Shown here: positions 1 through 64,000 of the stretch, piece by piece
How positions within the stretch are numbered: the stretch's first letter is position 1
Layout of the letters: each line of letters opens with the position of its first letter
Source: Neorhizobium huautlense
GTDB lineage: Bacteria; Pseudomonadota; Alphaproteobacteria; Rhizobiales; Rhizobiaceae
Direction: 5' to 3'
DNA length: 64,000 nt
NCBI RefSeq assembly: GCF_002968575.1
Contig: NZ_PVBM01000006.1
Span: 124,001-188,000, forward strand
Notes under the pieces: model-generated
Told to the model about the DNA's origin: nothing
Databases searched by the model: none
Seen by the model: only the letters and a program-made list of their open reading frames with translations
Translations under genes and position numbers: made by a program

Positions 1-48
1 GCGCGGCGTGGTGAAATCTTGCTCGATCCGGCTCAGCCGGTTTTCAAG
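1..48 (-). pseudogene. TraR/DksA-like gene, downstream fragment (cut by window edge and by the element)
   Basis: Read on the minus strand from 48 down, the codons give LENRLSRIEQDFTTPR and run off the window. This continues in frame from the fragment at 9730-9789, sharing LENR across the 13-bp core. The joined N-terminus looks like the short coiled-coil start of rhizobial TraR/DksA-family regulators, which bind RNA polymerase through its secondary channel. The zinc-finger part would lie before position 1. The gene is split by the element and is presumably inactive, unless the fragment is re-expressed from an element promoter. The family call rests on about 32 visible residues. Confidence 0.6.
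36..48. repeat. Left attachment-site core (13-bp direct repeat)
   Basis: GCCGGTTTTCAAG here is identical to 9729-9741. On the minus strand it reads CTTGAAAACCGGC, the anticodon loop and 3' stem of tRNA-Ser(UGA). It overlaps the palindrome CCGGCTCAGCCGG at 28-40 in the chromosomal flank, which may have favoured use of this site. Confidence 0.85.
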
Positions 49-100
49 ACCTGTGGGATTTTTTTGATTAAGTTGCATATTTCTGTGTTTTCTGTGTAAT

Positions 101-120
101 GTTGCAGCATTGTTGCAGAA
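101..120. repeat. Left arm-type repeat of the element
   Basis: GTTGCAGCATTGTTGCAG followed by AA is repeated exactly at 9584-9603, in the same orientation. Each copy holds TGTTGCA-like half repeats, and further TTGCA words lie nearby (73-77 on the left; 9568-9572 on the right). Arm-type integrase sites or excisionase sites are the natural reading. This copy lies just upstream of the preferred integrase start at 135. Confidence 0.6.
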
Positions 121-134
121 AATTAGAAATCTCG

Positions 135-1229
135 ATGGCAAGCATCACAAAACGCGCAGGCAAATGGACGGTGACGGCACGGCTCCCGGACACGTTCAAG
201 GGGCCATGCAAGTCCCGCTCGATCTCAAATACCTTTAAGAACAAGCGTGATGCGCAAGTATGGATCGACGCAACGGAATCTGCAATGCGGCTTGGGACGT
301 GGAAAGACCCTCGGCTCGATCCAAAACCAGGTACATCGAAAGGATACTTCGATCGTCCCTTCAGAGACGCTATTATGGACTACAGGGACAAAGTGACACC
401 AAGAAAAAAAGGAGCCGCTCAGGAGTCGGATATGTTGAACATGTTTGCTCGCGAGGATTTTGCGGCAAAGACTGTTCGCGAGTTGAGCTCTGACGATTTC
501 GTCGAATATCGCGACAGGCGGCTTGAGGAGTTTTCCGAAAGTACGGTGCGCAACAACCTCAACACTCTGAGCTCTATCTATCGGTGGCTTATTCATGAAA
601 AGAAGGTGCCCGCTGAAAATCCGATAGCCGCAATGCGGAATTTTCAGTTCGGGATACCTCAGCCGAAAGGCCACCGGGAGAGACGACTTAACCCGGGTGA
701 GGAAGAACGTATTTGGGAGCAACTGAAGGGGGAGACTCCTCAAAACAGGCAATGGGCTTGCTTGTTCCCGCTGTTGCTGGACACTGGGATGCGCGTAGGC
801 GAAGCCGATAGCATCTTGGCTGGATGGGTCAACGCATCCAAAGGCTTCATTAGAATACCGAAAACGAAGAATGGTGAAGCTCGAAATGTAGCTTTATCTG
901 ACCGAGCTTATGAGGCTCTTGCTGTCCTTGCGGAAGGCGAGCCCAACGATGCCAAAGTGTTCAAGTTTTCTAAAGATTCAAGGGACCATGAGTGGCAGAA
1001 GATAAGGGAGGCCGCAGGCTGCCCCGATCTCCGAATCCACGATCTCAGGCACGAGGCGCTTAGCAGAATGTCCGCTAGGGGTGCTGATCTCAAAACGTTG
1101 ATGCGCCAGTCTGGACACAAGACTGTCGCGGTTCTGATGAAGTATCTTAACCCTACGGACGAGGAGCATCGGGAAAGACTGTTCGGAACCGCGACACCAA
1201 ATCACGTGAAAGACGGGAGGGCGGCATGA
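135..1229 (+). CDS. Tyrosine recombinase/integrase of the element
   Basis: This enzyme catalyses site-specific integration and excision at the 13-bp core. Taken from ATG 135 it has 364 residues: an N-terminal arm-binding part, a SAM-like core-binding domain (about 75-165) and a catalytic domain (about 190-345). The catalytic residues are visible: R220 in TGMRVGE, K245, H302 and R305 in HDLRHEA, H328 in SGHKT and the nucleophile Y337 in MKYLNP. An earlier ATG at 99 would translate the arm repeat as protein, so 135 is preferred although its ribosome site is weak. It lies next to the left core, as is usual for int. Excisionase was not recognised. Confidence 0.93.
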   Translation: MASITKRAGKWTVTARLPDTFKGPCKSRSISNTFKNKRDAQVWIDATESAMRLGTWKDPRLDPKPGTSKGYFDRPFRDAIMDYRDKVTPRKKGAAQESDMLNMFAREDFAAKTVRELSSDDFVEYRDRRLEEFSESTVRNNLNTLSSIYRWLIHEKKVPAENPIAAMRNFQFGIPQPKGHRERRLNPGEEERIWEQLKGETPQNRQWACLFPLLLDTGMRVGEADSILAGWVNASKGFIRIPKTKNGEARNVALSDRAYEALAVLAEGEPNDAKVFKFSKDSRDHEWQKIREAAGCPDLRIHDLRHEALSRMSARGADLKTLMRQSGHKTVAVLMKYLNPTDEEHRERLFGTATPNHVKDGRAA

Positions 1230-1327
1230 CGGGACGCCCTCGTCCGTAGCCTGCGAAGTTCTGCGTCCTGCGGCGATTGTTTGAAGATCACCGCGGTTTT
1301 CACTAGCTTGAGTATGTGGGCCATCGA

Positions 1328-2536
1328 CTAGGCCGCAGATTCAGCAATTCGTTTGCTCTCAACGATTTGATGGAACGCCTGTAGCAACTGCCCCTGGTTG
1401 ACGCGTTGCGTATGCGCAATCTGCCCTAAACGCTCTCCTGCTGCTGCTCGGTAGGCCTCTTCGATATCCTCATCGTCCAAGATATTCGGGAATCGACCTT
1501 TTAGCTTGGCATGCTTTAGCTCGTAATCGATGTATACCTGCGCCATCTCCTTCGCTTCCTCGCGACTGGAGATGGGAACAAGCACAGCCTGAGATGTCTC
1601 TTCGAACCCAAGACGTTGGTAGAGAGGGTAGTTGTAATTTCGAAGATTGGCAGCACCGTTCGGAGTGGAGCCAGAAAGCATCAACAGGGAGTATCCATCG
1701 TTCCCTTTCACCGCTTCGTCAAAGAAGTACCGAACATCTTGAAGGAAGCTCTGAATCTTTGCAGTACCTACTCCACCAGAGAACAGTGTCTCGACCTCGT
1801 CGAGACACAGCATGACCCCGTCGGCGATCTGCTTATGACGCGCAAGCGTCAGAATCTCGGTCAGAAGCCTAGTCATCATCGCAGCGCTACTCAGGCGCGA
1901 GAATACGCCAAGATGACGCTTCTCCGTGTTACTCAGTGCCGCTCCCGCTAGCCATTTCTTGGCCAAATCTCGCAAAGGTTCGAAGTGCATTCGCCCGTCT
2001 CGATCCGGAGGAACGAAGCCCTTCTGCATCGCACGAAAGAGGAGCTGAAGAAGACCTTTGAGTTCCGCGTGTTTGACGCGGTCGAACTCTTGCTCACTAT
2101 CAACACTCCTCACTATAGCGGTCAGAAGATCATATTCGCCGCCGATCTTTGCCGCCTCATCAGCTTCACGGTAGATTTCACGGACAAGCTGAATAGCAGA
2201 GCACGAGCCCGCAAGCACCTCCACAACAATTAATGGACGTGCCGCGGTCTGGCGATATGTTCTCATGAGATGTTGGCAGTGTCGAAGAAAGTGGGTCTTA
2301 CCGCCACCAGTGCCACCGATGACCCCTATTGCGCGGCGTTGTGGAGCGTCCGATAGGACTTCTCTGACAAGACTGACAAATCGATCTAAGGCAGCAACCT
2401 GATTGTAAAGCACATCCTCAATGATGGTACGAGCCGCAGGAAAAGGATTTCTTTTGAAGCCGTAACTTGCGAGGAACGCATCCTGCTGAGCGGCTTGCGG
2501 AGGCTGTTGGCCCAATAGCTCTGCGAGTGAACTCAC
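1328..2536 (-). CDS. P-loop (ORC/Cdc6-like AAA-type) ATPase of the PIN cargo operon
   Basis: This 402-residue protein has Walker A GGTGGGKT at 74-81, Walker B VMLCLDE at 241-247, and a sensor-like LLMLSGST (285-291) followed by PLYQRL, whose Arg is a candidate finger. The layout recalls DUF2791/BrxD-like ATPases of phage-defence islands, but that is a resemblance, not an identification. The start is GTG, and its bases overlap the TGA of the PIN gene (GTGA), so translation is coupled. It is the last gene of a three-gene operon transcribed toward the integrase. Inferred role: an NTP-driven switch or loader for the PIN-domain partner. Confidence 0.8.
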   Translation of the reverse strand: MSSLAELLGQQPPQAAQQDAFLASYGFKRNPFPAARTIIEDVLYNQVAALDRFVSLVREVLSDAPQRRAIGVIGGTGGGKTHFLRHCQHLMRTYRQTAARPLIVVEVLAGSCSAIQLVREIYREADEAAKIGGEYDLLTAIVRSVDSEQEFDRVKHAELKGLLQLLFRAMQKGFVPPDRDGRMHFEPLRDLAKKWLAGAALSNTEKRHLGVFSRLSSAAMMTRLLTEILTLARHKQIADGVMLCLDEVETLFSGGVGTAKIQSFLQDVRYFFDEAVKGNDGYSLLMLSGSTPNGAANLRNYNYPLYQRLGFEETSQAVLVPISSREEAKEMAQVYIDYELKHAKLKGRFPNILDDEDIEEAYRAAAGERLGQIAHTQRVNQGQLLQAFHQIVESKRIAESAA

Positions 2537-4530
2537 TTTTTTACCCTTCCGAGCGTAAGAACCGGGCGTCCGCCGATCTCAATACGATCTAACGGTACAA
2601 TCGATTCCACCACATCCAACAACGAACCTGACAAAATTTTGTCGGTGCCTGTCGGCTTCCCACCAGCAGCGTACTGCAATGAGTAGTCAGACGACAAAGC
2701 CTTTATAAAAGATTGCGCTGATTGTGTAGCGGCCCAAGGCGACATCCGCATCCTCCGACAGAAGCTGGGCAGGAAGTCGGACATTTTTGCAATATTGTCA
2801 TGGGCTACCTCGTCGAAGGTCTCGCCGAACCCTTGTAGATACTCGTCAGCGGAAGGACGATTTGAACCATCCCGCCACACCTTGCCATCGGTCCATGCCT
2901 GACCAAGCAGTATGTGATAACGGACCAAACGGACGCTCGCCTCTTGGGCCACTGGGAAGTTCAGTGCTCTTTGCAGAAGGTCGTTTACGTCCGCACGAGG
3001 AAGCTCACCACCATCCTGAAGCGCCTTTAACACGATAGCGTAAGCCTCGTAGTTCTCAAATTGCTTGCTGATTAAGTCTAGGTCTCCAGAACGGAGGGCG
3101 GACTCCAACCCATCCAGCTCATTCGTCGCAACTATCGTACCCTCTTCGAGCTTTACCAACTTCGCTCGCCGCAGCACCTCGTACCCACGGGTAGCATTTC
3201 CCTTAGCCGGTTGTTGAACTGTGATGCTCCGTACCAATTCTTCGAGGGTTCCGCCGCCCGTAGAGTAAACGGCCCCTGCAAGCCGCAGAACCAGCGGAAG
3301 CGACGCTTGAGGTACCGCCGCTTCTGAAAGGAAAGAGGCCGACACTGGCGCGGATTCCGTCGCCGCAGGAAGACCTTTCCCAGGTGAGGAGACTGGCGAT
3401 TCCCCCAGAACCTCAATAGGTTTCTTTGCTTCTACGGGGTTATCGTTCGCTGTGGATTCTTCCGGCCAGACCACCTGCAACTGTTCGCTCTGCCAACCGT
3501 GCGCAATCTTTCCGGGCCAGTAACAGGATAGCCTTACGCGTTCACCGCTGGTGGAGTGATCCAAGCGTACGCTTCCGAAAGTGTGGGATAAGTCCCATAG
3601 CAAGCCGCCGATCGTTGTGCCGACGAAAGCCCTCGCCCAAGGATCGTAACGAATATTGGAAACAGGTTCGGTCAACGAGGGGATTGGAAGACACAGGTTC
3701 GCAATTCCTTCTGCGCTTAAAACCCGGGAAAGGGTCACATCGGACGTCACGACGATCTGCTTTGCTCTTGTGCGTGTCGATCGGAGAATTGAATGGATGC
3801 CTTCGATCAGCAGGCGGTCTTCAAGAACCTCGCTGTCATCGGAGTCGAATCCATTCTTGTCGGGCATTTTCATGTAGCGCAAAAGCGAGGGGTCGAGCTC
3901 CAATACCTGGTAACGATAGTTGTTCCTTTCCAACAGCCCTAGTCCCGCGTTAACGAAAGCTCGTGAGCGAAGCGCCTGGCCTAGATTGGTATCCTTTTTC
4001 CGTGCCAGCATCGCCTTCAGCGCAGCCTCTCTCGACTGAATTTGCGTGATCGACATTACGAAAGGCAGTATCCAGAGCGTGCTGTCGCGCAGTACGTTTA
4101 GCAGCCAATGAAGGGTACCATTGTACAAGCTGTTGGTATCGGGAAGAAGAACTATGCCTCTTGATTTTCGAAGCTCGCTTAGTTGGTCGGCTGTATCGGC
4201 CGACAGAAGTGGGCCGATCATCCCGGAGCGCATAGCGCTAAGCGAGATTGCGTCCGTCAGGACGTGTAGCGACCGCTTCTTTGTTTGTTCGCCTTGCTTT
4301 GTTTGTTCACCTTGGGAGAACTTAGCATCCAATGATAGCCTGATCGCAAAGGAACGCTCAGAGTCTGTAGGACCATCGACCGCTCCTGCTACGGAAATTG
4401 CAAGAAGGTCACGCCAGTCATCGGCTTCGAGGTGTGTCGTATCGTTGTATTTGAGAATGAACTCTCCGTCCGCAATCTTCGCATAACGATCGCTGTTACG
4501 GAATGAAACGACATCTGCAAAGGTGCTCAT
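2533..4530 (-). CDS. Large PIN-like domain protein of the cargo operon
   Basis: This is a 665-residue protein of unknown family. Residues about 125-285 look like a PIN ribonuclease fold: a strand ending in LLPDTNSL (D131), an acidic helix residue in QSREAAL (E168), ED/E residues in LEDRLLIEG (about 236-243), and a late strand VTSDVTLSRV (D264). The N-terminal 120 residues and the region beyond about 420 match nothing I recognise; the C-terminal half looks helical. The ATG overlaps the stop of the upstream gene (ATGA) and its own stop overlaps the ATPase start. Residues about 73-84 contain a duplicated QGEQTK from an 18-bp tandem repeat. A nuclease effector is the inferred role. Confidence 0.75.
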   Translation of the reverse strand: MSTFADVVSFRNSDRYAKIADGEFILKYNDTTHLEADDWRDLLAISVAGAVDGPTDSERSFAIRLSLDAKFSQGEQTKQGEQTKKRSLHVLTDAISLSAMRSGMIGPLLSADTADQLSELRKSRGIVLLPDTNSLYNGTLHWLLNVLRDSTLWILPFVMSITQIQSREAALKAMLARKKDTNLGQALRSRAFVNAGLGLLERNNYRYQVLELDPSLLRYMKMPDKNGFDSDDSEVLEDRLLIEGIHSILRSTRTRAKQIVVTSDVTLSRVLSAEGIANLCLPIPSLTEPVSNIRYDPWARAFVGTTIGGLLWDLSHTFGSVRLDHSTSGERVRLSCYWPGKIAHGWQSEQLQVVWPEESTANDNPVEAKKPIEVLGESPVSSPGKGLPAATESAPVSASFLSEAAVPQASLPLVLRLAGAVYSTGGGTLEELVRSITVQQPAKGNATRGYEVLRRAKLVKLEEGTIVATNELDGLESALRSGDLDLISKQFENYEAYAIVLKALQDGGELPRADVNDLLQRALNFPVAQEASVRLVRYHILLGQAWTDGKVWRDGSNRPSADEYLQGFGETFDEVAHDNIAKMSDFLPSFCRRMRMSPWAATQSAQSFIKALSSDYSLQYAAGGKPTGTDKILSGSLLDVVESIVPLDRIEIGGRPVLTLGRVKK
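4279..4314. repeat. 18-bp tandem duplication inside the PIN-like gene
   Basis: Two adjacent 18-bp units (4279-4296 and 4297-4314) differ by one base and encode QGEQTK twice. The length is a multiple of three, so the frame is kept. It may be a recent slippage event in a linker. Confidence 0.8.
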
Positions 4531-4907
4531 TCGAACCGAACCCAAATGTTCTCATTTTGAAATGACAGGAGCAGGTCTACAGTCGATTCGCAGAGGGACC
4601 TAACGGCATAGTCCAGCTTCACGTCCACCGACACAGCGGACACACCGCCAGCGTGGTCCTGCTGGATTTCGATCGACGTCCATTGCTCTGCGCCCTGCTG
4701 CCCCCAATCCACCGACCTCACCTGCCTTACAAATTCTTCCAACTTGTACCATGTGCCTGGAATAGCTTCAGGGAAGAAACCGAGGATAGCTGCCGTCGTG
4801 AGCCCGGCTCCCTCATCGCCTTCTGCTCCCAGCGCACCATGCCAAATGACATCGGTTGAGTTGCCAACTTTAGGTTCATCTATTGAGATGACTGCTTTTA
4901 TCGCCAT
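4527..4907 (-). CDS. Small protein opening the cargo operon (unknown function)
   Basis: This is an acidic 126-residue protein starting MAIKAVISIDEP; the ATG is at 4907 with a GGGGGG ribosome site four bases upstream. An in-frame start at 4934 is possible but has no better signal. No domain, signal peptide or membrane segment is recognised. The pattern of alternating strands suggests a small beta-rich fold. Its stop overlaps the start of the PIN-like gene, so the three genes are almost certainly co-translated and act together. It could be an adaptor, sensor or inhibitor of the PIN protein. No neighbour gene suggests an obvious antitoxin family. Confidence 0.7.
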   Translation of the reverse strand: MAIKAVISIDEPKVGNSTDVIWHGALGAEGDEGAGLTTAAILGFFPEAIPGTWYKLEEFVRQVRSVDWGQQGAEQWTSIEIQQDHAGGVSAVSVDVKLDYAVRSLCESTVDLLLSFQNENIWVRFE

Positions 4908-5021
4908 AACGCCCCCCACATGCAACCTAACCATGAGTTCAGAATCAAACGTTAATCACCTTTCTTCACTATCTCCAAGAGGGCCGCAACTTGCGGTAAG
5001 TTTGTCCTGCTGAAATTCGGA

Positions 5022-5615
5022 TCAAGGCCTCCAACCCCTTCCGGTATCAGTATCGTCTCCACGAAGGGTAGATATTGTGGACGTGGGAGTGCCGGTCTGC
5101 CCTTGGAGCCAGGTAAGGGTGGATTTTAACATCGCGGCGTCTGTGTCCTCATCGGCAGCGTAAACACCATGGCATTGAAGCAGTTCTGCCCATAGGTTCC
5201 ATCGCTCCACGTATTTGAGCCAATCCAAGGATACTTCGGGTACCCGCTTACGAAGTTCCAACATGGCGTCGCGTCGGGAAACACCGCCTCGGCGGATGTC
5301 TTCAAACAGTCTCGCATAGGGGACGATACCTTGCGACAGCAAAACGTCGACGTAACGAGGTGCGACGTCAAGACGTCGGGCTAATTCAAGACGCTGAGCA
5401 TGTCGCGGTGACATCGGCGGCGGCGTGTAACGTAGCGACGGCTGCGTCGGTGTTGGGGCACCTCTCAAGATGAACGAAAACAACGCCAGAAGCTGTAGCA
5501 CGGCAATTTGCGCTGGGTTCGCTCGCCCGACGCGGCGGCGCTCGATCATGCGCATTCGGAACCGATCGTAACACGACCGGCGGTGACGTTTCTTTCTGGA
5601 ATTGGCGTCTTTCAT
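5022..5615 (-). CDS. Basic protein co-translated with the relaxase (unknown)
   Basis: This 197-residue protein has a strongly basic N-terminus (KKRHRR, RMRMIERRR), a hydrophobic stretch near 40-52, a proline-rich linker and a helical C-terminal half. Its ATG overlaps the relaxase TGA (ATGA at 5612-5615), which ties it to the mobilization operon. No family is recognised. A DNA-binding accessory or mobilization role fits the charge and context, but this is inference. Confidence 0.6.
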   Translation of the reverse strand: MKDANSRKKRHRRSCYDRFRMRMIERRRVGRANPAQIAVLQLLALFSFILRGAPTPTQPSLRYTPPPMSPRHAQRLELARRLDVAPRYVDVLLSQGIVPYARLFEDIRRGGVSRRDAMLELRKRVPEVSLDWLKYVERWNLWAELLQCHGVYAADEDTDAAMLKSTLTWLQGQTGTPTSTISTLRGDDTDTGRGWRP

Positions 5616-6799
5616 TGATGGGGTCTCCGTAGGTAGCTGTAAGATGGAATCGGTGCCTGGCTCGGCTCGTCAGGCGGAAATAATTTCCGCTTCCGGACAT
5701 GGGCGATCTGTCGGATCAGACGCGCAGTCTGCGGCTCGAACAGAGACGTGATCCGTGCGGCGAGGTCGCGCGCGCGCCGCAACAGGTCGTCGAGGTCCAC
5801 CTTTCCTATGCGGTGAAGCTCCAGCCGTTCCCGACGTCGCCCAGAGGCTACCGACGCGTCAATCGGTCGAGCCGTTCGGCGCAGGATTTCAAGGCTACGG
5901 CTTGTTGTTGTTGCATGTCCAAGATCAGGTGCAGCACCTCCAGCATTTGACCGAGCCGGTCGGGCTGTTCCGGCGTTTCGAGCAACGAGAGAAGAGGCAG
6001 GAGGCGCGCTACAGACGTTTCCGTGCTCGAGACGATGGCCAGGACGTCCGTTCTGGCTTCCGATAATTTGTTCATTGGCAAACTCCGTTTTCATGAAATT
6101 CTGGAACTCGGCACGTCGAACTCCAACCGCGCGGCTGGCGGCGGCAACGAACGCGCCGCCGGTCGTCGTAATGATGGGGCCCTTGTCACCCTCCGCGATG
6201 ACGAGCCTCTGGCGATCCAATTCTACTCGGAAGGCTGCGCGTCCGTTGGCGAAGGCTGCCTTGAGTGCCGTACGATCAAAGTCTTCGTTTTCACGCTCCG
6301 CGCGCTTGCGGGCGACGTCGGAAAATCCGTCCGTCCTGCTGCGGCGTCTTTCTGCACGTGCCGGCTGAACTGTTTCCCCGTATTCGGCCTCGTATTGACG
6401 AGCGACGGCTTCGAGGCGGGCGAAATCGTTGCGACAATCGAGAACCCGGAAGGTGATAGGATCAACCTCTGCCACCGCGACATGGAAGTGCACGCGTCCT
6501 TCCTTGACGTGTCGGACGACGAGGCGCGGGCGATCTCCGCCGATTCTGAACTCTGTGTCGATCGCCCGGATAAAGGCCGACAACTGTGCGGGCGACATCG
6601 CGCGTTCGGGCGAAACCGAAAGGTGGCGGACGCTGTAACGGCAGCCTTTCATCGTTGCGAGCGCCTGGGCATCGTCCAGCGCCTGCCGATCCCCCGCCAA
6701 GACATCGATACACTCGTTCTCGTTCGCTTTGTCGAGGAGATGGCGGGCAAGGTATCGAACGCCGCCGTCGCGGCTGATGCGCGTCGACATAACGATCAT
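5612..6799 (-). CDS. Relaxase/mobilization nuclease (HUH, VirD2/MobA-like)
   Basis: The relaxase would nick oriT and lead transfer of the element. This 395-residue protein has the metal-binding HUH signature H97...H104-F-H106 in RHVKEGRVHFH, as in relaxase family Pfam 03432. The nucleophile Tyr should be near the N-terminus (Y16 or Y55 are candidates). Its start overlaps the stop of mobC (ATGA). The C-terminal 150 residues are low-complexity and Arg/Ala-rich, and a second reading frame (5848-6075) overlaps them. With mobC upstream and no mating-pair genes, the element is mobilizable rather than self-transmissible. Confidence 0.88.
   Translation of the reverse strand: MIVMSTRISRDGGVRYLARHLLDKANENECIDVLAGDRQALDDAQALATMKGCRYSVRHLSVSPERAMSPAQLSAFIRAIDTEFRIGGDRPRLVVRHVKEGRVHFHVAVAEVDPITFRVLDCRNDFARLEAVARQYEAEYGETVQPARAERRRSRTDGFSDVARKRAERENEDFDRTALKAAFANGRAAFRVELDRQRLVIAEGDKGPIITTTGGAFVAAASRAVGVRRAEFQNFMKTEFANEQIIGSQNGRPGHRLEHGNVCSAPPASSLVARNAGTARPARSNAGGAAPDLGHATTTSRSLEILRRTARPIDASVASGRRRERLELHRIGKVDLDDLLRRARDLAARITSLFEPQTARLIRQIAHVRKRKLFPPDEPSQAPIPSYSYLRRPHQ
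5848..6075 (-). CDS. Embedded ORF within the relaxase gene (MobB-like placement)
   Basis: This 75-residue ORF in another frame starts at ATG 6075 with a CGGAG site seven bases upstream. The protein, MNKLSEARTDVLAIVSS onward, is evenly balanced, helical and leucine-rich (LLPLLSLLETPEQ, then a Gln-rich coiled coil). That is far more protein-like than the relaxase frame over the same bases. Overlapping mobilization genes are known in IncQ plasmids, where mobB lies in mobA. It may be an accessory mobilization protein. The alternative is chance. Confidence 0.5.
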   Translation of the reverse strand: MNKLSEARTDVLAIVSSTETSVARLLPLLSLLETPEQPDRLGQMLEVLHLILDMQQQQAVALKSCAERLDRLTRR

Positions 6800-7119
6800 G
6801 TCAGCAGTTCCCGGAGACGGGATCGAAGAGCGTCGATATCGGCGAGGATGCGGGAGAGGTCGTCATGGTGCCCCACGATCCGCCCCGAGTTGGCCAGCTT
6901 CACCAACTGGTTCAGGTTTCCACCGACGCGACCTATCGCTGCCAACGTCCGGGCAAGCAGGAAGGCATGTTTGGCGTCGAAAGTCCGGGCTGGCAAACGG
7001 ATGCCGAGGGCTGCCCGACGAACCAGTTCGGAAATCGAAAGACCTCGCGCAATTGCGATGTCTTTGATTTTCGAGAACTCGGTGTCGGTAGTCCGAACCC
7101 GGAGAATCCTGGCGCGCAT
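6796..7119 (-). CDS. mobC: MobC-like plasmid mobilization relaxosome protein
   Basis: This 107-residue protein begins MRARILRVRTTDTEFSKI at ATG 7119, with a very strong GGGAGGG site; a longer frame upstream has no support. It has a ribbon-helix-helix-like N-terminus (LSISELVRRAALG) and the MobC hallmark IGRVGGNLNQLVKLAN near 67-82. MobC proteins bind oriT and help the relaxase melt the nic region. Its stop overlaps the relaxase start. The upstream repeat-rich region is the expected location of oriT. Confidence 0.88.
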   Translation of the reverse strand: MRARILRVRTTDTEFSKIKDIAIARGLSISELVRRAALGIRLPARTFDAKHAFLLARTLAAIGRVGGNLNQLVKLANSGRIVGHHDDLSRILADIDALRSRLRELLT

Positions 7120-7354
7120 GCGGCCCTCCCATCTACAGGCCCCACACAGGGGCCGAGGGGGTTCACGGGGGAGCTTGCTCCACCTGACCAGCGCCTGGGT
7201 CGTAGACACAAGGCATTGCTGGCTCTTTCCCTCTCTGTTGTCTGACGAAATGATGGGCTGGGGATTCCGCCGGCGCAAATACGCTTCGGGCTTCGGCCTG
7301 TTTTGAACCGTGGCGACGATGATCTTCGATGGTTCGAACTTCGAAAGGAACAGA

Positions 7355-7387
7355 TCGAAACTCGAACTACTCACTTCGAAACTCGAA
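7355..7387. repeat. Iteron-like direct repeats TCGAAACTCGAA
   Basis: Exact 12-bp copies lie at 7355-7366 and 7376-7387, 21 bp apart, that is two helical turns, so a protein could bind both on the same face. Further TCGAA words flank them. Confidence 0.6.
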
Positions 7388-7518
7388 ACGATCCTTTCAA
7401 ATGTCGAACCATGGGCTGCTACTGGCACATCATGGGCCGAAATTCATGTATTAGCACATGACGGTCGTCGCGGTCGTGGATTCAAGCGTTCATTCGATTT
7501 TCGAACTTTTGCCATCCT

Positions 7519-7557
7519 TTCGACTTTCGAACCATCGGCATAGGTTCGAAAGTCGAA
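7519..7557. repeat. 15-bp perfect inverted repeat with 9-nt loop
   Basis: TTCGACTTTCGAACC (7519-7533) and its exact complement (7543-7557) flank the loop ATCGGCATA. Such hairpins are typical at initiator or relaxase recognition sites. A terminator is unlikely because no T-tract follows on either strand. Confidence 0.65.
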
Positions 7558-7732
7558 CGATGCTTCTCCGGAGTGAAGAGAGGTCAAGCTTCGGCGCAGC
7601 GACTGGTGCGGGCGTAGGCGAAGCCGAGCCACGGGTCGCAAGGCGGGGCTTGACGACTCGTAATGACCCCGACCGTCGAATCCCAGGACATGAAACCCAT
7701 GTCCGGGACTAGGCCAGCGCCGATGAGCGCCG

Positions 7733-9445
7733 TTATTCCCGTATGCCAGAATTTGCGGTTTGCAGGCCCGCCTGATGGGGTTGCGCGCTGGAAACGATGG
7801 CAGACACCTCCAAACTCGCGGAGAGCATCTGGCTGCCACGAAACTGCCCTTTCCGTGCTCCGCCTCCGACCATACGCTTCTCGATCGGATTGGAATGGCC
7901 CCGTTGGCCTCCGTCGACAATCGCGGCTGGGGCGGGAATCCCCATATCCACCGTCGAGTGAGGCCGTTGGTTCAGATAGGTGTCTGGCGTGGCTACGCCT
8001 AGCTTTTTATCTATACACCGACCCAGACAGATTTGTTGACAGGTCGCGAAGTGCTGATAGGCCGTTGCACGGGATACGCCCGCGCGGGATGCCAGCTTTT
8101 CGACGCTTACCGTCTCCGCCCGCGCAACAATGTCGGAATAGGCCTTGATGAGTTTATCAAGACTCCGCCCACGCCTGACGCCTTGCGAATACTCGGCACC
8201 CGCCCGCTGCCGATCCCGGACGTCCGCCATCCCCTCAACGACGTGAAGGAGACGCTGCCGATTCTTTTTACCCTGAAGTTTTACGGGGTCGAAATCCATG
8301 GCGAGGCGATCGGCGACCTTGGCGATGACGTAGGACAGGCGCGGGTCATCTAATTCCATCGTCCGGGCAAAACCTTCAAGCGCGACGTGAAGATGATCGG
8401 CGAGCACGGCCTTCGATCCTTTCATCCGGACGTCGGCGGCAAAGTGCCATTCGATCAAAAGAGCCACCGCACGTTCCCGCAGCGTGTTGAAGGCGATGTT
8501 CGAAGCCTTCAGGCCCATGCCCGATTGGATGGCCGCCGCCTTCCGCACCAGTGCCTCACGGCTCGATCCCGTATCGACCCAGTCGGCATACTCCGAGAGC
8601 GTCGGGATAGTGTGCCGGTTCGGCGTGAGCGTATGCCATATCGGGGACAAAGGGTTCTTCATCCGCATGGTCGTCGCAGGCGCGCCCGGGTCCGCTCCGA
8701 TGGAAAGCAAGGCCTTGATCAACCCGTTGGAGACACCGAGGAAGAGACGGACGATATCACGACGACAGCGTTTATCCTCGGACTTCCATACCGCATTCCC
8801 GGGCGGCAGCAGGAAGATGAGATGCGGGCGGCGATAGGTACCGTCATCAAGGAGGTCGCCGACTATGACGTGTGGCAAGCATGGAATTCGTCCTGCACGA
8901 ACGAGTTCCGCAAGCGCATGGAGTAGATGTTCTGGGGACATGAAAACGCTGTCGCAGTCGATACGGATCGCGCCGAGGAATTCCTTGTTCAGTTCGATAT
9001 ACGGGTAGTCCAAGGTCAGAAGCTTGGAACGGGACTGGACGTCCAATGTCGCCTTGTCATTCGAGGCCCTTGCCTTGCCTCCTTTGGGCACCAGCGTGAC
9101 GAATAACTTGAGGATGGGATCATCCTCCGATCGCAGACCTTCCTCGACGAATGCACGCCGCCAGCGCCCAGCGATGTGTTGGTCGAAGGGTAGCTCGTAA
9201 CCATTCTCCAGCCGATATCGGACCTCGTGGCGAAGCTCCATCGCTTCCTGGCGGCGACGGGCGGCGAAAGAATGAGGATCGGTGATGGCGGAAAGGGGTC
9301 CATCGCTAAGCTGCTTCGCACGCGCTTCAGCGGCCTTTCGACTAGCCTCGGCATAGCGGGTCTCGAACCCGATCAGAGCGGTCGCCAAATTCGAAGGATC
9401 GTTTCCGCCGGCCTTTACACTTTCACTGCATGCGTTCACTATCAT
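7733..9445 (-). CDS. Replication initiator with primase (AEP)-like fold
   Basis: This is a 570-residue protein from ATG 9445 (GGAG site eight bases upstream). Motifs fit archaeo-eukaryotic-primase-type plasmid replicases such as ColE2-type Rep: AIRIDCD with two acidic residues (D163, D165), RPHLIFLLP with H208, and MKNPLSPIW near 262-270. A helix-turn-helix (KLASRAGVSRATAYQHF) lies in the C-terminal third, and the tail is unlike any domain I know. The putative origin lies just past its 3' end. It suggests that the excised circle can replicate, which would stabilise the element. The alternative is a primase used only during transfer. Confidence 0.7.
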   Translation of the reverse strand: MIVNACSESVKAGGNDPSNLATALIGFETRYAEASRKAAEARAKQLSDGPLSAITDPHSFAARRRQEAMELRHEVRYRLENGYELPFDQHIAGRWRRAFVEEGLRSEDDPILKLFVTLVPKGGKARASNDKATLDVQSRSKLLTLDYPYIELNKEFLGAIRIDCDSVFMSPEHLLHALAELVRAGRIPCLPHVIVGDLLDDGTYRRPHLIFLLPPGNAVWKSEDKRCRRDIVRLFLGVSNGLIKALLSIGADPGAPATTMRMKNPLSPIWHTLTPNRHTIPTLSEYADWVDTGSSREALVRKAAAIQSGMGLKASNIAFNTLRERAVALLIEWHFAADVRMKGSKAVLADHLHVALEGFARTMELDDPRLSYVIAKVADRLAMDFDPVKLQGKKNRQRLLHVVEGMADVRDRQRAGAEYSQGVRRGRSLDKLIKAYSDIVARAETVSVEKLASRAGVSRATAYQHFATCQQICLGRCIDKKLGVATPDTYLNQRPHSTVDMGIPAPAAIVDGGQRGHSNPIEKRMVGGGARKGQFRGSQMLSASLEVSAIVSSAQPHQAGLQTANSGIRE

Positions 9446-9500
9446 TGAACAATCTCCAAGAAGCCGCGGTAGGGTTCCAGCCCAACAACCCGCGGCTTTT
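9414..9500 (+). ncRNA. Possible antisense RNA over the rep leader
   Basis: On the plus strand a TTTACA box (9414-9419) and, 17 bp later, CACTAT (9437-9442) could start a short RNA. It would end at the stem AGCCGCGG/CCGCGGCT (9462-9469 and 9490-9497) followed by TTTT. This would be antisense to the rep ribosome site, the way ColE2-type initiators are controlled. On the minus strand the same hairpin sits directly upstream of the rep ribosome site. The promoter match is weak. Confidence 0.3.
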
Positions 9501-9583
9501 TCATGCTTGGAGCGTTCCACGCATAGGTCAAACGCCGATTCTTGCCTGCAACAACGAATCGAGCGTTTTGCAACACGTCTGCA

Positions 9584-9603
9584 GTTGCAGCATTGTTGCA
9601 GAA
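9584..9603. repeat. Right arm-type repeat of the element
   Basis: This is a perfect 20-bp copy of the left repeat at 101-120, about 125 bp inside the right core. Related TTGCA and TGTTG words extend from about 9545 to 9630, including an inverted TTGCGC/GCGCAA pair at 9618-9636. It probably forms the right arm of the recombination complex. Confidence 0.6.
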
Positions 9604-9683
9604 TATGTTGACAATGTTGCGCCGTGGACGCGCAATGTTCTGATTTCTCTCAACCGGTTTTGATAAGTACTATCATAAGGTTG

Positions 9684-9741
9684 TGGCGGAAGAGGTGGGA
9701 TTCGAACCCACGGTACGGTTTCCCGCACGCCGGTTTTCAAG
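9684..9741 (-). other. Displaced 3' half of tRNA-Ser(UGA), the element's attP arm
   Basis: The minus strand reads from the anticodon loop CTTGAAA (anticodon TGA), through the 3' anticodon stem ACCGG, a long class II variable arm (GTGCGG GAAA CCGTAC), a T arm (GTGGG TTCGAAT CCCAC) and the acceptor strand, to the encoded CCA at 9684-9686. The 5' half is missing; dksA-like sequence stands in its place. Such half-tRNAs are carried by tRNA-targeting elements to restore the gene after integration. It cannot make a functional tRNA here. Confidence 0.9.
9729..9741. repeat. Right attachment-site core (13-bp direct repeat)
   Basis: This is the second copy of GCCGGTTTTCAAG. Toward higher coordinates the sequence is chromosomal (5' end of the dksA-like gene). 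Toward lower coordinates it runs into the element-borne tRNA-Ser 3' half. Identity between the two junctions is confined to these 13 bases. Confidence 0.85.
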
Positions 9742-9789
9742 CTCGGCCTTGCGGGCCTTGAGGATGCGCTGGTATTTAGCGGTATCCAT
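9730..9789 (-). pseudogene. TraR/DksA-like gene, 5' fragment
   Basis: The ATG is at 9789, with a GAAGGA ribosome site just upstream, and it encodes MDTAKYQRILKARKAELENR before entering the element. Translation then continues through the tRNA remnant for 19 codons to a stop, giving a nonsense tail. It begins 15 bp after the stop of the universal stress gene, so the two formed an operon. The intact protein probably helped adjust transcription under stress (inference from family). Confidence 0.65.
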
Positions 9790-9804
9790 CTCGACAATTC
9801 CTTC

Positions 9805-10215
9805 TCAGCGGTCGATCAGAACCGAGCATTTCGCGTGGCGCACGACCCGGTCGGCCGTGGCGCCGATGAAGTAGTTGGAAATATCCGGCAGGTGGGATGC
9901 GACGATGACGAGATCCGCCTTGCGCTGTTCGGCCGCGGCGAGAATCTCCCGCGCTGGCGAACCCTGGCGTATCTCGACATTGGCCGGGAGGCCGACTTTT
10001 TCGCGCAGGTTCAGAAGAAGCTGCTCGGATTCCTGGCGCGCCCTCACCATCAGGTCGACCGAGACATCGGCCACGTAATAGCCGGGCAGGTCTTCCACCA
10101 CGTTGAGCAGAACCAGGCTGCCACCGTCATCGAGAAGCGTCGCTGCCTTACGGAAGATCCTCTCCCCCTTCTCCAGTTGAGCTACGTCGACAGCAACGAT
10201 GATTTTTGCGTACAT
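9805..10215 (-). CDS. Universal stress protein family protein
   Basis: This is a 136-residue single-domain UspA-fold protein: an N-terminal strand with D10 (IIVAVDVAQ), a central GSPAREILAAAEQRKADLVIVASH, and a C-terminal GATADRVVRHAKCSVLI that corresponds to the nucleotide-binding loop in relaxed form. AGGAAA precedes the ATG. It is the first gene of an operon whose second gene, dksA-like, is now cut by the mobile element. An FNR/FixK-type box about 60 bp upstream suggests induction at low oxygen. Confidence 0.9.
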   Translation of the reverse strand: MYAKIIVAVDVAQLEKGERIFRKAATLLDDGGSLVLLNVVEDLPGYYVADVSVDLMVRARQESEQLLLNLREKVGLPANVEIRQGSPAREILAAAEQRKADLVIVASHLPDISNYFIGATADRVVRHAKCSVLIDR

Positions 10216-10271
10216 CTCACTTTCCTCATTCGTTTCCCCCTTTTTTCTAGGATCGTCCCGAGGGAACTGCG

Positions 10272-10285
10272 TTGATCGAAGTCAA
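10272..10285. promoter_or_regulatory. FNR/FixK-type anaerobox upstream of the usp gene
   Basis: TTGATCGAAGTCAA matches the consensus TTGAT-N4-ATCAA with one substitution. Its centre is about 63 bp upstream of the usp start. A class II position (-41.5) would put the transcript start near 10237. Universal stress genes are common members of rhizobial FixK/FnrN regulons. Confidence 0.55.
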
Positions 10286-10417
10286 CGAAGAGCTGTCCGG
10301 CTGTTCACCTTTACGAAACGATGCATCACCGTTTTCTGGTCTTTTGTGAACGCAGCACCTGCGCCATATCATAGCGCAACACGGCCACGGCCGGCGAATC
10401 AAACGAGGATTTTTTCC

Positions 10418-11281
10418 ATGACCGGCAACGTTCGATCTTTCGCACTGACGCGTCCGGCGCATGTAAAGGGCGCGCATCTTATCGTCAGCGAACTAGGCAG
10501 GGTTTCCAGCTTTTATCAGCATATTATCGGGCTGCGGGTGCTCGAACGGAATTCGAGCGGAGAGATACTCGGGGTCGCGGGCCAGCCGCTACTGACGCTC
10601 TCAACCGGCAACAACGTCGCCGCGGCGCCACGCAATGCGGCGGGCCTGTTCCACACCGCCTTTCTGGTGCCTAACCGGCAGGAGCTCGCCCACTGGCTTG
10701 CCCATGCCGCCCACAACAACGTCCGCCTCGACGGCGCCTCGGACCATCTGGTCAGCGAAGCGATCTATCTTTCAGACCCGGAAGGCAACGGTATCGAGAT
10801 CTATCGCGACCGAACGCCCGAAGAATGGACCTATCACCAGGACGGCACGGTAGAGATGGCGACCGAACGGCTGAACCTGCAGGCGCTCTACGAGCTCGCG
10901 CCTAAGGAGAACTGGGGCGGCATGGCGGACGGGACAGCTGTCGGCCATATCCACCTGCAGGTGGGCGACCTTCCTGAGGCGGATGCCTTCTACCGGGACG
11001 TTCTCGGCCTGAAGGTCATGGCCCGTTATCCGGGTGCGCGCTTCTTTGCCACCGGCGGTTATCACCACCACATCGCCGCCAATATCTGGAACAGCCGCGG
11101 CGCCGGGGTCCGCCAGGGCAACGTGACCGGCCTTTCGGACTACAGCATTGTCTTCAACGAAAAAGAGGCGCTCGACAGGGCGCTCACGGCGCTCGACCGC
11201 CAGGAGATCACCGCTACCAAAACCGCCGAAGGATGGTCCCTGAAGGACCCCTGGGGCATCGGCCTGACGCTCGCAGCCTGA
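10418..11281 (+). CDS. Two-domain VOC protein, catechol-2,3-dioxygenase-like (CatE type)
   Basis: This 287-residue protein has ATG 10418 preceded by GAGGA; the open frame extends further upstream without a ribosome site. It has two vicinal-oxygen-chelate domains (about 12-120 and 160-285). The first has H (GAHLIV), H (FHTAFLV) and E (NGIEIYRDR) ligands. The second has GHIHLQV and HHHIAAN but ends GIGLTL, without the usual Glu. A ring-cleaving dioxygenase or glyoxalase-like enzyme is likely; the substrate is unknown. A hairpin follows the stop. Confidence 0.85.
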   Translation: MTGNVRSFALTRPAHVKGAHLIVSELGRVSSFYQHIIGLRVLERNSSGEILGVAGQPLLTLSTGNNVAAAPRNAAGLFHTAFLVPNRQELAHWLAHAAHNNVRLDGASDHLVSEAIYLSDPEGNGIEIYRDRTPEEWTYHQDGTVEMATERLNLQALYELAPKENWGGMADGTAVGHIHLQVGDLPEADAFYRDVLGLKVMARYPGARFFATGGYHHHIAANIWNSRGAGVRQGNVTGLSDYSIVFNEKEALDRALTALDRQEITATKTAEGWSLKDPWGIGLTLAA

Positions 11282-11305
11282 CCTTTCCCGCATTTCCTCC
11301 CATGG

Positions 11306-11338
11306 AAGCGGCGTTCCGGAACCGGAGCGCCGCTTTCG
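11306..11338 (+). terminator. Hairpin after the VOC gene
   Basis: AAGCGGCG (11306-11313) pairs with CGCCGCTT (11328-11335), with an inner TTCCGGAA. The T-tract is short, so it may be only a weak terminator. Confidence 0.45.
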
Positions 11339-11369
11339 CGTTGAAAGGCATCACGGGGACAGCTGGAAT

Positions 11370-12530
11370 ATGGCAATCTTGGGTGCGCACGGCGCCAAGC
11401 CGAAGAAACAACCGCTGGAGCTTGCGTTAAACCGCAAGGACACGGCGGGCATCTATCCGGAAGAAGACGAGGTTGCCGAGCATCTTCCGCTCGGTCGTGA
11501 GGCGCTCGACGTCGCCATGGCCTGGGCGGTGATCGGCATCTTCGCAATCGCTTTCTTTGCCCTCGTTCATTACATGTCGATGATCCTGATCCCCGTCACG
11601 CTCGCCGTGGTGGTGGGATTGATTCTCGGGCGTGTAGCAGACCGCCTCGGGGAAGCCGGCGTGCCGCGTTTCGGCATCGCGTTCATTCTGTCCACGCTCG
11701 TCTTTGCCGTGCTCTTTGTGATCGTCAACTCGCTGGTGGAACCACTCAGCACGCTCATCAAGGAAGGCCCCAACTTCATCGAGCGGACGATCAACCGGAT
11801 CATGCCCTTTCTCGAAAGCCAGCACTGGCTAAACATCTCGCCTGCGACCTTCGAAACCGGGCCGATGTCGATGCAATCGCTGCTCGAAAACTCCAGCAAC
11901 ATCTTAGGCGTGATCACTGCCAATCTGACGCCGGCGATCATCCAGGGGCTGATCTTCTTCGCCGCGCTGCTGCTCTTCCTCTACGGGCGGCTGAGGCTGA
12001 GGAGAACGATCATCCTCGCCTTCCCGACGCGGCGGCAACGGCTGATGGCAATCCGGGTGCTGAACTCGGTCGACGAAGTGCTGGGTTATTACTTCGCCAC
12101 TGCCAGCGTTCTCTATCTCGCACTCGGGGTGTCGATGACGCTGATCGCCTATTTCGGCGGCCTCGCCATGCCGATGCTCTGGGGCTTGTTTGCGTTTCTG
12201 TCGAGCTTCATCCCGTTTCTCGGGATCACGCTGATGACGCTTTCGGTTGCCGTTGCCGGCATCCTCACGCACGACGCCCTGTTTATCGGACTGATCCCCG
12301 CCTTCATCTTCTTCTCCGTACACCTGGTGATGGAGAACCTGATCTTTCCCGCCATCATGGGTCGGCAGTGGGAGATCAATCCCTTCCTGGTATTCGTCGC
12401 CATCCTGTTCTGGACCTGGATGTGGGGAGCGGTCGGCGCCATGCTGGCGCTGCCGCTCTCCCTCATCATGATGACGGCGCTCTCGGAACTTTTCCCCGAG
12501 CGCAAGACGACGCCCCATCTGCCGGGCTGA
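11370..12530 (+). CDS. AI-2E family transporter (PerM/TqsA-like)
   Basis: This is a 386-residue inner-membrane protein. After a 50-residue cytoplasmic N-terminus come eight or so hydrophobic helices, with the family's long soluble segment between helices (about 110-185) and a conserved-type region GLFAFLSSFIPFLG near 270. Members export small molecules or ions; the AI-2 assignment is historical. It stands alone between the VOC gene and a convergent DUF930 gene. Confidence 0.88.
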   Translation: MAILGAHGAKPKKQPLELALNRKDTAGIYPEEDEVAEHLPLGREALDVAMAWAVIGIFAIAFFALVHYMSMILIPVTLAVVVGLILGRVADRLGEAGVPRFGIAFILSTLVFAVLFVIVNSLVEPLSTLIKEGPNFIERTINRIMPFLESQHWLNISPATFETGPMSMQSLLENSSNILGVITANLTPAIIQGLIFFAALLLFLYGRLRLRRTIILAFPTRRQRLMAIRVLNSVDEVLGYYFATASVLYLALGVSMTLIAYFGGLAMPMLWGLFAFLSSFIPFLGITLMTLSVAVAGILTHDALFIGLIPAFIFFSVHLVMENLIFPAIMGRQWEINPFLVFVAILFWTWMWGAVGAMLALPLSLIMMTALSELFPERKTTPHLPG

Positions 12531-12535
12531 TCGCC

Positions 12536-12928
12536 TCAGTCATAGAGAAAGTGCTGCTCCCACTCGTTGCGCGGCACCTTCGAGCCGATCTTGTAGTCGA
12601 AGGACATGACCGTCAGGCCTTCCTCGCCCGTCTCGCATTTGTATTTGAGACGGTACCAATCGCCGCCGCTGCGGAAAACGGCGCCGGGGGCGCGGATCGA
12701 ATTGCCTGCCTCGATCGGGTCGGCAAAGGTGTAGGCGATCACCTTGTCGGGCTTGTATTCGCCCTCGGCGTCTTTCTTGATGCGGTCGATCGCTTCGAGA
12801 TCGCAACGCTGTTCCCGGCGTTCGTCGGGTGCAAGCGCGTCGAGCTGTTTGGCGATGCGGGAGTCGAGGGCATGTGCCGGCAGGGCGGAAAGAACGAACA
12901 GAACCGCCAGCGACCAGTGTTTCTTCAT
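12536..12928 (-). CDS. DUF930 family secreted protein
   Basis: This 130-residue protein from ATG 12928 has a clear signal peptide (MKKHWSLAVLFVLSALPAHA) and then the DUF930 pattern LDALAPDERREQRCDLEAIDRI. Two cysteines (in EQRCDLE and KYKCETG) could form a disulfide. The family is nearly confined to Hyphomicrobiales; its function is unknown. Codons upstream of 12928 are open but carry no start signal. It is convergent with the AI-2E gene and only five bases from its stop. Confidence 0.85.
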   Translation of the reverse strand: MKKHWSLAVLFVLSALPAHALDSRIAKQLDALAPDERREQRCDLEAIDRIKKDAEGEYKPDKVIAYTFADPIEAGNSIRAPGAVFRSGGDWYRLKYKCETGEEGLTVMSFDYKIGSKVPRNEWEQHFLYD

Positions 12929-13152
12929 AGCATTTCCTATCCAATCTGACTCGGACGGCGCGGAAACTAGGAGATGGATCACCCGTTGACCACCTACCAG
13001 AGCGGGAAATAAGCTGACGTGATCAAGTTGGGGGACAGGGGGATCAAGTAACGGCGGCCTTGCAAGCGCTTTGGCTCTGGTACGCCCGTTGCTTGTTTTA
13101 TCACCGGCGTCACGCTGCATTTAGCGATGAAGGTGCTTGAAAGGCTGAATAG

Positions 13153-13263
13153 ATGATCGAGAACCTTATGCTGCTTTTGACCCCGATGGTCGGGCTGCTG
13201 TTGATCGCAGCTTTTGTCTATTGGCAGAACGAACGCGACGCAAAGCGCCACGACAAGAAATAA
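13153..13263 (+). CDS. 36-residue single-pass membrane protein
   Basis: MIENLMLLLTPMVGLLLIAAF forms one membrane helix, followed by a charged tail ending KRHDKK. A GAAAGG-like site lies nine bases upstream. It is isolated between the DUF930 and oligopeptidase genes. Function unknown; the shape resembles small membrane regulators. Confidence 0.55.
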   Translation: MIENLMLLLTPMVGLLLIAAFVYWQNERDAKRHDKK

Positions 13264-13342
13264 CGCGCCGACCTTCCCGCTTGCCTCCAGCGCAAGCGCC
13301 CCCTATCTCTGGCACTCCTTTCAGACAATCCGGAGTGCTTCC

Positions 13343-15451
13343 TTGGACACCGCCTCGAAAAAGCCCTTTGCCCATCTTCCCGCGGCCCCCGTCGCGCCGA
13401 AGAAGCCGGTCTCCGACAGCCGCCACGGCATTGACCGCGTTGACGACTATGCCTGGTTCCGCGCCGACAACTGGCAGGCCATGTTCAAGGATCCGTCGAT
13501 CCTCGACCCGGAGATCCGCAAGCATCTGGAAGCGGAAAACGCCTATATGGAAGCGGCGATGGGCGATACGGCGGACCTGCAGAAGGTGCTGTTTTCCGAG
13601 ATGCGCGGCCGCATCAAGGAAGACGATTCCTCCGTTCCGTTGAAGGACGGTCCTTTCGCCTACGGCACGCTCTACGTGACGGGCGGAGAACAGCCGCATT
13701 ATTTCCGCACGCCCCGCGATGGCGGCGAAAAGCAGATTCTGCTGAACGGCGACAAGGAAGCCGAGGGCAAGGACTATTTCCGCCTCTCCGGCATCGACCA
13801 CACCACCGATCACGCCAAGGGAATCTGGGGCTACGACGACAAAGGGTCGGAATATTTCACGCTGCGCATCCGCGACCTTTCGAGCGGCGAAGACCTTTCG
13901 GACGTCTTGGAGAATACCGCCGGGGGCGGCGTCTGGGCGCCGGACGGCGAGAGCTTTTTCTACACGCTCCAGGACAAAAACCACCGTCCGTCCAAGGTCT
14001 TTCACCACATCGTCGGGACACCGCAATCGGAAGATCGTCTCGTCTACGAGGAAGAGGATCCGGGCTTCTTCATGGGCGTCGGCGGCTCGTTGCTCGACGA
14101 CTTCATCTACATCGACATCCACGACCACGAAACTTCGGAATATCGGCTGCTGTCGACGAAGGATCTCACCGCCGAGCCGATGCTGGTCGCCGAACGGGTG
14201 GAGGGCGTGGAATATTCGATGACGGAGGGCGGCGACGTCTTCTACATCCTGACCAATGACGGCGGAGCGAAGGATTTCAAGATCGTCCGGGCCCCGGTCC
14301 TGGCACCCGGCAAGGAAAACTGGACGGAGGTCGTGCCGCACGAGCCGGGCCGGCTGATCATATCGCATATGGCATTCGCGCGCCATCTCGTCTGGCTGCA
14401 GCGCAAGGACGGCCTGCCCCAGATCATCATCCGCGACCGGCAGACCGGCGAGGAACATGCGATCGCCTTTGCCGAGGAGGCCTATTCGCTCGGACTGCAG
14501 GGCGCGGCGGAATACGACACCAACATCATCCGCTTCTCCTACTCCTCTATGACGACGCCATCGCAGCTCTTCGACTACGACATGGCGACGCGCGAACGGG
14601 TGCTCCTGAAGACCCAGGAAGTCCCCTCCGGCCATAACCCCGACGACTATGTGACGCGCCGGGTGATGGCGCCGGCCCATGACGGAGAACTGGTGCCGGT
14701 TTCGTTGCTCTATCGTAAGGATACGCCGCTTGACGGCTCCGCCCCCTGCCTGCTCTACGGCTACGGCGCCTATGGCATCACCATCCCGGCCGGCTTCAAC
14801 ACCAACAACCTGTCGCTTGCCGACCGCGGCTTCGTCTATGCCATCGCCCATATCCGCGGCGGTAAGGACAAGGGGTTTGCCTGGTACGAAAACGGCAAGA
14901 TGGAGCATAAAGAAAACACGTTCAAAGACTTCATCGCCGCAGCTGACTATCTGAGCGAGCAGAAATACACGTCTTACACGAAGATCATCGCCGAGGGCGG
15001 CTCGGCCGGCGGCATGCTGATGGGTGCTATCGCCAATATGGCGCCCGAAAAATTCGCAGGCATTATCGCCGCCGTGCCTTTCGTCGACGTACTTAACACC
15101 ATGCTCGACGACACGCTGCCGCTCACGCCCCCGGAATGGCCCGAATGGGGCAATCCGATCGAGTCGCTCAACGAGTATCAATGGATCGCCGCCTACTCTC
15201 CCTATGACAATGTCGGTGCAAAGCCCTATCCGCCGATCCTGGCGCTTTCCGGCCTGACGGACCCGCGCGTCACCTATTGGGAGCCGACCAAATGGGTGGC
15301 GAAGCTGCGCGAACAAGCGCCGGAGGCAGGCCCCTATCTTCTGAAGACCAATATGGCAGCCGGCCACGGCGGCAAGTCCGGCCGCTTCCAGCGCCTGGAA
15401 GAGATCGCTTTCGAATATGCATTCGCCATCAAGGTGGCGGGGAAGATGTAG
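13343..15451 (+). CDS. ptrB: Oligopeptidase B (prolyl oligopeptidase family)
   Basis: This is a 702-residue cytoplasmic serine peptidase that cleaves short peptides after basic residues. It has an N-terminal beta-propeller (about 70-420) and a C-terminal alpha/beta hydrolase with catalytic Ser554 (EGGSAGG), Asp640 (GLTDPRV) and His675 (AGHGGKSG). The acidic residues that select Arg/Lys in oligopeptidase B lie in the same fold. A TTG start at 13343 with GGAG eight bases upstream is chosen. The open frame runs back to 13214 but overlaps the 36-residue gene. Confidence 0.9.
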   Translation: MDTASKKPFAHLPAAPVAPKKPVSDSRHGIDRVDDYAWFRADNWQAMFKDPSILDPEIRKHLEAENAYMEAAMGDTADLQKVLFSEMRGRIKEDDSSVPLKDGPFAYGTLYVTGGEQPHYFRTPRDGGEKQILLNGDKEAEGKDYFRLSGIDHTTDHAKGIWGYDDKGSEYFTLRIRDLSSGEDLSDVLENTAGGGVWAPDGESFFYTLQDKNHRPSKVFHHIVGTPQSEDRLVYEEEDPGFFMGVGGSLLDDFIYIDIHDHETSEYRLLSTKDLTAEPMLVAERVEGVEYSMTEGGDVFYILTNDGGAKDFKIVRAPVLAPGKENWTEVVPHEPGRLIISHMAFARHLVWLQRKDGLPQIIIRDRQTGEEHAIAFAEEAYSLGLQGAAEYDTNIIRFSYSSMTTPSQLFDYDMATRERVLLKTQEVPSGHNPDDYVTRRVMAPAHDGELVPVSLLYRKDTPLDGSAPCLLYGYGAYGITIPAGFNTNNLSLADRGFVYAIAHIRGGKDKGFAWYENGKMEHKENTFKDFIAAADYLSEQKYTSYTKIIAEGGSAGGMLMGAIANMAPEKFAGIIAAVPFVDVLNTMLDDTLPLTPPEWPEWGNPIESLNEYQWIAAYSPYDNVGAKPYPPILALSGLTDPRVTYWEPTKWVAKLREQAPEAGPYLLKTNMAAGHGGKSGRFQRLEEIAFEYAFAIKVAGKM

Positions 15452-15485
15452 AGGCTGGAACAACAGATCCCGGGAGGTGAGGACG

Positions 15486-15998
15486 ATGACCGTCTATGTG
15501 GCCCTGCTGCGGGCGGTAAATGTTGCAGGCACCGCACTTCCGATGGCCGAACTCAAGGCGATCTGCGAGGATCTCGGGTTCGAGGACGTGAAAACCTACA
15601 TCCAGAGCGGCAATGTCCTGTTCCGCTCGGACGACAGAGAGGCCGCGGTCGCGGCAAAGCTCGACGAGGCGCTCGGAAGGAAATTCGGCAAGCGGCCGGG
15701 CGTCATGGTGCGCACGACGGAAGAGCTGGAGTCGGCAGCGGCGAACCCGCCCTTCCCCGATGCCAAGCCGAACTTCCTGCTCGTCTATTTTCTGCCGGAA
15801 AAGGCATCGACCGACGCGCTCAAGGGCATGGTGGCGCCGGACGGCGAGGAGGCGGTCGTGGCCGGACGGGAAATCTACGTCCATTATCCAAATGGCTCCG
15901 GCCGTTCAAAACTGAAAGTGCCGGCGCTCAAACCCGGCACGTCACGCAATCTGAACACGGTCCGCAAGCTCGCCGAATTGGCGCGAGCGATGGAATAG
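15486..15998 (+). CDS. DUF1697 family protein
   Basis: This 170-residue protein starts MTVYVALLRAVNVAG at ATG 15486 after GGGAGGTGAGG. The opening strand, the IQSGNVLFRSDD block near 37-48 and the C-terminal SKLKVPALKPGTSRNLNTV are the family signature. Function is not established; it is widespread as a small cytosolic protein. It follows ptrB by 34 bases and may be co-transcribed. Confidence 0.88.
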   Translation: MTVYVALLRAVNVAGTALPMAELKAICEDLGFEDVKTYIQSGNVLFRSDDREAAVAAKLDEALGRKFGKRPGVMVRTTEELESAAANPPFPDAKPNFLLVYFLPEKASTDALKGMVAPDGEEAVVAGREIYVHYPNGSGRSKLKVPALKPGTSRNLNTVRKLAELARAME

Positions 15999-16011
15999 GC
16001 AAGCGGGCGGC

Positions 16012-16551
16012 ATGGCGGGCATCATCATTCCGATCGTCTGTTTCGCCGTCATCATCTATGTCGTCGGGACGATCTCCTGGTCCATCTGGCGACAGCGAAG
16101 GAGCACGGCTGCCGACTGGCCGCCCTACCCTCTCATCAAGGCAAGCGACGAGGAGATGGATAGTCGAGCGGCCGAACTGCGCGACTTGCTGTCCTGCAAG
16201 CCGCTCGGAGCGGAAAGGGCGCGCCAGCTCTGGGAAAAGCTGCAGCGGGCAAAAATCGGAGAAGGCCTGATTCACGAATTCCACCGCGACTTCTGCGGCC
16301 ACGGACTGATCCGCACGGATGCCGGCATTATTCTTTGCGATATCCAGGATGGCTGTTTTCCGGGCGGGGCCATCGCCACATGGATTACGGAGGAAGAGTT
16401 CGTCGCCTTCTTCTCCCGCCAGAGCGATTTCACCATGAGCGGCTGGGATCCGGCCGAACCGGTCTTTTTTACCGAAGACAGCTGGTACCGGAACAATCAG
16501 CGGCTGACGACGACGATCATCGACGGATTTCTCCAAGGCATGAACATATAA
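16012..16551 (+). CDS. Membrane-anchored hypothetical protein
   Basis: This 179-residue protein has an N-terminal membrane helix (GIIIPIVCFAVIIYVVGTISW) and a soluble domain of mixed charge with Cys in FCGHG and LCDIQDGC. No known domain is recognised. It starts 13 bases after the DUF1697 gene and probably shares its transcript. A GC-rich hairpin (AACCGGC/GCCGGTT) follows near 16554-16576. Confidence 0.65.
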   Translation: MAGIIIPIVCFAVIIYVVGTISWSIWRQRRSTAADWPPYPLIKASDEEMDSRAAELRDLLSCKPLGAERARQLWEKLQRAKIGEGLIHEFHRDFCGHGLIRTDAGIILCDIQDGCFPGGAIATWITEEEFVAFFSRQSDFTMSGWDPAEPVFFTEDSWYRNNQRLTTTIIDGFLQGMNI

Positions 16552-16689
16552 GGAACCGGCGCGAAGCACGGGCCGGTTGCACTTCTTTGTCAAGAGTCAG
16601 CCGTCAAACCAAAACATTCGCCGCAAGCCTCGCGCAAGCTTCAGCCGTTAACCCTTCGTTAACCATTCTGAACACAGGCGCGTTTTGCC

Positions 16690-16959
16690 ATGAAGATCGA
16701 TAGCGGCCTCAGCGGCTATTATTATCCCAACCGGACGCAAGAGGTGGACCGGAAGACGGAAGAAGCGCCCCAACGGGAGGCGCTGCCCATTCAGCGCTCT
16801 CCCAACGCGTTGACCGGCAGCAGCACGCTGCTTTCCTCATCGCTTGCCAATGCGCTCTGGGTCATGGAAACCGGCGAGACCGGTTCGTCTGTAGCCGAGC
16901 AGCCGATGCCGGCCGTTCCGCAGGACTGGGTCGAAGGTATCTACCAGGAATTCGCCTGA
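16690..16959 (+). CDS. Small hypothetical protein
   Basis: This is an 89-residue soluble protein, MKIDSGLSGYYYPNRTQEV onward, rich in Ser, Thr, Glu and Pro and probably partly disordered. There is no clear ribosome site. The N-terminal Tyr run and the length recall rhizobial hypothetical proteins of the rod-hook/flagellar type, but I cannot name it. It ends before a palindromic terminator. Confidence 0.5.
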   Translation: MKIDSGLSGYYYPNRTQEVDRKTEEAPQREALPIQRSPNALTGSSTLLSSSLANALWVMETGETGSSVAEQPMPAVPQDWVEGIYQEFA

Positions 16960-16978
16960 TCCTTTCGGATCCACCGAA

Positions 16979-17000
16979 AAACGGAAACCGGTTTCCGTTT
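16979..17000. terminator. Bidirectional terminator between convergent genes
   Basis: This is a 22-bp perfect palindrome (half AAACGGAAACC) between the stop at 16959 and the dmeF stop at 17015. Its T- and A-rich ends suit termination in both directions. Confidence 0.55.
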
Positions 17001-17014
17001 CTCCCCAAATTGCT

Positions 17015-18007
17015 TTATGCCGCATCCGCCGGCGTAACCTCCACCGTGATATGCGACAGGTTCGTCATCGCCCGGAGTTTCTCCTTATAAAAGGAAGGCG
17101 GCCGCGGTTTGGGCGTTATCAGGGCGACGATCGCCGCATGATGCCCCGGCCCCACCTGCCAGACATGCAAGTCGGCAATCCGGTCTTCCTCCGTTTCCAC
17201 GTGCCGGCGGATTTCGCCGGCAAGGTCATCGTCATCCGGCTGGGCATCCAGGAGAACCCCGGCGGTGGCGCGGATCAGTCCCCAGGACCAGCGCGCGATC
17301 ACGAGCCCCCCGACAATGCCCATCACCGGATCGAGCACATCCCAGCCGTAGCTGCGTCCGAGGATCAGCGCTAGGATCGCCAGCACCGAGGTCAGCGCGT
17401 CGGCCAGCACATGCAGGTAGGCCGCGCGCAGATTGTGGTCTTCGGCATGATGGGCGTGATCGTGTCTGCCGTGATGATGGCCGTGGTCGTCGCCGTGGCG
17501 ATGGCCGCCGTGATGTCCATGGGCATCACGATGATGGTGATGGCCATGATGGTGATCTTCTCGCAAAAGCCAGGCACTCAGCAGATTGACCCCCAGCCCC
17601 AGGATGGCGACCAGAATCGCCTGGTCGAAATCGATCGGAACAGGACGGGCGATACGAATGGCGCTTTCCCAAGCGATCAGAAGCGCGATCAGCGCCAGCA
17701 CGATGGCACTCGCAAATCCCGCAAGATCGCCGAGCTTGCCCGTCCCGAAGGTGTAGCGCGGATTGCGGGCCTGCCGACGGGCGTAAACATAAGCGAGCGC
17801 CGAAATCAGCATCGCACCCGCATGCGTCGACATATGCCAGCCATCGGCCGTCAACGCCATCGAACCGAAGATCGAACCGGCGGCGATCTCCGCCACCATC
17901 ATCGTTGCGGTCAGCGCAATTACCAGCCAGACCCTGCGTTCGTTGCGCTCGTGATCGGCGCCGAGAAATACGTGGTCGTGCTTCAACTCTTCGACGGAAT
18001 GGGCCAT
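17015..18007 (-). CDS. dmeF: Cation diffusion facilitator, Co/Ni efflux (DmeF)
   Basis: This 330-residue inner-membrane antiporter has six membrane helices, a first-half metal motif at D55-H58 (TADGWHMSTH), a very His-rich cytoplasmic loop (152-191) and the second-half motif HVLADALTS. A C-terminal ferredoxin-like domain ends in HITVEVTPADAA. Pairing with an RcnR-type repressor 30 bases upstream marks it as DmeF, which exports cobalt and nickel in rhizobia, rather than a zinc exporter. GGGGAG precedes the ATG. Confidence 0.9.
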   Translation of the reverse strand: MAHSVEELKHDHVFLGADHERNERRVWLVIALTATMMVAEIAAGSIFGSMALTADGWHMSTHAGAMLISALAYVYARRQARNPRYTFGTGKLGDLAGFASAIVLALIALLIAWESAIRIARPVPIDFDQAILVAILGLGVNLLSAWLLREDHHHGHHHHRDAHGHHGGHRHGDDHGHHHGRHDHAHHAEDHNLRAAYLHVLADALTSVLAILALILGRSYGWDVLDPVMGIVGGLVIARWSWGLIRATAGVLLDAQPDDDDLAGEIRRHVETEEDRIADLHVWQVGPGHHAAIVALITPKPRPPSFYKEKLRAMTNLSHITVEVTPADAA

Positions 18008-18037
18008 CGCGGTTCTCCCCTTTTTTGTCGACCCCGG

Positions 18038-18310
18038 TTAGCGGATATAGGTTCTGAGCGCCTCGGCGAGTTCTTCCGCCGCCTGCGCCCTCTCTTTCTC
18101 ATTTACAGCGTGCAGAACGTGCTCATGAAGGTGATCCTCCATCACTTCGCCGGTGAGGCCGGCGAGCGCGCCGCGAATCGAAGCCAGCTGACGCAGCACT
18201 TCGCCGCAAGGCGCCTCCGCCTCCAGTGCCCGTTCGACCGCCTCCATCTGCCCCTTCAATCGGCGCACCCGCGCCAGAAGCTTTGACTTTTCCCGAATGG
18301 TATGGGCCAT
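18038..18310 (-). CDS. dmeR: Metal-sensing repressor DmeR (RcnR/CsoR family)
   Basis: This is a 90-residue all-helical repressor. The four RcnR nickel/cobalt ligands are present at family positions: H3, C35, H60 and H64. Metal binding should release it from the G-tract operator just upstream and so induce dmeRF. It is co-transcribed with dmeF. Confidence 0.92.
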   Translation of the reverse strand: MAHTIREKSKLLARVRRLKGQMEAVERALEAEAPCGEVLRQLASIRGALAGLTGEVMEDHLHEHVLHAVNEKERAQAAEELAEALRTYIR

Positions 18311-18330
18311 GAGTTGCTCCGAAAGGTAAT

Positions 18331-18347
18331 ATAGGGGGGTAGGCTAT
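18331..18347. promoter_or_regulatory. DmeR operator
   Basis: ATAGGGGGGTAGGCTAT has a six-G tract flanked by ATAG and CTAT, as expected for RcnR/CsoR-family operators. It lies 21 bp upstream of the dmeR start. Assignment is from pattern and position. Confidence 0.6.
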
Positions 18348-18384
18348 TTGGAGTCTCATCAGAATGCAAATCGGGTCATGCCGT

Positions 18385-18591
18385 CTAACGCGAAGACGTA
18401 CCCCCCACGAAGGAGCCGCCTCCTTCCCGCTCGTCCCAGTGCCGCCGATCCGCCGGCGAACGCCTGAGGACCTCTATCGCCAAGACCAGCCAGAAACCGG
18501 CAGCGATGGCGACGAGCACCCAGAAGGCCCGGAAATGACCTCTGGAAAATTCTTCGAACCTGCCGTGGCAATATCTGCAGCTTGCGTCCAT
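18385..18591 (-). CDS. 68-residue CxxC membrane protein under MerR-type control
   Basis: This small protein starts MDASCRYCHGRFEEFSRG with a CxxCH pair in its first ten residues, then one membrane helix (about 22-42), then a Ser/Gly-rich tail. GGAGAGG precedes the ATG. Its promoter, at 18631-18661, has the 19-bp spacer and dyad of MerR-activated promoters, and the divergent gene encodes a ZntR-like MerR protein. A role in binding or moving a soft metal is inferred. CxxCH could also suggest heme c, but there is no exported signal peptide and the Cys pair precedes the helix. Confidence 0.65.
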   Translation of the reverse strand: MDASCRYCHGRFEEFSRGHFRAFWVLVAIAAGFWLVLAIEVLRRSPADRRHWDEREGGGSFVGGTSSR

Positions 18592-18630
18592 GACGTCACC
18601 TCTCCGCTTGCGCCTTGTTCAGTGACCACT

Positions 18631-18661
18631 TAGATAATTCCTATAGTCACTAGAGCTTCAA
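18631..18661 (-). promoter_or_regulatory. MerR-family promoter/operator with 19-bp spacer
   Basis: On the minus strand a -35 box TTGAAG (18656-18661) and a -10 box TATCTA (18631-18636) are 19 bp apart. The spacer holds the dyad CTCTAGTGACTATAGG, like operators of ZntR/CueR-type activators. It faces the CxxC gene; the merR gene begins 15 bp away in the other direction. Confidence 0.75.
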
Positions 18662-18675
18662 GAGGAATTTTCGCC

Positions 18676-19092
18676 ATGTTGTCGATCGGCAGTCTCTCAA
18701 AACGCACGGGCGTGAAGGTACCGACCATTCGCTACTACGAGCAGATGGGCCTCTTGAAAGCGGCCGAACGCTCGGAAGGCAATCAGCGGCGCTACGAAAG
18801 GAGCGATCTGGAGCGGCTTGCCTTCATCCGCCATGCCCGCGACCTCGGCCTCGACATTCCTGCAATCCGCGAGCTCATCCGATTGAGTGAACATTCGCAG
18901 CAACCCTGCGCCGATGCCGACAGGATCGCCGCCGAACATCTGGCGGCGGTGCGCGAAAAGATCGTAAGGCTGAGGAAGCTGGAGCAGGAACTCGACCGGA
19001 TCGTCTCCCATTGCGACGGCGGCCATTCGATCGAGGAATGTTACGTGATCCGCGCCCTGTCGGATCACGGACTTTGCGAGAGTGAGCACTAA
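18676..19092 (+). CDS. MerR-family heavy-metal sensor (ZntR/CadR/PbrR-like)
   Basis: This 138-residue regulator has a winged helix (MLSIGSLSKRTGVKVPTIRY), a long dimerization helix and metal ligands C78, C113, H117 and C122, which align with the ZntR/CadR zinc/cadmium/lead sites. A GAGGA site precedes ATG 18676. It is divergent from the 68-residue CxxC gene and should activate it by twisting the 19-bp-spacer promoter. Read-through could also reach dmeRF. Confidence 0.9.
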   Translation: MLSIGSLSKRTGVKVPTIRYYEQMGLLKAAERSEGNQRRYERSDLERLAFIRHARDLGLDIPAIRELIRLSEHSQQPCADADRIAAEHLAAVREKIVRLRKLEQELDRIVSHCDGGHSIEECYVIRALSDHGLCESEH

Positions 19093-19119
19093 AGGGCCGT
19101 CGGCCATTCTTAATCGCGC

Positions 19120-19125
19120 TTGACA
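19120..19125 (+). promoter_or_regulatory. Putative -35 box of the leader-peptide transcript
   Basis: CTTGACA (box TTGACA at 19120-19125) lies at a distance that would place the transcript start at about the leader ATG (19155), giving a leaderless uORF as known for alphaproteobacterial trpL. The -10 (CATTCA region) is poor. Confidence 0.35.
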
Positions 19126-19154
19126 AGTTCCTCGATCGGGAGCATTCAACGCAC

Positions 19155-19208
19155 ATGATCAAGACGCGCACCATCATCGCCTGCTCGTATTTTTGGGCCT
19201 ACCTCTAA
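19155..19208 (+). CDS. Leader peptide of a transcription attenuator
   Basis: This is a 17-codon ORF, MIKTRTIIACSYFWAYL, whose last residues are rich in aromatics (Y, F, W, Y). Its stop codon directly abuts the first strand of alternative hairpins. GGGAG lies 12 bases upstream, or the mRNA may be leaderless. It precedes a GNAT gene by about 105 bases. Ribosome stalling within the peptide would expose the antiterminator strand. Confidence 0.6.
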   Translation: MIKTRTIIACSYFWAYL

Positions 19209-19260
19209 GGGGCGGCTCGACAGATCATCATGTCAACAAGCCGCCGTCAGGCGGCTTTGT
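19209..19260 (+). promoter_or_regulatory. Attenuator: competing antiterminator and terminator hairpins
   Basis: AGCCGCC (19239-19245) can pair with GGCGGCT at 19211-19217 (antiterminator) or with GGCGGCT at 19250-19256 (terminator, loop GTCA, then TTTGTT). The first GGCGGCT begins three bases after the leader stop codon. A ribosome finishing the peptide would therefore hide it and favour the terminator. Confidence 0.65.
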
Positions 19261-19313
19261 TCATGAGAAACGGCACCCTGACGGCGAAATAAGACCGAAA
19301 AAGGATGCCGGAA

Positions 19314-19802
19314 ATGACCGAAGATACCGAAATCTCACTGCTCAGACCGCCCGTTGTGACGATCCGCAGCGCGAAATCGCGAGACCTGCCAGAACTCAAC
19401 GAGATGATCGCGGCGCTGGCCGCCCATCACAACGACCCCGCCGCCATCACGCCCGAAAAGCTAGAACGCGACCTTTTCGGTGCCATGCCCTGGATCACCG
19501 CGCTTGTTGCCGATACCGGTTCGGGATTGATCGGTTACGCCATTCTCGTGCCCCTCTACAGGGCCCAGGAAGGCACACGCGGCATGGACCTTCACCATCT
19601 TTTCGTGCGCGACGGTCATCGCGGCCACGGCATCGGCCAGCACCTCGTCGCCCGCGCCCGCGAAATCGCCAAGAACGCCGGCTGCGACTACCTTTCGGTC
19701 AGCGCCGCGACCGGCAATTTCGCAGCGCACCGCTTCTACGAGCATATGGATTTCAAGCCGCGCCCGGTGACCGGCATGCGCTATATGCAGGCGCTGGCAT
19801 AA
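19314..19802 (+). CDS. GNAT family N-acetyltransferase
   Basis: This 162-residue acetyl-CoA-dependent acyltransferase starts at ATG 19314 (AAGGA eight bases before); ATG 19305 is too close to that site. Motif A, DGHRGHGIGQHLV near 105-117, is the acetyl-CoA loop; FYEHMDFKPR forms motif B. The substrate is unknown. The attenuator upstream suggests expression responds to translation speed, such as low aminoacyl-tRNA or a ribosome-targeting drug. Confidence 0.88.
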   Translation: MTEDTEISLLRPPVVTIRSAKSRDLPELNEMIAALAAHHNDPAAITPEKLERDLFGAMPWITALVADTGSGLIGYAILVPLYRAQEGTRGMDLHHLFVRDGHRGHGIGQHLVARAREIAKNAGCDYLSVSAATGNFAAHRFYEHMDFKPRPVTGMRYMQALA

Positions 19803-19821
19803 ACGCGCGACTGGCCAAGGT

Positions 19822-20154
19822 CTATCCGGCCGCCTTGGCCAGTACCTCTCCTGCCCACTCATTCAGGCTTTTACCGGCAAGTTCCGCAGCTTGAGCGGCG
19901 CGCCTATGGATTTCGGGGCTCACGCGGAACATCATCTTTCCTGAATAAGGTTTCTGCGGTTCCTTACCGACTTTGGCACAGGTCTCGATATAGTCGTCGA
20001 CCGCTTCACGAAAAGCAGTCCGCAGTTGGTCCACACTATCCGCGTGGAAACCGACACCGTCGCGGATGCCGGAAATCTGGCCAAACAGGATGCCGTCCTC
20101 GTCATCGTATTCAATACGAGCGGAGTAACCCTTGTAAGTCATTACATTCGTCAT
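19822..20154 (-). CDS. hicB: HicB-type antitoxin
   Basis: This 110-residue protein has an N-terminal HicB fold (YKGYSARIEYDDEDGILFG) and a C-terminal ribbon-helix-helix (FRVSPEIHRRAAQAAELAG) for DNA binding and autoregulation. Its ATG overlaps the stop of hicA. It neutralises the adjacent HicA mRNA interferase. Confidence 0.9.
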   Translation of the reverse strand: MTNVMTYKGYSARIEYDDEDGILFGQISGIRDGVGFHADSVDQLRTAFREAVDDYIETCAKVGKEPQKPYSGKMMFRVSPEIHRRAAQAAELAGKSLNEWAGEVLAKAAG

Positions 20155-20405
20155 GGCATTATCCCTAGACGGATCAAGTAAGTACGTGCTGCACGCACTT
20201 GATAGCGCTTTGCTTCCTTAGCTGGATGCGGTCGATGGAAAGTCTCGATCTCCCCGTCCCTGTCAAAACGGACACGAGACCCGCTCCCCTCAATGACGAC
20301 GCAACCAGCAGCAACAAGCAAGCTCTCGATAGCCGCCCATTCGAGCGTTCCGGATACCGGATCCCTAAAGACAGCTTCCAGTGTCTTGCGGTGCTTGCCG
20401 TTCAT
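20151..20405 (-). CDS. hicA: HicA-type toxin
   Basis: This 84-residue protein from ATG 20405 has a dsRNA-binding-like fold. It has the family's GSGSRVRF segment (in place of the GSHH form that carries the catalytic His in many HicA) and FHRPHPAKEAKRYQVR. HicA toxins cleave mRNA. The toxin gene is first and the antitoxin second, coupled by ATGA at 20151-20154. Activity cannot be judged from the missing GSHH histidine alone. Confidence 0.87.
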   Translation of the reverse strand: MNGKHRKTLEAVFRDPVSGTLEWAAIESLLVAAGCVVIEGSGSRVRFDRDGEIETFHRPHPAKEAKRYQVRAARTYLIRLGIMP

Positions 20406-20445
20406 ATAAACAAAGTAGTAGATGATAGCATTTTTTGCAAGCACC

Positions 20446-21363
20446 TCACTCTACAGGCGGCACCGCCTTCAGATAGGCCGCGATAGCTTCCAGATCGCTC
20501 TTCGGCAGATGCGCGATGTTCTGCTGGACCTCAACCATGGAGCCGCCGACGCTGTCGAAGTCGGGCGTGAAGCCGGTTTCGAGATAGGCGGCAATGTCGC
20601 CCTCGCTCCAGGACCCGACATCCTTGCTCCCAGGGGTGATATTGGGGATACTGCCCTTGCCTTCCGGATTGGGACCGCCGGCCAGCCAGCGGTCGGGCTG
20701 GAAGCCGCCCATGGGGTCGCGCGGTGTATGACATTCGCCGCAATGGCCCGGTCCTTCCACGAGGAACTGACCGCGCTTCACTTTCTCATCGGTCGAAGCC
20801 AGCGCAACGCGCGGCTGGTCGTTGAAATAGAGATATTTCCAGACGCCGACGCCAAGGCGGATATTGTAGGGGAAGGCAAGTTCGTGCGGCGGAGCGGCGT
20901 TGGAACTTGCCGGCAGCGTCTTCAGGTAACCGAAGAGATCGTTGATATCCTTGCCCGAAAGGCGGGCATAGGAGCCGTAGGGGAAGGATGGATAGAGATG
21001 CTCGCCGTCGGGACCGACACCGCGGGTCATGGCGTTGCCGAATTGCGCCAGCGTCCAGTTGCCGATGCCGGCCTGCGGGTCCGGGGATATATTCGGGATA
21101 TGGAAGGTCCCGAAGGGACTGGGCAGCGCGCGTCCGCCCGACATCACCTTCAAGGCGTCCCCCTTGGCGCCGGTCGCGGCGTGACAGCCCGCGCAACCGC
21201 CGGCCCAGAACAGCTGTTCGCCGGCGCCGAGATCCGGATCCCCGAGATTGGCCCAATAGCTTTCCGGATGAGGATCGGGTTTCGTGAGCGCCCAGGCTAT
21301 CCCGGCGCCGACCGCCACAACGACCGCGCCGACCACCAAGACTTTCGCCCACCGAGACGCCAT
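20446..21363 (-). CDS. Membrane-anchored diheme cytochrome c
   Basis: This 305-residue protein from ATG 21363 has an N-terminal membrane anchor and two cytochrome c domains with heme motifs CAGCH (about 57-61) and CGECH (about 205-209). Such proteins pass electrons from periplasmic dehydrogenases to oxidases. It follows two cytochrome c' genes on the same strand (65 bases after the first) and may form an operon with them. Confidence 0.88.
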   Translation of the reverse strand: MASRWAKVLVVGAVVVAVGAGIAWALTKPDPHPESYWANLGDPDLGAGEQLFWAGGCAGCHAATGAKGDALKVMSGGRALPSPFGTFHIPNISPDPQAGIGNWTLAQFGNAMTRGVGPDGEHLYPSFPYGSYARLSGKDINDLFGYLKTLPASSNAAPPHELAFPYNIRLGVGVWKYLYFNDQPRVALASTDEKVKRGQFLVEGPGHCGECHTPRDPMGGFQPDRWLAGGPNPEGKGSIPNITPGSKDVGSWSEGDIAAYLETGFTPDFDSVGGSMVEVQQNIAHLPKSDLEAIAAYLKAVPPVE

Positions 21364-21428
21364 GCTCTTCTCCAATGAAAGTTCGTGAAGGCCGGCGGCG
21401 GGCCGCCGCCGGCGTCCGGTCCCACCGA

Positions 21429-21872
21429 TCAGTTCATGGGAGCCCGGTAGGTCTTGTGACAGTCGGAGCAGATCGGACCCAACCGTCCCAATGCTGCCGC
21501 AACACCTGCCTTATCGGCCGGCATGGATGCAAGCAGCGCATCGGCTTCCGACACGAGCTTTGTCGCCAGGGCGCGGAAGTCGTCAGGCTTTTCCCAAATC
21601 GCCGGTAGCGCCTTGGTCTTTCCTTTGTCCGAGCCTGCCGGAAATTGCTCCGGGAAGGCTTTGATATTGGTGCTGATGGTCGTCAGCGCCGTTTTCACCA
21701 CCGTCGCATCATATGGCTTCTCGCCCTTGGCGATCGCACCCAGAGCGCCGGCCGACTGCCCGTTTTCCTTCATCAGCTTTTGCCGGGCAGCGATCACATC
21801 CTCCTGTGCGACCGCCGTGGACAGACAGAGACAGGCGGCAGCCGCCGCGATGGCATAAGACCTCAACTGCAT
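21429..21872 (-). CDS. Cytochrome c' (copy 1)
   Basis: This 147-residue periplasmic protein has a signal peptide ending AVAQ, a four-helix bundle and a C-terminal heme site CSDCHKTYR. ATG 21872 with GGAGG nine bases upstream is chosen over an in-frame GTG. Cytochromes c' bind NO and related gases. It is a close paralogue of the gene at 22015, equal in length, and shares an upstream motif with it. Confidence 0.9.
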   Translation of the reverse strand: MQLRSYAIAAAAACLCLSTAVAQEDVIAARQKLMKENGQSAGALGAIAKGEKPYDATVVKTALTTISTNIKAFPEQFPAGSDKGKTKALPAIWEKPDDFRALATKLVSEADALLASMPADKAGVAAALGRLGPICSDCHKTYRAPMN

Positions 21873-21948
21873 GTGCACATTCCTCCCGTGAGCCGGCAGG
21901 GCCGGCCTGTTAACAACGGCTCACGATGCGATGGGTGCTCGGCGGGAG

Positions 21949-21966
21949 GAAGTAACAAGGCAGTGA
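21949..21966. promoter_or_regulatory. Shared motif upstream of cytochrome c' copy 1
   Basis: GAAGTAACAAGGCAGTGA matches 15 of 18 bases of the motif at 22539-22556. It lies 77 bp from its gene's start, against 81 bp for the other copy. A response-regulator or activator site is possible. Confidence 0.4.
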
Positions 21967-22014
21967 TAATATTCAATATTTCGCAATAGAGGAAGGGCCG
22001 GAACGGCGGAGCGG

Positions 22015-22458
22015 CTACTTCTTCACGCGATAGGTCTGGTGACAGTCGCTGCAGGTGCCCCCAAGAGCGTTCATCGCCGCGCCGACGCCAGCCTGATCGG
22101 CCGGGACGGCGGCCAACAGCTTGTCCGCTTCGGCAGCGAGCTTTTCCGCCTTGGCGTGGAAGTCCTTCGGGTTCTGCCACACCGCCGGAGCAGCTTCCGT
22201 TTCCGAACCGGCTTCCGACCCTGCGGGAAACTGGTCGGGAAAAACCTTCATGGTCGTGCTGATGGTCGTCAGAGCCGCTTTTACGGTCTCGGCCTCGTAC
22301 GGCTTCTGACCCTTGGCGATGCCGCCGAGCGCGCCGAGTGCACCGCCTACGGCTTTCATCTGGCTCTGGCGCCGAACCTGAGGTTCCTCCTGGGCAATAG
22401 CAGCGGACAAACCAAGACAGCCGACAATGGCAGCGAGGGCAATCGATTTAAGTCGCAT
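22015..22458 (-). CDS. Cytochrome c' (copy 2)
   Basis: This 147-residue paralogue of the neighbour has a signal peptide (AAIAQ end), a GALGGIAKGQKPYEAETVKAAL block nearly identical to copy 1, and heme site CSDCHQTYR. AGGAG precedes ATG 22458. A role in NO binding or resistance is typical of the family. Tandem duplication followed by divergence is evident. Confidence 0.9.
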   Translation of the reverse strand: MRLKSIALAAIVGCLGLSAAIAQEEPQVRRQSQMKAVGGALGALGGIAKGQKPYEAETVKAALTTISTTMKVFPDQFPAGSEAGSETEAAPAVWQNPKDFHAKAEKLAAEADKLLAAVPADQAGVGAAMNALGGTCSDCHQTYRVKK

Positions 22459-22538
22459 GAAAGACGTTCTCCTCTTTGGCATCGAATCCTGGCGGTCTCG
22501 ACGATGCGCCGCACCATGACCGTCCGGCCGATGACAAA

Positions 22539-22556
22539 GAAGTAACAAAACGGTGA
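22539..22556. promoter_or_regulatory. Shared motif upstream of cytochrome c' copy 2
   Basis: GAAGTAACAAAACGGTGA is the partner of 21949-21966. It was conserved while the sequence around it diverged, which points to a real binding site. Confidence 0.4.
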
Positions 22557-22623
22557 GATTGTCTTCGGAATCAAATCTCTAGCTGGGGGCCGCTGCGGCG
22601 TTCGCTCCTCGGCTGAGCAGCTA

Positions 22624-23256
22624 TCACCCCTTCAAGCCCTCCCACAGGGTGAGAAGCGAGACGCCGAGCAGCAGCAGGCCGGCGGTCCGCCCGACCCAGA
22701 TGGTGGCGTTGCTGTTGCCGACGAGAAGCGTTCGTGCCCGGCCGGCCACCACTGCCAGCCCGCCATAGATCGCGAGTTGGGTCGCCGACGTCATCACTGC
22801 CATGACCGCTGCCTGCGGCGCGAGGGGCCCGAAATCCGGTCGCAGGAACTGCGGATAGACCGCGAGCATGAATAGATAGGCCTTCGGGTTGATGAGGCAG
22901 GTGACGGCACCACGCCGGAACGCATCCCAGTTGGAGCGGGTGTCAGCGGGCCCGACGTGATCGACGGTGATGGAGCTGCGGATCAGGCTGAGGCCGATCC
23001 AGGCCATATAAAGCGCTCCGAGAATAAGGAGCGGCCTGAACAGCACCGGCATCAGGCTTGCCAGCAGTCCGACGCCGATCGCGCCGTAGAGCGAATGCAC
23101 CAGCCCGCCCAGCATGATGCCGGCGGTAGCGGCAAGACCGGCAGTCCGGCCACGGGTAAGCGCATTGGCGAGCACGAAGATCATGTCCATGCCCGGCACC
23201 ACGATGATGCCGAAGAGAAGGGTGAAGAAGAGCCAGAGGTTTTCCGTATAGGTCAT
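22624..23256 (-). CDS. LysE/RhtB family exporter
   Basis: This 210-residue inner-membrane protein has about six helices. The N-terminal GIIVVPGMDMIFVLANAL and the central CLINPKAYLFMLAVYPQF are family marks of amino-acid/metabolite efflux. ATG 23256 follows GAGAAA. It is divergent from a WYL regulator across a perfect inverted repeat. Confidence 0.9.
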   Translation of the reverse strand: MTYTENLWLFFTLLFGIIVVPGMDMIFVLANALTRGRTAGLAATAGIMLGGLVHSLYGAIGVGLLASLMPVLFRPLLILGALYMAWIGLSLIRSSITVDHVGPADTRSNWDAFRRGAVTCLINPKAYLFMLAVYPQFLRPDFGPLAPQAAVMAVMTSATQLAIYGGLAVVAGRARTLLVGNSNATIWVGRTAGLLLLGVSLLTLWEGLKG

Positions 23257-23339
23257 GTCAGTTTCTCTCGTCGCACTAGCGGTCTCCTGAAAGGGAGAAC
23301 CTTGTTTTTCAATCGGATATGATGTCCTATACGTCAGGC

Positions 23340-23363
23340 CAACTGACAGCGTTCTGTCAGTTG
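23340..23363. promoter_or_regulatory. Perfect inverted repeat, operator of the WYL regulator
   Basis: CAACTGACAG, a CGTT spacer and CTGTCAGTTG lie between the divergent lysE-type and regulator genes, 25 bp before the regulator start. It is a likely autoregulatory site. Confidence 0.65.
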
Positions 23364-23387
23364 CGGTCATTCGGCGGCGGAGAAAGC

Positions 23388-24080
23388 ATGCGCAAGGCAT
23401 CGCGCCTCTTCGAGATCATCCAGATTCTGCGACTTGCCAGGAAGCCAGTCACGGCAGCCGAAATCGCTGCGCAGCTCGAGGTGACTGTGCGCTCCATCTA
23501 CCGGGATATTGCTGCACTTCTGGGGATGCGGGTGCCGATCGAGGGCGGGCGCGGCATCGGCTATATCCTTCGGCCGGGCTTTACGCTGCCGCCGCTGATG
23601 CTGTCGATCGAGGAGACGGAGGCGATCGTGCTGGCGCTAGCGCTTCTCGAGCGCACCGGCGACACCGGGCTCAAACAGGCGGCCAAGCAGGTGAACCGCA
23701 AGATTGCCGGCGTCGTGCCGCCGCCGCTTGCGGGGCTGTTTTCCGACAATGCGCTGCATGCCTGGGGTTCGCCGGCACCGGTGCCGGAAGCGGTGGACCT
23801 TGCGATGGTGCGCCGGGCGATCCGCGACGAGCAGAAGCTTACGCTCGGCTATCGCGACGAGATGGGCCAGGCGACCGAGCGGACGATCCGGCCGATCGCG
23901 CTCATCTATTACTCACAGACCGCCAATATCGTCGCCTGGTGTGAGCTTCGACAGGCAATCCGCAATTTTCGCGCCGACCGGGTGGAGCATTGCGGCCTGG
24001 CGGACGACTTCTTCCACGGCCAGGGGGAGAGACTGAGAGCCTTGTGGGTGCAGGGCTGGACCGCGTCGGAACCCGCCTGA
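23388..24080 (+). CDS. YafY-type regulator (HTH_11 plus WYL domain)
   Basis: This 230-residue protein has an N-terminal winged helix (VTAAEIAAQLEVTVRSIYRDI) and a C-terminal WYL ligand-sensing domain (LTLGYRDEMGQATERTIRPIAL). ATG 23388 follows GGAGAAA. It probably controls itself and the divergent LysE exporter through the repeat at 23340-23363. Confidence 0.88.
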   Translation: MRKASRLFEIIQILRLARKPVTAAEIAAQLEVTVRSIYRDIAALLGMRVPIEGGRGIGYILRPGFTLPPLMLSIEETEAIVLALALLERTGDTGLKQAAKQVNRKIAGVVPPPLAGLFSDNALHAWGSPAPVPEAVDLAMVRRAIRDEQKLTLGYRDEMGQATERTIRPIALIYYSQTANIVAWCELRQAIRNFRADRVEHCGLADDFFHGQGERLRALWVQGWTASEPA

Positions 24081-24110
24081 AGCCTGTCGCGGGACGCGGG
24101 ATACTCCGAA

Positions 24111-24953
24111 TTAGAAGAAAAGCGTGCGGCTTTCCTCACGTCCATGACCGATGATTTCCATGCGGTCGGGAAAGATTTCGACGACGGCGAAGGTGTTTTC
24201 CGTCTCGGTATCGACCATGCCCTTAAAATTGATATACCAGGTCGTGCCGTCGCGGCCGAGATTTCCGGCATGGTTGTGGCCGTTCAGATAGGCCAGCACA
24301 TTGCCAGAACGAGCAAATAGCTGGGTCAGCCGCTCGTGGTCCCAGAGGTTATGTTCGTTTGCCGGATAAAGCGGATAGTGCCCCATGACGACGACCTTCT
24401 CGCCTGCCGCATCGGCGCGTGCCAGCGTGTCTTGCAGCCAGGCGAACTGTTCCTCGCCGATGCCGCCGTTCCATTCCCTGGCGTTGATCGCGCCCGCGGC
24501 CTGCAGCGCCTCCAGCCTCTGCTGCGCCAAAGTATGGCGCGGATGGCCGCCCGGCGTCGAAAACAGACTCACCTCATTGCCGTCGATCGCCACGAAACGG
24601 AGGCCGCCGCGGGAAAAATCATGCCAGGGGGCCGGCATGCCGAGCCGCGCGTGAACGTCGTCCAGCCGCTCCGGCGACAGGAAAAAATCGTGGTTTCCCG
24701 GAAGCAGGAAACTCTCGTGGCGCAGTCCTTCATAAACGCTCAGAACCGCGTCGTAGCTTTCCCAGTCGCGATCGATGAGATCGCCGAGCGTCACCACGAA
24801 GGACAGGTCCTCATTGTTCAGAACCGCGATCGCTTCCTGCAGCTTCGCCACGCTGTTGCGGTAATAGCGGTCGAGCTCCAGCCAGGGCTCTTCATCGGCA
24901 TATTGCGGATCGGCGATGACACCGAAGCGGAGGAGAGGCTTTTCCTGGGGCAT
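24111..24953 (-). CDS. Metallophosphoesterase (ADP-ribose/CDP-alcohol diphosphatase-like)
   Basis: This 280-residue cytosolic enzyme starts at ATG 24953. The dimetal motifs run in order: IADPQY (D-x-Q form typical of the Mn-dependent ADPRibase group), GDLIDRD, GNHDF, GHYPLYP and NGHNHAGN. The family hydrolyses ADP-ribose, CDP-choline or related nucleotides. Convergent with the WYL gene. Confidence 0.85.
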   Translation of the reverse strand: MPQEKPLLRFGVIADPQYADEEPWLELDRYYRNSVAKLQEAIAVLNNEDLSFVVTLGDLIDRDWESYDAVLSVYEGLRHESFLLPGNHDFFLSPERLDDVHARLGMPAPWHDFSRGGLRFVAIDGNEVSLFSTPGGHPRHTLAQQRLEALQAAGAINAREWNGGIGEEQFAWLQDTLARADAAGEKVVVMGHYPLYPANEHNLWDHERLTQLFARSGNVLAYLNGHNHAGNLGRDGTTWYINFKGMVDTETENTFAVVEIFPDRMEIIGHGREESRTLFF

Positions 24954-25028
24954 GAGGCGGCAATAGACCGATGTTGAGACAGGTATGTGACAGTGGTCGA
25001 TAGCGGCTACTCCGCGTCGCCGCAACAG

Positions 25029-25475
25029 TCAGGAGGGAAGTTCGTCGGGCGACTTCACATAGATCTCAAAGGGTCGGAAGTGTTTCAGGTTATGGGTGAT
25101 AACCGTCAACCCATGATGACTGGCAGTGCCGGCGATTAGCGCGTCTACGGCGCCCGGACTGTGACCCGCCGAAACGGCCTTCGCTTCCAGCCTGCCGGAT
25201 TCGCGTGCCGTCTCCGCGTCAACTGCGAGGATCCGATCCCCATATCCCGCAACAAGCCCCTGCAGGAACATTTCAATAAGTGCCGCTTTCGACGTCGCTC
25301 CCCTGGCTTCTAGGAGCCGCACACCTTTCTCAATCTCATGGATGGTCATGGCCGACAGATAGATGGCCTTCAGCTTCTCCTGTTCCTCCAACCATTCCGC
25401 AAAGGCCGGCGTCGCCACGGTCTTGGAAGGCGAGAACATCGAGATGATATTCGTATCGAGAAGGAACCCGTTCAA
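25029..25475 (-). CDS. vapC: VapC-type PIN-domain toxin
   Basis: This 148-residue ribonuclease has D7 in FLLDTN, an acidic residue in MTIHEIEKG and an acid in GAVDALIAG; VITHNLKHF closes the site. Its ATG overlaps the antitoxin stop (25472-25475). VapC toxins cut tRNA or rRNA when freed. Confidence 0.9.
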   Translation of the reverse strand: MNGFLLDTNIISMFSPSKTVATPAFAEWLEEQEKLKAIYLSAMTIHEIEKGVRLLEARGATSKAALIEMFLQGLVAGYGDRILAVDAETARESGRLEAKAVSAGHSPGAVDALIAGTASHHGLTVITHNLKHFRPFEIYVKSPDELPS

Positions 25476-25738
25476 AGGTCGGCCTCGCGGCTTGGCGCCG
25501 GGTTCCTTGCGAATACATCGTCACTCAGATCGACATCTGCCGGAAAGTTCCTGAGATACTGAATGAGACTCCGGCGGTCCTTTCCAAGTGCCTTCTGCGC
25601 CAGCTCGGCAGCCCCGACACTGACAAGGACCGCCGCCGGCTTGCCATGACGGGTGATCGTCACGAACTCACCTGCGGCGGCCTGATCAACAAAACTGGAA
25701 AAGCCTGCCTTGGCATTCTTTAGGCTGACTTCGGACAT
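25472..25738 (-). CDS. Phd/YefM-type antitoxin
   Basis: This 88-residue protein starts MSEVSLKNAKAGFSSFVDQA; the N-terminal fold GEFVTITRHGKPAAVLV binds DNA and the C-terminus binds the PIN toxin. The operator palindrome lies 16 bp upstream. Mixed Phd/VapC pairs are common. Confidence 0.9.
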   Translation of the reverse strand: MSEVSLKNAKAGFSSFVDQAAAGEFVTITRHGKPAAVLVSVGAAELAQKALGKDRRSLIQYLRNFPADVDLSDDVFARNPAPSREADL

Positions 25739-25753
25739 GCCGGGCCTCCAAAG

Positions 25754-25769
25754 TGGTCATTTGTGACCA
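25754..25769. promoter_or_regulatory. Operator palindrome of the Phd/VapC pair
   Basis: TGGTCATTTGTGACCA: perfect six-base arms with a four-base spacer just before the antitoxin start. This is the usual place for toxin-antitoxin autorepression. Confidence 0.65.
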
Positions 25770-25824
25770 TTTTAAAGGTTAGCTTTTGCGGAATCAAGCC
25801 CTTCTCGGCAGGCGCACAACAGAA

Positions 25825-25850
25825 CACCCGGCGCTCGAAAACGCCGGGTG
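25825..25850 (-). terminator. Terminator after sodB
   Basis: CACCCGGCG (25825-25833) pairs with CGCCGGGTG (25842-25850), and TTCTGTTG follows on the minus strand. It lies 42 bp past the sodB stop. Confidence 0.6.
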
Positions 25851-25891
25851 CGATGCTCGGGTCAAACCCGAGAATGACGCCTTTTCAAAAA

Positions 25892-26494
25892 TTACTTCGC
25901 CGCTGCTTCGTAGCGTTCCAGCACGTAATCCCAGTTGATCAGGTTGTCGATGAAGGCCTCGAGATATTTCGGGCGGGCGTTGCGGTAGTCGATGTAATAG
26001 GAGTGTTCCCAGACGTCGACGCCGAGGATCGGCTCGGCGCCATGCACCAGCGGGTTTTCGCCGTTCGGGGTCTTGGAGATCACCAGCTTGCCGTCCTTGA
26101 CGGAAACCCAGGCCCAGCCGGAGCCGAACTGGGTGGTACCGGCGGCGATCAGATCGGCCTTGAACTTGTCGTAGCCGCCGAGGTCGCTATCGATCGCGAC
26201 CTGCAGCTTGCCCGGCAGCGAGGTGCCGCCGCCGCCCTTCTTCATCCACTTCCAGAAATGGATGTGGTTGTAGTGCTGGGCGGCGTTGTTGAAGAGGGTC
26301 TGATGCGTCCCGAAGGACTTCTTGACGACTTCCTCGACCGAAAGGTCGCCCATGCCGGCTTCGGCCGCGAGCTTGTTGCCCGTATCCACATAGGCCTTGT
26401 GGTGCTTGTCGTGGTGGAATTCCAGCGTCTCCTTCGACATGTAGGGCGAAAGCGCTTCGTAGTCGTAGGGGAGTTCGGGAAGTTCGAAAGCCAT
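25892..26494 (-). CDS. sodB: Fe/Mn superoxide dismutase
   Basis: This 200-residue protein from ATG 26494 (AGGAGTAAG site) begins MAFELPELPYDYEALSPYMS. Metal ligands are His27 (FHHDKHHKAYV), a His in the QHYNHIHFWKWM helix, and Asp and His in DVWEHSYYIDY. It detoxifies superoxide in the cytosol. Metal choice cannot be settled by eye. Confidence 0.93.
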   Translation of the reverse strand: MAFELPELPYDYEALSPYMSKETLEFHHDKHHKAYVDTGNKLAAEAGMGDLSVEEVVKKSFGTHQTLFNNAAQHYNHIHFWKWMKKGGGGTSLPGKLQVAIDSDLGGYDKFKADLIAAGTTQFGSGWAWVSVKDGKLVISKTPNGENPLVHGAEPILGVDVWEHSYYIDYRNARPKYLEAFIDNLINWDYVLERYEAAAK

Positions 26495-26647
26495 TGTCTT
26501 ACTCCTTTTCGGCAAACACCTTGAATAGAGGTCGTGCGGGAACATAGGAGTGCTGCGGCCAAGAGGCAACGGTGAAACTGCCAAAAATCAAGCAGATCAA
26601 GCCAAGACCTTGCGAAATTTCGGACGTAAAAGAAAAGGGAACCATTC

Positions 26648-26989
26648 ATGATTCGGAGCCCTGCCATGACGTCTCGACTTGCCATTGCCACCCTCGTGAT
26701 CGCAGCCGGCCTCGCCCCCGCATACGCCTCCTCGGACGACGCGTGGACAGAATTCACAAAGGAGGTCGGGCAGAAATGCGAGGCCGCCGCCAAGGGCATG
26801 ATCGAGGCCCCGAAAGCGGTCGTCGATCCCTTCGGCAGCGAAAAATTCGGCCTTGCGATCGTCACCGGCAAGGCGAAGGGCGCCAAGGTTCAGATCAGCC
26901 ATATCTGCGTCATGGACAAAAAGACCAAGACCGTCGAACTCGGCAGCGAGCTGGGGCCGGACGTGCTCAAGGTGGCCCTGCCGAAATAA
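26648..26989 (+). CDS. Small secreted hypothetical protein
   Basis: This protein has 113 residues from ATG 26648, or 107 from ATG 26666 (GGAG seven bases upstream); both starts have acceptable sites. A signal peptide ends at AYASS. The mature part has a Cys pair (KCEAAAKG, HICVMDKK) and is Lys-rich. No domain is recognised. It is 92 bases from the TSUP gene on the same strand. Confidence 0.65.
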   Translation: MIRSPAMTSRLAIATLVIAAGLAPAYASSDDAWTEFTKEVGQKCEAAAKGMIEAPKAVVDPFGSEKFGLAIVTGKAKGAKVQISHICVMDKKTKTVELGSELGPDVLKVALPK

Positions 26990-27080
26990 GGAAGGGGCAG
27001 GATGCCGGTTCCGCCAAGCGGGAACCTTTGATCCTATCCGTGAATTGAGAGCGACCGCAGGCGATAAAAGGGGAGGCTGA

Positions 27081-27827
27081 ATGCCGCTCGATTTCCTGAC
27101 GTCGGACTTTCTGATTTTCATCGCCATCGGCGTCCTGGCGCAGATCGTCGACGGAGCGCTTGGAATGGCCTTCGGGGTGCTGACCACCACCAGCCTGCTC
27201 GCGGTCGGGGTGCCGCCTGCCGTGGCAAGCGCAATGACGCATGTCACCGAATGCTTTACGACCGCGGCCTCCGGGCTTTCGCATCTCTACCACCGCAATG
27301 TCGACTGGCGGCTGGTCGTGAGGCTGGCCCCGGCCGGCATGATCGGCGGGGCGATCGGGGCCTATATGCTCTCTAATATCGACGGCGAGGCGATCGGACC
27401 CCTGGTTTCGGCCTATCTGATCGCTGTCGGCCTGTTCATCTTGTACAAGGCATTTCAGCCGAAATGGCCGCGCGACGTGCGCGACTGGATCGTGCCGTTT
27501 GTGGGCGCCGGTGGCGGCGTGCTGGACGCCATGGGCGGCGGCGGATGGGGGCCGATCGTCACAAGCAGCCTGCTCGGGCGCGGCCACGATCCGAAAAAGG
27601 TCATCGGCTCGACCAATCTCACTGAATTTGCCGTCACCACCGTCATTTCGGCGACCTTCATTGTGGCGCTCGGCTGGTCGGAGCTTTCCTCGGCCGTCGG
27701 CTTGATCATCGGCGGCGTGCTTGCCGCTCCGCTTGGGGCACTGATCGTCAGGAGGCTGCCGGTAAAGCCGCTGATGATCGCTGTCTCGCTCATCATCATC
27801 GGGACTGCCGCCGTTCGGTTCCTCTAA
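27081..27827 (+). CDS. TSUP (TauE/SafE) family anion exporter
   Basis: This 248-residue membrane protein has seven to eight helices. The repeated family motifs are visible: GALGMAFGVLTTTSLLAVG and GGGWGPIVTSSLLGRGHDPKKVIGSTN, split here for length. Members move sulfite, sulfoacetate or other sulfur compounds. GGGGAGG precedes the ATG. Confidence 0.9.
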   Translation: MPLDFLTSDFLIFIAIGVLAQIVDGALGMAFGVLTTTSLLAVGVPPAVASAMTHVTECFTTAASGLSHLYHRNVDWRLVVRLAPAGMIGGAIGAYMLSNIDGEAIGPLVSAYLIAVGLFILYKAFQPKWPRDVRDWIVPFVGAGGGVLDAMGGGGWGPIVTSSLLGRGHDPKKVIGSTNLTEFAVTTVISATFIVALGWSELSSAVGLIIGGVLAAPLGALIVRRLPVKPLMIAVSLIIIGTAAVRFL

Positions 27828-28002
27828 CGGGAAAGCGCGCTGAGGGCGACCGCCGGGATATGGCAGGTTGACATGATGGAAAACAGCGCCGAAGGTCCGA
27901 GCCGCCGCGTGGATCGCCGCGGCGCGCTCAGGCTGACGCGGACAGATCACAGAAGATGCGCTGACGCACGCCGACGCTCTCTCGATCCGTCGCCGTCCTT
28001 CC

Positions 28003-28890
28003 TCAGACGTCGTCGCCCGTCGTGGAACGCGCCCAGTCCATATAGACCTCCAGCGCCTTGCGGGCGACCGGGCCTTCCTGCAGCTGGCGGTCCTCGAACC
28101 TGTTGACGGGGACGATCTTGGAATAGTTGCCGGAGGTGAAGATCTCGTCGGCATCGGTGAAGTCTTCGACCGACAATGTCGTCTCACGGACGTCGAAGCC
28201 TGCCTTCCGCAACAGCCCGATGACGCGCGAACGGGTGATGCCGGCAAGGAAGGTGCCGTTTGCGACCGGCGTCATCACCACCCCATCCTTGACCATGAAG
28301 ATGTTCGACGAGGCGGTTTCGGCGACATTGCCGTTCATGTCGCGGGCAAGCGCATTGTCGAAGCCGCGGTTGCGGGCATCCAGGATCATGCGGCCGCTGT
28401 TGGGGTAAAGGCTGCCGGTCTTGGCGGCGGTCATCGCCACTTCCGGGTTGGGGCGGCGATAGGGCGAAACCGTCAGCGAGGAGGGTTTTGCGGTGTGCAT
28501 CGGCGCCTCGAAGAGGCAGAGCGCGAAACGGGTCGATTCCGGGTCGGCCGTGACGACGCTGAAGGGCATGCCATGCTCGCTCCAATACATCGGCTTGATG
28601 TAGATCGCGGTCTTGCCGTCGAACTTCTTCACCCCTTCCCAGGCGAGCGCCTCGATTTCCTCGGCCTGCATCACCGGTTTCATGCCCATGTTCTTCGCCG
28701 AACGGTTGACGCGCTGGCAATGCAGATCGAGGTCCGGCGCGATGCCGTCGAACCACCGGGCGCCGTCGAACACCGTCGAACCGAGCCACATGGCATGCGA
28801 AGTCGGACCGACGAGCTTCGGATTGCCCTCGAGCCACTCGCCGTCCACAAAGGTCCAGGTGGTGGTGCGGGCGGATGTATCGACGGCCAT
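28003..28890 (-). CDS. Branched-chain aminotransferase-like class IV PLP enzyme
   Basis: This 295-residue protein starts at ATG 28890 with AGGAG seven bases upstream; a nearer ATG at 28896 is too close. The PLP lysine lies in MTAAKTGSLYPN, and NVAETASSNIFMVKDG and GITRSRVIGLL bind the cofactor phosphate. It probably transaminates branched-chain amino acids. The KTGSLYPN variant is a rhizobial subgroup whose substrate may differ. Confidence 0.85.
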   Translation of the reverse strand: MAVDTSARTTTWTFVDGEWLEGNPKLVGPTSHAMWLGSTVFDGARWFDGIAPDLDLHCQRVNRSAKNMGMKPVMQAEEIEALAWEGVKKFDGKTAIYIKPMYWSEHGMPFSVVTADPESTRFALCLFEAPMHTAKPSSLTVSPYRRPNPEVAMTAAKTGSLYPNSGRMILDARNRGFDNALARDMNGNVAETASSNIFMVKDGVVMTPVANGTFLAGITRSRVIGLLRKAGFDVRETTLSVEDFTDADEIFTSGNYSKIVPVNRFEDRQLQEGPVARKALEVYMDWARSTTGDDV

Positions 28891-29190
28891 TGGCATTCTC
28901 CTTGAGGTTCTTCGAATTGCGAGCCGAGTGAAGGCCTCAGCCATCCGGAACGTCAAGGAGAAAGTTGTCGACCTGTCAGACCCGAACGCCCTGGCTTCCA
29001 TGCCAGTTCGTTGAACTCACAATGCTTTTTTGATAACCAGCACTGCAGCGAATGGAAGCATCACAAAAAATCATGCGATCTTGAGGGCGGACCGGACAGG
29101 GAACCCGGGAGCTGGTGATGCGTTCCCGCTCCGCCGCGCGCCGGGCAATCACCCTCCGGGCGGAAGCGGCAGGAACGGAACCGGCTGGAC
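28891..29190. other. Intergenic stretch without recognised features
   Basis: This 300-bp region lies between the divergent aminotransferase and phospholipase D genes. It must hold both promoters. I see no strong dyad, no conserved RNA fold and no convincing small ORF. Confidence 0.4.
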
Positions 29191-30651
29191 ATGACCTCCT
29201 TGTTGGCAGAAGGTGAAAGTTGCTGGCGGATTGCCCGCGCCGAACGGCTTTCGGTCATCGTCGACGCAGCCGATTTCTTTCACTATGCCAAGCAGGCGAT
29301 GCTCAAGGCGAAGCGGTCGATCTACCTGATCGGCTGGGATTTCGACACGCGCATCCGGCTGGAGCCCGGAAGAAAAGATGCGCAGCGGCCGGACAAGCTC
29401 GGACGCTTCCTCAACGCGCTCGCCAGGAAGAACGACAGGATCGACATCCGGATTCTCAAATGGGACGTCGGCCTTCTGGCTTCGCTGACGCGTGGCGAAA
29501 CGCCCTTCTACATTCTTCGCTGGCTTTTCAACGACCGCATCCATCTGAAGCTCGATGGCGCCCATCCACTGACGTCGGCCCATCATATGAAGCTGCTGGT
29601 CGTCGACGACCGCCTTGCCTTCTGCGGCGGCATCGATATGACGGCCGGTCGCTGGGATACGCAGGACCATCGCGAGGACGATCCGGCCCGGCGTTCTCCG
29701 ATGGGGTTTGCAGAAGCGCCCTGGCACGACGCGACGAGCTGTTGTTCGGGACCGCTGGCGGCGGCCCTTGGAGAGCTTGCCCGCGAACGCTGGAAGACGG
29801 CAACCGGAGAAACGCTCGAACGGCACGTGGTGGAAAGCGACCCGTGGCCGGAAGATCTTGTTGTCGAATACGAGAATATCGACGTGGGGATAGCCCGCAC
29901 CGCGCCTGAATATCTCGAGCGCAAGCAGGTCACCGAAATAGAAAATGCAACACTTGCGATCATCGCGGCAGCTGAAAAAACCCTTTATGTCGAGAGCCAA
30001 TATTTCGCCTCGCGCCGCGTTGCAGAAGCCATGGCCAAGCGCCTCTGCGAACCGGACGGGCCGGAAATCGTGCTTGTCAATCCGGCCGGAGCGGAGGGCT
30101 GGCTGGAATCCAAGGCGATGGATTCAGCCCGGATACGCCTCATGAAACTCGTCCAGGACGCCGATTGCGGCAAGAAGTTCCGTATACTTTATCCCGTCAA
30201 CGAGGCCGGCACGCCGATCTATGTCCATGCAAAACTGATGATCGCGGATGACCGCGTCCTCAAAATTGGCTCAGCCAATCTCAACAATCGCTCTATGGGT
30301 TACGATACCGAATGCGACCTCATCCTGGAGGCCAGGGAGGACCAGCCGGAGCTCCGCCAAAAGATTGCCGAGGAACGCGATGCGCTGCTCGCCGAACATC
30401 TCGGCTGCTCAAGGGAGGATGTACAGAACGGCCTTGAGCAGGCGAATGGGTCGATCCTCCGCGCCATCGACCTGCTCAATCGCGAGAAGGGCCGCGGCCT
30501 GCGCCCGGTTCCAATGCGCGAACTCACGCCGGCCGAAGAGCTTATGGCAGAATCCGACATGGCCGACCCGGAACGCCCCGCCGGCATGACTTACCGCACA
30601 TCCGCTTTCCTGCGGAAAAGGCTGCACCGCCGGCCGGCAGGGTCGTCATAG
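29191..30651 (+). CDS. Phospholipase D family protein
   Basis: This 486-residue protein has two HKD active sites: H132-x-K134 with D139 (HHMKLLVVDD) and H346-x-K348 with D353 (YVHAKLMIADD), followed by GSANLNNRSMG. It most resembles PLD/cardiolipin-synthase-like enzymes that make or hydrolyse phosphodiesters in phospholipids. There is no clear membrane anchor. The C-terminal 100 residues are an extra helical domain. Confidence 0.88.
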   Translation: MTSLLAEGESCWRIARAERLSVIVDAADFFHYAKQAMLKAKRSIYLIGWDFDTRIRLEPGRKDAQRPDKLGRFLNALARKNDRIDIRILKWDVGLLASLTRGETPFYILRWLFNDRIHLKLDGAHPLTSAHHMKLLVVDDRLAFCGGIDMTAGRWDTQDHREDDPARRSPMGFAEAPWHDATSCCSGPLAAALGELARERWKTATGETLERHVVESDPWPEDLVVEYENIDVGIARTAPEYLERKQVTEIENATLAIIAAAEKTLYVESQYFASRRVAEAMAKRLCEPDGPEIVLVNPAGAEGWLESKAMDSARIRLMKLVQDADCGKKFRILYPVNEAGTPIYVHAKLMIADDRVLKIGSANLNNRSMGYDTECDLILEAREDQPELRQKIAEERDALLAEHLGCSREDVQNGLEQANGSILRAIDLLNREKGRGLRPVPMRELTPAEELMAESDMADPERPAGMTYRTSAFLRKRLHRRPAGSS

Positions 30652-30684
30652 GATCGGGGCAGATGCGAACTCTGCCGGCCTTCC

Positions 30685-30852
30685 TTACGGATTGCGCGGC
30701 GGAGGCGCGCCCCGCAACAGATTGGCATGGGAAGGGTCGGGAGCATCGAGCCGGCTGTCGGCCTGAGGCCATTGGCCGGGGTCGTTCATCCAGACGATAC
30801 TCAAAACACACCCGATCAGGATCAACAACACCGCAATAAAAAGCCAACGCAT
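30685..30852 (-). CDS. 55-residue membrane protein
   Basis: MRWLFIAVLLILIGCVLSIVW is a membrane helix or lipoprotein-like signal (Cys at 15), followed by a short Pro/Asp-rich tail ending APPPRNP. GGAG lies 12 bases upstream. Function unknown. It is 38 bases downstream of the hydrolase gene and probably co-transcribed. Confidence 0.5.
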   Translation of the reverse strand: MRWLFIAVLLILIGCVLSIVWMNDPGQWPQADSRLDAPDPSHANLLRGAPPPRNP

Positions 30853-30890
30853 CAGTTCGGGAACTCCACTTCTCCGGGAATGGAAAGATT

Positions 30891-31784
30891 TCAGGCGGTA
30901 TGGAACCGGCTGAGGAAGCCGCGGATCAGCGGCACGACTTCGTCGAGGTTGGTCTCCAGCAGCCAATGGCCGCCATCGAGCAGGTGCAGTTCCGCCTTCG
31001 GCAGATCGCGCAGATAGGCCTTCGCGGATTTTTCCGGCATGTAGCCGTCCTGCGGCCCCCAGACGATCAGCGTCGGCGGCTGATGGTCGCGCAGATACTG
31101 CTGGTAACGGGGAAACCATTCGACGTTCTCGCGAAGCTTGGCGATGACGTCGACAGCTATCTGGCGCCGGCGCTCGTCCGTCAGCGACCAATGCAGTTTC
31201 CAGAGGTCGGGCGAGATCCGCTCGGCAAGTTCCGGCCGCACCTCGTTCAGGAATTCCTCCCTGAACCCTTCCTCGCTCACCGCGTCGGCGATCTTCTGCC
31301 TCGCTTCCGCCGTGGGATTGCGCCAATACTCCTGGAGGCCTGCGTATTTCGGACCGAGAACATCCTCGTAGATATCGCCGTTCTGGATGACCAGCGCCGC
31401 GATGCGGTGCGGTTTCTTGATGGCCAGACGAAGACCGATCTGCGAACCGAAATCATGGAGATAGAGGGCGAATCTCTGCAGGCCGAGTTTCTGGGTGAAG
31501 GTGTCCAAGAAATCGGCGAAACCGTCGAAATCGTAACGGAAGCCGTCCGGCGTGTCGGTATAGCCACTGCCGGGAAAATCCGGCGCGATGAGGTGCCATC
31601 GGTCGGCAAGCCGGGGCATCAACGCGCGGAATTCATACGACGAACAGGGATAACCGTGCGGCAGAAGCAGAACGGGAGCCCCTGCCCTTCCCGCTTCCCG
31701 ATAGAAAATTTTCATACCGGCAAGGTCGAGCCATCTGTGCTTGACCTGGATCTCGTCGAGGCCGGCGTCTGGGATCATGTCCAT
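30891..31784 (-). CDS. Alpha/beta hydrolase, epoxide hydrolase/dehalogenase-like
   Basis: This 297-residue enzyme has the oxyanion motif HGYPCSSYEF, an Asp nucleophile in LYLHDFGSQIG (instead of Ser), an acid in WGPQDGYMP and a His in DGGHWLLE. An Asp nucleophile indicates epoxide hydrolase or haloalkane/haloacetate dehalogenase chemistry. ATG 31784 is chosen from three, being six bases from GGAGG. Confidence 0.87.
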   Translation of the reverse strand: MDMIPDAGLDEIQVKHRWLDLAGMKIFYREAGRAGAPVLLLPHGYPCSSYEFRALMPRLADRWHLIAPDFPGSGYTDTPDGFRYDFDGFADFLDTFTQKLGLQRFALYLHDFGSQIGLRLAIKKPHRIAALVIQNGDIYEDVLGPKYAGLQEYWRNPTAEARQKIADAVSEEGFREEFLNEVRPELAERISPDLWKLHWSLTDERRRQIAVDVIAKLRENVEWFPRYQQYLRDHQPPTLIVWGPQDGYMPEKSAKAYLRDLPKAELHLLDGGHWLLETNLDEVVPLIRGFLSRFHTA

Positions 31785-31955
31785 GATCATCCTCCGTGAC
31801 GATATTTTATTTCGGCATCTTTCAGCCGGAAATAATCCGTGACCCTTACAGCAGAACATCTTGGCGGTGATGCGGCAGCGCGGCAAAACGGATTGACTCG
31901 GGACGGCAGCGACTGCACCGTTGCAGCTTTCGTCCCGCTAAACTGTCAGGAAACC

Positions 31956-32678
31956 ATGCCGAAGATCCGCAGGATGTCGCTCACCCAGGAACTGGTCGAT
32001 CTCTGCTTTCGCGATGAGACCGACCCGGGCCCTCCGCCCTCCTGGCAGCCGATGACCGAGGAGGATTATGCCTCGCTGACGGATCGCCTGACGCAGGAAG
32101 TCGGCGACGGGCCATTGTGGATCTTCGCCTATGGTTCACTGATCTGGAAGCCGGGCTTCGATTCCATCGCCTCGCGGCGGGCAACCGCATTCGGCTGGCA
32201 CCGTTCCTTCTCGCTCAGGATCGAGCGCGGCCGCGGCTCGCCCACGCAACCGGGACTGATGATGGTGCTTTCGCGCGGCGGGCGCTGCGACGGCGTGATC
32301 TACCGGGTGGCCGACGACGAAAAGCGGATGCAGATCGAAAAAGCGCTGCGCCGCGAGGTCAGCAATCGCGACAGCCTCACCTCGATGCGTTGGCTGCCGG
32401 TCAGGACCGAGGAGGGTGACACCGTGCGGGCGCTGACCTTCTGGGTCGGCGGGAACAGCCAGCGGCTCATTCGCCCGCTCCTGCCGCTTCACGATGTTGC
32501 ACCGGTTCTCGCCCGTGCCTGCGGGCACCGCGGCTCCTGCGCGGAATATCTCTACAATACCGTCGTGCATCTTTCTGATTTCGGCATCCACGACCGTAAC
32601 CTCTGGCGCCTGCAGGAACTGGTGGCGGAGGAAATCAAGGTGCTTCACGCCCAGACCTCGATTCGCGAACACGCATAA
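31956..32678 (+). CDS. chaC: Gamma-glutamylcyclotransferase (ChaC family)
   Basis: This 240-residue protein has the substrate loop FAYGSLIWKPGF near 55-66 and the catalytic Glu region in RRATAFGWHRSFSL...EKALRREV. ChaC enzymes degrade glutathione to 5-oxoproline and Cys-Gly. The AGGAAA site supports ATG 31956; 31974 is an alternative. A GST gene follows, so the pair may serve glutathione metabolism. Confidence 0.88.
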   Translation: MPKIRRMSLTQELVDLCFRDETDPGPPPSWQPMTEEDYASLTDRLTQEVGDGPLWIFAYGSLIWKPGFDSIASRRATAFGWHRSFSLRIERGRGSPTQPGLMMVLSRGGRCDGVIYRVADDEKRMQIEKALRREVSNRDSLTSMRWLPVRTEEGDTVRALTFWVGGNSQRLIRPLLPLHDVAPVLARACGHRGSCAEYLYNTVVHLSDFGIHDRNLWRLQELVAEEIKVLHAQTSIREHA

Positions 32679-32738
32679 CCGGTTGCATTGTCGAACCGGT
32701 TAGGCTATTCAAATACCGGTTTTACAGTGCAATCGGTT
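32677..32738. promoter_or_regulatory. Four-copy AACCGGTT array before the GST gene
   Basis: Copies lie at 32677 (AACCGGTT), 32694 (AACCGGTT), 32714 (TACCGGTT) and 32731 (AATCGGTT): spacing 17, 20 and 17 bp. The second copy falls between a TTGCAT (-35-like, 32683) and a TATTCA (-10-like, 32706), as an operator would. The binding protein is unknown. Confidence 0.55.
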
Positions 32739-32751
32739 TGGGAGACCGCAA

Positions 32752-33411
32752 ATGCGTCCAGTTCTCTATTTTCATCCGTTCTCGTCCTACTGCCAGAAGG
32801 TTCTGACGGCGGTTTACGAAAACGGTACCGCTTTCGACGCCCGTATGTTGGGACCTGAGGATCCCTCCGCCTATCAGGAACTCACCGCAATGTGGCCCGT
32901 GAAGCGCTTTCCGGTTCTGGTAGACGACGGAAAACCTGTCTTCGAGGCGACGATCATCATCGAATATCTGGGAGTTCACTATCCCGGACCGGTGAAGCTT
33001 ATTCCAGACGACTTCGATCAGGCGCTCGAGGTGCGGATGCTCGACCGGTTCTTTGACAACTATATTTCCACACCACAGCAGCGGATCGTCTTCAATGCCA
33101 TCAGGCCGGAAGACAAGCGCGATGCCTACGGCGTGCAGGAAGCGCGCGACATGCTGGATGCCGCCTATGGCTGGCTCGACCAGCGCATGGCGGGACGCGA
33201 GTGGGCGGCATGCGACCGGTTCAGCCTGGCCGACTGCGCGGCAGCACCCTTCCTCTTTTACGCCGACTGGACGCATGAGATTGCCGACCGCTTCGCCAAT
33301 GTGCGGGCCTATCGTTCGCGCCTGCTTGCCCGTCCCTCATTTGCGCGGGCGGTGGACGAAGCGCGGCCCTACCGGCAGCTATTTCCGCTCGGCGCCCCGG
33401 ACCGGGATTGA
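32752..33411 (+). CDS. Glutathione S-transferase
   Basis: This 219-residue protein has an N-terminal thioredoxin-like domain (YFHPFSSYCQKVLTAVYENG; PVKRFPVLVDDG; EATIIIEYL) and a C-terminal helical domain. It conjugates or reduces substrates with glutathione. GGGAGACC precedes the ATG. The upstream AACCGGTT array suggests inducible expression. Confidence 0.9.
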   Translation: MRPVLYFHPFSSYCQKVLTAVYENGTAFDARMLGPEDPSAYQELTAMWPVKRFPVLVDDGKPVFEATIIIEYLGVHYPGPVKLIPDDFDQALEVRMLDRFFDNYISTPQQRIVFNAIRPEDKRDAYGVQEARDMLDAAYGWLDQRMAGREWAACDRFSLADCAAAPFLFYADWTHEIADRFANVRAYRSRLLARPSFARAVDEARPYRQLFPLGAPDRD

Positions 33412-33509
33412 ACCGGGCAGGTCCAGCCAAAAGGTTGTCTTGACGCAGGAGAACTTGCCGTAGTTGTATTGCCCGTCATTTCTCGGCAAAGCGGTGCAAG
33501 GTGACTTCG

Positions 33510-34832
33510 ATGCTCGATGGACTGTCTTACCCGGTGATCGTCGTTCCAGGAATCACTGCAACCTATCTCGACGATCACTATGCGCTGCCGCCCGATACGG
33601 TCTGGTCGGTAATCAATAAGGATTACGACCGGTCCGCTCTGCATCCGGACAACCTGCGCTTCGAGGCGACCGAACCGGCGCTGGTGCGGGGCGGCCAGCT
33701 CTTCGAGAGCTGCTACCGGGAACTCATCGAGGAGCTGCGCTACAATCTGAGAGCGAGGGAGACCGAACCGGTGCCGGTCTATCCCTTTTCATACGACTGG
33801 CGGCAACCGCTCGACGATACGGCCCAACAGCTCGGCCGGATGATCGACGAGGTGATCGCACGCACCTTGCTGATGCGCCACTACGACAAGAAAAACTACG
33901 GGGCCGATCCCAAGGTCAATCTTGTCGGCCATTCCATGGGCGGGCTGGTGATCACCAATTATTTGCGGAGATTCGGAAGCGCGAAGAAGGTGGCGAAGGT
34001 GGTGACGCTCGCAACTCCCTATCGCGGCTCCTTCGAAGCCGTGATCAAGATTGCGACGGGAACGGCAAATCTCGGCACCTCGCCGCCAAGTTCTCGCGAG
34101 CGGGAGGCGGCGCGCATGACGCCGTCGCTCTATCATCTCCTGCCGGATCTTCCAGACGCCATGACAATCGAAGATGCGTCGCTGCCGAAAACCCTCTTCG
34201 ACCCCGCCGTCTGGCAACCCTCCATCACGGAAACGATCGCGGAATACATTCGTCTGCGCGGGCTGAGGCAGGCGGACCGGCAGCAACAGGCACGGACGCT
34301 TTTCAAGGCCCTGCTCGACGACGCGAAAGCGACCCGTCAGGCGCTTGCCGGGTTCAAACTCGACGATACCTCGCTTTCAGAGGAGGACTGGCTTTGCGTT
34401 GTCGGCGTCGATGCAGACACCCGCGTCGCGCTGAAGATCGCGCAACGTCAGGGGCGTGCGGAATTCGAGTTCAGGAGCAGCGACCGGGACAACAAGTGGG
34501 GCAATGCGGATGACGGCATTCGGCGCCGGACGGGCGACGGCACCGTGCCCTATGACGGCGCCATCCCGCATTTCCTTCCACTGGAGCGGTTGGTCTGCGT
34601 TCGCCCGCACGATTACGGCTATTGGGAATTGACCGATCGGGCCGCCACCCAATTCGCCGGCTTCCACGGCATCCTGCCCAACATGGATATGCTGCATCGA
34701 CTGATCGTGCGTTTCTTCAAGAAACAGCGGGATACGCATGGCAATACCTGGGGCTCGCCACCTGTCGGCGTCAGCAAGGAAAGCTGGCGGCCTCCGCTCG
34801 TCGGAGGCCTGGAAGCCAAGAACAGGGCATAG
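33510..34832 (+). CDS. LCAT/PGAP1-like alpha/beta hydrolase
   Basis: This 440-residue protein has an N-terminal IVVPGITATYL loop, a nucleophile elbow GHSMGG near 142-147 and a late TGDGTVPYDG (catalytic Asp region) with H in CVRPHDYGYW or GFHGIL. There is no signal peptide, so a cytosolic lipase, acyltransferase or esterase is likely. ATG 33510 is chosen over an in-frame GTG nine bases earlier. Confidence 0.8.
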   Translation: MLDGLSYPVIVVPGITATYLDDHYALPPDTVWSVINKDYDRSALHPDNLRFEATEPALVRGGQLFESCYRELIEELRYNLRARETEPVPVYPFSYDWRQPLDDTAQQLGRMIDEVIARTLLMRHYDKKNYGADPKVNLVGHSMGGLVITNYLRRFGSAKKVAKVVTLATPYRGSFEAVIKIATGTANLGTSPPSSREREAARMTPSLYHLLPDLPDAMTIEDASLPKTLFDPAVWQPSITETIAEYIRLRGLRQADRQQQARTLFKALLDDAKATRQALAGFKLDDTSLSEEDWLCVVGVDADTRVALKIAQRQGRAEFEFRSSDRDNKWGNADDGIRRRTGDGTVPYDGAIPHFLPLERLVCVRPHDYGYWELTDRAATQFAGFHGILPNMDMLHRLIVRFFKKQRDTHGNTWGSPPVGVSKESWRPPLVGGLEAKNRA

Positions 34833-34851
34833 CGTTGCCGGCAAAAAGACG

Positions 34852-35187
34852 TCAGAAGCTGCTGTCAGTCGCAATCGCATGGCCGTGCATGGCGGCCCAG
34901 ATCATCCGGACCTCGCGCCGGAGAACCGCACTGGGACGCACGCCCCCGCTCGAATAATTGCTGTATTTCTGCCGATAGGCCTCGATGAAGGTCGTCACGG
35001 CTTCCATCACATCGTCGTGCTGAATCACCTTGCGGCGCAGCTCCTCCCGCTCCGAATGCAGCATTTCAAAAGTTTGGACCAGCAACCTCAGGTCTTCCAT
35101 GGGGATGCTGAGATGCGGCCGCTCGGCGGAAGCGGCGCTGACTTCGGCGCGGAGACGGTCGAGGATTTCGTTGAGTTGTTCGGACAT
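34852..35187 (-). CDS. Coiled-coil hypothetical protein
   Basis: This 111-residue protein from ATG 35187 starts MSEQLNEILDRLRAEVSAAS. It has two long helices and a basic end (LRREVRMIWAAMHGHA). Function unknown. It follows the LysR gene on the same strand with an 86-base gap. Confidence 0.55.
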   Translation of the reverse strand: MSEQLNEILDRLRAEVSAASAERPHLSIPMEDLRLLVQTFEMLHSEREELRRKVIQHDDVMEAVTTFIEAYRQKYSNYSSGGVRPSAVLRREVRMIWAAMHGHAIATDSSF

Positions 35188-35273
35188 GGTCAGATTCTCC
35201 TGAGCCCACCGGATATCCCAAGAAAATCGGCCAAACCATGGCAGGAATGAGGCGATTAGGACACAGTGCGTGA

Positions 35274-36167
35274 TCAAAGACGCGCCGCCAGGAAATCAAT
35301 ATAGGCGCGGATACGCACCGCCAGATGCTCGTGGCCCGCGTAAACGGCGTGGATTTCCTCTATATCCTCCGGGTTGAAATCCTCAAGGACCGGAATAAGA
35401 CGCCCCGCCTGGATATCCGGCTCCACATGAAAACGGCCGACACGCCCGATGCCGAGGCCGGCAAGGCAGAACTGCCGGATGATGGAGCCACTGCTGGCCT
35501 TCAGGCTTCCCGAGACGGGGCGGATATCACGCCGCCCGGTTTGCGGATCACGAAACGGCCAGCCTTCCACCGCGCGGCGGAAATTGAAGTTGATGCAATT
35601 GTGGCGGGAAAGATCGGCCGGCGTTTCCGGCGTGCCGTGCCTTTGAAGGTAGCTGGGCGAAGCCATTACCACCTGCCGGCTTTCGCCAAGCTTTCTGGCC
35701 ATCAGAGCCGAATCGCGCAGCGATCCGTGGCGAATCGCGATATCTACCCGCTCGCGAATCAGGTCGACCACATCGTCGGTCAGTGTGATATCGAGCTGCA
35801 CCTCCGGAAAGAGCTGCAGGAATTCGTCCGCCAGCGGAAGGACGTATCTTTCCCCGAAGCCGACCGAGGCGTTGATGGAAAGCGGCCCGCGCGGCAGCAT
35901 CCGCCCCCCACCGGACACGACCTCTTCGGTATCGGCGATCTCTGCAAGGATGCGCTGCGCGCGCGCCAGATACGTTTCGCCTTCCGGCGTGAGCTGCAGC
36001 AGGCGGGTTGAGCGAACCACAAGACGCGTTCCGAGACGGTTTTCGAGACGCGTCACGAGCTTGCTCACCGCCGACGGAGAGAGCTTCAGCTTGCGCCCGG
36101 CGGCGGAAAAGCTTTTGAGCTCCGCGGCGAGCGCGAAGACTTCCATTTCGCCGGCACGGTTGTCCAT
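35274..36167 (-). CDS. LysR-family transcriptional regulator
   Basis: This 297-residue protein has a winged helix at 10-60 (FSAAGRKLKLSPSAVSKLVTRLENRLG) and a substrate-binding domain. It is divergent from an MFS efflux gene 159 bases away and probably regulates it together with the aldo/keto reductases beyond. The inducer is unknown. Confidence 0.92.
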   Translation of the reverse strand: MDNRAGEMEVFALAAELKSFSAAGRKLKLSPSAVSKLVTRLENRLGTRLVVRSTRLLQLTPEGETYLARAQRILAEIADTEEVVSGGGRMLPRGPLSINASVGFGERYVLPLADEFLQLFPEVQLDITLTDDVVDLIRERVDIAIRHGSLRDSALMARKLGESRQVVMASPSYLQRHGTPETPADLSRHNCINFNFRRAVEGWPFRDPQTGRRDIRPVSGSLKASSGSIIRQFCLAGLGIGRVGRFHVEPDIQAGRLIPVLEDFNPEDIEEIHAVYAGHEHLAVRIRAYIDFLAARL

Positions 36168-36325
36168 TCCTCATCACCTGTGACTTAAATTCACAAATGA
36201 TTATCCGCTTGTGCGGCTACACAGGCAAGTCCCCGATGACGATATTGCAGTGCAGAAGGCCTCCTGGTCATCCAGGGGCCAATGACCATCAACTCCCTTT
36301 CTCCCAAAGACGAGGATCCAAGCCA

Positions 36326-37519
36326 ATGCCTCTCGCTCTCTACGCGTTGACGGCCGGTGCCTTCGGCATCGGGGTCACCGAATTCGTCATCATGGGCCTG
36401 CTGATCGACGTCAGCAGCGACCTCGGCGTGTCGATCTCCGCCGCCGGCTTGCTGATTTCCGGCTACGCGCTCGGCGTCGTGGTCGGTGCGCCCATTCTCG
36501 GCGCGCTCGCCGGTAGGTGGTCGCGGAAAACCCTGCTGGTGAGCCTGATGATGGTGTTCACCATCGGCAATCTCGCCTGCGCGCTCGCACCCGACTACTG
36601 GACGCTGATGGCCGCGCGTGTGCTGACCGCATTCGCCCATGCCTCCTTCTTCGGCGTCGGCTCTGTCGTCGCCACCAGCCTTGTTGCTCCGGGCAGGCAA
36701 GCCTCCGCCATCGCCGTCATGTTCACGGGCCTGACGGTCGCAAACGTCCTCGGCGTGCCCTTCGGCACCTGGCTCGGTCAGGCCTATGGCTGGCGCTCGA
36801 CCTTTTTTGCCGTGACCGCAATCGGCATTGTCGCGCTCGCAGTCATCGCGCTTCTCGTTCCGAAGGACAAGCCCTCCGAGGACAGGCAAGAGGCTTCACA
36901 GAGCGTGCTGGCCGTGCTCGGCCGCCGCTCCGTCATCCTCGGTCTGCTGACCACCGTGCTCTCCTGGGTCGGCGTTTTTGCGGGCTTCACCTATATCGCG
37001 CCGATCCTGACCGGGATCACCGGCTTTTCCGAAGCCGCCGTCTCGCCGATCCTGCTCGTCTTCGGCGGCGGACTGGTCATCGGCAATCTCCTCGGCGGCC
37101 GTTTCGCGGACCGGTATCTCGTGCCGACGATCGTTGCGAGCCTCGTCGCGCTCTCCGCCGTCCTCATCGCCATGACCGCGGCGATCCACCAGCCGGTATT
37201 TGCCGTCATCGCCATCGGTCTGTTCGGCGCTGCAGCCTTCGCCACAGTCTCGCCTCTGCAGATCTGGGTGCTTCAGAAGGCTGAAGGCGCCGGCCAGGGG
37301 CTCGCCTCCTCCTTCAATATCGCAGCCTTCAATCTGGGTAACGCGATCGGCGCCTGGCTCGGCGGCGCGGTGATCGATGACGGCCCCGGCCTCGGTTTTG
37401 TCACTCTCATTGCCGGGCTTGTCCCGCTTGCGGCTCTGGCCGTGGCGCTGATTGCCATCCGGCTGGACCGCCAGAACACCGATACGCCCGCTGCCGCGCT
37501 TGCCTGCCCCGCCGAATAG
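36326..37519 (+). CDS. MFS transporter, DHA1 family (arabinose-efflux/AraJ-like)
   Basis: This 397-residue 12-helix permease starts at ATG 36326 (GAGGA nine bases upstream). Motifs include LAGRWSRKTLL after helix 2 and GGRFADRYLVP in the second half. It is a drug or metabolite exporter with unknown substrate. It is followed 22 bases later by an aldo/keto reductase, so the two likely form an operon under the divergent LysR. Confidence 0.9.
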   Translation: MPLALYALTAGAFGIGVTEFVIMGLLIDVSSDLGVSISAAGLLISGYALGVVVGAPILGALAGRWSRKTLLVSLMMVFTIGNLACALAPDYWTLMAARVLTAFAHASFFGVGSVVATSLVAPGRQASAIAVMFTGLTVANVLGVPFGTWLGQAYGWRSTFFAVTAIGIVALAVIALLVPKDKPSEDRQEASQSVLAVLGRRSVILGLLTTVLSWVGVFAGFTYIAPILTGITGFSEAAVSPILLVFGGGLVIGNLLGGRFADRYLVPTIVASLVALSAVLIAMTAAIHQPVFAVIAIGLFGAAAFATVSPLQIWVLQKAEGAGQGLASSFNIAAFNLGNAIGAWLGGAVIDDGPGLGFVTLIAGLVPLAALAVALIAIRLDRQNTDTPAAALACPAE

Positions 37520-37541
37520 AACTTCAACAAGGATAGAAGCC

Positions 37542-38579
37542 ATGGAATATCGCAATCTCGGACAATCAGGCCTTAGGGTGCCAGTCTTGAGTTTCGGAGC
37601 CGGCACATTCGGCGGCTCCGGTCCGCTCTTCAGCCATTGGGGCACGACCGATGTGGCACAAGCCCGCCGCCTCGTCGATATCTGCCTCGAAGCCGGCGTC
37701 AACCTGTTCGACACGGCCGACGTTTATTCGAACGGTGCTTCGGAAGAGGTGCTCGGGCAGGCGATCAAGGGCCGGCGGGACCAGGTGCTGATCTCCACCA
37801 AGGCCAGCCTGCCGACCAGCGACGGGCCGAACGACTGGGGCTCCTCCCGCTCCCGCCTGATTGCTTCCGTCGAGGCCGCATTGAAGCGGCTCGATACCGA
37901 TCATATCGACATCTTCCAACTGCACGCCTTCGACGCCTCCACGCCGGTCGAGGAAGTGGTTTCGACGCTCGATCAGCTCGTTAAGGACGGAAAGCTGCGC
38001 TATATTGGCGTCTCAAACTTCTCCGGCTGGCAGATCATGAAGTCGCTCGCTGCCGCCGAAAAACATGGTCAGACCCGCTATGTGGCGAACCAGGTCTATT
38101 ATTCGCTGGTCGGCCGCGACTACGAATGGGATCTGATGCCGCTCGGGAAGGACCAGGGGCTCGGCGCGCTCGTCTGGAGCCCGCTCGGCTGGGGGCGGCT
38201 CACCGGCAAGATCAGCAGAAACAAGCCGATCCCGGCCAGCAGCCGTCTGCACGAGACCGCGGATTTCGGCCCGCCCGTGGACGAAGAATTGCTTTACCGC
38301 GTTGTCGATGCGCTGGAAGAGGTGGCTACCGAAACGGAGAAATCCGTGCCGCAGGTGGCGATCAACTGGCTGGTCGGCCGGCCGACTGTCTCCTCGGTCA
38401 TCATCGGCGCCCGCAACGAGGAGCAGCTTCGCCAGAATCTCGGCGCCGTCGGCTGGTCGCTGACGAAAGAGCAGGTCGAAAAGCTCGATGCGGTGAGCAC
38501 GGTGACGGCTCCCTATCCGCATTTCCCCTATCGCCGGCAGGAGGGTTTTGCCCGTCTCAATCCACCGATTGCGGGGTAA
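37542..38579 (+). CDS. Aldo/keto reductase (AKR, potassium-channel-beta/YajO-like)
   Basis: This 345-residue NADPH oxidoreductase has the catalytic Asp and Tyr in NLFDTADVYSNG, Lys in ISTKASL and His in IFQLHAFD, plus a nucleotide site SSVIIGARNEEQL. It reduces aldehydes or ketones. Third gene of the LysR-linked cluster. Confidence 0.9.
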   Translation: MEYRNLGQSGLRVPVLSFGAGTFGGSGPLFSHWGTTDVAQARRLVDICLEAGVNLFDTADVYSNGASEEVLGQAIKGRRDQVLISTKASLPTSDGPNDWGSSRSRLIASVEAALKRLDTDHIDIFQLHAFDASTPVEEVVSTLDQLVKDGKLRYIGVSNFSGWQIMKSLAAAEKHGQTRYVANQVYYSLVGRDYEWDLMPLGKDQGLGALVWSPLGWGRLTGKISRNKPIPASSRLHETADFGPPVDEELLYRVVDALEEVATETEKSVPQVAINWLVGRPTVSSVIIGARNEEQLRQNLGAVGWSLTKEQVEKLDAVSTVTAPYPHFPYRRQEGFARLNPPIAG

Positions 38580-38681
38580 CATCCGAAAGGACGGAGGTTG
38601 ATCCGGCAAGAAATCGGTCCATTTAATACGGGCCTTTCGTTTCAGGCCCGGCGCATGTCGGGCTTCCCACAGGAGTTCCAG

Positions 38682-39509
38682 ATGTTCACAGTCAGCGCCA
38701 ACGGCGCCAATATGCCAGCCCTTGGCTTCGGCACCTTCCGCATGCCCGACGAAGACGTTTTCCGCGTACTGCCGGAAGCCCTGAAGCTCGGCTTTCGCCA
38801 TGTCGATACGGCGCAAATCTACGGCAACGAAGCCTCCGTCGGCGAGGTCATCGCCAAGTCCGGAATTCCGCGTGCCGACATCTTTCTCACCACCAAGGTG
38901 TGGGTCGACAAGGTGGGCCACAACGCTTTTATCGCATCGGTCGACGAAAGCCTGAGGAAGCTTAAGACCGATCATGTCGATCTCCTGCTCCTCCACTGGC
39001 CGCAAAGCGAGATGCCGCTTGCCGACCGCATCGGCGCACTGAATGACCTCGTCAAAGCCGGCAAGGTGAAGAACATCGGCGTTTCCAATTTCTCGACCGC
39101 GCTGATGGCCGAGGCCGTGAAGCTTTCAGATGCGCCGATCGCCACCAACCAGGTGGAGTACCATCCGTATCTGAGCCAGGCGAAAGTGCTGAGCGAGGCG
39201 CGCAAGCACGGCATGTCTCTGACCGCCTATTACCTGATGGCAGACGGCAAGGTGCCAAGTGACGCGCTTTTGAAGGATATCGGCGCCAAGCACGGGAAGA
39301 CGGCCGCGCAGGTGGTGTTGCGCTGGGCGATCCAGCAGAAGGACGTGATCGCTCTTTCAAAGACCGCCACCGTTTCCCGCCTGGCCGAAAACTTCGACGT
39401 CTTCGATTTCGCCCTGTCGCTGGACGAGATGGAAGCGATCCACGGCCTCGCTCGCCCGAACGGCCGCATCGTCAACCCGGGGCATCTCGCGCCGGAATGG
39501 GATAAGTGA
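38682..39509 (+). CDS. Aldo/keto reductase (2,5-diketogluconate reductase-like)
   Basis: This 275-residue AKR has the tetrad in HVDTAQIYGNE (Asp, Tyr), TTKVW (Lys) and LLLHWP (His). ATG 38682 with AGGAG eight bases upstream is used, and the open frame upstream is ignored. Its similarity to the preceding gene is only at family level, so this is not a recent duplicate. A 10-bp-stem terminator follows. Confidence 0.9.
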   Translation: MFTVSANGANMPALGFGTFRMPDEDVFRVLPEALKLGFRHVDTAQIYGNEASVGEVIAKSGIPRADIFLTTKVWVDKVGHNAFIASVDESLRKLKTDHVDLLLLHWPQSEMPLADRIGALNDLVKAGKVKNIGVSNFSTALMAEAVKLSDAPIATNQVEYHPYLSQAKVLSEARKHGMSLTAYYLMADGKVPSDALLKDIGAKHGKTAAQVVLRWAIQQKDVIALSKTATVSRLAENFDVFDFALSLDEMEAIHGLARPNGRIVNPGHLAPEWDK

Positions 39510-39512
39510 GCG

Positions 39513-39542
39513 TACCGTCTCCCTCGCGCGAAGGAGACGGTA
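39513..39542. terminator. Terminator between AKR and RTX genes
   Basis: TACCGTCTCC (39513-39522) pairs perfectly with GGAGACGGTA (39533-39542) between two convergent stops. Confidence 0.65.
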
Positions 39543-39549
39543 TGTATCC

Positions 39550-40944
39550 TCAAACGAAATAGAAGTCCTCCGCGGCAACCGCCGTGCCGCGGTTGACGGC
39601 AGCAAAGATTACCGCCGCTCCGTCGCCGGAGCCGTCAGCGTCGAACAAGAGACGACCGGAGCAGGCGTCGTAGATGATCCGGTCGCCCTCGTCCAAAGCG
39701 CGCCTGCCCTCCACGAAGGCATCGGCATCGAGTGCTCCCGGTGCGGCCCCGCCGAAAACCGAACCCGCCAGCCGGAACATATCGTCGGCAGCGATGAAGT
39801 CTTCTATCCTGTCGCGGTTTTCCGGTGTGAGCGGTGCATCGAACAAGAAGGTGTCGCGTCCCTCCCCGCCGACGAGCACATCGCGGCCGGCACCGCCGGC
39901 GAGGACATCATTGCCGGCGTCGCCGTAGAGGTGATCCCGGCCCGCGCCTCCGACGACCTCGTCATTGCCCGCACCGCCGCGCAAACGGTCGTTGCCGGTT
40001 CCGCCATCGATCAGATCCCCGAACCGGCTGCCGGTGATCCGGTCGTCGCCGCCGAGTGCCGCAAGCAGCACCGGATGATCGCTTGCGTCATAGCTGAAGA
40101 CATTTCTGGCATCGGTGAGCGTGATCTCTTCGGCGGGCGGTTCGATCGTGATCGTGATGGTCGCCATATTGCTGTTGCCCTGGCCATCGGTGGCATAAAC
40201 CGTGAACGTGTCGGTGCCGATAAAGCCGGCGGCCGGCGTATAGTCGAAGACATTGCCGTTCAGATAGGTGGAATGATGATGCAGGCTGCCGCCATAACTG
40301 CCCTGCGGGAAGGGATAATATCCTTCGTCGAATTGCGTCTCCTGCTCCAGCGTGCCGTGATCAGGACCATCCACGACGACGAAAGTCAGGAGATCATAGT
40401 CGATATCCGAAGCACTGAAGCGGACGTCGATCAGGGTTTCGCCCGGCGAAAGCTGAAAGTCCATGTCGTTGACGGTCGGTGCATGGTTGACGAAGGTTTC
40501 GGGCGCGATCGCGCCGCCTTCCAGAATGATCTGGTGCTCACCATACTGGGTGTTCTGGCCGCCATAATATTCGTTGGCGCCTAGCCAGGTCACCGTGATG
40601 TCGTCCGGGCTGGCCGCGGTTACCGAAATGACCTCGGTCGAAAGATAGGCGGCCTGGGCCGAGAGAGCCCGGATGAAATTGCCCTCGTTGTCGAATACGA
40701 ACGTTTCGAGCGTCGTGAAGAGCTCCGTTCGGCCGTCATTGGTGAAGGTCGTGACGGTAAAGAAGCCTTCGAACACGTCAACGGAGGCGAGATCGACCCA
40801 GCCGAAAGGAAAATCCGTGCGGGCGCCGACCGGTCCGAGCACGTCACCATCGGTTTCAGTGATGTTGAAGAGGATCGCGTCCGGGCTCTGATTGTCGGTG
40901 TCTTCCCATATCTCAAGCTCACTGCCGTTGCTCAAAGTGGGCAT
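39550..40944 (-). CDS. RTX calcium-binding repeat protein, type I secreted
   Basis: This is an acidic 464-residue protein without a signal peptide. A cadherin-like segment near 165-275 (NHAPTVNDMDF... FTVYATDGQGNSN) precedes six or so GGxGxD nonapeptides (GGTGNDRLR, GGAGNDEVV, GGAGRDHLYG) around 310-375. The C-terminus (GTAVAAEDFYFV) looks like a type I secretion signal. The role could be surface, matrix or symbiosis-related; no enzymatic domain is seen. No ABC exporter gene is adjacent. Confidence 0.85.
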   Translation of the reverse strand: MPTLSNGSELEIWEDTDNQSPDAILFNITETDGDVLGPVGARTDFPFGWVDLASVDVFEGFFTVTTFTNDGRTELFTTLETFVFDNEGNFIRALSAQAAYLSTEVISVTAASPDDITVTWLGANEYYGGQNTQYGEHQIILEGGAIAPETFVNHAPTVNDMDFQLSPGETLIDVRFSASDIDYDLLTFVVVDGPDHGTLEQETQFDEGYYPFPQGSYGGSLHHHSTYLNGNVFDYTPAAGFIGTDTFTVYATDGQGNSNMATITITIEPPAEEITLTDARNVFSYDASDHPVLLAALGGDDRITGSRFGDLIDGGTGNDRLRGGAGNDEVVGGAGRDHLYGDAGNDVLAGGAGRDVLVGGEGRDTFLFDAPLTPENRDRIEDFIAADDMFRLAGSVFGGAAPGALDADAFVEGRRALDEGDRIIYDACSGRLLFDADGSGDGAAVIFAAVNRGTAVAAEDFYFV

Positions 40945-41111
40945 GGTCTCGTCCTTCGCTGTCGGGGAAACGGATCTGCGGATGTCCCAGCCAGAAGCGA
41001 CATAGGCCGGCGGATGAGGAGATCAAGAAGCGGCAATCACGGCCGGACATTTGTTTCGTCCGGCCGCCACGTCGCTGGCGGTCGACGCTCTCCCCGTTCC
41101 GCAAAAGCCGG

Positions 41112-42152
41112 TCAGAGCCACCCTCTCCGCTTGAAGTAGAGATAGGGCAGCGCCATTGAGACCACCATGGCGACGATTGCCAGGTGGTAGCCGTAGTGCC
41201 ATTGCAGTTCCGGCTGATAGGCGAAGTTCATGCCGTAGATCGAGGCGACCAGCGTCGGCGGCAGGAAGACCACCGAGGCGACCGAGAAGATCTTGATGAT
41301 CTGGTTCTGCTCGAGATTGATCAGCCCGAGCGTCGCATCGAGCAGGAAGTTGATCTTTCCCGACAGGAAGGCGGAGTGATCGCCGAGCGAGGTGGCATCC
41401 CGCTGCAGGAGTTTCAGCCGCTGGCGCAGTTCCTTGGAAAGCTTCCGGTCGACGCCGTCGAGCGCTGCATAATAGGCGACGGCGCGCGAGACGCTGACGA
41501 GGCTTTCCCTGACGACGGTGATGAACTCGCCCTTCTGTCCGACCTCGCGCATCAGATCCTGCAGGTCGCGGGTCTTCTTGTTGGCCTTGGTCGCCTTGGC
41601 GCTGAAAACCTCCTGCGAAATCTGGTCGATCTCGGTGCCGAGCCGCTCCAGCGTATCGGCCATGCGGTCGATGATCGCCTCGATCAGCCCGGTCATGATG
41701 AGCTCGCCGTTGTTGCAGTGGAGCCCGGTCCCATTCGGCTTGCGGGCACGGGCCATGAACGCGTCGAAGGGGCGCGGCTCGGAATGGCGGACCGTGAGAA
41801 GAACCTGGCCCTTGACGATGAATGTGACCGGAACTTTCCGCGGCGTGCCGGCATCCGGCCTGATCAGCACCGTCATGGTCATGAACTCGGCGCCGTCCTC
41901 CTGGTAGAGGCGAGCGGACAACTCGATATCTTCCATCTCGTCCATGGTCGGCACGGCGATGCCGAGGATCTCGCCGACGGTGCGCTCTTCTTCTCTCGTG
42001 GGATTGACGAGATCGTACCAGACGGGGGCCGGCTGCACTTCGGCCGGCAGATCGGACGCCAGGGCACCGACTGCGACGGGAGTCGGCGCCACAACGGGCA
42101 CGGAAGCGACCGGAACAAGGCGATCAAGGTCGTAGGCATGGATACGCAGCAT
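41112..42152 (-). CDS. corA: CorA-type magnesium transporter
   Basis: This 346-residue protein has an N-terminal cytosolic domain, a long stalk helix and two C-terminal membrane helices with the selectivity signature YGMNF. The end KRRGWL is basic, as usual. ATG 42152 follows AAGGAG. It imports Mg2+ (or Co2+/Ni2+). Confidence 0.92.
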   Translation of the reverse strand: MLRIHAYDLDRLVPVASVPVVAPTPVAVGALASDLPAEVQPAPVWYDLVNPTREEERTVGEILGIAVPTMDEMEDIELSARLYQEDGAEFMTMTVLIRPDAGTPRKVPVTFIVKGQVLLTVRHSEPRPFDAFMARARKPNGTGLHCNNGELIMTGLIEAIIDRMADTLERLGTEIDQISQEVFSAKATKANKKTRDLQDLMREVGQKGEFITVVRESLVSVSRAVAYYAALDGVDRKLSKELRQRLKLLQRDATSLGDHSAFLSGKINFLLDATLGLINLEQNQIIKIFSVASVVFLPPTLVASIYGMNFAYQPELQWHYGYHLAIVAMVVSMALPYLYFKRRGWL

Positions 42153-42290
42153 GACGGCTCCTTTTTGGACCATCGGTCCCTCCGGAGCGCGTATCCTTGA
42201 TGAGAAGGATCAGAGCCCCGAAGAAACGGGTCGGTATGTTGACGTCGAACTTCGACTGTCGGGGTTCATCTCTGTTTGTCCTTTGAAAGA

Positions 42291-42312
42291 GCGACGCCCG
42301 GACGGGCATCGC
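42291..42312 (-). terminator. Hairpin after the DUF2267-like gene
   Basis: GCGATGCCC pairs with GGGCGTCGC across GTCC on the minus strand, then CTCTTTC. It lies about 65 bp past the stop at 42378, so termination there is plausible. Confidence 0.4.
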
Positions 42313-42377
42313 TTTGCGCCTGAAATGGGCCTCAAACCGCCAGAAGTCAATGGCCTACCGGCAGACGCTCATCTGCC

Positions 42378-42767
42378 TCAGACGAACTGGGAAAGGCCCG
42401 GAACGGAGGCGACGACCGTGTCGACCACCTCGTCGCCGGCGTGCTCGCGGGCGACAGCCATAGTCTCCTTGGCGAGCCCCGTGATCTCGCCCATGCCAAG
42501 GCCCTGGCTCATCAATTGCTGGCCGAGCGCCATGACGCCGCCGCCGAAGCTTGCCATCAGGCCGCCCAGCAGACCACCGCCTCCGGCGCCTTCGCCGTTG
42601 AACTTGGCGACGAGTTCCGGCGCGCCGGGGATCGCTTCGATCATCTTCGCAACCGCGCCGTCATCGGCCTCGCGCTGCAGGAAACCCAGCATCATGCCGA
42701 TCGCCTTTTCGGCGACATCGGGGGCAATGCCGACATTCTCGGCCACGCGGGAAACCAGTTCGTTCAT
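42378..42767 (-). CDS. DUF2267-like small helical protein
   Basis: This 129-residue protein is MNELVSRVAENVGIAPDVAE onward, with a helical N-terminal repeat and a Gly-rich centre (GEGAGGGGLLGGLMASFGGG). ATG 42767 has GGAGAG upstream. The function is not known; the family name is a best guess from the N-terminal pattern. Confidence 0.6.
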   Translation of the reverse strand: MNELVSRVAENVGIAPDVAEKAIGMMLGFLQREADDGAVAKMIEAIPGAPELVAKFNGEGAGGGGLLGGLMASFGGGVMALGQQLMSQGLGMGEITGLAKETMAVAREHAGDEVVDTVVASVPGLSQFV

Positions 42768-42848
42768 CAATCTCTCCTCAGGTTTTGACGTTCACGTCAA
42801 GGTAATACACAGAGTCCCGGCCGAAGCCAACAGGCCGCCGGACCAATC

Positions 42849-43868
42849 TCACGCGTCGCTCGCCGGTTCGCCCACGGTATCCGCCATATAAGCGCCGCGT
42901 GTTCCCATGGGCTCGGGCGGGCCGGTGGTCGAATCGCGGGCGGTCTGATGCTCCAGCTCCGCATTGATCTCGGCTCCGACGATGACGATGATGACCGAAA
43001 CCCATGTCCAGACCATGAAGCCGATCAGCGCGCCAAGCGTACCATAGGTCGCGTTGTAGTCGGCAATATTCGCCAGATAATAGGAAACCGCAATTGAGCC
43101 CAGCAGCCAGGCAAGGGTCGCAAATGCCGCACCCCAGGTCAGCCATCTCAATTTGGCCGGCTCGCGGCTCGGGCCGAAGCGGTAAAGAACCATGATGCCG
43201 CCGCCCACGAACAACATCATGATCGGCCAGCGGGCCAGGCGGATGATGATCTCCGTCCATTGATCGAGCCAGAGATAGCTGAGAAGTGCCGGCACGCCGC
43301 CCATGGCACTCAGTACGATGATGGTGAGAACCAGTGCGCCGAGCGTGAAGAGAAGCGAGATGAGGTTGAGCCGGACGAGGCTGCGCTTTTCCTGCTCCGC
43401 ATAGGCAACGTTCATCGCCTCGAAGAGCGCCTTCATGCCGGCATTGGCGCTCCAGAGCGCCAATGCCAAACCGCCGATCAGCGCGATCGACAGCGTCGTA
43501 TTGCGCTCCGAGGTCAAGGCACGGAGCTGGTCGAGGAAGATATTCAGCGCGTCGGCGGGCATGACCGAACTCAGGAATGAGATCCTGTCGGCGATCGCCG
43601 CCGGATCGGAGACGAAACCATAGACGGAAACGAGAGCGCTGGCTGCCGGAAAGAGGGCCAGCAGGAGATAGTAAGTGACGCCAGCGGCAATCAGCATCAC
43701 CCGGTCTTCGCCGATCGCTGCGTAAAGGCGCCAGAAAACATCCTTCAGGCCGCGGGCCGGAATGTCGCCGGGGGTCTCGGCCTCCCTGCCCCTCCCGTCG
43801 ACCGACCGTGAGGAGCCTGCGGCGCGCAGCGCCTTTTCGGTCGAAGCCATGGATTCGCTGATACTCAT
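42849..43868 (-). CDS. YihY/BrkB family inner-membrane protein
   Basis: This 339-residue protein from ATG 43868 (GGGAGG site) has six helices. Typical motifs are LIAAGVTYYLLLALFPAAS and LGALIGFMVWTWVSVIIVIVGAEINAELE. Despite older RNase BN naming it is a membrane protein of unknown function. Divergent from the HerA-like gene. Confidence 0.9.
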   Translation of the reverse strand: MSISESMASTEKALRAAGSSRSVDGRGREAETPGDIPARGLKDVFWRLYAAIGEDRVMLIAAGVTYYLLLALFPAASALVSVYGFVSDPAAIADRISFLSSVMPADALNIFLDQLRALTSERNTTLSIALIGGLALALWSANAGMKALFEAMNVAYAEQEKRSLVRLNLISLLFTLGALVLTIIVLSAMGGVPALLSYLWLDQWTEIIIRLARWPIMMLFVGGGIMVLYRFGPSREPAKLRWLTWGAAFATLAWLLGSIAVSYYLANIADYNATYGTLGALIGFMVWTWVSVIIVIVGAEINAELEHQTARDSTTGPPEPMGTRGAYMADTVGEPASDA

Positions 43869-43977
43869 GTCTGCAGCCTCCCGCGCCATCGTTTGGCGGA
43901 CGAGTTTCCGTTGCCCGCCGCCGCGGCGCATCCTATAAACAGCTGGCGAACAACGCGGCGAGGGAGCGCATAGTTGC

Positions 43978-45546
43978 ATGGACGAAACGGGAAAGCTCTT
44001 CATCGGCGGCAGCCGCAATCCGGACGATTCGCTCAACAAGGCGGAACATCTGGAACTGAAATTCGGCAACCGCCACGGGCTGGTGACCGGCGCCACGGGC
44101 ACCGGCAAGACCGTCACCCTGCAGATCCTGGCTGAGGGTTTTTCGAAGGCCGGCGTTCCGGTCTTTGCAGCCGACATCAAGGGCGATCTTTCCGGTATCG
44201 CCGCCAAGGGCGAGCCTAAGGATTTCCTGCTGAAGCGGGCCGAGCAGATCGGTTTTGCGGATTACGAGTTCGAACAGTTCCCGGTTATCTTCTGGGATCT
44301 CTTCGGCGAAAAGGGCCACCGGGTGCGCACCACGATTGCCGAAATGGGGCCCCTTCTCCTTTCCCGGCTGATGGATGCATCCGAGCCGCAGGAAGGCGTT
44401 ATTAACATCGCCTTCAAGATCGCCGACAAGGCGGGCCTGCCGCTGCTCGACCTCAAGGATTTTTCGTCGCTCCTGAACTACATGGCAGAAAACGCGTCCG
44501 AATTGTCCGGTCAGTTCGGCCTTATCTCCAAGGCCTCCGTCGCATCGATCCAGCGAGGCCTGCTGGTGCTCGAACAGCAGGGCGCCGAACACTTCTTCGG
44601 CGAACCGGCGCTCAAGATCACCGATGTGATGCGGGTAAACCCGAACAACGGCTATGGCCAGATCTCGGTGCTTGCCGCCGACAAGCTGATGATGAACCCG
44701 AGGCTCTACGCTACCTTCCTGCTGTGGCTGCTTTCCGAGCTTTTCGAGGAACTGCCGGAAGTGGGCGATCCGGAAAAGCCGAAGCTGGTCTTCTTCTTCG
44801 ACGAGGCGCATCTGCTTTTCAACGACGCGCCGAAGGTGCTTGTCGAACGCGTCGAGCAGGTCGTCCGTCTGATCCGCTCCAAGGGCGTCGGCGTCTATTT
44901 CGTCACCCAGAACCCGCTGGACGTGCCGGAGACGGTGCTGGCCCAGCTCGGCAACCGGGTGCAGCATGCATTGCGCGCCTATACGCCGCGCGAACAGAAG
45001 GCGGTGAAGACGGCGGCGGATACCTTCAGGCCGAATCCGGCCTTCGACTGCGCCACGGCGATCACCAATCTCGGCACCGGCGAAGCGCTGGTCTCGACGC
45101 TCGAGGGGAAGGGCGCTCCCTCAATGGTGGAGCGCACGCTGATCCGTCCCCCTTCCGGGCGCATCGGGCCGATCAGCGACCAGGAGCGCCAGCTGGTCAT
45201 GGACAAGAGCCCCGTGCTCGGCCTTTATGACGAGACCCTGGATCGCGAATCCGCCTTCGAAATGCTCACTGCCCGCGCCAAGGCGGCTGCCGATGCGGCC
45301 GCCGCGAAAAAGGCGCAGGACGAACTCGCCCCCTCCCCGCCCGCAGGCTCCGGCGAAACGACCGGCTGGACCCTGCCGGGCTTCGGCACCGACAAGGACG
45401 ACGAGCAGAGCCGCACCCAGCCGCGCCGCGCCGGCTACCAGCGCGAGACGCTGGTCGAGGCGGCCATGAAAAGCGTCACCCGCACCGTCGCCACCCAGCT
45501 CGGCCGGGCACTGGTGCGCGGGATTTTGGGGAGCTTGAAGCGGTAG
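43978..45546 (+). CDS. DUF853/HerA-like ATPase (YjgR type)
   Basis: This 522-residue P-loop ATPase has Walker A GATGTGKT near 38-45, Walker B LVFFFDEAHLLF near 270-281, and VYFVTQNPLDVPETVLAQLGNR, the family's sensor region. The C-terminus has an Ala/Lys coil and a basic tail. The exact role is unknown; HerA relatives translocate DNA. Confidence 0.88.
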   Translation: MDETGKLFIGGSRNPDDSLNKAEHLELKFGNRHGLVTGATGTGKTVTLQILAEGFSKAGVPVFAADIKGDLSGIAAKGEPKDFLLKRAEQIGFADYEFEQFPVIFWDLFGEKGHRVRTTIAEMGPLLLSRLMDASEPQEGVINIAFKIADKAGLPLLDLKDFSSLLNYMAENASELSGQFGLISKASVASIQRGLLVLEQQGAEHFFGEPALKITDVMRVNPNNGYGQISVLAADKLMMNPRLYATFLLWLLSELFEELPEVGDPEKPKLVFFFDEAHLLFNDAPKVLVERVEQVVRLIRSKGVGVYFVTQNPLDVPETVLAQLGNRVQHALRAYTPREQKAVKTAADTFRPNPAFDCATAITNLGTGEALVSTLEGKGAPSMVERTLIRPPSGRIGPISDQERQLVMDKSPVLGLYDETLDRESAFEMLTARAKAAADAAAAKKAQDELAPSPPAGSGETTGWTLPGFGTDKDDEQSRTQPRRAGYQRETLVEAAMKSVTRTVATQLGRALVRGILGSLKR

Positions 45547-45617
45547 AGGCAACGGATACAACCGCGATCGAATCTTGTTGCAAATCCCATGTCTTCGAGA
45601 TCCTGGCGCAGAAGGTC

Positions 45618-45815
45618 GTGTTCAACCCGTCCGTTCTCGACAAGGCCTATGACGACACCTTCCCGAACCGGCCGCAGAGCCGCAAGCTTAGGCTGTTCTA
45701 TTGGTCGATCCGCGGCGAACGGCAGCAGGAAGTCTGGCAGCCGCCGACAGATCAACGAAGCGCGCCGGAAGCGAACAAGCCGGAGCCGGCCAATTCTCAG
45801 GATCCCAAGCAATGA
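45618..45815 (+). CDS. Uncertain small ORF after the HerA-like gene
   Basis: A 65-residue frame (GTG 45618) encodes FNPSVLDKAYDDTFPNRPQSRKLRLFYW-type sequence with plausible composition and a Pro/Gln-rich end. The same frame is open upstream into the HerA-like gene, so the true start, or a degraded longer gene, is unclear. No family is recognised. Confidence 0.35.
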   Translation: MFNPSVLDKAYDDTFPNRPQSRKLRLFYWSIRGERQQEVWQPPTDQRSAPEANKPEPANSQDPKQ

Positions 45816-45836
45816 AGTTTCTGGAAACAGCGGCGC

Positions 45837-46139
45837 TTACCGCTTACGGACGAATTCCGTTCGCAGGACGAGGCCCTTGATGGCATCGTGGCGGCAGTCG
45901 ATCTCTTCCGGATTGTCGGTGAGGCGGATCGACCGGATGACCGTGCCCTGCTTCAGGGTTTGCCCCGCGCCCTTGACCTTCAGGTCCTTGATGAGGGTGA
46001 CGGAATCGCCATCCTTGAGGAGGTTTCCCGAAGCGTCGCGGACTTCCGCCGCCGCCTGCGCGGCCGCAGCTATTTCGGACGCCGGGCGCCATTCGCCTGT
46101 CACCTCGTCATAGACGTAGTCGTTGTCATCGCCTGCCAT
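45837..46139 (-). CDS. PhnA/YjdM-domain protein lacking the zinc ribbon
   Basis: The 100-residue C-terminal part matches YjdM closely: DSVTLIKDLKVKGAGQTLKQG, then RSIRLTD, CRHDAIKGLVLRTEFVRK (split for length). The usual N-terminal four-Cys zinc ribbon is replaced by MAGDDNDYVYDEVTGEWRPA. Phosphonate metabolism is a historical label only. Confidence 0.85.
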   Translation of the reverse strand: MAGDDNDYVYDEVTGEWRPASEIAAAAQAAAEVRDASGNLLKDGDSVTLIKDLKVKGAGQTLKQGTVIRSIRLTDNPEEIDCRHDAIKGLVLRTEFVRKR

Positions 46140-46320
46140 GGCCGTGTGTCCCCGAAACCGGAATTTGCGCTTGATAGCCTGCCGCTTATAGCAGGAGGAC
46201 TATCTACGCAAGCTCACGGCGACGAGCCTATCCATCCGTCCCCCCCGCAGAACGCGGACGGCGGACAGGTTGGAGCTCCGCCATAAGGCCGAAGCCTGTC
46301 CGACAGGCGGCCGATCTATC

Positions 46321-47136
46321 TCAGCGCCTGGGTGCCACGAGGCAGAAGAAGGCGCCCTGGGGATCGATGCACTGGATGATCCAGCTGCCGCCGGGAACCT
46401 CCATCGGACCATTGACAACCTGTCCGCCGCCCAAGGTGACGCGCGAGGCCGCGGCATCGATCGCTTCCACATTGAAATAGTAGCACCAGCAGGGCATGGG
46501 CACGCTTTCCGGCCGCGTCATCATGCCGCCGATCGGCGTCCCGTTATGGGCGAAGATCTTGTAGACGCCCATCGGCCCCATATCCATGTCGTGATCGAGG
46601 GTCCAGCCGAAGACTTTCGAATAGAAGTCGAAGGCCTGGTTGCCGTCGCCGGCGTAAAGTTCACGCCAGCCGACATTTCCGACAGCCTCCGGTGCCAGTT
46701 CCTGCGGCGGGTTTTCCATCGGAAACGGCTTCATGATGCAGATGACGGCGCCATGAGGATCGGCGACGACGGCAAAGCGGCCGATGCCTGGGATATCTTC
46801 AGGCTCGCGCTGCACCTGACCGCCGTTGGCGGTGAAATCCTTGGCGGTCTGGTCGCAGTCGTCGACCGCGACATAACCGGTCCAGTTCGGCGGGATCTTT
46901 CCTTCAAGTTCAGGCGGGAAATTCATCATGCCGCCGACGCCCGGGCAGTTGTCGCCCTCGCCCATCTCGAACAGGAAATAGGGGGATTCGAGGTCCGGCA
47001 TTTCGACCGGCTTCACCTTCCAGCCGATCACCGACGAATAGAACCTCCCGGATGCGTCGGTATCTGGCGTCATCAGTTCGCACCAGATGAATTTGCCATG
47101 GGTCTGCGAACGCGACCCAGAAACGGACTGCAACAT
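46321..47136 (-). CDS. Two-domain VOC family protein
   Basis: This 271-residue protein has two glyoxalase-like halves (HGKFIWCELMTPDTDASGRFY; VGWRELYAGDGNQAFDFYSK). It resembles Cfp30B-like VOC proteins, which often lack full metal ligand sets. It is the last gene of a MarR-linked operon with DUF899 and DUF1579 genes. Enzymatic role unknown. Confidence 0.87.
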   Translation of the reverse strand: MLQSVSGSRSQTHGKFIWCELMTPDTDASGRFYSSVIGWKVKPVEMPDLESPYFLFEMGEGDNCPGVGGMMNFPPELEGKIPPNWTGYVAVDDCDQTAKDFTANGGQVQREPEDIPGIGRFAVVADPHGAVICIMKPFPMENPPQELAPEAVGNVGWRELYAGDGNQAFDFYSKVFGWTLDHDMDMGPMGVYKIFAHNGTPIGGMMTRPESVPMPCWCYYFNVEAIDAAASRVTLGGGQVVNGPMEVPGGSWIIQCIDPQGAFFCLVAPRR

Positions 47137-47193
47137 TGTCCTCTCCTCAAACGGTTAGTGCGTCTACCGACGCGGTGTCATTAAGCGCCGGCA

Positions 47194-47670
47194 TCAGCCC
47201 TTGCGTGCGTATCGGGCTTGCATGAACTGCTTCCAGGTGCCGTCCGGCTGCTTGACGCTGGAATTGAAGATGCGGTTGTCGCGATCGGTGAAGACGATCT
47301 GCTCGCGATATTCGCCGATCTTGCCGGGCTCGGCGAAATCCGGGCCGGTCGTGTAGAGATTGAGGGTCGTGCCGTCATCGGAGACGTCACCTTCATAAAC
47401 CCACATGTAGTTCATCATGCTGCCGATCCAGCTGCCGACATATTTGCCCCGGGCCGGATCGTATCCCAATGTAAGCACGGTCGTCGCCGGCCCGCCGCCG
47501 CCCGGCATCTCGCCATTGCCTTCCGCGACGAACCAGATGCCGTTCAGCGAGCGGACGACTTCCGTCCAGGTCTCGTCGTTACCCATGCTGGACGAGGTGA
47601 CGTCCCAGGTTCCCACGAGCTTTTCGAGAAAGCCGTGCTCCGCCTGGGGTTTGGCCATTTCCATGCCCAT
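47194..47670 (-). CDS. DUF1579 family protein
   Basis: This 158-residue protein has FLEKLVGTWDVTSSSMG and SLNGIWFVAEGNGEMPGGG, the lipocalin-like DUF1579 pattern. GGGAGG precedes the ATG. Middle gene of the three-gene operon; function unknown. Confidence 0.87.
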   Translation of the reverse strand: MGMEMAKPQAEHGFLEKLVGTWDVTSSSMGNDETWTEVVRSLNGIWFVAEGNGEMPGGGGPATTVLTLGYDPARGKYVGSWIGSMMNYMWVYEGDVSDDGTTLNLYTTGPDFAEPGKIGEYREQIVFTDRDNRIFNSSVKQPDGTWKQFMQARYARKG

Positions 47671-47707
47671 GATCTTTCCTCCCTGTGATCACTGACGATG
47701 ACGCCCG

Positions 47708-48460
47708 TTAATGGCAACAGGATGAAGCTTCCGCCTTCGGGGCCGGTTCATATTCGTCATGCCGTTTGACGAAATCCATGGTCGAACCCTCGTTGCGGCC
47801 GAAGGGGGCGCGGTCGAGGATCATCAGCGTTCCGATCAGTTCTTCGCCGCCGCGGGCGTAGCTCGAATAGGTATGGAAGATCTCGCCTTTCTCGTTTTTG
47901 TAGAATGCCGAAAGACCCGGCAGTTCGTCATGCGCCTGCTCCGGCGGGATGGCCGAGAAATTATAATTGACCTTCTCCTTCGCCAGGTCTTCCTTGGTGA
48001 AGGAGACGTGGAAATCGAAATTGAATTCGTTGCCGAAGGACGAGACCCACGGAAATTTCCAGCCCATGCGCTTCTTGTAAGCCTCGATCTTGTCGAGCGG
48101 AGCGCGGGAGACGGAGACCCAGGTGACGTCGTGATTGTTCAGGTGCGGCAAAGCTCCGTCGATGTGGTCCGACAGGAAGGAGCAGCCGGGGCAGCCGGCA
48201 TCCCAATCCGGGCCGAGCATAAAGTGGTAGACGAGGAGCTGGCTGCGGCCGTCGAAGAGATCGGCAAGGCTCTTTTTACCCGCCGGGGTGTCGAAGATGT
48301 AGTTCTTGTCCATTTTGACCCAAGGGAGCGTCTGGCGGGCCGCTCGCACCTTGTCGCGCAAGCGGGTTTCTTCCTTTTCCAACGCAAGCAGCTTGCGGCG
48401 CGCTTCCAGCCATTCCTCTCGGGATACAATGGGATTTTTAGGCGATGCGGTCACGTCCAT
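47708..48460 (-). CDS. DUF899 family thioredoxin-like protein
   Basis: This 250-residue protein has a thioredoxin-like core. Family marks are WLEARRKLLALEKEETRLRD, LLVYHFMLGPDWDAGCPGCS (CPGC redox-like pair) and FHTYSSYARGGEEL. It ends with EASSCCH. It heads the operon controlled from the MarR palindrome. Confidence 0.9.
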   Translation of the reverse strand: MDVTASPKNPIVSREEWLEARRKLLALEKEETRLRDKVRAARQTLPWVKMDKNYIFDTPAGKKSLADLFDGRSQLLVYHFMLGPDWDAGCPGCSFLSDHIDGALPHLNNHDVTWVSVSRAPLDKIEAYKKRMGWKFPWVSSFGNEFNFDFHVSFTKEDLAKEKVNYNFSAIPPEQAHDELPGLSAFYKNEKGEIFHTYSSYARGGEELIGTLMILDRAPFGRNEGSTMDFVKRHDEYEPAPKAEASSCCH

Positions 48461-48486
48461 TTCAGCCTCCTCCTGATTGACAATTT

Positions 48487-48502
48487 ATGTTGATATCAAC
48501 AT
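48487..48502. promoter_or_regulatory. MarR-type operator palindrome
   Basis: ATGTTGATATCAACAT is a perfect 16-bp palindrome between the divergent DUF899 operon and marR gene, 9 bp before the regulator start. Autorepression is likely. Confidence 0.7.
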
Positions 48503-48511
48503 ATTAAACTT

Positions 48512-48970
48512 ATGCTGTCAAACTCCGAAACTGTCGAACTGATTCCTTTTTCCACCACGCTGCTTGTCCGCGACACGTGCCTCTGCCTTCACGTACAGCG
48601 CGCCGCGCGAGCGCTGGCGCGCCGTTTCGACACGGCAATGAAGCCCATCGGGCTTACAAATGGGCAATTTTCGCTGATGATGGCGCTCAACCGGCCTCAG
48701 CCGGCAACCATGGGCCAGGTCGCAAGCGTGCTTGCGATGGATCGCACGACGCTGACGGCGGCCTTGAAGGTGCTGGAAAGGCGCGGTTTGGTGAAGTCCG
48801 AAAACGATCCGAAGGACCGGCGCGGCAAGCTGCTGAAACTGACGGCAGACGGCATGAGCATGTTGTCCGCCGCCCTGCCGATCTGGAAGAGGGTGCATGC
48901 GGAAATCGATGCCGAACTCGGAGACGGCGGCTCGGAGGGCCTGCGCAAGAGGCTGGTGGCCGTCAAATAA
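48512..48970 (+). CDS. MarR-family transcriptional regulator
   Basis: This 152-residue winged-helix protein has LTNGQFSLMMALNRP and the wing ENDPKDRRGKLLKLT. Cys23 and Cys25 (RDTCLCLHV) near the N-terminus could sense oxidants. It faces the DUF899-DUF1579-VOC operon and should repress it through the palindrome. Confidence 0.9.
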   Translation: MLSNSETVELIPFSTTLLVRDTCLCLHVQRAARALARRFDTAMKPIGLTNGQFSLMMALNRPQPATMGQVASVLAMDRTTLTAALKVLERRGLVKSENDPKDRRGKLLKLTADGMSMLSAALPIWKRVHAEIDAELGDGGSEGLRKRLVAVK

Positions 48971-48971
48971 C

Positions 48972-49003
48972 GAAAAAGCCGGCGCAACGGCCGGCTCTTT
49001 CTC
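48972..49003. terminator. Bidirectional terminator between marR and ohr
   Basis: AGCCGGC (48977-48983) pairs with GCCGGCT (48990-48996), with an A-run before and TCTTTCTCT after, between convergent stops. Confidence 0.65.
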
Positions 49004-49019
49004 TGAAAAATTGGTCGGA

Positions 49020-49442
49020 TCAGGCGACGGAGACCGGAACTTCCGTCGAGGTGCGCATCGCGTGGCTATAGGGGCAAACGATATGCGCCTTGGCGACGAG
49101 GTCTTCGGCCACCGACTTCTCGACGCCCGGAATGTCGACCAGCAGCGACACCTCAATGCCGAAGCCGGTGCCATCGTCACGCGGGCCAATGCCGACCGTC
49201 GCCGTCACCTTGGCGTCGTCCGGAATCTTCACCTTTTCCTTGCCGGCGACGGCTTTCAAAGCCCCGAGGAAGCAAGCGGAATAACCGACCGCAAAGAGCT
49301 GTTCCGGATTGGTGCCGGTGGCGCCATCGCCGCCAAGCTCTTTCGGAACCGTCAAGGTCACATCCAAGACGCCATTTTCGGAAGCGCCGTGGCCTGCTCG
49401 GCCACCGGTGGCGGAGCCCTTGGTCGTGTAAAGAATAGGCAT
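49020..49442 (-). CDS. ohr: Organic hydroperoxide resistance protein Ohr
   Basis: This 140-residue OsmC-fold thiol peroxidase has catalytic Cys in GYSACFLGAL and HIVCPYSHAM, with Arg and Glu in the N-terminal half. It reduces organic hydroperoxides. It is divergent from ohrR across an OhrR-like dyad. Confidence 0.93.
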   Translation of the reverse strand: MPILYTTKGSATGGRAGHGASENGVLDVTLTVPKELGGDGATGTNPEQLFAVGYSACFLGALKAVAGKEKVKIPDDAKVTATVGIGPRDDGTGFGIEVSLLVDIPGVEKSVAEDLVAKAHIVCPYSHAMRTSTEVPVSVA

Positions 49443-49472
49443 GCTACATACTCCCTTTATAGTAATTCGTCC

Positions 49473-49485
49473 GCAATTCAATTGC
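49473..49485. promoter_or_regulatory. OhrR operator
   Basis: GCAATTCAATTGC is a perfect palindrome with a central C, in the ohr-ohrR intergenic region and close to known CAATT-N-AATTG OhrR sites. A second dyad, TGCGCA/CGCGCA, lies just beyond. Confidence 0.65.
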
Positions 49486-49579
49486 GCACAATCTAATTAC
49501 GCGCATTGCAAATTCCCGTCAAGCCTGCGATTATGCAGTCGAGAAAAACATAGAGCACGAAAGCGTGAAGTCAGGACCG

Positions 49580-50044
49580 ATGAAGGAGAAAGTGCCAGCT
49601 GCCGCTTCTCAGGGATTCGAGATCAAACTCAATACCCAGCTCTGTTTTGCCATCTATGGGGCAGCTCACGCCTTCACGCGCACCTACAAGCCTTTGCTCG
49701 AGCCGCTCGGCCTCACCTATCCGCAATATCTCGTGATGATCGCGCTGTGGGAGGACGACGACCAGCCGGTGAAGGCGATCGGCGACCGTCTGGGGCTCGA
49801 TTCCGGGACGCTCTCGCCGCTCCTCAAGCGACTGGAACAGAGTGGCCTCGTCTTGCGAAAGCGAGATCGGGACGACGAGCGGCTGGTGAGAATTTCCCTT
49901 ACCGAAAAGGGTTCCGACCTCAGGCTGCAGGCACTGGACGTGACCGAAGCGATCGGCAAGGCGATCGGTTGCGGCCTGGAAGAGGCCGCAGCGCTGCGGG
50001 ATGCATTGATTTCGCTTCGCGAACGCATGGACGACAGGGACTGA
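49580..50044 (+). CDS. ohrR: OhrR, organic peroxide-sensing MarR-family repressor
   Basis: This 154-residue protein has the redox Cys in LNTQLCFAIY (OhrR signature), YPQYLVMIALWEDDDQPVK and the wing RKRDRDDERLVR. Peroxide oxidation of the Cys releases it from the operator and induces ohr. Confidence 0.93.
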   Translation: MKEKVPAAASQGFEIKLNTQLCFAIYGAAHAFTRTYKPLLEPLGLTYPQYLVMIALWEDDDQPVKAIGDRLGLDSGTLSPLLKRLEQSGLVLRKRDRDDERLVRISLTEKGSDLRLQALDVTEAIGKAIGCGLEEAAALRDALISLRERMDDRD

Positions 50045-50183
50045 CATCCGCGCGGAGTGATCGGAGGGCCTGGACCCCTCTGTATTCCATGTCTTGATTT
50101 CTGCCGAGGCTACCTTTAGCGCATCGTCCTGGTTTTCAAGACAAGCCGCCGACGGGATCGGCGCTGCTTCAAGAGATCTGTTG

Positions 50184-51386
50184 ATGATGTCCAACACGGC
50201 GCCTCCCCGGCAATCCATTGCCATCCCCCGCACGGTCTGGGTGCTGGGCGTGGTCAGCCTGCTGATGGATATTTCGTCGGAGATGATCCAGACGCTGTTG
50301 CCGCTTTACCTGGTCGCGGGCCTTGGCGCCTCGGCCATAGCGATCGGATTTATCGAAGGTCTGTCGGTTGCGATCGCGACCATCACAAAGCTGTTTTCGG
50401 GAATGATCTCGGACTGGACCGGACGGCGAAAACCGCTTGCCGTGCTCGGCTACGGGCTCGGCGCGCTTTCCAAGCCGATCTTTCCGCTCGCGAGTTCGAT
50501 CGGCTGGATCGTGGTGGCCAAGGCCGTCGATCGCGTCGGCAAGGGCATCCGCGGCACGCCGCGCGACGCGCTGATTGCCGACGTGACGCCGCCGGAGATC
50601 CGCGGTGCAAGCTTCGGCCTGCGCAAATCCCTCGACACGGTGGGCGGGTTCGTCGGCCCGCTTGCGGCAATCGGATTGATGCTCGCCACCGATGGCGACA
50701 TGATCGTCATCTTCTGGATTGCCGCGATCCCGGCTTTCCTGGCGGTCGCCCTGCTGATCATCGGCGTCACGGAGCCGGAGCAGCCGCCCTCCTCCTCCAA
50801 GGGCATGCCACGCTTCAGGGATGCGGGGCGCCTCAACCGCGCCGTCTGGATCGTCATCGGGGTCTCGAGCCTGTTGACGCTTGCCCGTTTCAGCGAGGCT
50901 TTCCTCCTCCTGAAATCGCAGCAAGCCGGTCTCTCGCTCGCCTGGATCCCGATCACCATGGTGGTCATGCACGCGGTCTACGGCCTGACGGCCTATCCCG
51001 TCGGCTATCTTTCGGACCGCATCGGACGCCGAAGCCTGATCGCGCTCAGCCTTGTGTTCCTCGTCGCCGCCGACCTAGCGCTCGCCACGGCGCAGACGCT
51101 CCCGATGCTTTTTGCCGGCATCGTCCTTTGGGGCCTGCATATGGGGTTTTCGCAAGGCATTCTTTCGACGCTGATTGCCGACAATGCGCCGCAGAACCTG
51201 AAGGGTACGGCGTTCGGCGTGTTCAACCTGGTGACCGGCCTGACCGTGATCCTTGGCAATGTTGCCGCCGGCTTGCTTTGGGAAACCTACGGCTCGACGT
51301 CGACGTTCCTCGCCGGCGCGGTGATAGCGCTCGCATCCCTCGCCGCCGTGCCGCTGCTATCAGCTGCGCGCCAGCCGGCACGATAG
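50184..51386 (+). CDS. MFS transporter
   Basis: This 400-residue 12-helix permease has DISSEMIQTLLPLYLV in helix 1 and the loop motif DWTGRRKPLAVLGYG and SDRIGRRSLIALS. The group resembles MFS proteins near fosmidomycin-resistance/YfkF types. ATG 50184 or 50187 is equally possible. Substrate unknown. Confidence 0.87.
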   Translation: MMSNTAPPRQSIAIPRTVWVLGVVSLLMDISSEMIQTLLPLYLVAGLGASAIAIGFIEGLSVAIATITKLFSGMISDWTGRRKPLAVLGYGLGALSKPIFPLASSIGWIVVAKAVDRVGKGIRGTPRDALIADVTPPEIRGASFGLRKSLDTVGGFVGPLAAIGLMLATDGDMIVIFWIAAIPAFLAVALLIIGVTEPEQPPSSSKGMPRFRDAGRLNRAVWIVIGVSSLLTLARFSEAFLLLKSQQAGLSLAWIPITMVVMHAVYGLTAYPVGYLSDRIGRRSLIALSLVFLVAADLALATAQTLPMLFAGIVLWGLHMGFSQGILSTLIADNAPQNLKGTAFGVFNLVTGLTVILGNVAAGLLWETYGSTSTFLAGAVIALASLAAVPLLSAARQPAR

Positions 51387-51393
51387 ATCCGGA

Positions 51394-52278
51394 TCAGATT
51401 CCGCCCAGAGGATCGGCCACGATCCGGGCGATCCAGCGGCGGTGAATATCGGCCTTTTCGCGGTCTCCATTCCGATGCTCGGCAATGGTGATGAGCGCCT
51501 TCCAGAGGCACCAGCCCTGCGCCCTCTCCCATGTCTGCAGATCAAGACCGACACGAGCGCGAAAGGCATTGCGGGCCGGCTCGTCAAACAACGTCCAGGC
51601 AATCACCAGATCGGACGACGGGTCGCCGACGCCGGAACTGCCGAAATCGATGACCGCGGAAAGCCGCCCGTCCCGGACGAGCAGATTGCCCTCGGCGATA
51701 TCGCCATGGACCCAGACCGGTTTCTCCCGCCAGCTCGAACCCAGCGCACGCTCCCAGATTTTTGTCAGCAGAGAGACGTCGAGTTCATCCGCCAAGTCAT
51801 TAAGCGCCTGCCGGGTTTCCCCATCATAAACGGCAAGCGATCCGCCGCGGTGGAAATTATGCGCTCCGGCAAGCGGGCCATCCGAGGCATCTATTCTCCG
51901 GAGAGCGATCAGGAAATCCGCGAGCTCCTCGGCAAACGCCGGGAGATCGGAAATCGCGTGACAGCTCGCGCGGTCGCCCTCGATCCATGCGTAGATCGAC
52001 CACGCCCACGGATAGCCCGCGTCGGGCTTGCCCAGGGCAAGCGGCGCCGGGATCGGCAGCGGCAATTGCGAGGCCAAGGCGGGAAGCCAGCGATGCTCCT
52101 TCTCCACCTGGGCGACATAACGCTCGGCGCTCGGCAGGCGCACCGACATGGCGTCGCCGAGATGGAAGGTGCGGTTGTCCCAGCCGCCCTCCGCTACGGC
52201 CCGCACCGGCAGGTCTGCCCATCGGGCGAATTGCCGTGCCACGAGCGTCCTGACGAGAGCGGCATCTATTTCCGGCAT
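51394..52278 (-). CDS. Aminoglycoside phosphotransferase family kinase
   Basis: This 294-residue protein-kinase-fold enzyme has WVHGDIAEGNLLVRDG (catalytic loop HGD, N) and VIDFGSSGVGDP (DFG). It belongs to APH/choline-kinase relatives; actual antibiotic resistance cannot be assumed. Convergent with the MFS gene by seven bases. Confidence 0.88.
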   Translation of the reverse strand: MPEIDAALVRTLVARQFARWADLPVRAVAEGGWDNRTFHLGDAMSVRLPSAERYVAQVEKEHRWLPALASQLPLPIPAPLALGKPDAGYPWAWSIYAWIEGDRASCHAISDLPAFAEELADFLIALRRIDASDGPLAGAHNFHRGGSLAVYDGETRQALNDLADELDVSLLTKIWERALGSSWREKPVWVHGDIAEGNLLVRDGRLSAVIDFGSSGVGDPSSDLVIAWTLFDEPARNAFRARVGLDLQTWERAQGWCLWKALITIAEHRNGDREKADIHRRWIARIVADPLGGI

Positions 52279-52329
52279 GGCAGGGAACCCAATCAGCCGT
52301 TCGTTCCGCCACGAGACATAGCGGCGGGC

Positions 52330-53052
52330 CTACTGCCAGACGACGATGCGAGCCTTATTCGGCACGCGGTCGTAGAGGTCGATGATGTCCTGGTTCATCA
52401 GGCGCACGCAGCCGGAAGAGACCGCCCGGCCGATCGAGTTCCATTCAGGGGAGCCATGCAGGCGATAGAGCGTGTCCTGCCCGTTCTGGAAGATGTAGAG
52501 CGCGCGGGCACCCAGCGGATTGCTCAACCCCGGCGGCATGCCGCCATTGTCCGCCGAATATTTCGCAAGCTCCGGCTGGCGGGCGATCATCTCGTTCGGC
52601 GGCGTCCATTTCGGCCATTTCTGACGCCATTGGATGACTCCATCGCCGGACCAGGAAAAGCCCTCGCGGCCGATGCCGACGCCATAACGCATGGCAGAAC
52701 CGCCGGGCTCGACCAGATAGAGGAAGCGCGACGGGGTATCCACGACCACGGTGCCGGGCCGTTCGCCGGTCGGATCCACGACCCGCTGGCGATAATAGCG
52801 GGGATTGATCTGCTGATAGGGAATGGCAGGGATGACGAAGCCGCCGTCAACCGTGGTTCCGTACATCTGATCCAGTTCGGCCGAGCTGCCCGGCAGGATT
52901 TCGGGCCGGCGAACGCTGCCGCCGTCACGATAGGCGACGATCGGATCGCCTCGTCCGGGCGCCGTCGACGCGCAACCGGCCAGAGTCGAGGCTGCACCGG
53001 CGCTTAGGAGAGACAGAAAGCTCCGGCGGGAATAGGAATTGTTCAGGATCAT
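52330..53052 (-). CDS. L,D-transpeptidase (YkuD), lipoprotein-like
   Basis: This 240-residue protein has a Tat-like RRSFLSL followed by a lipobox LAGC. The YkuD active site is HGSPEWNSIGRAVSSGCVRL, with catalytic Cys in SGCVR. It crosslinks peptidoglycan or attaches outer-membrane lipoproteins. A paralogue lies 217 bases upstream on the same strand. Confidence 0.92.
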   Translation of the reverse strand: MILNNSYSRRSFLSLLSAGAASTLAGCASTAPGRGDPIVAYRDGGSVRRPEILPGSSAELDQMYGTTVDGGFVIPAIPYQQINPRYYRQRVVDPTGERPGTVVVDTPSRFLYLVEPGGSAMRYGVGIGREGFSWSGDGVIQWRQKWPKWTPPNEMIARQPELAKYSADNGGMPPGLSNPLGARALYIFQNGQDTLYRLHGSPEWNSIGRAVSSGCVRLMNQDIIDLYDRVPNKARIVVWQ

Positions 53053-53269
53053 GTGCGGCAGGACCGTTCGATAAACACGCTACAGACGACAAAGCATAAA
53101 TCAATGGAAGGATGTCCGAAAGGTTCCGAATCCCCTGCCGAGGCCGCAACCATAGGCCTGCTGCATTTGGGCAACTATTCACGACCGCCACACGGGATTT
53201 CAAACCCGCGGCATCAAAAAACGAAAAGAGCGGCCGAGGCCGCCCTTCAAGTCAAAATGCCGGTCTGTC

Positions 53270-54094
53270 TCAGAGAACGACGATCGGGGTGCCTGACGGA
53301 ACCCGGTCGAAAAGATCGATGACATCCTGGTTGAGCATACGGACGCAACCCGAAGAGGTGGCCTTGCCGACCGACTGCCAATCGGGCGTGCCATGGACAC
53401 GGTAGAGCGTGTCCTCGCCGTCCTTGAAGATGTAGAGCGCTCGAGCCCCCAGCGGATTGTTGAGGCCCGGATCGGCGCCGCCTTCGGAAGCGGCGAACTG
53501 GCGGAGTTCCGGCTGACGCGCGACCATGTCCTGCGGCGGCGTCCAGCGCGGCCATTTGGCCTTGCGTTCGATCACGCCGCGGCCCTGCCAGCCGAAGCCG
53601 GCCTTTCCGAGACCGACACCGTAGCGGATCGCCTTGCCGCCCGGCTGGACGAGATAAAGGAAACGTTGGCGGGTATCGACGACGATCGTTCCGGGCGCCT
53701 CGTTGCTGCGGTATTCGACCTCCTGGCGCAGATACCGGGCGTCGACGCGCGAATAGGGAATGGCCGGAAGCGTGTGCCCCTCGTCGCGAATCACCCCATA
53801 CATGGTCCGATGCACCGGGTTCGATACCGGCAGGCCATAGGTCTGATGGAAGGTCGACGGGTAGAGCTGGCGCTTGTGCGGAATTCCGCCCGGCATCGGA
53901 GGCGGCTGGTTTGTCGGGGGATCTTCATAAGGAGGGATGTAAAAGACCGGCGCCGTCTCCTGAACGAAGACATCCGGGTTCATGCGGCTCGTGTCGGTCA
54001 CGAAAGGCACCTGGCAGCCAGCCAAGGCGGCAGCTGCGGCAAATACGAATGAGAGGCCGGGGATTCGGCGGAAAGGCTGAGAAAAGAATGGCAT
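53270..54094 (-). CDS. L,D-transpeptidase (YkuD), lipoprotein
   Basis: This 274-residue paralogue starts at ATG 54094, with signal peptide and lipobox ALAGCQ, a Pro-rich linker, and the YkuD site HGTPDWQSVGKATSSGCVRM. Its catalytic domain closely matches the neighbour's, so the pair arose by duplication. 3-3 crosslinks are characteristic of rhizobial polar growth. Confidence 0.92.
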   Translation of the reverse strand: MPFFSQPFRRIPGLSFVFAAAAALAGCQVPFVTDTSRMNPDVFVQETAPVFYIPPYEDPPTNQPPPMPGGIPHKRQLYPSTFHQTYGLPVSNPVHRTMYGVIRDEGHTLPAIPYSRVDARYLRQEVEYRSNEAPGTIVVDTRQRFLYLVQPGGKAIRYGVGLGKAGFGWQGRGVIERKAKWPRWTPPQDMVARQPELRQFAASEGGADPGLNNPLGARALYIFKDGEDTLYRVHGTPDWQSVGKATSSGCVRMLNQDVIDLFDRVPSGTPIVVL

Positions 54095-54167
54095 GGGACC
54101 CGCTTCCGGCAGATGACGTCGAGACCAGGATGGCAGGCCCGGCTGGCGCGAAGCTGGTGAAAAGATT

Positions 54168-54635
54168 TCAGGACGAGCAGGCGGACCCGGGATGCCCGGC
54201 AAGCGCCGGATGCCGCACCATGCGGCTGTCGAAGTCGGCGGCTATATCTGCCAACGTCACATGGGCAAAGCGCTCCAGCAGCAGTTTTTCGGCTTCGGCA
54301 AAAGCATCGGCAAGAGCGCCGTTAACCGCCTGCTCCACCAGGCATTCCGGCCTGTCGCAAGCCGGACCTATGGCAAAGAGCGGCGGCTCTCCTACCGCCC
54401 GATAGACATCGAGAAGCGTCATCTCCTCCAGCCTCCGGCTCAGTGTCCAGCCCCCTCCATGGCCCTTTTCGGAATGGACATAGCCCTGCTCCCTCAAGCC
54501 CGCCATGGTGCGGCGGACAACGACGGGATTGGTGTTCAGCATCTGGGCGATCAGCTCGGATGTGGCAGCTCCTTCATGCCGGGCCATATGGATCAGCACG
54601 TGCAGCATGCGCGAAAGACGGCCATCATAGCGCAT
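54168..54635 (-). CDS. Rrf2-family transcriptional regulator
   Basis: This 155-residue protein from ATG 54635 begins MRYDGRLSRMLHVLIHMARH with a winged helix. Only two Cys (ACDRPECLVEQ) replace the usual three-Cys cluster, suggesting thiol or disulfide sensing rather than an iron-sulfur cluster. It is divergent from the thioredoxin-reductase-like gene and probably controls it. Confidence 0.88.
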   Translation of the reverse strand: MRYDGRLSRMLHVLIHMARHEGAATSELIAQMLNTNPVVVRRTMAGLREQGYVHSEKGHGGGWTLSRRLEEMTLLDVYRAVGEPPLFAIGPACDRPECLVEQAVNGALADAFAEAEKLLLERFAHVTLADIAADFDSRMVRHPALAGHPGSACSS

Positions 54636-54701
54636 CGACCTCATCCCTCCTTCAATCGGCAAATCCCATCCTAGCGGATGGAACCTTATGCAACAAGCAA
54701 A

Positions 54702-54735
54702 GTTACAAACTCTTGACGTAGGGACATCATGTAAC
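54702..54735. promoter_or_regulatory. Inverted repeat between rrf2 and the flavoprotein gene
   Basis: GTTACA (54702-54707) and TGTAAC (54730-54735) flank a TTGACG box (54713-54718). It is a plausible Rrf2 operator over the divergent promoter. Confidence 0.4.
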
Positions 54736-54771
54736 TTACGATGTAGCGAGAAATTCTCAAGGAGCCAAACG

Positions 54772-55656
54772 ATGTCCTACGATGCGATCATTGTCGGCGG
54801 CAGCTATGCCGGACTTTCGGCGGCGCTCCAGCTCGCCCGCGCCCGCAGACGGATCCTGGTGATCGACGAAGGCATGCGCCGAAACCGGTTCGCCGCGACC
54901 TCACATGGATTTCTCGGCCAGGACGGACGCGCTCCGGGCGCAATCGCTGCCGATGCCCGCGAACAGCTGCTGCGTTACCCGACGGTCGAATGGCTAGATG
55001 CCCGGGCGGAAGAGGCGGAAAAACAGGGCGAAGGCTTTTCCATCCGAACCAGCGACGGGCGGCAGCTTTCCGCCCGGCGGCTGGTGCTGGCAATCGGGGT
55101 GACCGACGAGCTTCCCGAGATTCCCGGACTTGCAGAGCGCTGGGGGCGCGCCGCCTTCCACTGCCCCTATTGCCACGGATACGAGCTCGACCAGGGCGAA
55201 ATCGGCGTGATCGCCAGCTCGGAAGCCTCCATGCACCACGCGCTGATGCTGCCGGATTGGGGCCGGACGACCTTGATGCTCGACGGCTGCTTTTCACCGG
55301 ACGCAGAACAGCAGGCAAAACTCGATGAGCGAGGCGTCACGATCGAGACGGCAAGGGTCAAGGAGATCAGCGGACATGCCGATGTCGTTTTCGAGGATGG
55401 CCGCACCTTCAGCTTTGCCGGGCTTTTCGTCCTGCCGAAACCTCGGCTCGCCAGCACCATCGCCGAACAGCTCGGCTGCGACTTCGAGGAGGATGGCCTC
55501 TATCCGTTCATCAAGACCGACCTTACCAAGGAAACGAGCGTGCCGGGCGTCTTCGCCTGCGGGGACGCGGCGAGAGCGGCAGGTTCGGTCGCGCTTGCGG
55601 TTGGAGACGGCAATATCGCGGGAGCCGCCACCCACCAGTCATTGATCTTCAGGTAG
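54772..55656 (+). CDS. Thioredoxin-reductase-like FAD/NAD(P) oxidoreductase
   Basis: This 294-residue flavoprotein has an FAD motif IIVGGSYAGLSAALQLARA, a redox pair in FHCPYCHGYE and a C-terminal FAD motif GVFACGDAARAAGS. It resembles bacterial TrxB-like proteins that work with unknown partners. An Rrf2 gene is divergent. Its last bases overlap the remnant of a LysR gene on the other strand. Confidence 0.9.
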   Translation: MSYDAIIVGGSYAGLSAALQLARARRRILVIDEGMRRNRFAATSHGFLGQDGRAPGAIAADAREQLLRYPTVEWLDARAEEAEKQGEGFSIRTSDGRQLSARRLVLAIGVTDELPEIPGLAERWGRAAFHCPYCHGYELDQGEIGVIASSEASMHHALMLPDWGRTTLMLDGCFSPDAEQQAKLDERGVTIETARVKEISGHADVVFEDGRTFSFAGLFVLPKPRLASTIAEQLGCDFEEDGLYPFIKTDLTKETSVPGVFACGDAARAAGSVALAVGDGNIAGAATHQSLIFR

Positions 55657-56270
55657 GAGATCTTCAGGTGTGACTGGCAACCGCTCGCCTGCAACCGGCA
55701 AGCGTCGCTGCCCGGATGCCCGCCGGGCGATATCGATGAAGGCGCGCAGTTTTTGGCGCCATGGAAGCTCGGCGCGGATAATAAAGGAACAAGCCGTCTT
55801 CTTCGACGGCTGAATCCGGCAGCACCCATTTCAGCCGCCCCTTGCGAATATCGGAACTGACCAACGGTTCGAGGATATAGGCAATGCCGATGCCCGAAAG
55901 GGCCAGATCCCGCGCATAGGTAGCGTCGGTCACCACGGCGGTGCCGGCCGCCCGCACCGAAACATCCTTGCCCTGGTCGCTGAGATCCCATTCATAATAG
56001 CCCGCCCGAACCCAGCATCCGGAAGCCGCTACAATTGTGGCTCAACAGATCGGCAATCGCTTCGGGTTCCCCCCTCGCCTGCAGGTAGTCGGGCGATGCG
56101 GCAAGGATCGCCTTGAAAGCCGGCGTCAGCCGGACGGTCACCATGTCCTGCTGCACGGCCTCGCCCAGCCGAATGCCAGCATCGAAGCCATGCGCGACGA
56201 TATCCACGAAGGCATCGTTGGTATGGATCTCCACCGTCAGGCGGGGATAGGCCCAGGCCAGTTTTGCCAT
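55639..56270 (-). pseudogene. LysR regulator remnant: no DNA-binding domain, two frameshifts
   Basis: Only the substrate-binding domain remains. The first frame gives MAKLAWAYPRLTVEIHTNDA to NCSGFRMLGSGG. A shift near GGGCGGGC (about 55998-56003) leads into YYEWDLSDQGKDVSV and VVTDATYARDLALSGIGIAY. A second shift in the run CCAAAAACTG (about 55760) leads to KLRAFIDIARR and a stop at 55639. The winged helix that should lie past 56270 is absent, so it is not a simple sequencing error. Confidence 0.75.
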
Positions 56271-56394
56271 GATCGGCGTACACAGAACGCCGCGGGTTGT
56301 TCTTCAGGCGTTCCCCCAGTCGGTGTGGTTAAAAAGTCACAGCCAATATCCCCTGAATTAGCTATCGTTAAGCATCAAGATGACGGAGTCTCAT

Positions 56395-57048
56395 ATGCGT
56401 TCTTTACTTTTCACATCTGTTGCTATGCTCGCACTCTCCACCGCAGCGCAGGCAGCCGATGCAGTTGATCAGGTGCCAACCGCACCTGTTGCAGAAGAAG
56501 TGCAGGTTTTCACCTGGTCGGGTCCGTACGTTGGTATTCAGGGTGGCTACGCATGGGGCGATGGATCCTTTGATATCTCCGGTGGTGCCGGCACGTTCGA
56601 CGCAGACCTAGACGGTGGCCTCCTTGGCGCATTCGTCGGCTACAATCATCAGTTTTCCAATAACTTCGTCCTCGGCATCGAAGCTGACCTTGAGCGTAAT
56701 TGGAACGAAGATGAAATCGTTGCGGGTGCTGAAGCGAAGACGGAATGGCAAGGCTCAGTCCGCGCTCGTGTTGGCTACGCCATTGATCATGCCCTCCTTT
56801 ACGCCACTGCTGGTTGGACCGGCGCTCGCGGCGAGGTGAGTGTACCTGGATTTGGCACCGAAGAAGAAATGTTTAGTGGTTACACAGTTGGTGCCGGCGT
56901 GGATTACGCGTTTACCGACAACATCTTCGCTCGAGTTGAATACCGTTACAGCGACTTCGGTAGCAAGACGTTCGACTTCGGAGCTGGAACTATCGACGCG
57001 GACCTCGACCAGCACGCTATTAAGGTCGGCCTAGGTGTGAAGTTCTGA
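56395..57048 (+). CDS. Omp25/RopB-like outer-membrane beta-barrel protein
   Basis: This 217-residue protein has a signal peptide ending AAQA, then WSGPYVGIQGGYAWG and paired strands ending in AIKVGLGVKF (C-terminal Phe). This is the eight-stranded barrel of the Omp25/Omp31 family, abundant in the Hyphomicrobiales envelope. Its codon use is visibly more T-rich than its neighbours', as in highly expressed omp genes or transferred DNA. A strong terminator follows. Confidence 0.9.
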   Translation: MRSLLFTSVAMLALSTAAQAADAVDQVPTAPVAEEVQVFTWSGPYVGIQGGYAWGDGSFDISGGAGTFDADLDGGLLGAFVGYNHQFSNNFVLGIEADLERNWNEDEIVAGAEAKTEWQGSVRARVGYAIDHALLYATAGWTGARGEVSVPGFGTEEEMFSGYTVGAGVDYAFTDNIFARVEYRYSDFGSKTFDFGAGTIDADLDQHAIKVGLGVKF

Positions 57049-57069
57049 CCCCAAAGTTTTGCCGAATCG

Positions 57070-57101
57070 ATGCCGAGATCTCTCGAGGTCTCGGCATTTT
57101 T
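57070..57101 (+). terminator. Rho-independent terminator of the Omp25-like gene
   Basis: ATGCCGAGA (57070-57078) pairs with TCTCGGCAT (57089-57097), followed by TTTT at 57098-57101. This is a textbook stem and tail, 22 bp after the stop. Confidence 0.9.
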
Positions 57102-57121
57102 GTTTGAGGGTTAGCTTTCGA

Positions 57122-57650
57122 CGTTTTATGGGCGAAGGTGGCGCAATAGATGGGCACGCTCGGCTTTGAAATCGACATCCTTGCCCGGACTAAAGAGGCT
57201 GAGCGTGTCTTCGCTGCGACTCGTCGCTAGCTTCCAGCCCCTGAAAGCCGCTGAAAGCCGCTGGCGCCCCATCCGATCTATCCGCTCCCGAAGTCAAGCA
57301 GAATGTCGACCGTCCCGAACTTGATCTGCAGTCCTTCAATTGAAGGATTGTCCTCTGCCCGTACTGGTCGATTCGAAAATCCCTCAGCGTTTTTAGGGGA
57401 ACCGGGAAAAAGCATTTAGTCCCCGCTGCCTCGCAACGCTGCGCAGCTCCCGATAGCCATCGACCGATGCGCTTAAAAAATCGACATCCAGGGAACGCCG
57501 ATATTCCCAACTTAAGCACGATTGCTGTTCCGCCGCCAAACCAGCATGGGTTGGAAAACAGATAGGTTGGATCCATCAGCTACAGAGCTTTGGCGATGAT
57601 CCTGTGCTCTGCGCGCCGCAGTCTCCATCGCCGGAATACAGCATGGAAAA
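57122..57650 (-). pseudogene. AbiEii-type nucleotidyltransferase remnant
   Basis: Three frames together spell a recognisable protein: EHRIIAKAL, an in-frame TAG (57580-57582), LMDPTYLFSNPCWFGGGTAI, then EYRRSLDVDFLSASVDGY in another frame, FPVPLKTLRDFRIDQYGQR back in the first, and KFGTVDILLDFG in the third. GGG and DVDF are the nucleotidyltransferase active-site signatures of AbiEii/DUF1814-type proteins. It is inactivated by at least three frameshifts and a stop. This is the only content of the stretch between 57102 and 57672. Confidence 0.7.
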
Positions 57651-57672
57651 CGCAGAAAAGACAGCCCGTGCT

Positions 57673-58626
57673 TCAGGCCGCGACCTCGTTGAAAAAGCGG
57701 ATGCTTTCAAGCACAGCGGCGGGGACGACGCCATTGTGGTTTCCCGGCAGGAGCTTGGCGTCGATGGAAACCCCGGCAGAACGGGCCCGATCGATCAGGA
57801 GCTGATGATCCTTGTCGAAGGGTCGTTCTTCCGTGCCGCGCAGCAAAAGGGTCGGGCATTTGAGGCTCGGGCCGAAGCAGACCGAAGAACGCATGATGAA
57901 CTCCCTCGGATCAGCCGCATCGAAGCGGATTTCGCGATCGTAGCGGCTGAAGAAACGCCATGCATTGACGCCGGCCGAAATCGGCGCCGCAGCGCGGAAT
58001 TTGCGCGTCATCGCGGCAAGGATCGCCAGCGTGCCGCCATTGCTGTGGCCTGCAAGGAAGAGGCGGTCCTTGTCGAATCCCGGTAGGGCCTCCAGATAGC
58101 GCGCAGCCGCCAGCGCATCGGCCGTCTCGTCGTAGAAGCCGGAAAAGTTACCCGCCTGGCCGTTTTCGCCACGGAAGGACGGATGCAGCACAACGAAACC
58201 TGCTTCCCAATAGGGCTTCATCAGCTCCCAGTGGCCTTCGCCGGTCGCATTGCCGCCGTGAAGGAAGACAACCGCGGGCTTCAATTTGGCCGACGGCTGG
58301 TAGTGGGAAAGCCAGGCGATCAGCTCGATCGAGCCATCCGGACCGCCGCGATAGAAGACGCGCCTTGCACCGGGCGGCGTGCCGAGTGGCTCCGACTTTT
58401 CCGGGGATGGCCCTTTGTTGACGAGATCGGTCCGAAAGCGCCGGCGGGCGTCCGCATAGTCTTCTCTTTCAAGCGGCAGCATTTCGGGAACGGGAAAAGC
58501 GACCGCGCTTGCCGATGCCGGCAGAAGCGCCGCCGCCGACAGGCCGGAGCTTGCAGCAAGAAACGCGCGGCGGGTGAGCACCCCTTGGAAAGAACGCGTG
58601 AAGGAAGTCTTCCGGCCGTCTGCCAT
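57673..58626 (-). CDS. Tat-exported alpha/beta hydrolase (prolyl-oligopeptidase/DLH-like)
   Basis: This 317-residue protein from ATG 58626 has a twin-Arg signal LTRRAFLAASSGLSAAA, an oxyanion loop VVFLHGGNATGEGHW, a nucleophile in LAGHSNGGTLA and a His in LLPGNHNGVV. A secreted esterase or peptidase is likely; the substrate is unknown. Confidence 0.83.
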   Translation of the reverse strand: MADGRKTSFTRSFQGVLTRRAFLAASSGLSAAALLPASASAVAFPVPEMLPLEREDYADARRRFRTDLVNKGPSPEKSEPLGTPPGARRVFYRGGPDGSIELIAWLSHYQPSAKLKPAVVFLHGGNATGEGHWELMKPYWEAGFVVLHPSFRGENGQAGNFSGFYDETADALAAARYLEALPGFDKDRLFLAGHSNGGTLAILAAMTRKFRAAAPISAGVNAWRFFSRYDREIRFDAADPREFIMRSSVCFGPSLKCPTLLLRGTEERPFDKDHQLLIDRARSAGVSIDAKLLPGNHNGVVPAAVLESIRFFNEVAA

Positions 58627-58712
58627 GTTTTCCGAGTCCTGAAAAATATAACCCCTCAGCGATCTCAGCATTCGGTCACGGCGCTGTCCATTCAACGATT
58701 TGAGATCGGCGA

Positions 58713-60344
58713 TCAGCCTTGTCCCGTTTTCGCACCTAACATCGCCGTCAGCGTCGAAAGCCGGTCGGCATCGCGTGGCAGCTTGTCCTGTCTCAGCCGG
58801 GCGATGCGCGGGAAGCGCATGGCGACGCCGGATTTGTGGCGGGTGGAGCGGTTGATGCCTTCGAAGGCAACCTCCAGCACGAAGCCGAAACAGGGCTCCG
58901 CCCGCACTGCCCTCACCGGCCCGAAGCGGTCGACTGTGTTGTCGCGCACGAACTTGTCGAGCACTTCGAGCTCTGCATCGGTGAAGCCGAAATAGGCCTT
59001 TCCGACCGGCACCAGCTCTTCGCCATCCGGCGTCTCGGCCCAGACGCCGAAGGTGAAATCGGAATAATAGCTCGAGCGCTTGCCGTGGCCGCGCTGGGCA
59101 TACAGCATCACCGCGTCAATGTTGTAGGGATCGCGCTTCCACTTGAACCATGGCCCCTTGAGCCGTCCGGCCTGATAGGGACTGTCCTTCCTTTTGATCA
59201 TCACGCCTTCGATGACCGGCTCGGGCGGCGCGATCCGCAGGCTGTCCAGTTCCTCCCAGGTGGTGAAAGGTACGAGCTGCGAGAGGTCGAACCGATCATG
59301 CGGCGCGCCCTCTATGATACCGGCAAGACGATCGCGGCGTTCGAAGAAGGACCTGGCGCGGATATCCATATCGCCCTGGAAGAGCAGGTCGTAGGCGCGC
59401 ACGAAGGCCGGATATTCGTCCAGCATCTTGGCCGTTACCGTCTTGCGGTTCAGCCGCTGCTGCAGGTCGGAAAACGTGCGCGTCGGGCTGCTGGAACGCA
59501 CAGTGCCGCCGACGAGCAATTCGCCGTCGATGACGCCTTCGAAATTGATCGCCGCAACGATATCCGGAAAGGCGCCGGTAATGTCGTCGCCGGAGCGGGA
59601 ATAGAGTTTCTTCGTGCCGCTGTAGCTGGACATCTGGACTCGAATGCCGTCCCATTTCCATTCGGCGGCATAGTCGAGAGGATCGATCTTTTGGAGGTCG
59701 CCCTCTTCGACCGGATTTGCCAGCATGACTGAATGGAAGATGGCGGGGGTTGCGAGCACCGGCTTCTCCGCCCGGCCCTCCAGCCAGGCGAAGAGAGGCT
59801 CGTAGGGCGGCGCCAATCCGTGCCAGAGGGTTTCGATTTCAGTCACGTCCTTGCCGCTCATATCGGATAGTGCCTGTTTCGCAAGCCGCGCGGAGACACC
59901 GATGCGGAGCGATCCGGTCGCGAGTTTCAGGAATGCGAAGCGGCTCGACGGATCAAGCCTGTCAAGCAGGTCGCGAACGGCCGAGCGCACTTCGGTGCGG
60001 CCGAGCGAGTTCATGCGGGTGACGACCTCGCCGAGACGCGGCTGGTGCTCATCATCGATCGTATCCTTGGCGCCACCATCCCAGACCAGCGAAATCGTCT
60101 CGGCGAGATCGCCGACATAATCGTAGGAATACTGGAAGAGGATCGGGTCCATGCGCTCCAACACCAGGTCGCGCAGCATCGCGGGTTTGACACCTTTCAA
60201 GTCGAGCCCGCCGGCCAGCGCGGCAAGGCCATAACCGCGGTCGGGATCCGGCGTATCGCGGAAATAGTCGGCAAGCAGGGTAAGCTTCCCATTGCGCGAG
60301 GGGGTGAAGACCAGCCGGTCGAGGAGTGTCGCGAAGGCTTTCAT
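58713..60344 (-). CDS. ATP-dependent DNA ligase (LigB/LigC-like, exonuclease-associated)
   Basis: This 543-residue ligase has an N-terminal DNA-binding domain (1-200), adenylation domain with nucleophile K230 in EWKWDGIRVQ, EGVMIKRKDSPYQAGR and FKWKRDPYNIDAVML, and a C-terminal OB fold. Its ATG overlaps the stop of the MBL exonuclease gene (TGATG), the hallmark of the ligase-associated repair module. The Lhr-type helicase and the phosphoesterase often found with this module are not in the neighbourhood. Confidence 0.92.
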   Translation of the reverse strand: MKAFATLLDRLVFTPSRNGKLTLLADYFRDTPDPDRGYGLAALAGGLDLKGVKPAMLRDLVLERMDPILFQYSYDYVGDLAETISLVWDGGAKDTIDDEHQPRLGEVVTRMNSLGRTEVRSAVRDLLDRLDPSSRFAFLKLATGSLRIGVSARLAKQALSDMSGKDVTEIETLWHGLAPPYEPLFAWLEGRAEKPVLATPAIFHSVMLANPVEEGDLQKIDPLDYAAEWKWDGIRVQMSSYSGTKKLYSRSGDDITGAFPDIVAAINFEGVIDGELLVGGTVRSSSPTRTFSDLQQRLNRKTVTAKMLDEYPAFVRAYDLLFQGDMDIRARSFFERRDRLAGIIEGAPHDRFDLSQLVPFTTWEELDSLRIAPPEPVIEGVMIKRKDSPYQAGRLKGPWFKWKRDPYNIDAVMLYAQRGHGKRSSYYSDFTFGVWAETPDGEELVPVGKAYFGFTDAELEVLDKFVRDNTVDRFGPVRAVRAEPCFGFVLEVAFEGINRSTRHKSGVAMRFPRIARLRQDKLPRDADRLSTLTAMLGAKTGQG

Positions 60345-61354
60345 CAATCCCCCTCGTCTTCGTAGCCGACGAGATGCAGAGGCCGGGCCGGGATGTTCTT
60401 CAGCTCGCACCAGCGCACCAGCGCCTCCTCGCGGCCATGGGTGACCCATACCTCGGACGGGCCGATCTCCTCGATCGTCGCCAGTAATTCCGGCCAATCG
60501 CAATGGTCGGAAATGACGAGCGGCAACTCGACACCACCCTGTTTCGCCCGCTGGCGTACCATCATCCAGCCTGATGCAAAAGCGATCAACGGCTCGTTGA
60601 AACGCCGCGCCCAGCGATCCTGAAATGCGGACGGAGGCCCCACCACGACAGCGCCCCTGAAGGCTGCGGGACTGCTCTTCTCGATCGTTGCCGGACGGAT
60701 GTCGCCAAGATCTATCCCTTCGCCGACATAATACTCACAGAGCTTGGCAAGCGCGCCGTGAATGAAGATCGGTTCGGAATAGCCGCAATCGCGGATCAGC
60801 CGGATGACGCGCTGCGCCTTGCCAAGCGCATAGGCACCGATCAGATGGCTGCGCTCGGGAAACTGCTTCAGCGAGGTCAACAGCTTGGCGATCTCCTCCT
60901 TGGGGTCCGGATGATGGAAAACCGGCAGGCCGAAGGTCGCCTCGGTTATGAAGACATCGCAGGCAACCGGCACGAAGGGCGCGCAAGTGGGATCGATGCC
61001 GCGCTTGTAATCTCCGGAGACGACGATGCGCAGGCCATCCTTCTCGATGGCGATCTGCGCCGAGCCGAGCACGTGACCGGCAGGGTGGAAGCTTACCCTG
61101 ACGCCTTCGATATCGATCTCCTCGCCGAAGGCGGCTGCCTGTTCCCCACTACAAAAGTCATCGCCATAGCGCAGCCGCATGATATCGAGCGTCTGGCGTG
61201 TCGCCAGGACCTTTGCGTGGCCGGCGCGGGCATGGTCGGAATGGCCGTGGGTGATCAAAGCCCGTTCGACGGGGCGTACTGGATCGACGTGAAAACGGCC
61301 GATGGGGCAGAAGAGCCCGGCCGGGGTAGGATGAAGCAGGGCCTCTGGTTTCAT
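60344..61354 (-). CDS. Ligase-associated MBL-fold DNA exonuclease
   Basis: This 336-residue metallo-beta-lactamase/beta-CASP nuclease has HxHxDH at 36-41 (THGHSDHARAG), VVSGDYKRG and FHPAGHVLGSAQI. It is related to Artemis/SNM1-type nucleases and processes DNA ends before ligation. It is translationally coupled to the ligase gene. Confidence 0.92.
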   Translation of the reverse strand: MKPEALLHPTPAGLFCPIGRFHVDPVRPVERALITHGHSDHARAGHAKVLATRQTLDIMRLRYGDDFCSGEQAAAFGEEIDIEGVRVSFHPAGHVLGSAQIAIEKDGLRIVVSGDYKRGIDPTCAPFVPVACDVFITEATFGLPVFHHPDPKEEIAKLLTSLKQFPERSHLIGAYALGKAQRVIRLIRDCGYSEPIFIHGALAKLCEYYVGEGIDLGDIRPATIEKSSPAAFRGAVVVGPPSAFQDRWARRFNEPLIAFASGWMMVRQRAKQGGVELPLVISDHCDWPELLATIEEIGPSEVWVTHGREEALVRWCELKNIPARPLHLVGYEDEGD

Positions 61355-61397
61355 GCCCTTGAAGATAGGGCAAAAATGGCACGCCGCCAGATCAGCG

Positions 61398-62921
61398 TCA
61401 CTTCACGTCGGGCTTATCCGCATGCCCTGCCGGCGGAAGGCGGACGGGCTTCAGGAAAAGGCCGGCAAGGAGGCCTGCCGCTGCAATTATCGCCGCCGTT
61501 GTGAACACGGATGTGAAAGCGCCAGCATAAACATGCTGCACGGCAAGGCGGGCGGCAGCCGGAAGATCCAGGAGCATTTGCGGCGTCAGCGAGCCTATCT
61601 CGGCGACACCGGGGATATTGGCCTCCACCCCGCGCAGCCCCGCTGCAACGATCGCGCCATAGAGCGAAATGGCAACCGAAGCCCCGGCCATGCGCGTCAG
61701 GGTTACGGCACCGGTGGCGGCGCCGACATCGTCATGCGGCGCGGAATTCTGCACGCCGATGATCGGCGCTTGCTGGCCAAAGCCGATCGCCAGTCCCTGC
61801 AGGAACATCAGCGCGAAAATGATCGAAAGGGGTGTTCCCGCGGCCAATTGCGAAAAGAGGAAGAGTGCCGCGATGTTCAATGTCATTCCCGCGATCGCGA
61901 ACGGCTTGTAGCGCCCCGTAATCGAGATCAGCCGGCCCGCCGACAGGGAGCCGATAACGATGCCGGAGGTCGCGCCGATGAAGAACAATCCCGCGCTCGA
62001 GGGCGAGAGCCCGGTTGTCGTCTGCAGGAAGAGCGCGAAATAATTGACCATGCCGATCGCGACGCCACCCGAACAAAAGGCGATGATCAGGAACAAGGAA
62101 AAGGTGGAATCACGGAAAAGCTTCAATGGCACGATCGGCTCGGGCACGCGGGCCTCGACGACTATCCAGAGAGCCGCCCACAGCATGCCCGACGCCACGA
62201 TCATCAAGGACTGCCAGGCAAACAGCGAGCCGAACAAAGTGACGCTGTCTGCCCATGCCACAAAGCTGGTGACCGTCGCTGCCAACAGGATCGCGCCCAC
62301 ATAATCGATCTTCGGCCGGCGGACGGGACGGCGGTAGGGCAGAAGCAGCAGGATGCCGGTCAAGGCGATGATGCCGATCGGCAGGTTGATCAGGAATATC
62401 GAACGCCAACCGAAGAGCTCGCTCATCGTGCCGCCGAGCAGCGGTCCCACGCTTCCCGAGGCCATGATCACCAGGCTGGAATAACTCTGGTATTTCGCCC
62501 GCTCGCGCGCTTCGAAAAGATCTGCGTTGATGGAGAAGATCGAGACCATGATGCCGCCGCCGCCCATGCCTTGAAGCACTCGGGAGGCGATTAACGAATC
62601 CATTGACCATGCAAGGCCGCAGGTCAGCGAGCCGACGGTGAAAATCACGATCGCTGCGATCATCACGTATTTTCGCCCGAACAGATCCCCCAGCTTGCCG
62701 TAGACGGGCATTGTCGCACTGGTGGCGAGAAGATAGGCCGATCCGACCCAGCCGAAACGTTCCAGCTGTCCGAATTCAGCAGCGATGGTCGGCAGAGCCG
62801 TCGAAACGATCTGGTTGTCCAGCGTCGCCATAAAGAGCGCCGTCAGGAGAAAACAGAAGATCGCCAAGCGCTGGCGGTGGCTGGCAACGAGCGGCGCGCC
62901 GGCCGGCCGGGTCATATCCAT
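61398..62921 (-). CDS. DHA2-family MFS drug efflux pump (EmrB/QacA-like)
   Basis: This 507-residue, 14-helix transporter has ATLDNQIVSTALPTIAAEFG in helix 1 and GKLGDLFGRKYVM in the first loop. ATG 62921 is used; a GTG at 62933 is in frame. A consensus promoter TTGACA-N17-GATAAA lies upstream, opposite the divergent MarR gene, which probably represses it. Confidence 0.9.
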   Translation of the reverse strand: MDMTRPAGAPLVASHRQRLAIFCFLLTALFMATLDNQIVSTALPTIAAEFGQLERFGWVGSAYLLATSATMPVYGKLGDLFGRKYVMIAAIVIFTVGSLTCGLAWSMDSLIASRVLQGMGGGGIMVSIFSINADLFEARERAKYQSYSSLVIMASGSVGPLLGGTMSELFGWRSIFLINLPIGIIALTGILLLLPYRRPVRRPKIDYVGAILLAATVTSFVAWADSVTLFGSLFAWQSLMIVASGMLWAALWIVVEARVPEPIVPLKLFRDSTFSLFLIIAFCSGGVAIGMVNYFALFLQTTTGLSPSSAGLFFIGATSGIVIGSLSAGRLISITGRYKPFAIAGMTLNIAALFLFSQLAAGTPLSIIFALMFLQGLAIGFGQQAPIIGVQNSAPHDDVGAATGAVTLTRMAGASVAISLYGAIVAAGLRGVEANIPGVAEIGSLTPQMLLDLPAAARLAVQHVYAGAFTSVFTTAAIIAAAGLLAGLFLKPVRLPPAGHADKPDVK

Positions 62922-62944
62922 GAGACAATCCACATGGAGGAAAT

Positions 62945-62973
62945 TTTATCTGCCTTTAGCATATAATTGTCAA
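62945..62973 (-). promoter_or_regulatory. Promoter of the DHA2 efflux gene
   Basis: On the minus strand TTGACA (62968-62973) and GATAAA (62945-62950) are 17 bp apart. No clear dyad for the MarR regulator is visible around it. Confidence 0.55.
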
Positions 62974-63038
62974 TCGCACCTTGATGTAAACAGCAAGGAA
63001 CTATTGGCCGGACGAAAACGCTCTGATATCTTCAGGCA

Positions 63039-63578
63039 ATGACGACCCAAAACGACCAAAGACAGGACATTGCGGCCTCTCCATCACCCGAGGACGTGGC
63101 ACGTATCGGCGAAACGCTTGCGCGCATGCGTCTCCTGATCGGCCGGCGGATCATCGGGCGAACAGCTATCGCCCGGATCGTTCCCGGTCTGGAAATCTCC
63201 CATCTCGACGTGCTGGACGTGATCCGCCGCATAGAGGGGGAAGCGACAGTGGGAGCGATCGCTGAAGCCATGCGCATCGACCCCTCTCGCGGCAGCCGGC
63301 TGGTCGCAGACCTCGTCGCCCGCGGCATCCTGCGCCGCGACGCCTCGCAGGCCGACGGGCGACGTTCGCTGCTGGTGGCGACGGAACTGGGGGAAAGTCT
63401 TTTTGCGGAAATCCGCTCCGTCAAGCGCTCGCTTCTCGCCCATGTGCTCAAAGGCTGGCCGGACGACGAGATCAACGCATTTTCCGTCCTTTTCGAGAAG
63501 TTCGTTTCCGGTTTCGAAGCGATCTATATGGCGGCGGAGAGGGTTCGCGATCCCACGGCGACTACGAGTGCCGAATAA
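63039..63578 (+). CDS. MarR-family transcriptional regulator
   Basis: This 179-residue winged-helix protein has LEISHLDVLDVIRRIEGEAT, AMRIDPSRGSRLVADLVARG and the wing DASQADGRRSLL. It is divergent from the DHA2 pump, the common arrangement for a substrate-relieved repressor. Confidence 0.9.
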   Translation: MTTQNDQRQDIAASPSPEDVARIGETLARMRLLIGRRIIGRTAIARIVPGLEISHLDVLDVIRRIEGEATVGAIAEAMRIDPSRGSRLVADLVARGILRRDASQADGRRSLLVATELGESLFAEIRSVKRSLLAHVLKGWPDDEINAFSVLFEKFVSGFEAIYMAAERVRDPTATTSAE

Positions 63579-63599
63579 TCCGCACCACGGTGGCGGAGG

Positions 63600-64000
63600 C
63601 TAAATTCCCTCGCCGCCGGCTACGCGCAGTTTGTCGCGGCCCATGTCCTTGGCTTCGTACATGGCGCGGTCCGCACGGGCGAGCAGAGCCTCCGGCGTAT
63701 CGCCGTCCTGCGGGAAGAAGGCGACGCCCATGCTGCAGGTCGCAACCACGGAGTGCTCTTCGATGAAGAATGGCCGGGAAATCCCGGCCCGCAGTTCCTG
63801 CAGGCGGCGCAGCACGCCGAGATCATCGTGATTTGGATTGCTGAAGACGATCGCAAATTCGTCGCCGCCGAGACGGACCAGGAGGTCGCTCGCCCTGATG
63901 CAGCGGGCCATGCGGGATGACAAGGTCTTCAGAACTTCGTCGCCGGCGGCATGACCGAGCGTATCGTTGATCTGCTTGAAATTGTCGAGGTCGATATAGG
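63600..64000 (-). CDS. Diguanylate cyclase (GGDEF) C-terminal part, cut by window end
   Basis: From the window edge the minus strand reads YIDLDNFKQINDT, then the active site LGGDEFAIVF and the closing block CSMGVAFFPQDGDTPEALLA and ADRAMYEAKDMGRDKL, ending at 63600. The enzyme makes cyclic di-GMP from GTP. The I-site RxxD is replaced by LQELRAG-type sequence, so product inhibition is uncertain. Sensor domains lie outside the window. Confidence 0.93.
   Translation of the reverse strand, partial: YIDLDNFKQINDTLGHAAGDEVLKTLSSRMARCIRASDLLVRLGGDEFAIVFSNPNHDDLGVLRRLQELRAGISRPFFIEEHSVVATCSMGVAFFPQDGDTPEALLARADRAMYEAKDMGRDKLRVAGGEGI

Follow-up and report, generated by a model that had tools for sequence, protein, structure and literature searches.

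The window, the whole 64,000-nucleotide stretch of Neorhizobium huautlense DNA that was analyzed, includes a gene for a GNAT-family N-acetyltransferase. A short leader open reading frame and a series of complementary RNA elements lie between this gene and a predicted promoter, all on the same strand:

19120-19148, plus strand: predicted promoter, TTGACA (19120-19125), a 17-nt spacer and CATTCA (19143-19148), with the predicted +1 at ~19155.
19155-19208, plus strand: leader ORF MIKTRTIIACSYFWAYL-TAA, 17 codons with an ATG start; the stop codon adjoins element 1.
19188-19196, plus strand: putative control codons TAT TTT TGG (Tyr12, Phe13 and Trp14), with the conserved codons at -6/-5 from the stop.
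19209-19217, plus strand: element 1, GGGGCGGCT, with GGCGGCT at 19211-19217; GCGGC is invariant in the orthologue alignment, and the element is also supported by occlusion folding.
19219-19234, plus strand: small hairpin GACA...TGTC inside the loop between elements 1 and 2, seen in the fold, with a nearly invariant GATC core.
19238-19245, plus strand: element 2, AAGCCGCC, with AGCCGCC at 19239-19245; its possible partners are element 1, element 3 or, in part, element 4.
19238-19262, plus strand: predicted intrinsic terminator, composed of element 2, the loop GTCA, element 3 (GGCGGC, 19250-19255) and the T tract TTTGTT.
19277-19285, plus strand: element 4, CCTGACGGC, complementary to GCCGTCAGG (19243-19251) and competing with the terminator.
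19271-19310, plus strand: element 5, a predicted hairpin in which CGGCA (19271-19275) pairs with TGCCG (19306-19310) and CCU (19277-19279) with AGG (19302-19304).
19314-19802, plus strand: GNAT-family N-acetyltransferase (Pfam Acetyltransf_1, E 2.7e-15).

The GNAT protein scores 57.1 bits against Acetyltransf_1, for which the gathering cut-off is 20.7. The start codon at 19314 is probably the correct one rather than that at 19305, because AAGG at 19301-19304 is well spaced from it and the orthologues begin with MTED. None of the NCBIfam curated function models was reached by this protein. Antibiotic and arsinothricin acetyltransferases were considered and rejected, the scores being far below the cut-offs (26.9 of 140 bits for AAC(6') and 29 of 170 for ArsN1), and no glyphosate acetyltransferase was found among the solved-structure sequence matches. 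The original prediction was that the enzyme might be a drug or metabolite acetylase, and the drug-acetylase part of it gained no positive support. Among solved structures, the closest are those of SSAT and thialysine acetyltransferases, represented by 2bei (E 1.3e-8) in the sequence comparison and by 3bj7 and 2bei in the comparison of the predicted fold. The structure model is of moderate confidence (pLDDT 74), and identity to the solved relatives is 23-28% over the aligned part; these matches give weak hints of a small amine substrate.

A divergent metal module occupies positions 17015-19092. It is composed of a DmeF cation efflux gene and an FrmR/RcnR-type repressor gene on the minus strand and of a MerR-type (CadR-like) regulator gene on the plus strand, directly upstream of the leader. 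Just 3' of the GNAT gene, a HicB/HicA-like toxin-antitoxin pair is present at 19822-20444 on the minus strand; HicB- and HicA-like genes were found near the GNAT gene in a minority of orthologous loci (18/80 and 14/80, respectively). The neighborhood was considered as a clue to function and was set aside: a MerR regulator, dmeRF metal efflux, cytochromes c and HicAB are frequent there, with no obvious tie to aromatic metabolism.

Using the GNAT protein as a query, 200 genomes of the same family were searched. The leader was found upstream of all 42 GNAT orthologues examined (47-100% identity, Rhizobiaceae), and upstream of 80/80 named GTDB loci from Neorhizobium, Rhizobium, Ciceribacter, Shinella, Pseudorhizobium and others. 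In Ak57, a strain of the laboratory model Sinorhizobium meliloti, the leader MIKNAPISSVYFWLFR lies directly upstream of the GNAT gene. Two paralogues with ~30% identity lack the leader. A more distant GNAT (36% identity) from Paracoccus marcusii has a leader ending in ...IVNYYRRLN. In another family, a 31%-identical GNAT has a leader with ...AVYFTSAI, and a 45%-identical GNAT has the degenerate leader MINALKIARY. No leader was found for seven GNATs (32-39% identity) in other families, one in Methylobacterium and one in Roseibium. The Paracoccus marcusii locus, with the Tyr-Tyr leader MCMNAASIVNYYRRLN at locus positions 1075-1189, is on plasmid pCP157_04, and thus the unit of attenuator and GNAT is found on a plasmid as well.

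The leader peptide is 16-17 amino acids long and starts with ATG in all 117 distinct orthologous leaders. An aromatic pair occupies positions -6/-5 from the stop in every one of them (Tyr-Phe in 116 and Tyr-Tyr in 1). Trp is present in 116/117, at -4 in 109 and just before the aromatic pair in 7, and all three aromatic residues occur together in 116/117. The rest of the C-terminal part varies, as in YFWLYL, YFWAFR, WYFTLLP and WFYYANLP, with LYL, AFR, TLLP and GYR as the last residues. Position -6 is always Tyr, encoded by TAT in 114/117 leaders, and Phe at -5 is encoded by TTT in all 116 leaders that have it. In the downstream GNAT genes, the usage of TAT is 23% and that of TTT is 6%, and Tyr or Phe at -2 of the leader is nearly always encoded by TAC or TTC. 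TAT and TTT are therefore non-preferred codons kept exactly at the control positions, which suggests selection on codon identity and not on the amino acid alone. The original prediction had assigned a possible role to both the aromatic cluster and a Cys residue; the cluster is conserved in 117/117 leaders, while Cys is found at its position in only 58/117.

The promoter is placed with similar regularity. TTGAC is located 34-39 nt (mostly 35-36 nt) 5' of the leader ATG in 116/117 distinct leaders, the spacing to the -10-like hexamer is 17-18 nt in most leaders, and this hexamer ends 5-7 nt 5' of the ATG in most of the 117. From this placement, transcription is predicted to begin at the leader ATG, so that the leader mRNA is likely to be leaderless. 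The spacers known for MerR promoters are longer than 17-18 nt, and control of the leader promoter by the neighboring MerR protein was set aside on this ground.

The coordinates and pairing of GGCGGCT, AGCCGCC and the second GGCGGCT (19250-19256, followed by TTGTTC) were given correctly in the original prediction. The leader was described there as ending three bases before the first GGCGGCT, which in fact begins two bases after the stop codon. The hairpin of elements 1 and 2 has a folding energy of -17.4 kcal/mol (z -3.5 against shuffled sequences), and the terminator hairpin of elements 2 and 3 has -15.1 kcal/mol (z -4.7), so both fold far better than shuffles. The complementarity between elements 1 and 2 is invariant, the GC stem of the terminator is paired in all aligned sequences, and the antiterminator and terminator pairings are mutually exclusive. 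A search for any GC-rich 7-mer followed by its reverse complement, the same 7-mer again and then T revealed a single case in the 64-kb window, the switch described here, against 0.02 expected per random 64-kb strand. An Rfam scan of the window gave no family match above the gathering score.

Whether the leader codons are suitably placed was analyzed by occlusion folding of the 117 leaders, in which the bases under the ribosome footprint were kept unpaired. With the Tyr, Phe or Trp codon in the A site, the mean probability of pairing between elements 1 and 2 is ~0.8 once element 2 is transcribed. The probability falls to 0.00-0.01 when the A site holds the stop codon or the codon just before it, and the turning point is codon -2. 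The aromatic codons are thus placed where an attenuator of the trp type needs them. When element 3 is present, equilibrium folding favors the terminator at almost any ribosome position; the switch must therefore be kinetic and act by trapping, which is an assumption of the model.

Upstream of the orthologues, the reading frame, the position of its stop codon, the aromatic codons and the hairpins are all conserved, as the original prediction of amino-acid attenuator logic before a GNAT gene had called for, and that prediction is strongly supported. The features of a ribosome-dependent attenuator that can be addressed from sequence were all found at this locus. The element is most probably a trp-type, leaderless, ribosome-dependent transcription attenuator of the GNAT gene, which would sense charged aromatic tRNAs and raise expression when their supply is low; we give this reading a probability of about 0.84. 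In the proposed mechanism, the RNA would begin at the leader ATG. When aromatic amino acids are ample, the ribosome would reach the stop codon and cover element 1, elements 2 and 3 would pair, and transcription would end at ~19258-19262. When charged tRNA for Tyr, and then for Phe and Trp, is scarce, the ribosome would wait at TAT-TTT-TGG and leave element 1 free to pair with the emerging element 2, so that the terminator is pre-empted. Several points count against this reading: the terminator prevails at equilibrium, so that kinetic trapping is needed; its T tract is interrupted (TTTGTT); the tyrS, trpS and tyrA genes of the same genome have no such leader; and the chemistry of this GNAT is not known to be linked to aromatic amino acids.

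Beyond the original prediction, element 4 (19277-19285) and the hairpin over the ribosome-binding site (19271-19310) were recognized. The complement of element 4, GCCGTCAGG, runs from the last bases of element 2 through the loop into element 3. The helix between this region and element 4 covaries: direct counts and RNAalifold gave 9 cells with double changes against 2.3 in shuffled alignments, a score reached by 0/500 shuffles, with changes from GC to AU five times and from UA to CG three times, although these counts come from related sequences and are not independent events. Over 98 distinct sequence pairs, element 4 pairs better with its own partner than in any of 200 permutations. This helix is proposed for the GNAT leaders of Rhizobiaceae only, because it is individually not above chance in many leaders of tyrS, tyrA and the second GNAT lineage described below.

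In the element 5 hairpin, the AGG at 19302-19304 is part of the ribosome-binding site of the GNAT gene. The two arms change together among the orthologues, as in CGGCA/TGCCG, GCGTCC/GGACGC, GCTTCCC/GGGAAGC, GCATCC/GGATGC and GGCTCC/GGAGCC, and over 91 distinct combinations, the native pairing exceeds that in each of 300 permutations. Elements 4 and 5 have CC in common, and thus they compete. In the proposed mechanism, element 4 would pair with the freed loop region and help to keep the terminator open, and since its CC is also used by the hairpin masking the ribosome-binding site, it would probably also free the translation of GNAT. A second lock, on translation, is therefore probable for the GNAT genes of Rhizobiaceae.

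Control could be imagined at the level of translation only, with the element 5 hairpin setting a constant low level of GNAT and the terminator being unregulated. This hairpin (-15.7 kcal/mol) is indeed the most stable of the hairpins relative to shuffles (z -5.2), and equilibrium folding yields the terminator in nearly all states. Such control would leave element 1, its fixed distance from the stop codon and the target-matching aromatic codons of related leaders unexplained, and its probability is little better than negligible. The element could also be chiefly a source of a leader sRNA or peptide acting in trans, as are rnTrpL and peTrpL of S. meliloti, with attenuation in cis being secondary. 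The leaderless design and the terminator match those of rnTrpL, whose products act in trans (PMC7298713). The covariation at the GNAT locus, however, extends beyond the terminator as far as the ribosome-binding site of the GNAT gene, which is best explained by control in cis, and the element is always directly upstream of the GNAT gene. A primary role in trans is accordingly regarded as highly improbable.

With two covariance models, R1 built from the GNAT leaders and R2 including also the first relatives found, relatives of the leader were sought in 397 genomes of the order and in 385 of the class. In the genome that contains the window, there is one copy of the element only, and its own tyrS, trpS and tyrA genes have no such leader; in this species, the element is thus not part of a visible tyrosine regulon. 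In other genomes, leaders of the same family precede several genes of aromatic amino-acid metabolism. The tyrS leaders, such as MIKNAPIAANYYATLP, MITTAPIAARYYATFP and ...VYFYYVT..., were matched by a model not built from them (E 8e-15 to 1e-13). Genes for tyrA-type prephenate dehydrogenases have leaders with ...TYYRPLT and ...LYYAPLP. In the fifteen tyrS and seven tyrA leaders, Tyr is present and Trp is absent. Two leaders of DAHP synthase genes (...NYWYFSF... and ...SYFWYFSYDS...) contain Tyr, Phe and Trp; these appear to belong to an attenuator of the first step in the aromatic pathway. The leaders of trpS have Trp codons (FIWWRSF, FYWPSP and RWWRS), and trpE-type leaders ending in WWWAR are also matched by the covariance model. 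The tyrS, tyrA and DAHP synthase leaders share with the GNAT leader the start (MIKNAP...), the GCCGCC/GGCGGC terminator and the stop codon right before element 1; several of them encode longer peptides.

The codon content of the leaders follows the target gene, and sensing of codons is therefore favored over a target-independent arrest peptide stalled by a drug. In an arrest mechanism of the erm, cat or TnaC style, a nascent chain with ...YFWxxx would stall the ribosome together with a small molecule and induce a detoxifying GNAT. Conservation of the peptide is highest in its C-terminal part, whose distance from the stop codon is constant, many GNATs are resistance enzymes, and the nearest solved structures are acetyltransferases of small amines, all of which would fit such a mechanism. 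An arrest peptide is expected to be conserved independently of the amino acid relevant to its target, whereas homologous leaders differ in their residues according to the target, with Tyr before tyrS and tyrA, Trp before trpS, and Tyr, Phe and Trp before DAHP synthase. Even among the GNAT leaders, the final residues are highly variable, and the GNAT stays far short of the cut-off of every curated drug-acetylase model, as described above. This mechanism is judged very unlikely. Of the two triggers for stalling considered in the original prediction, a shortage of charged tRNA is in agreement with codons that track the target gene, while an antibiotic received no positive support.

The attenuator family also includes genes outside biosynthesis. 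A second GNAT lineage, only remotely similar to the first, has leaders with ...WYFTPLT; the WYFT leader was found at 27/30 loci, and two of the three loci without it are truncated. This lineage occurs in other alphaproteobacterial families, and many genomes have two such GNAT genes in tandem. Small stand-alone S4 proteins have a leader with ...WYFTLHT. At three loci, S4-domain-like proteins of ~87-92 amino acids are encoded behind WYFT, AYFT or YYYWF leaders of the attenuator family, and two of the three show a weak match to the C-terminal domains of TyrRS.

Amino-acid attenuators are expected before genes for biosynthesis, transport or aminoacyl-tRNA synthetases. Since Tyr/Phe/Trp attenuators precede at least two distinct lineages of GNAT genes as well as a gene for a stand-alone TyrRS-like S4 protein, it is possible, while still doubtful, that Alphaproteobacteria keep a non-biosynthetic response to starvation for aromatic tRNAs, in which the GNATs act on something relevant when aromatic aminoacyl-tRNAs fail. 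If so, the targets of the GNATs could be such as an amino-acid analogue, an inhibitor of aminoacyl-tRNA synthetases, or the aminoacyl-tRNA itself. The deeply conserved attenuator would tie an uncharacterized acetyltransferase to the supply of aromatic amino acids, and it offers a route to the GNAT substrate, by asking what becomes acetylated as Tyr, Phe or Trp run short. The related leaders point to a wider, apparently unreported Tyr/Phe/Trp attenuator family in Alphaproteobacteria, covering tyrS, tyrA, DAHP synthase, trpS and S4 proteins, with a predicted leaderless start. In the open-access literature searched, no description of the attenuator was found; since older attenuator surveys in subscription journals fall outside this scope, the GNAT member can be called new with more certainty than the members before tyrS, tyrA and DAHP synthase.

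Among known systems, attenuators of the erm and cat type are similar to the GNAT leader in having a short ORF and alternative hairpins before a possible modifying enzyme. The known ones are operated by a drug-stalled nascent chain, whereas in the family of the GNAT leader, the codons follow the amino acid that matters to the gene behind them. Compared with classical attenuators, the GNAT control cluster consists of one Tyr, one Phe and one Trp and has fewer repeated codons, which counts against the attenuator reading.

The closest likeness is to the trp attenuator of Rhizobiaceae. In S. meliloti, the RNA rnTrpL begins with the leaderless leader ORF trpL, and a short peptide with the sensed codons, a terminator, and antitermination by a stalled ribosome complete the system (PMC7298713, PMC10117765). 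The GNAT leader differs in that its codons are Tyr-Phe-Trp instead of Trp-Trp-Trp, its target is an acetyltransferase instead of a biosynthetic gene, and an extra covarying hairpin covers the ribosome-binding site of the target. What sets the GNAT leader apart from the trp attenuator is thus the target, the mixed Tyr-Phe-Trp codons and, probably, the second lock on translation.
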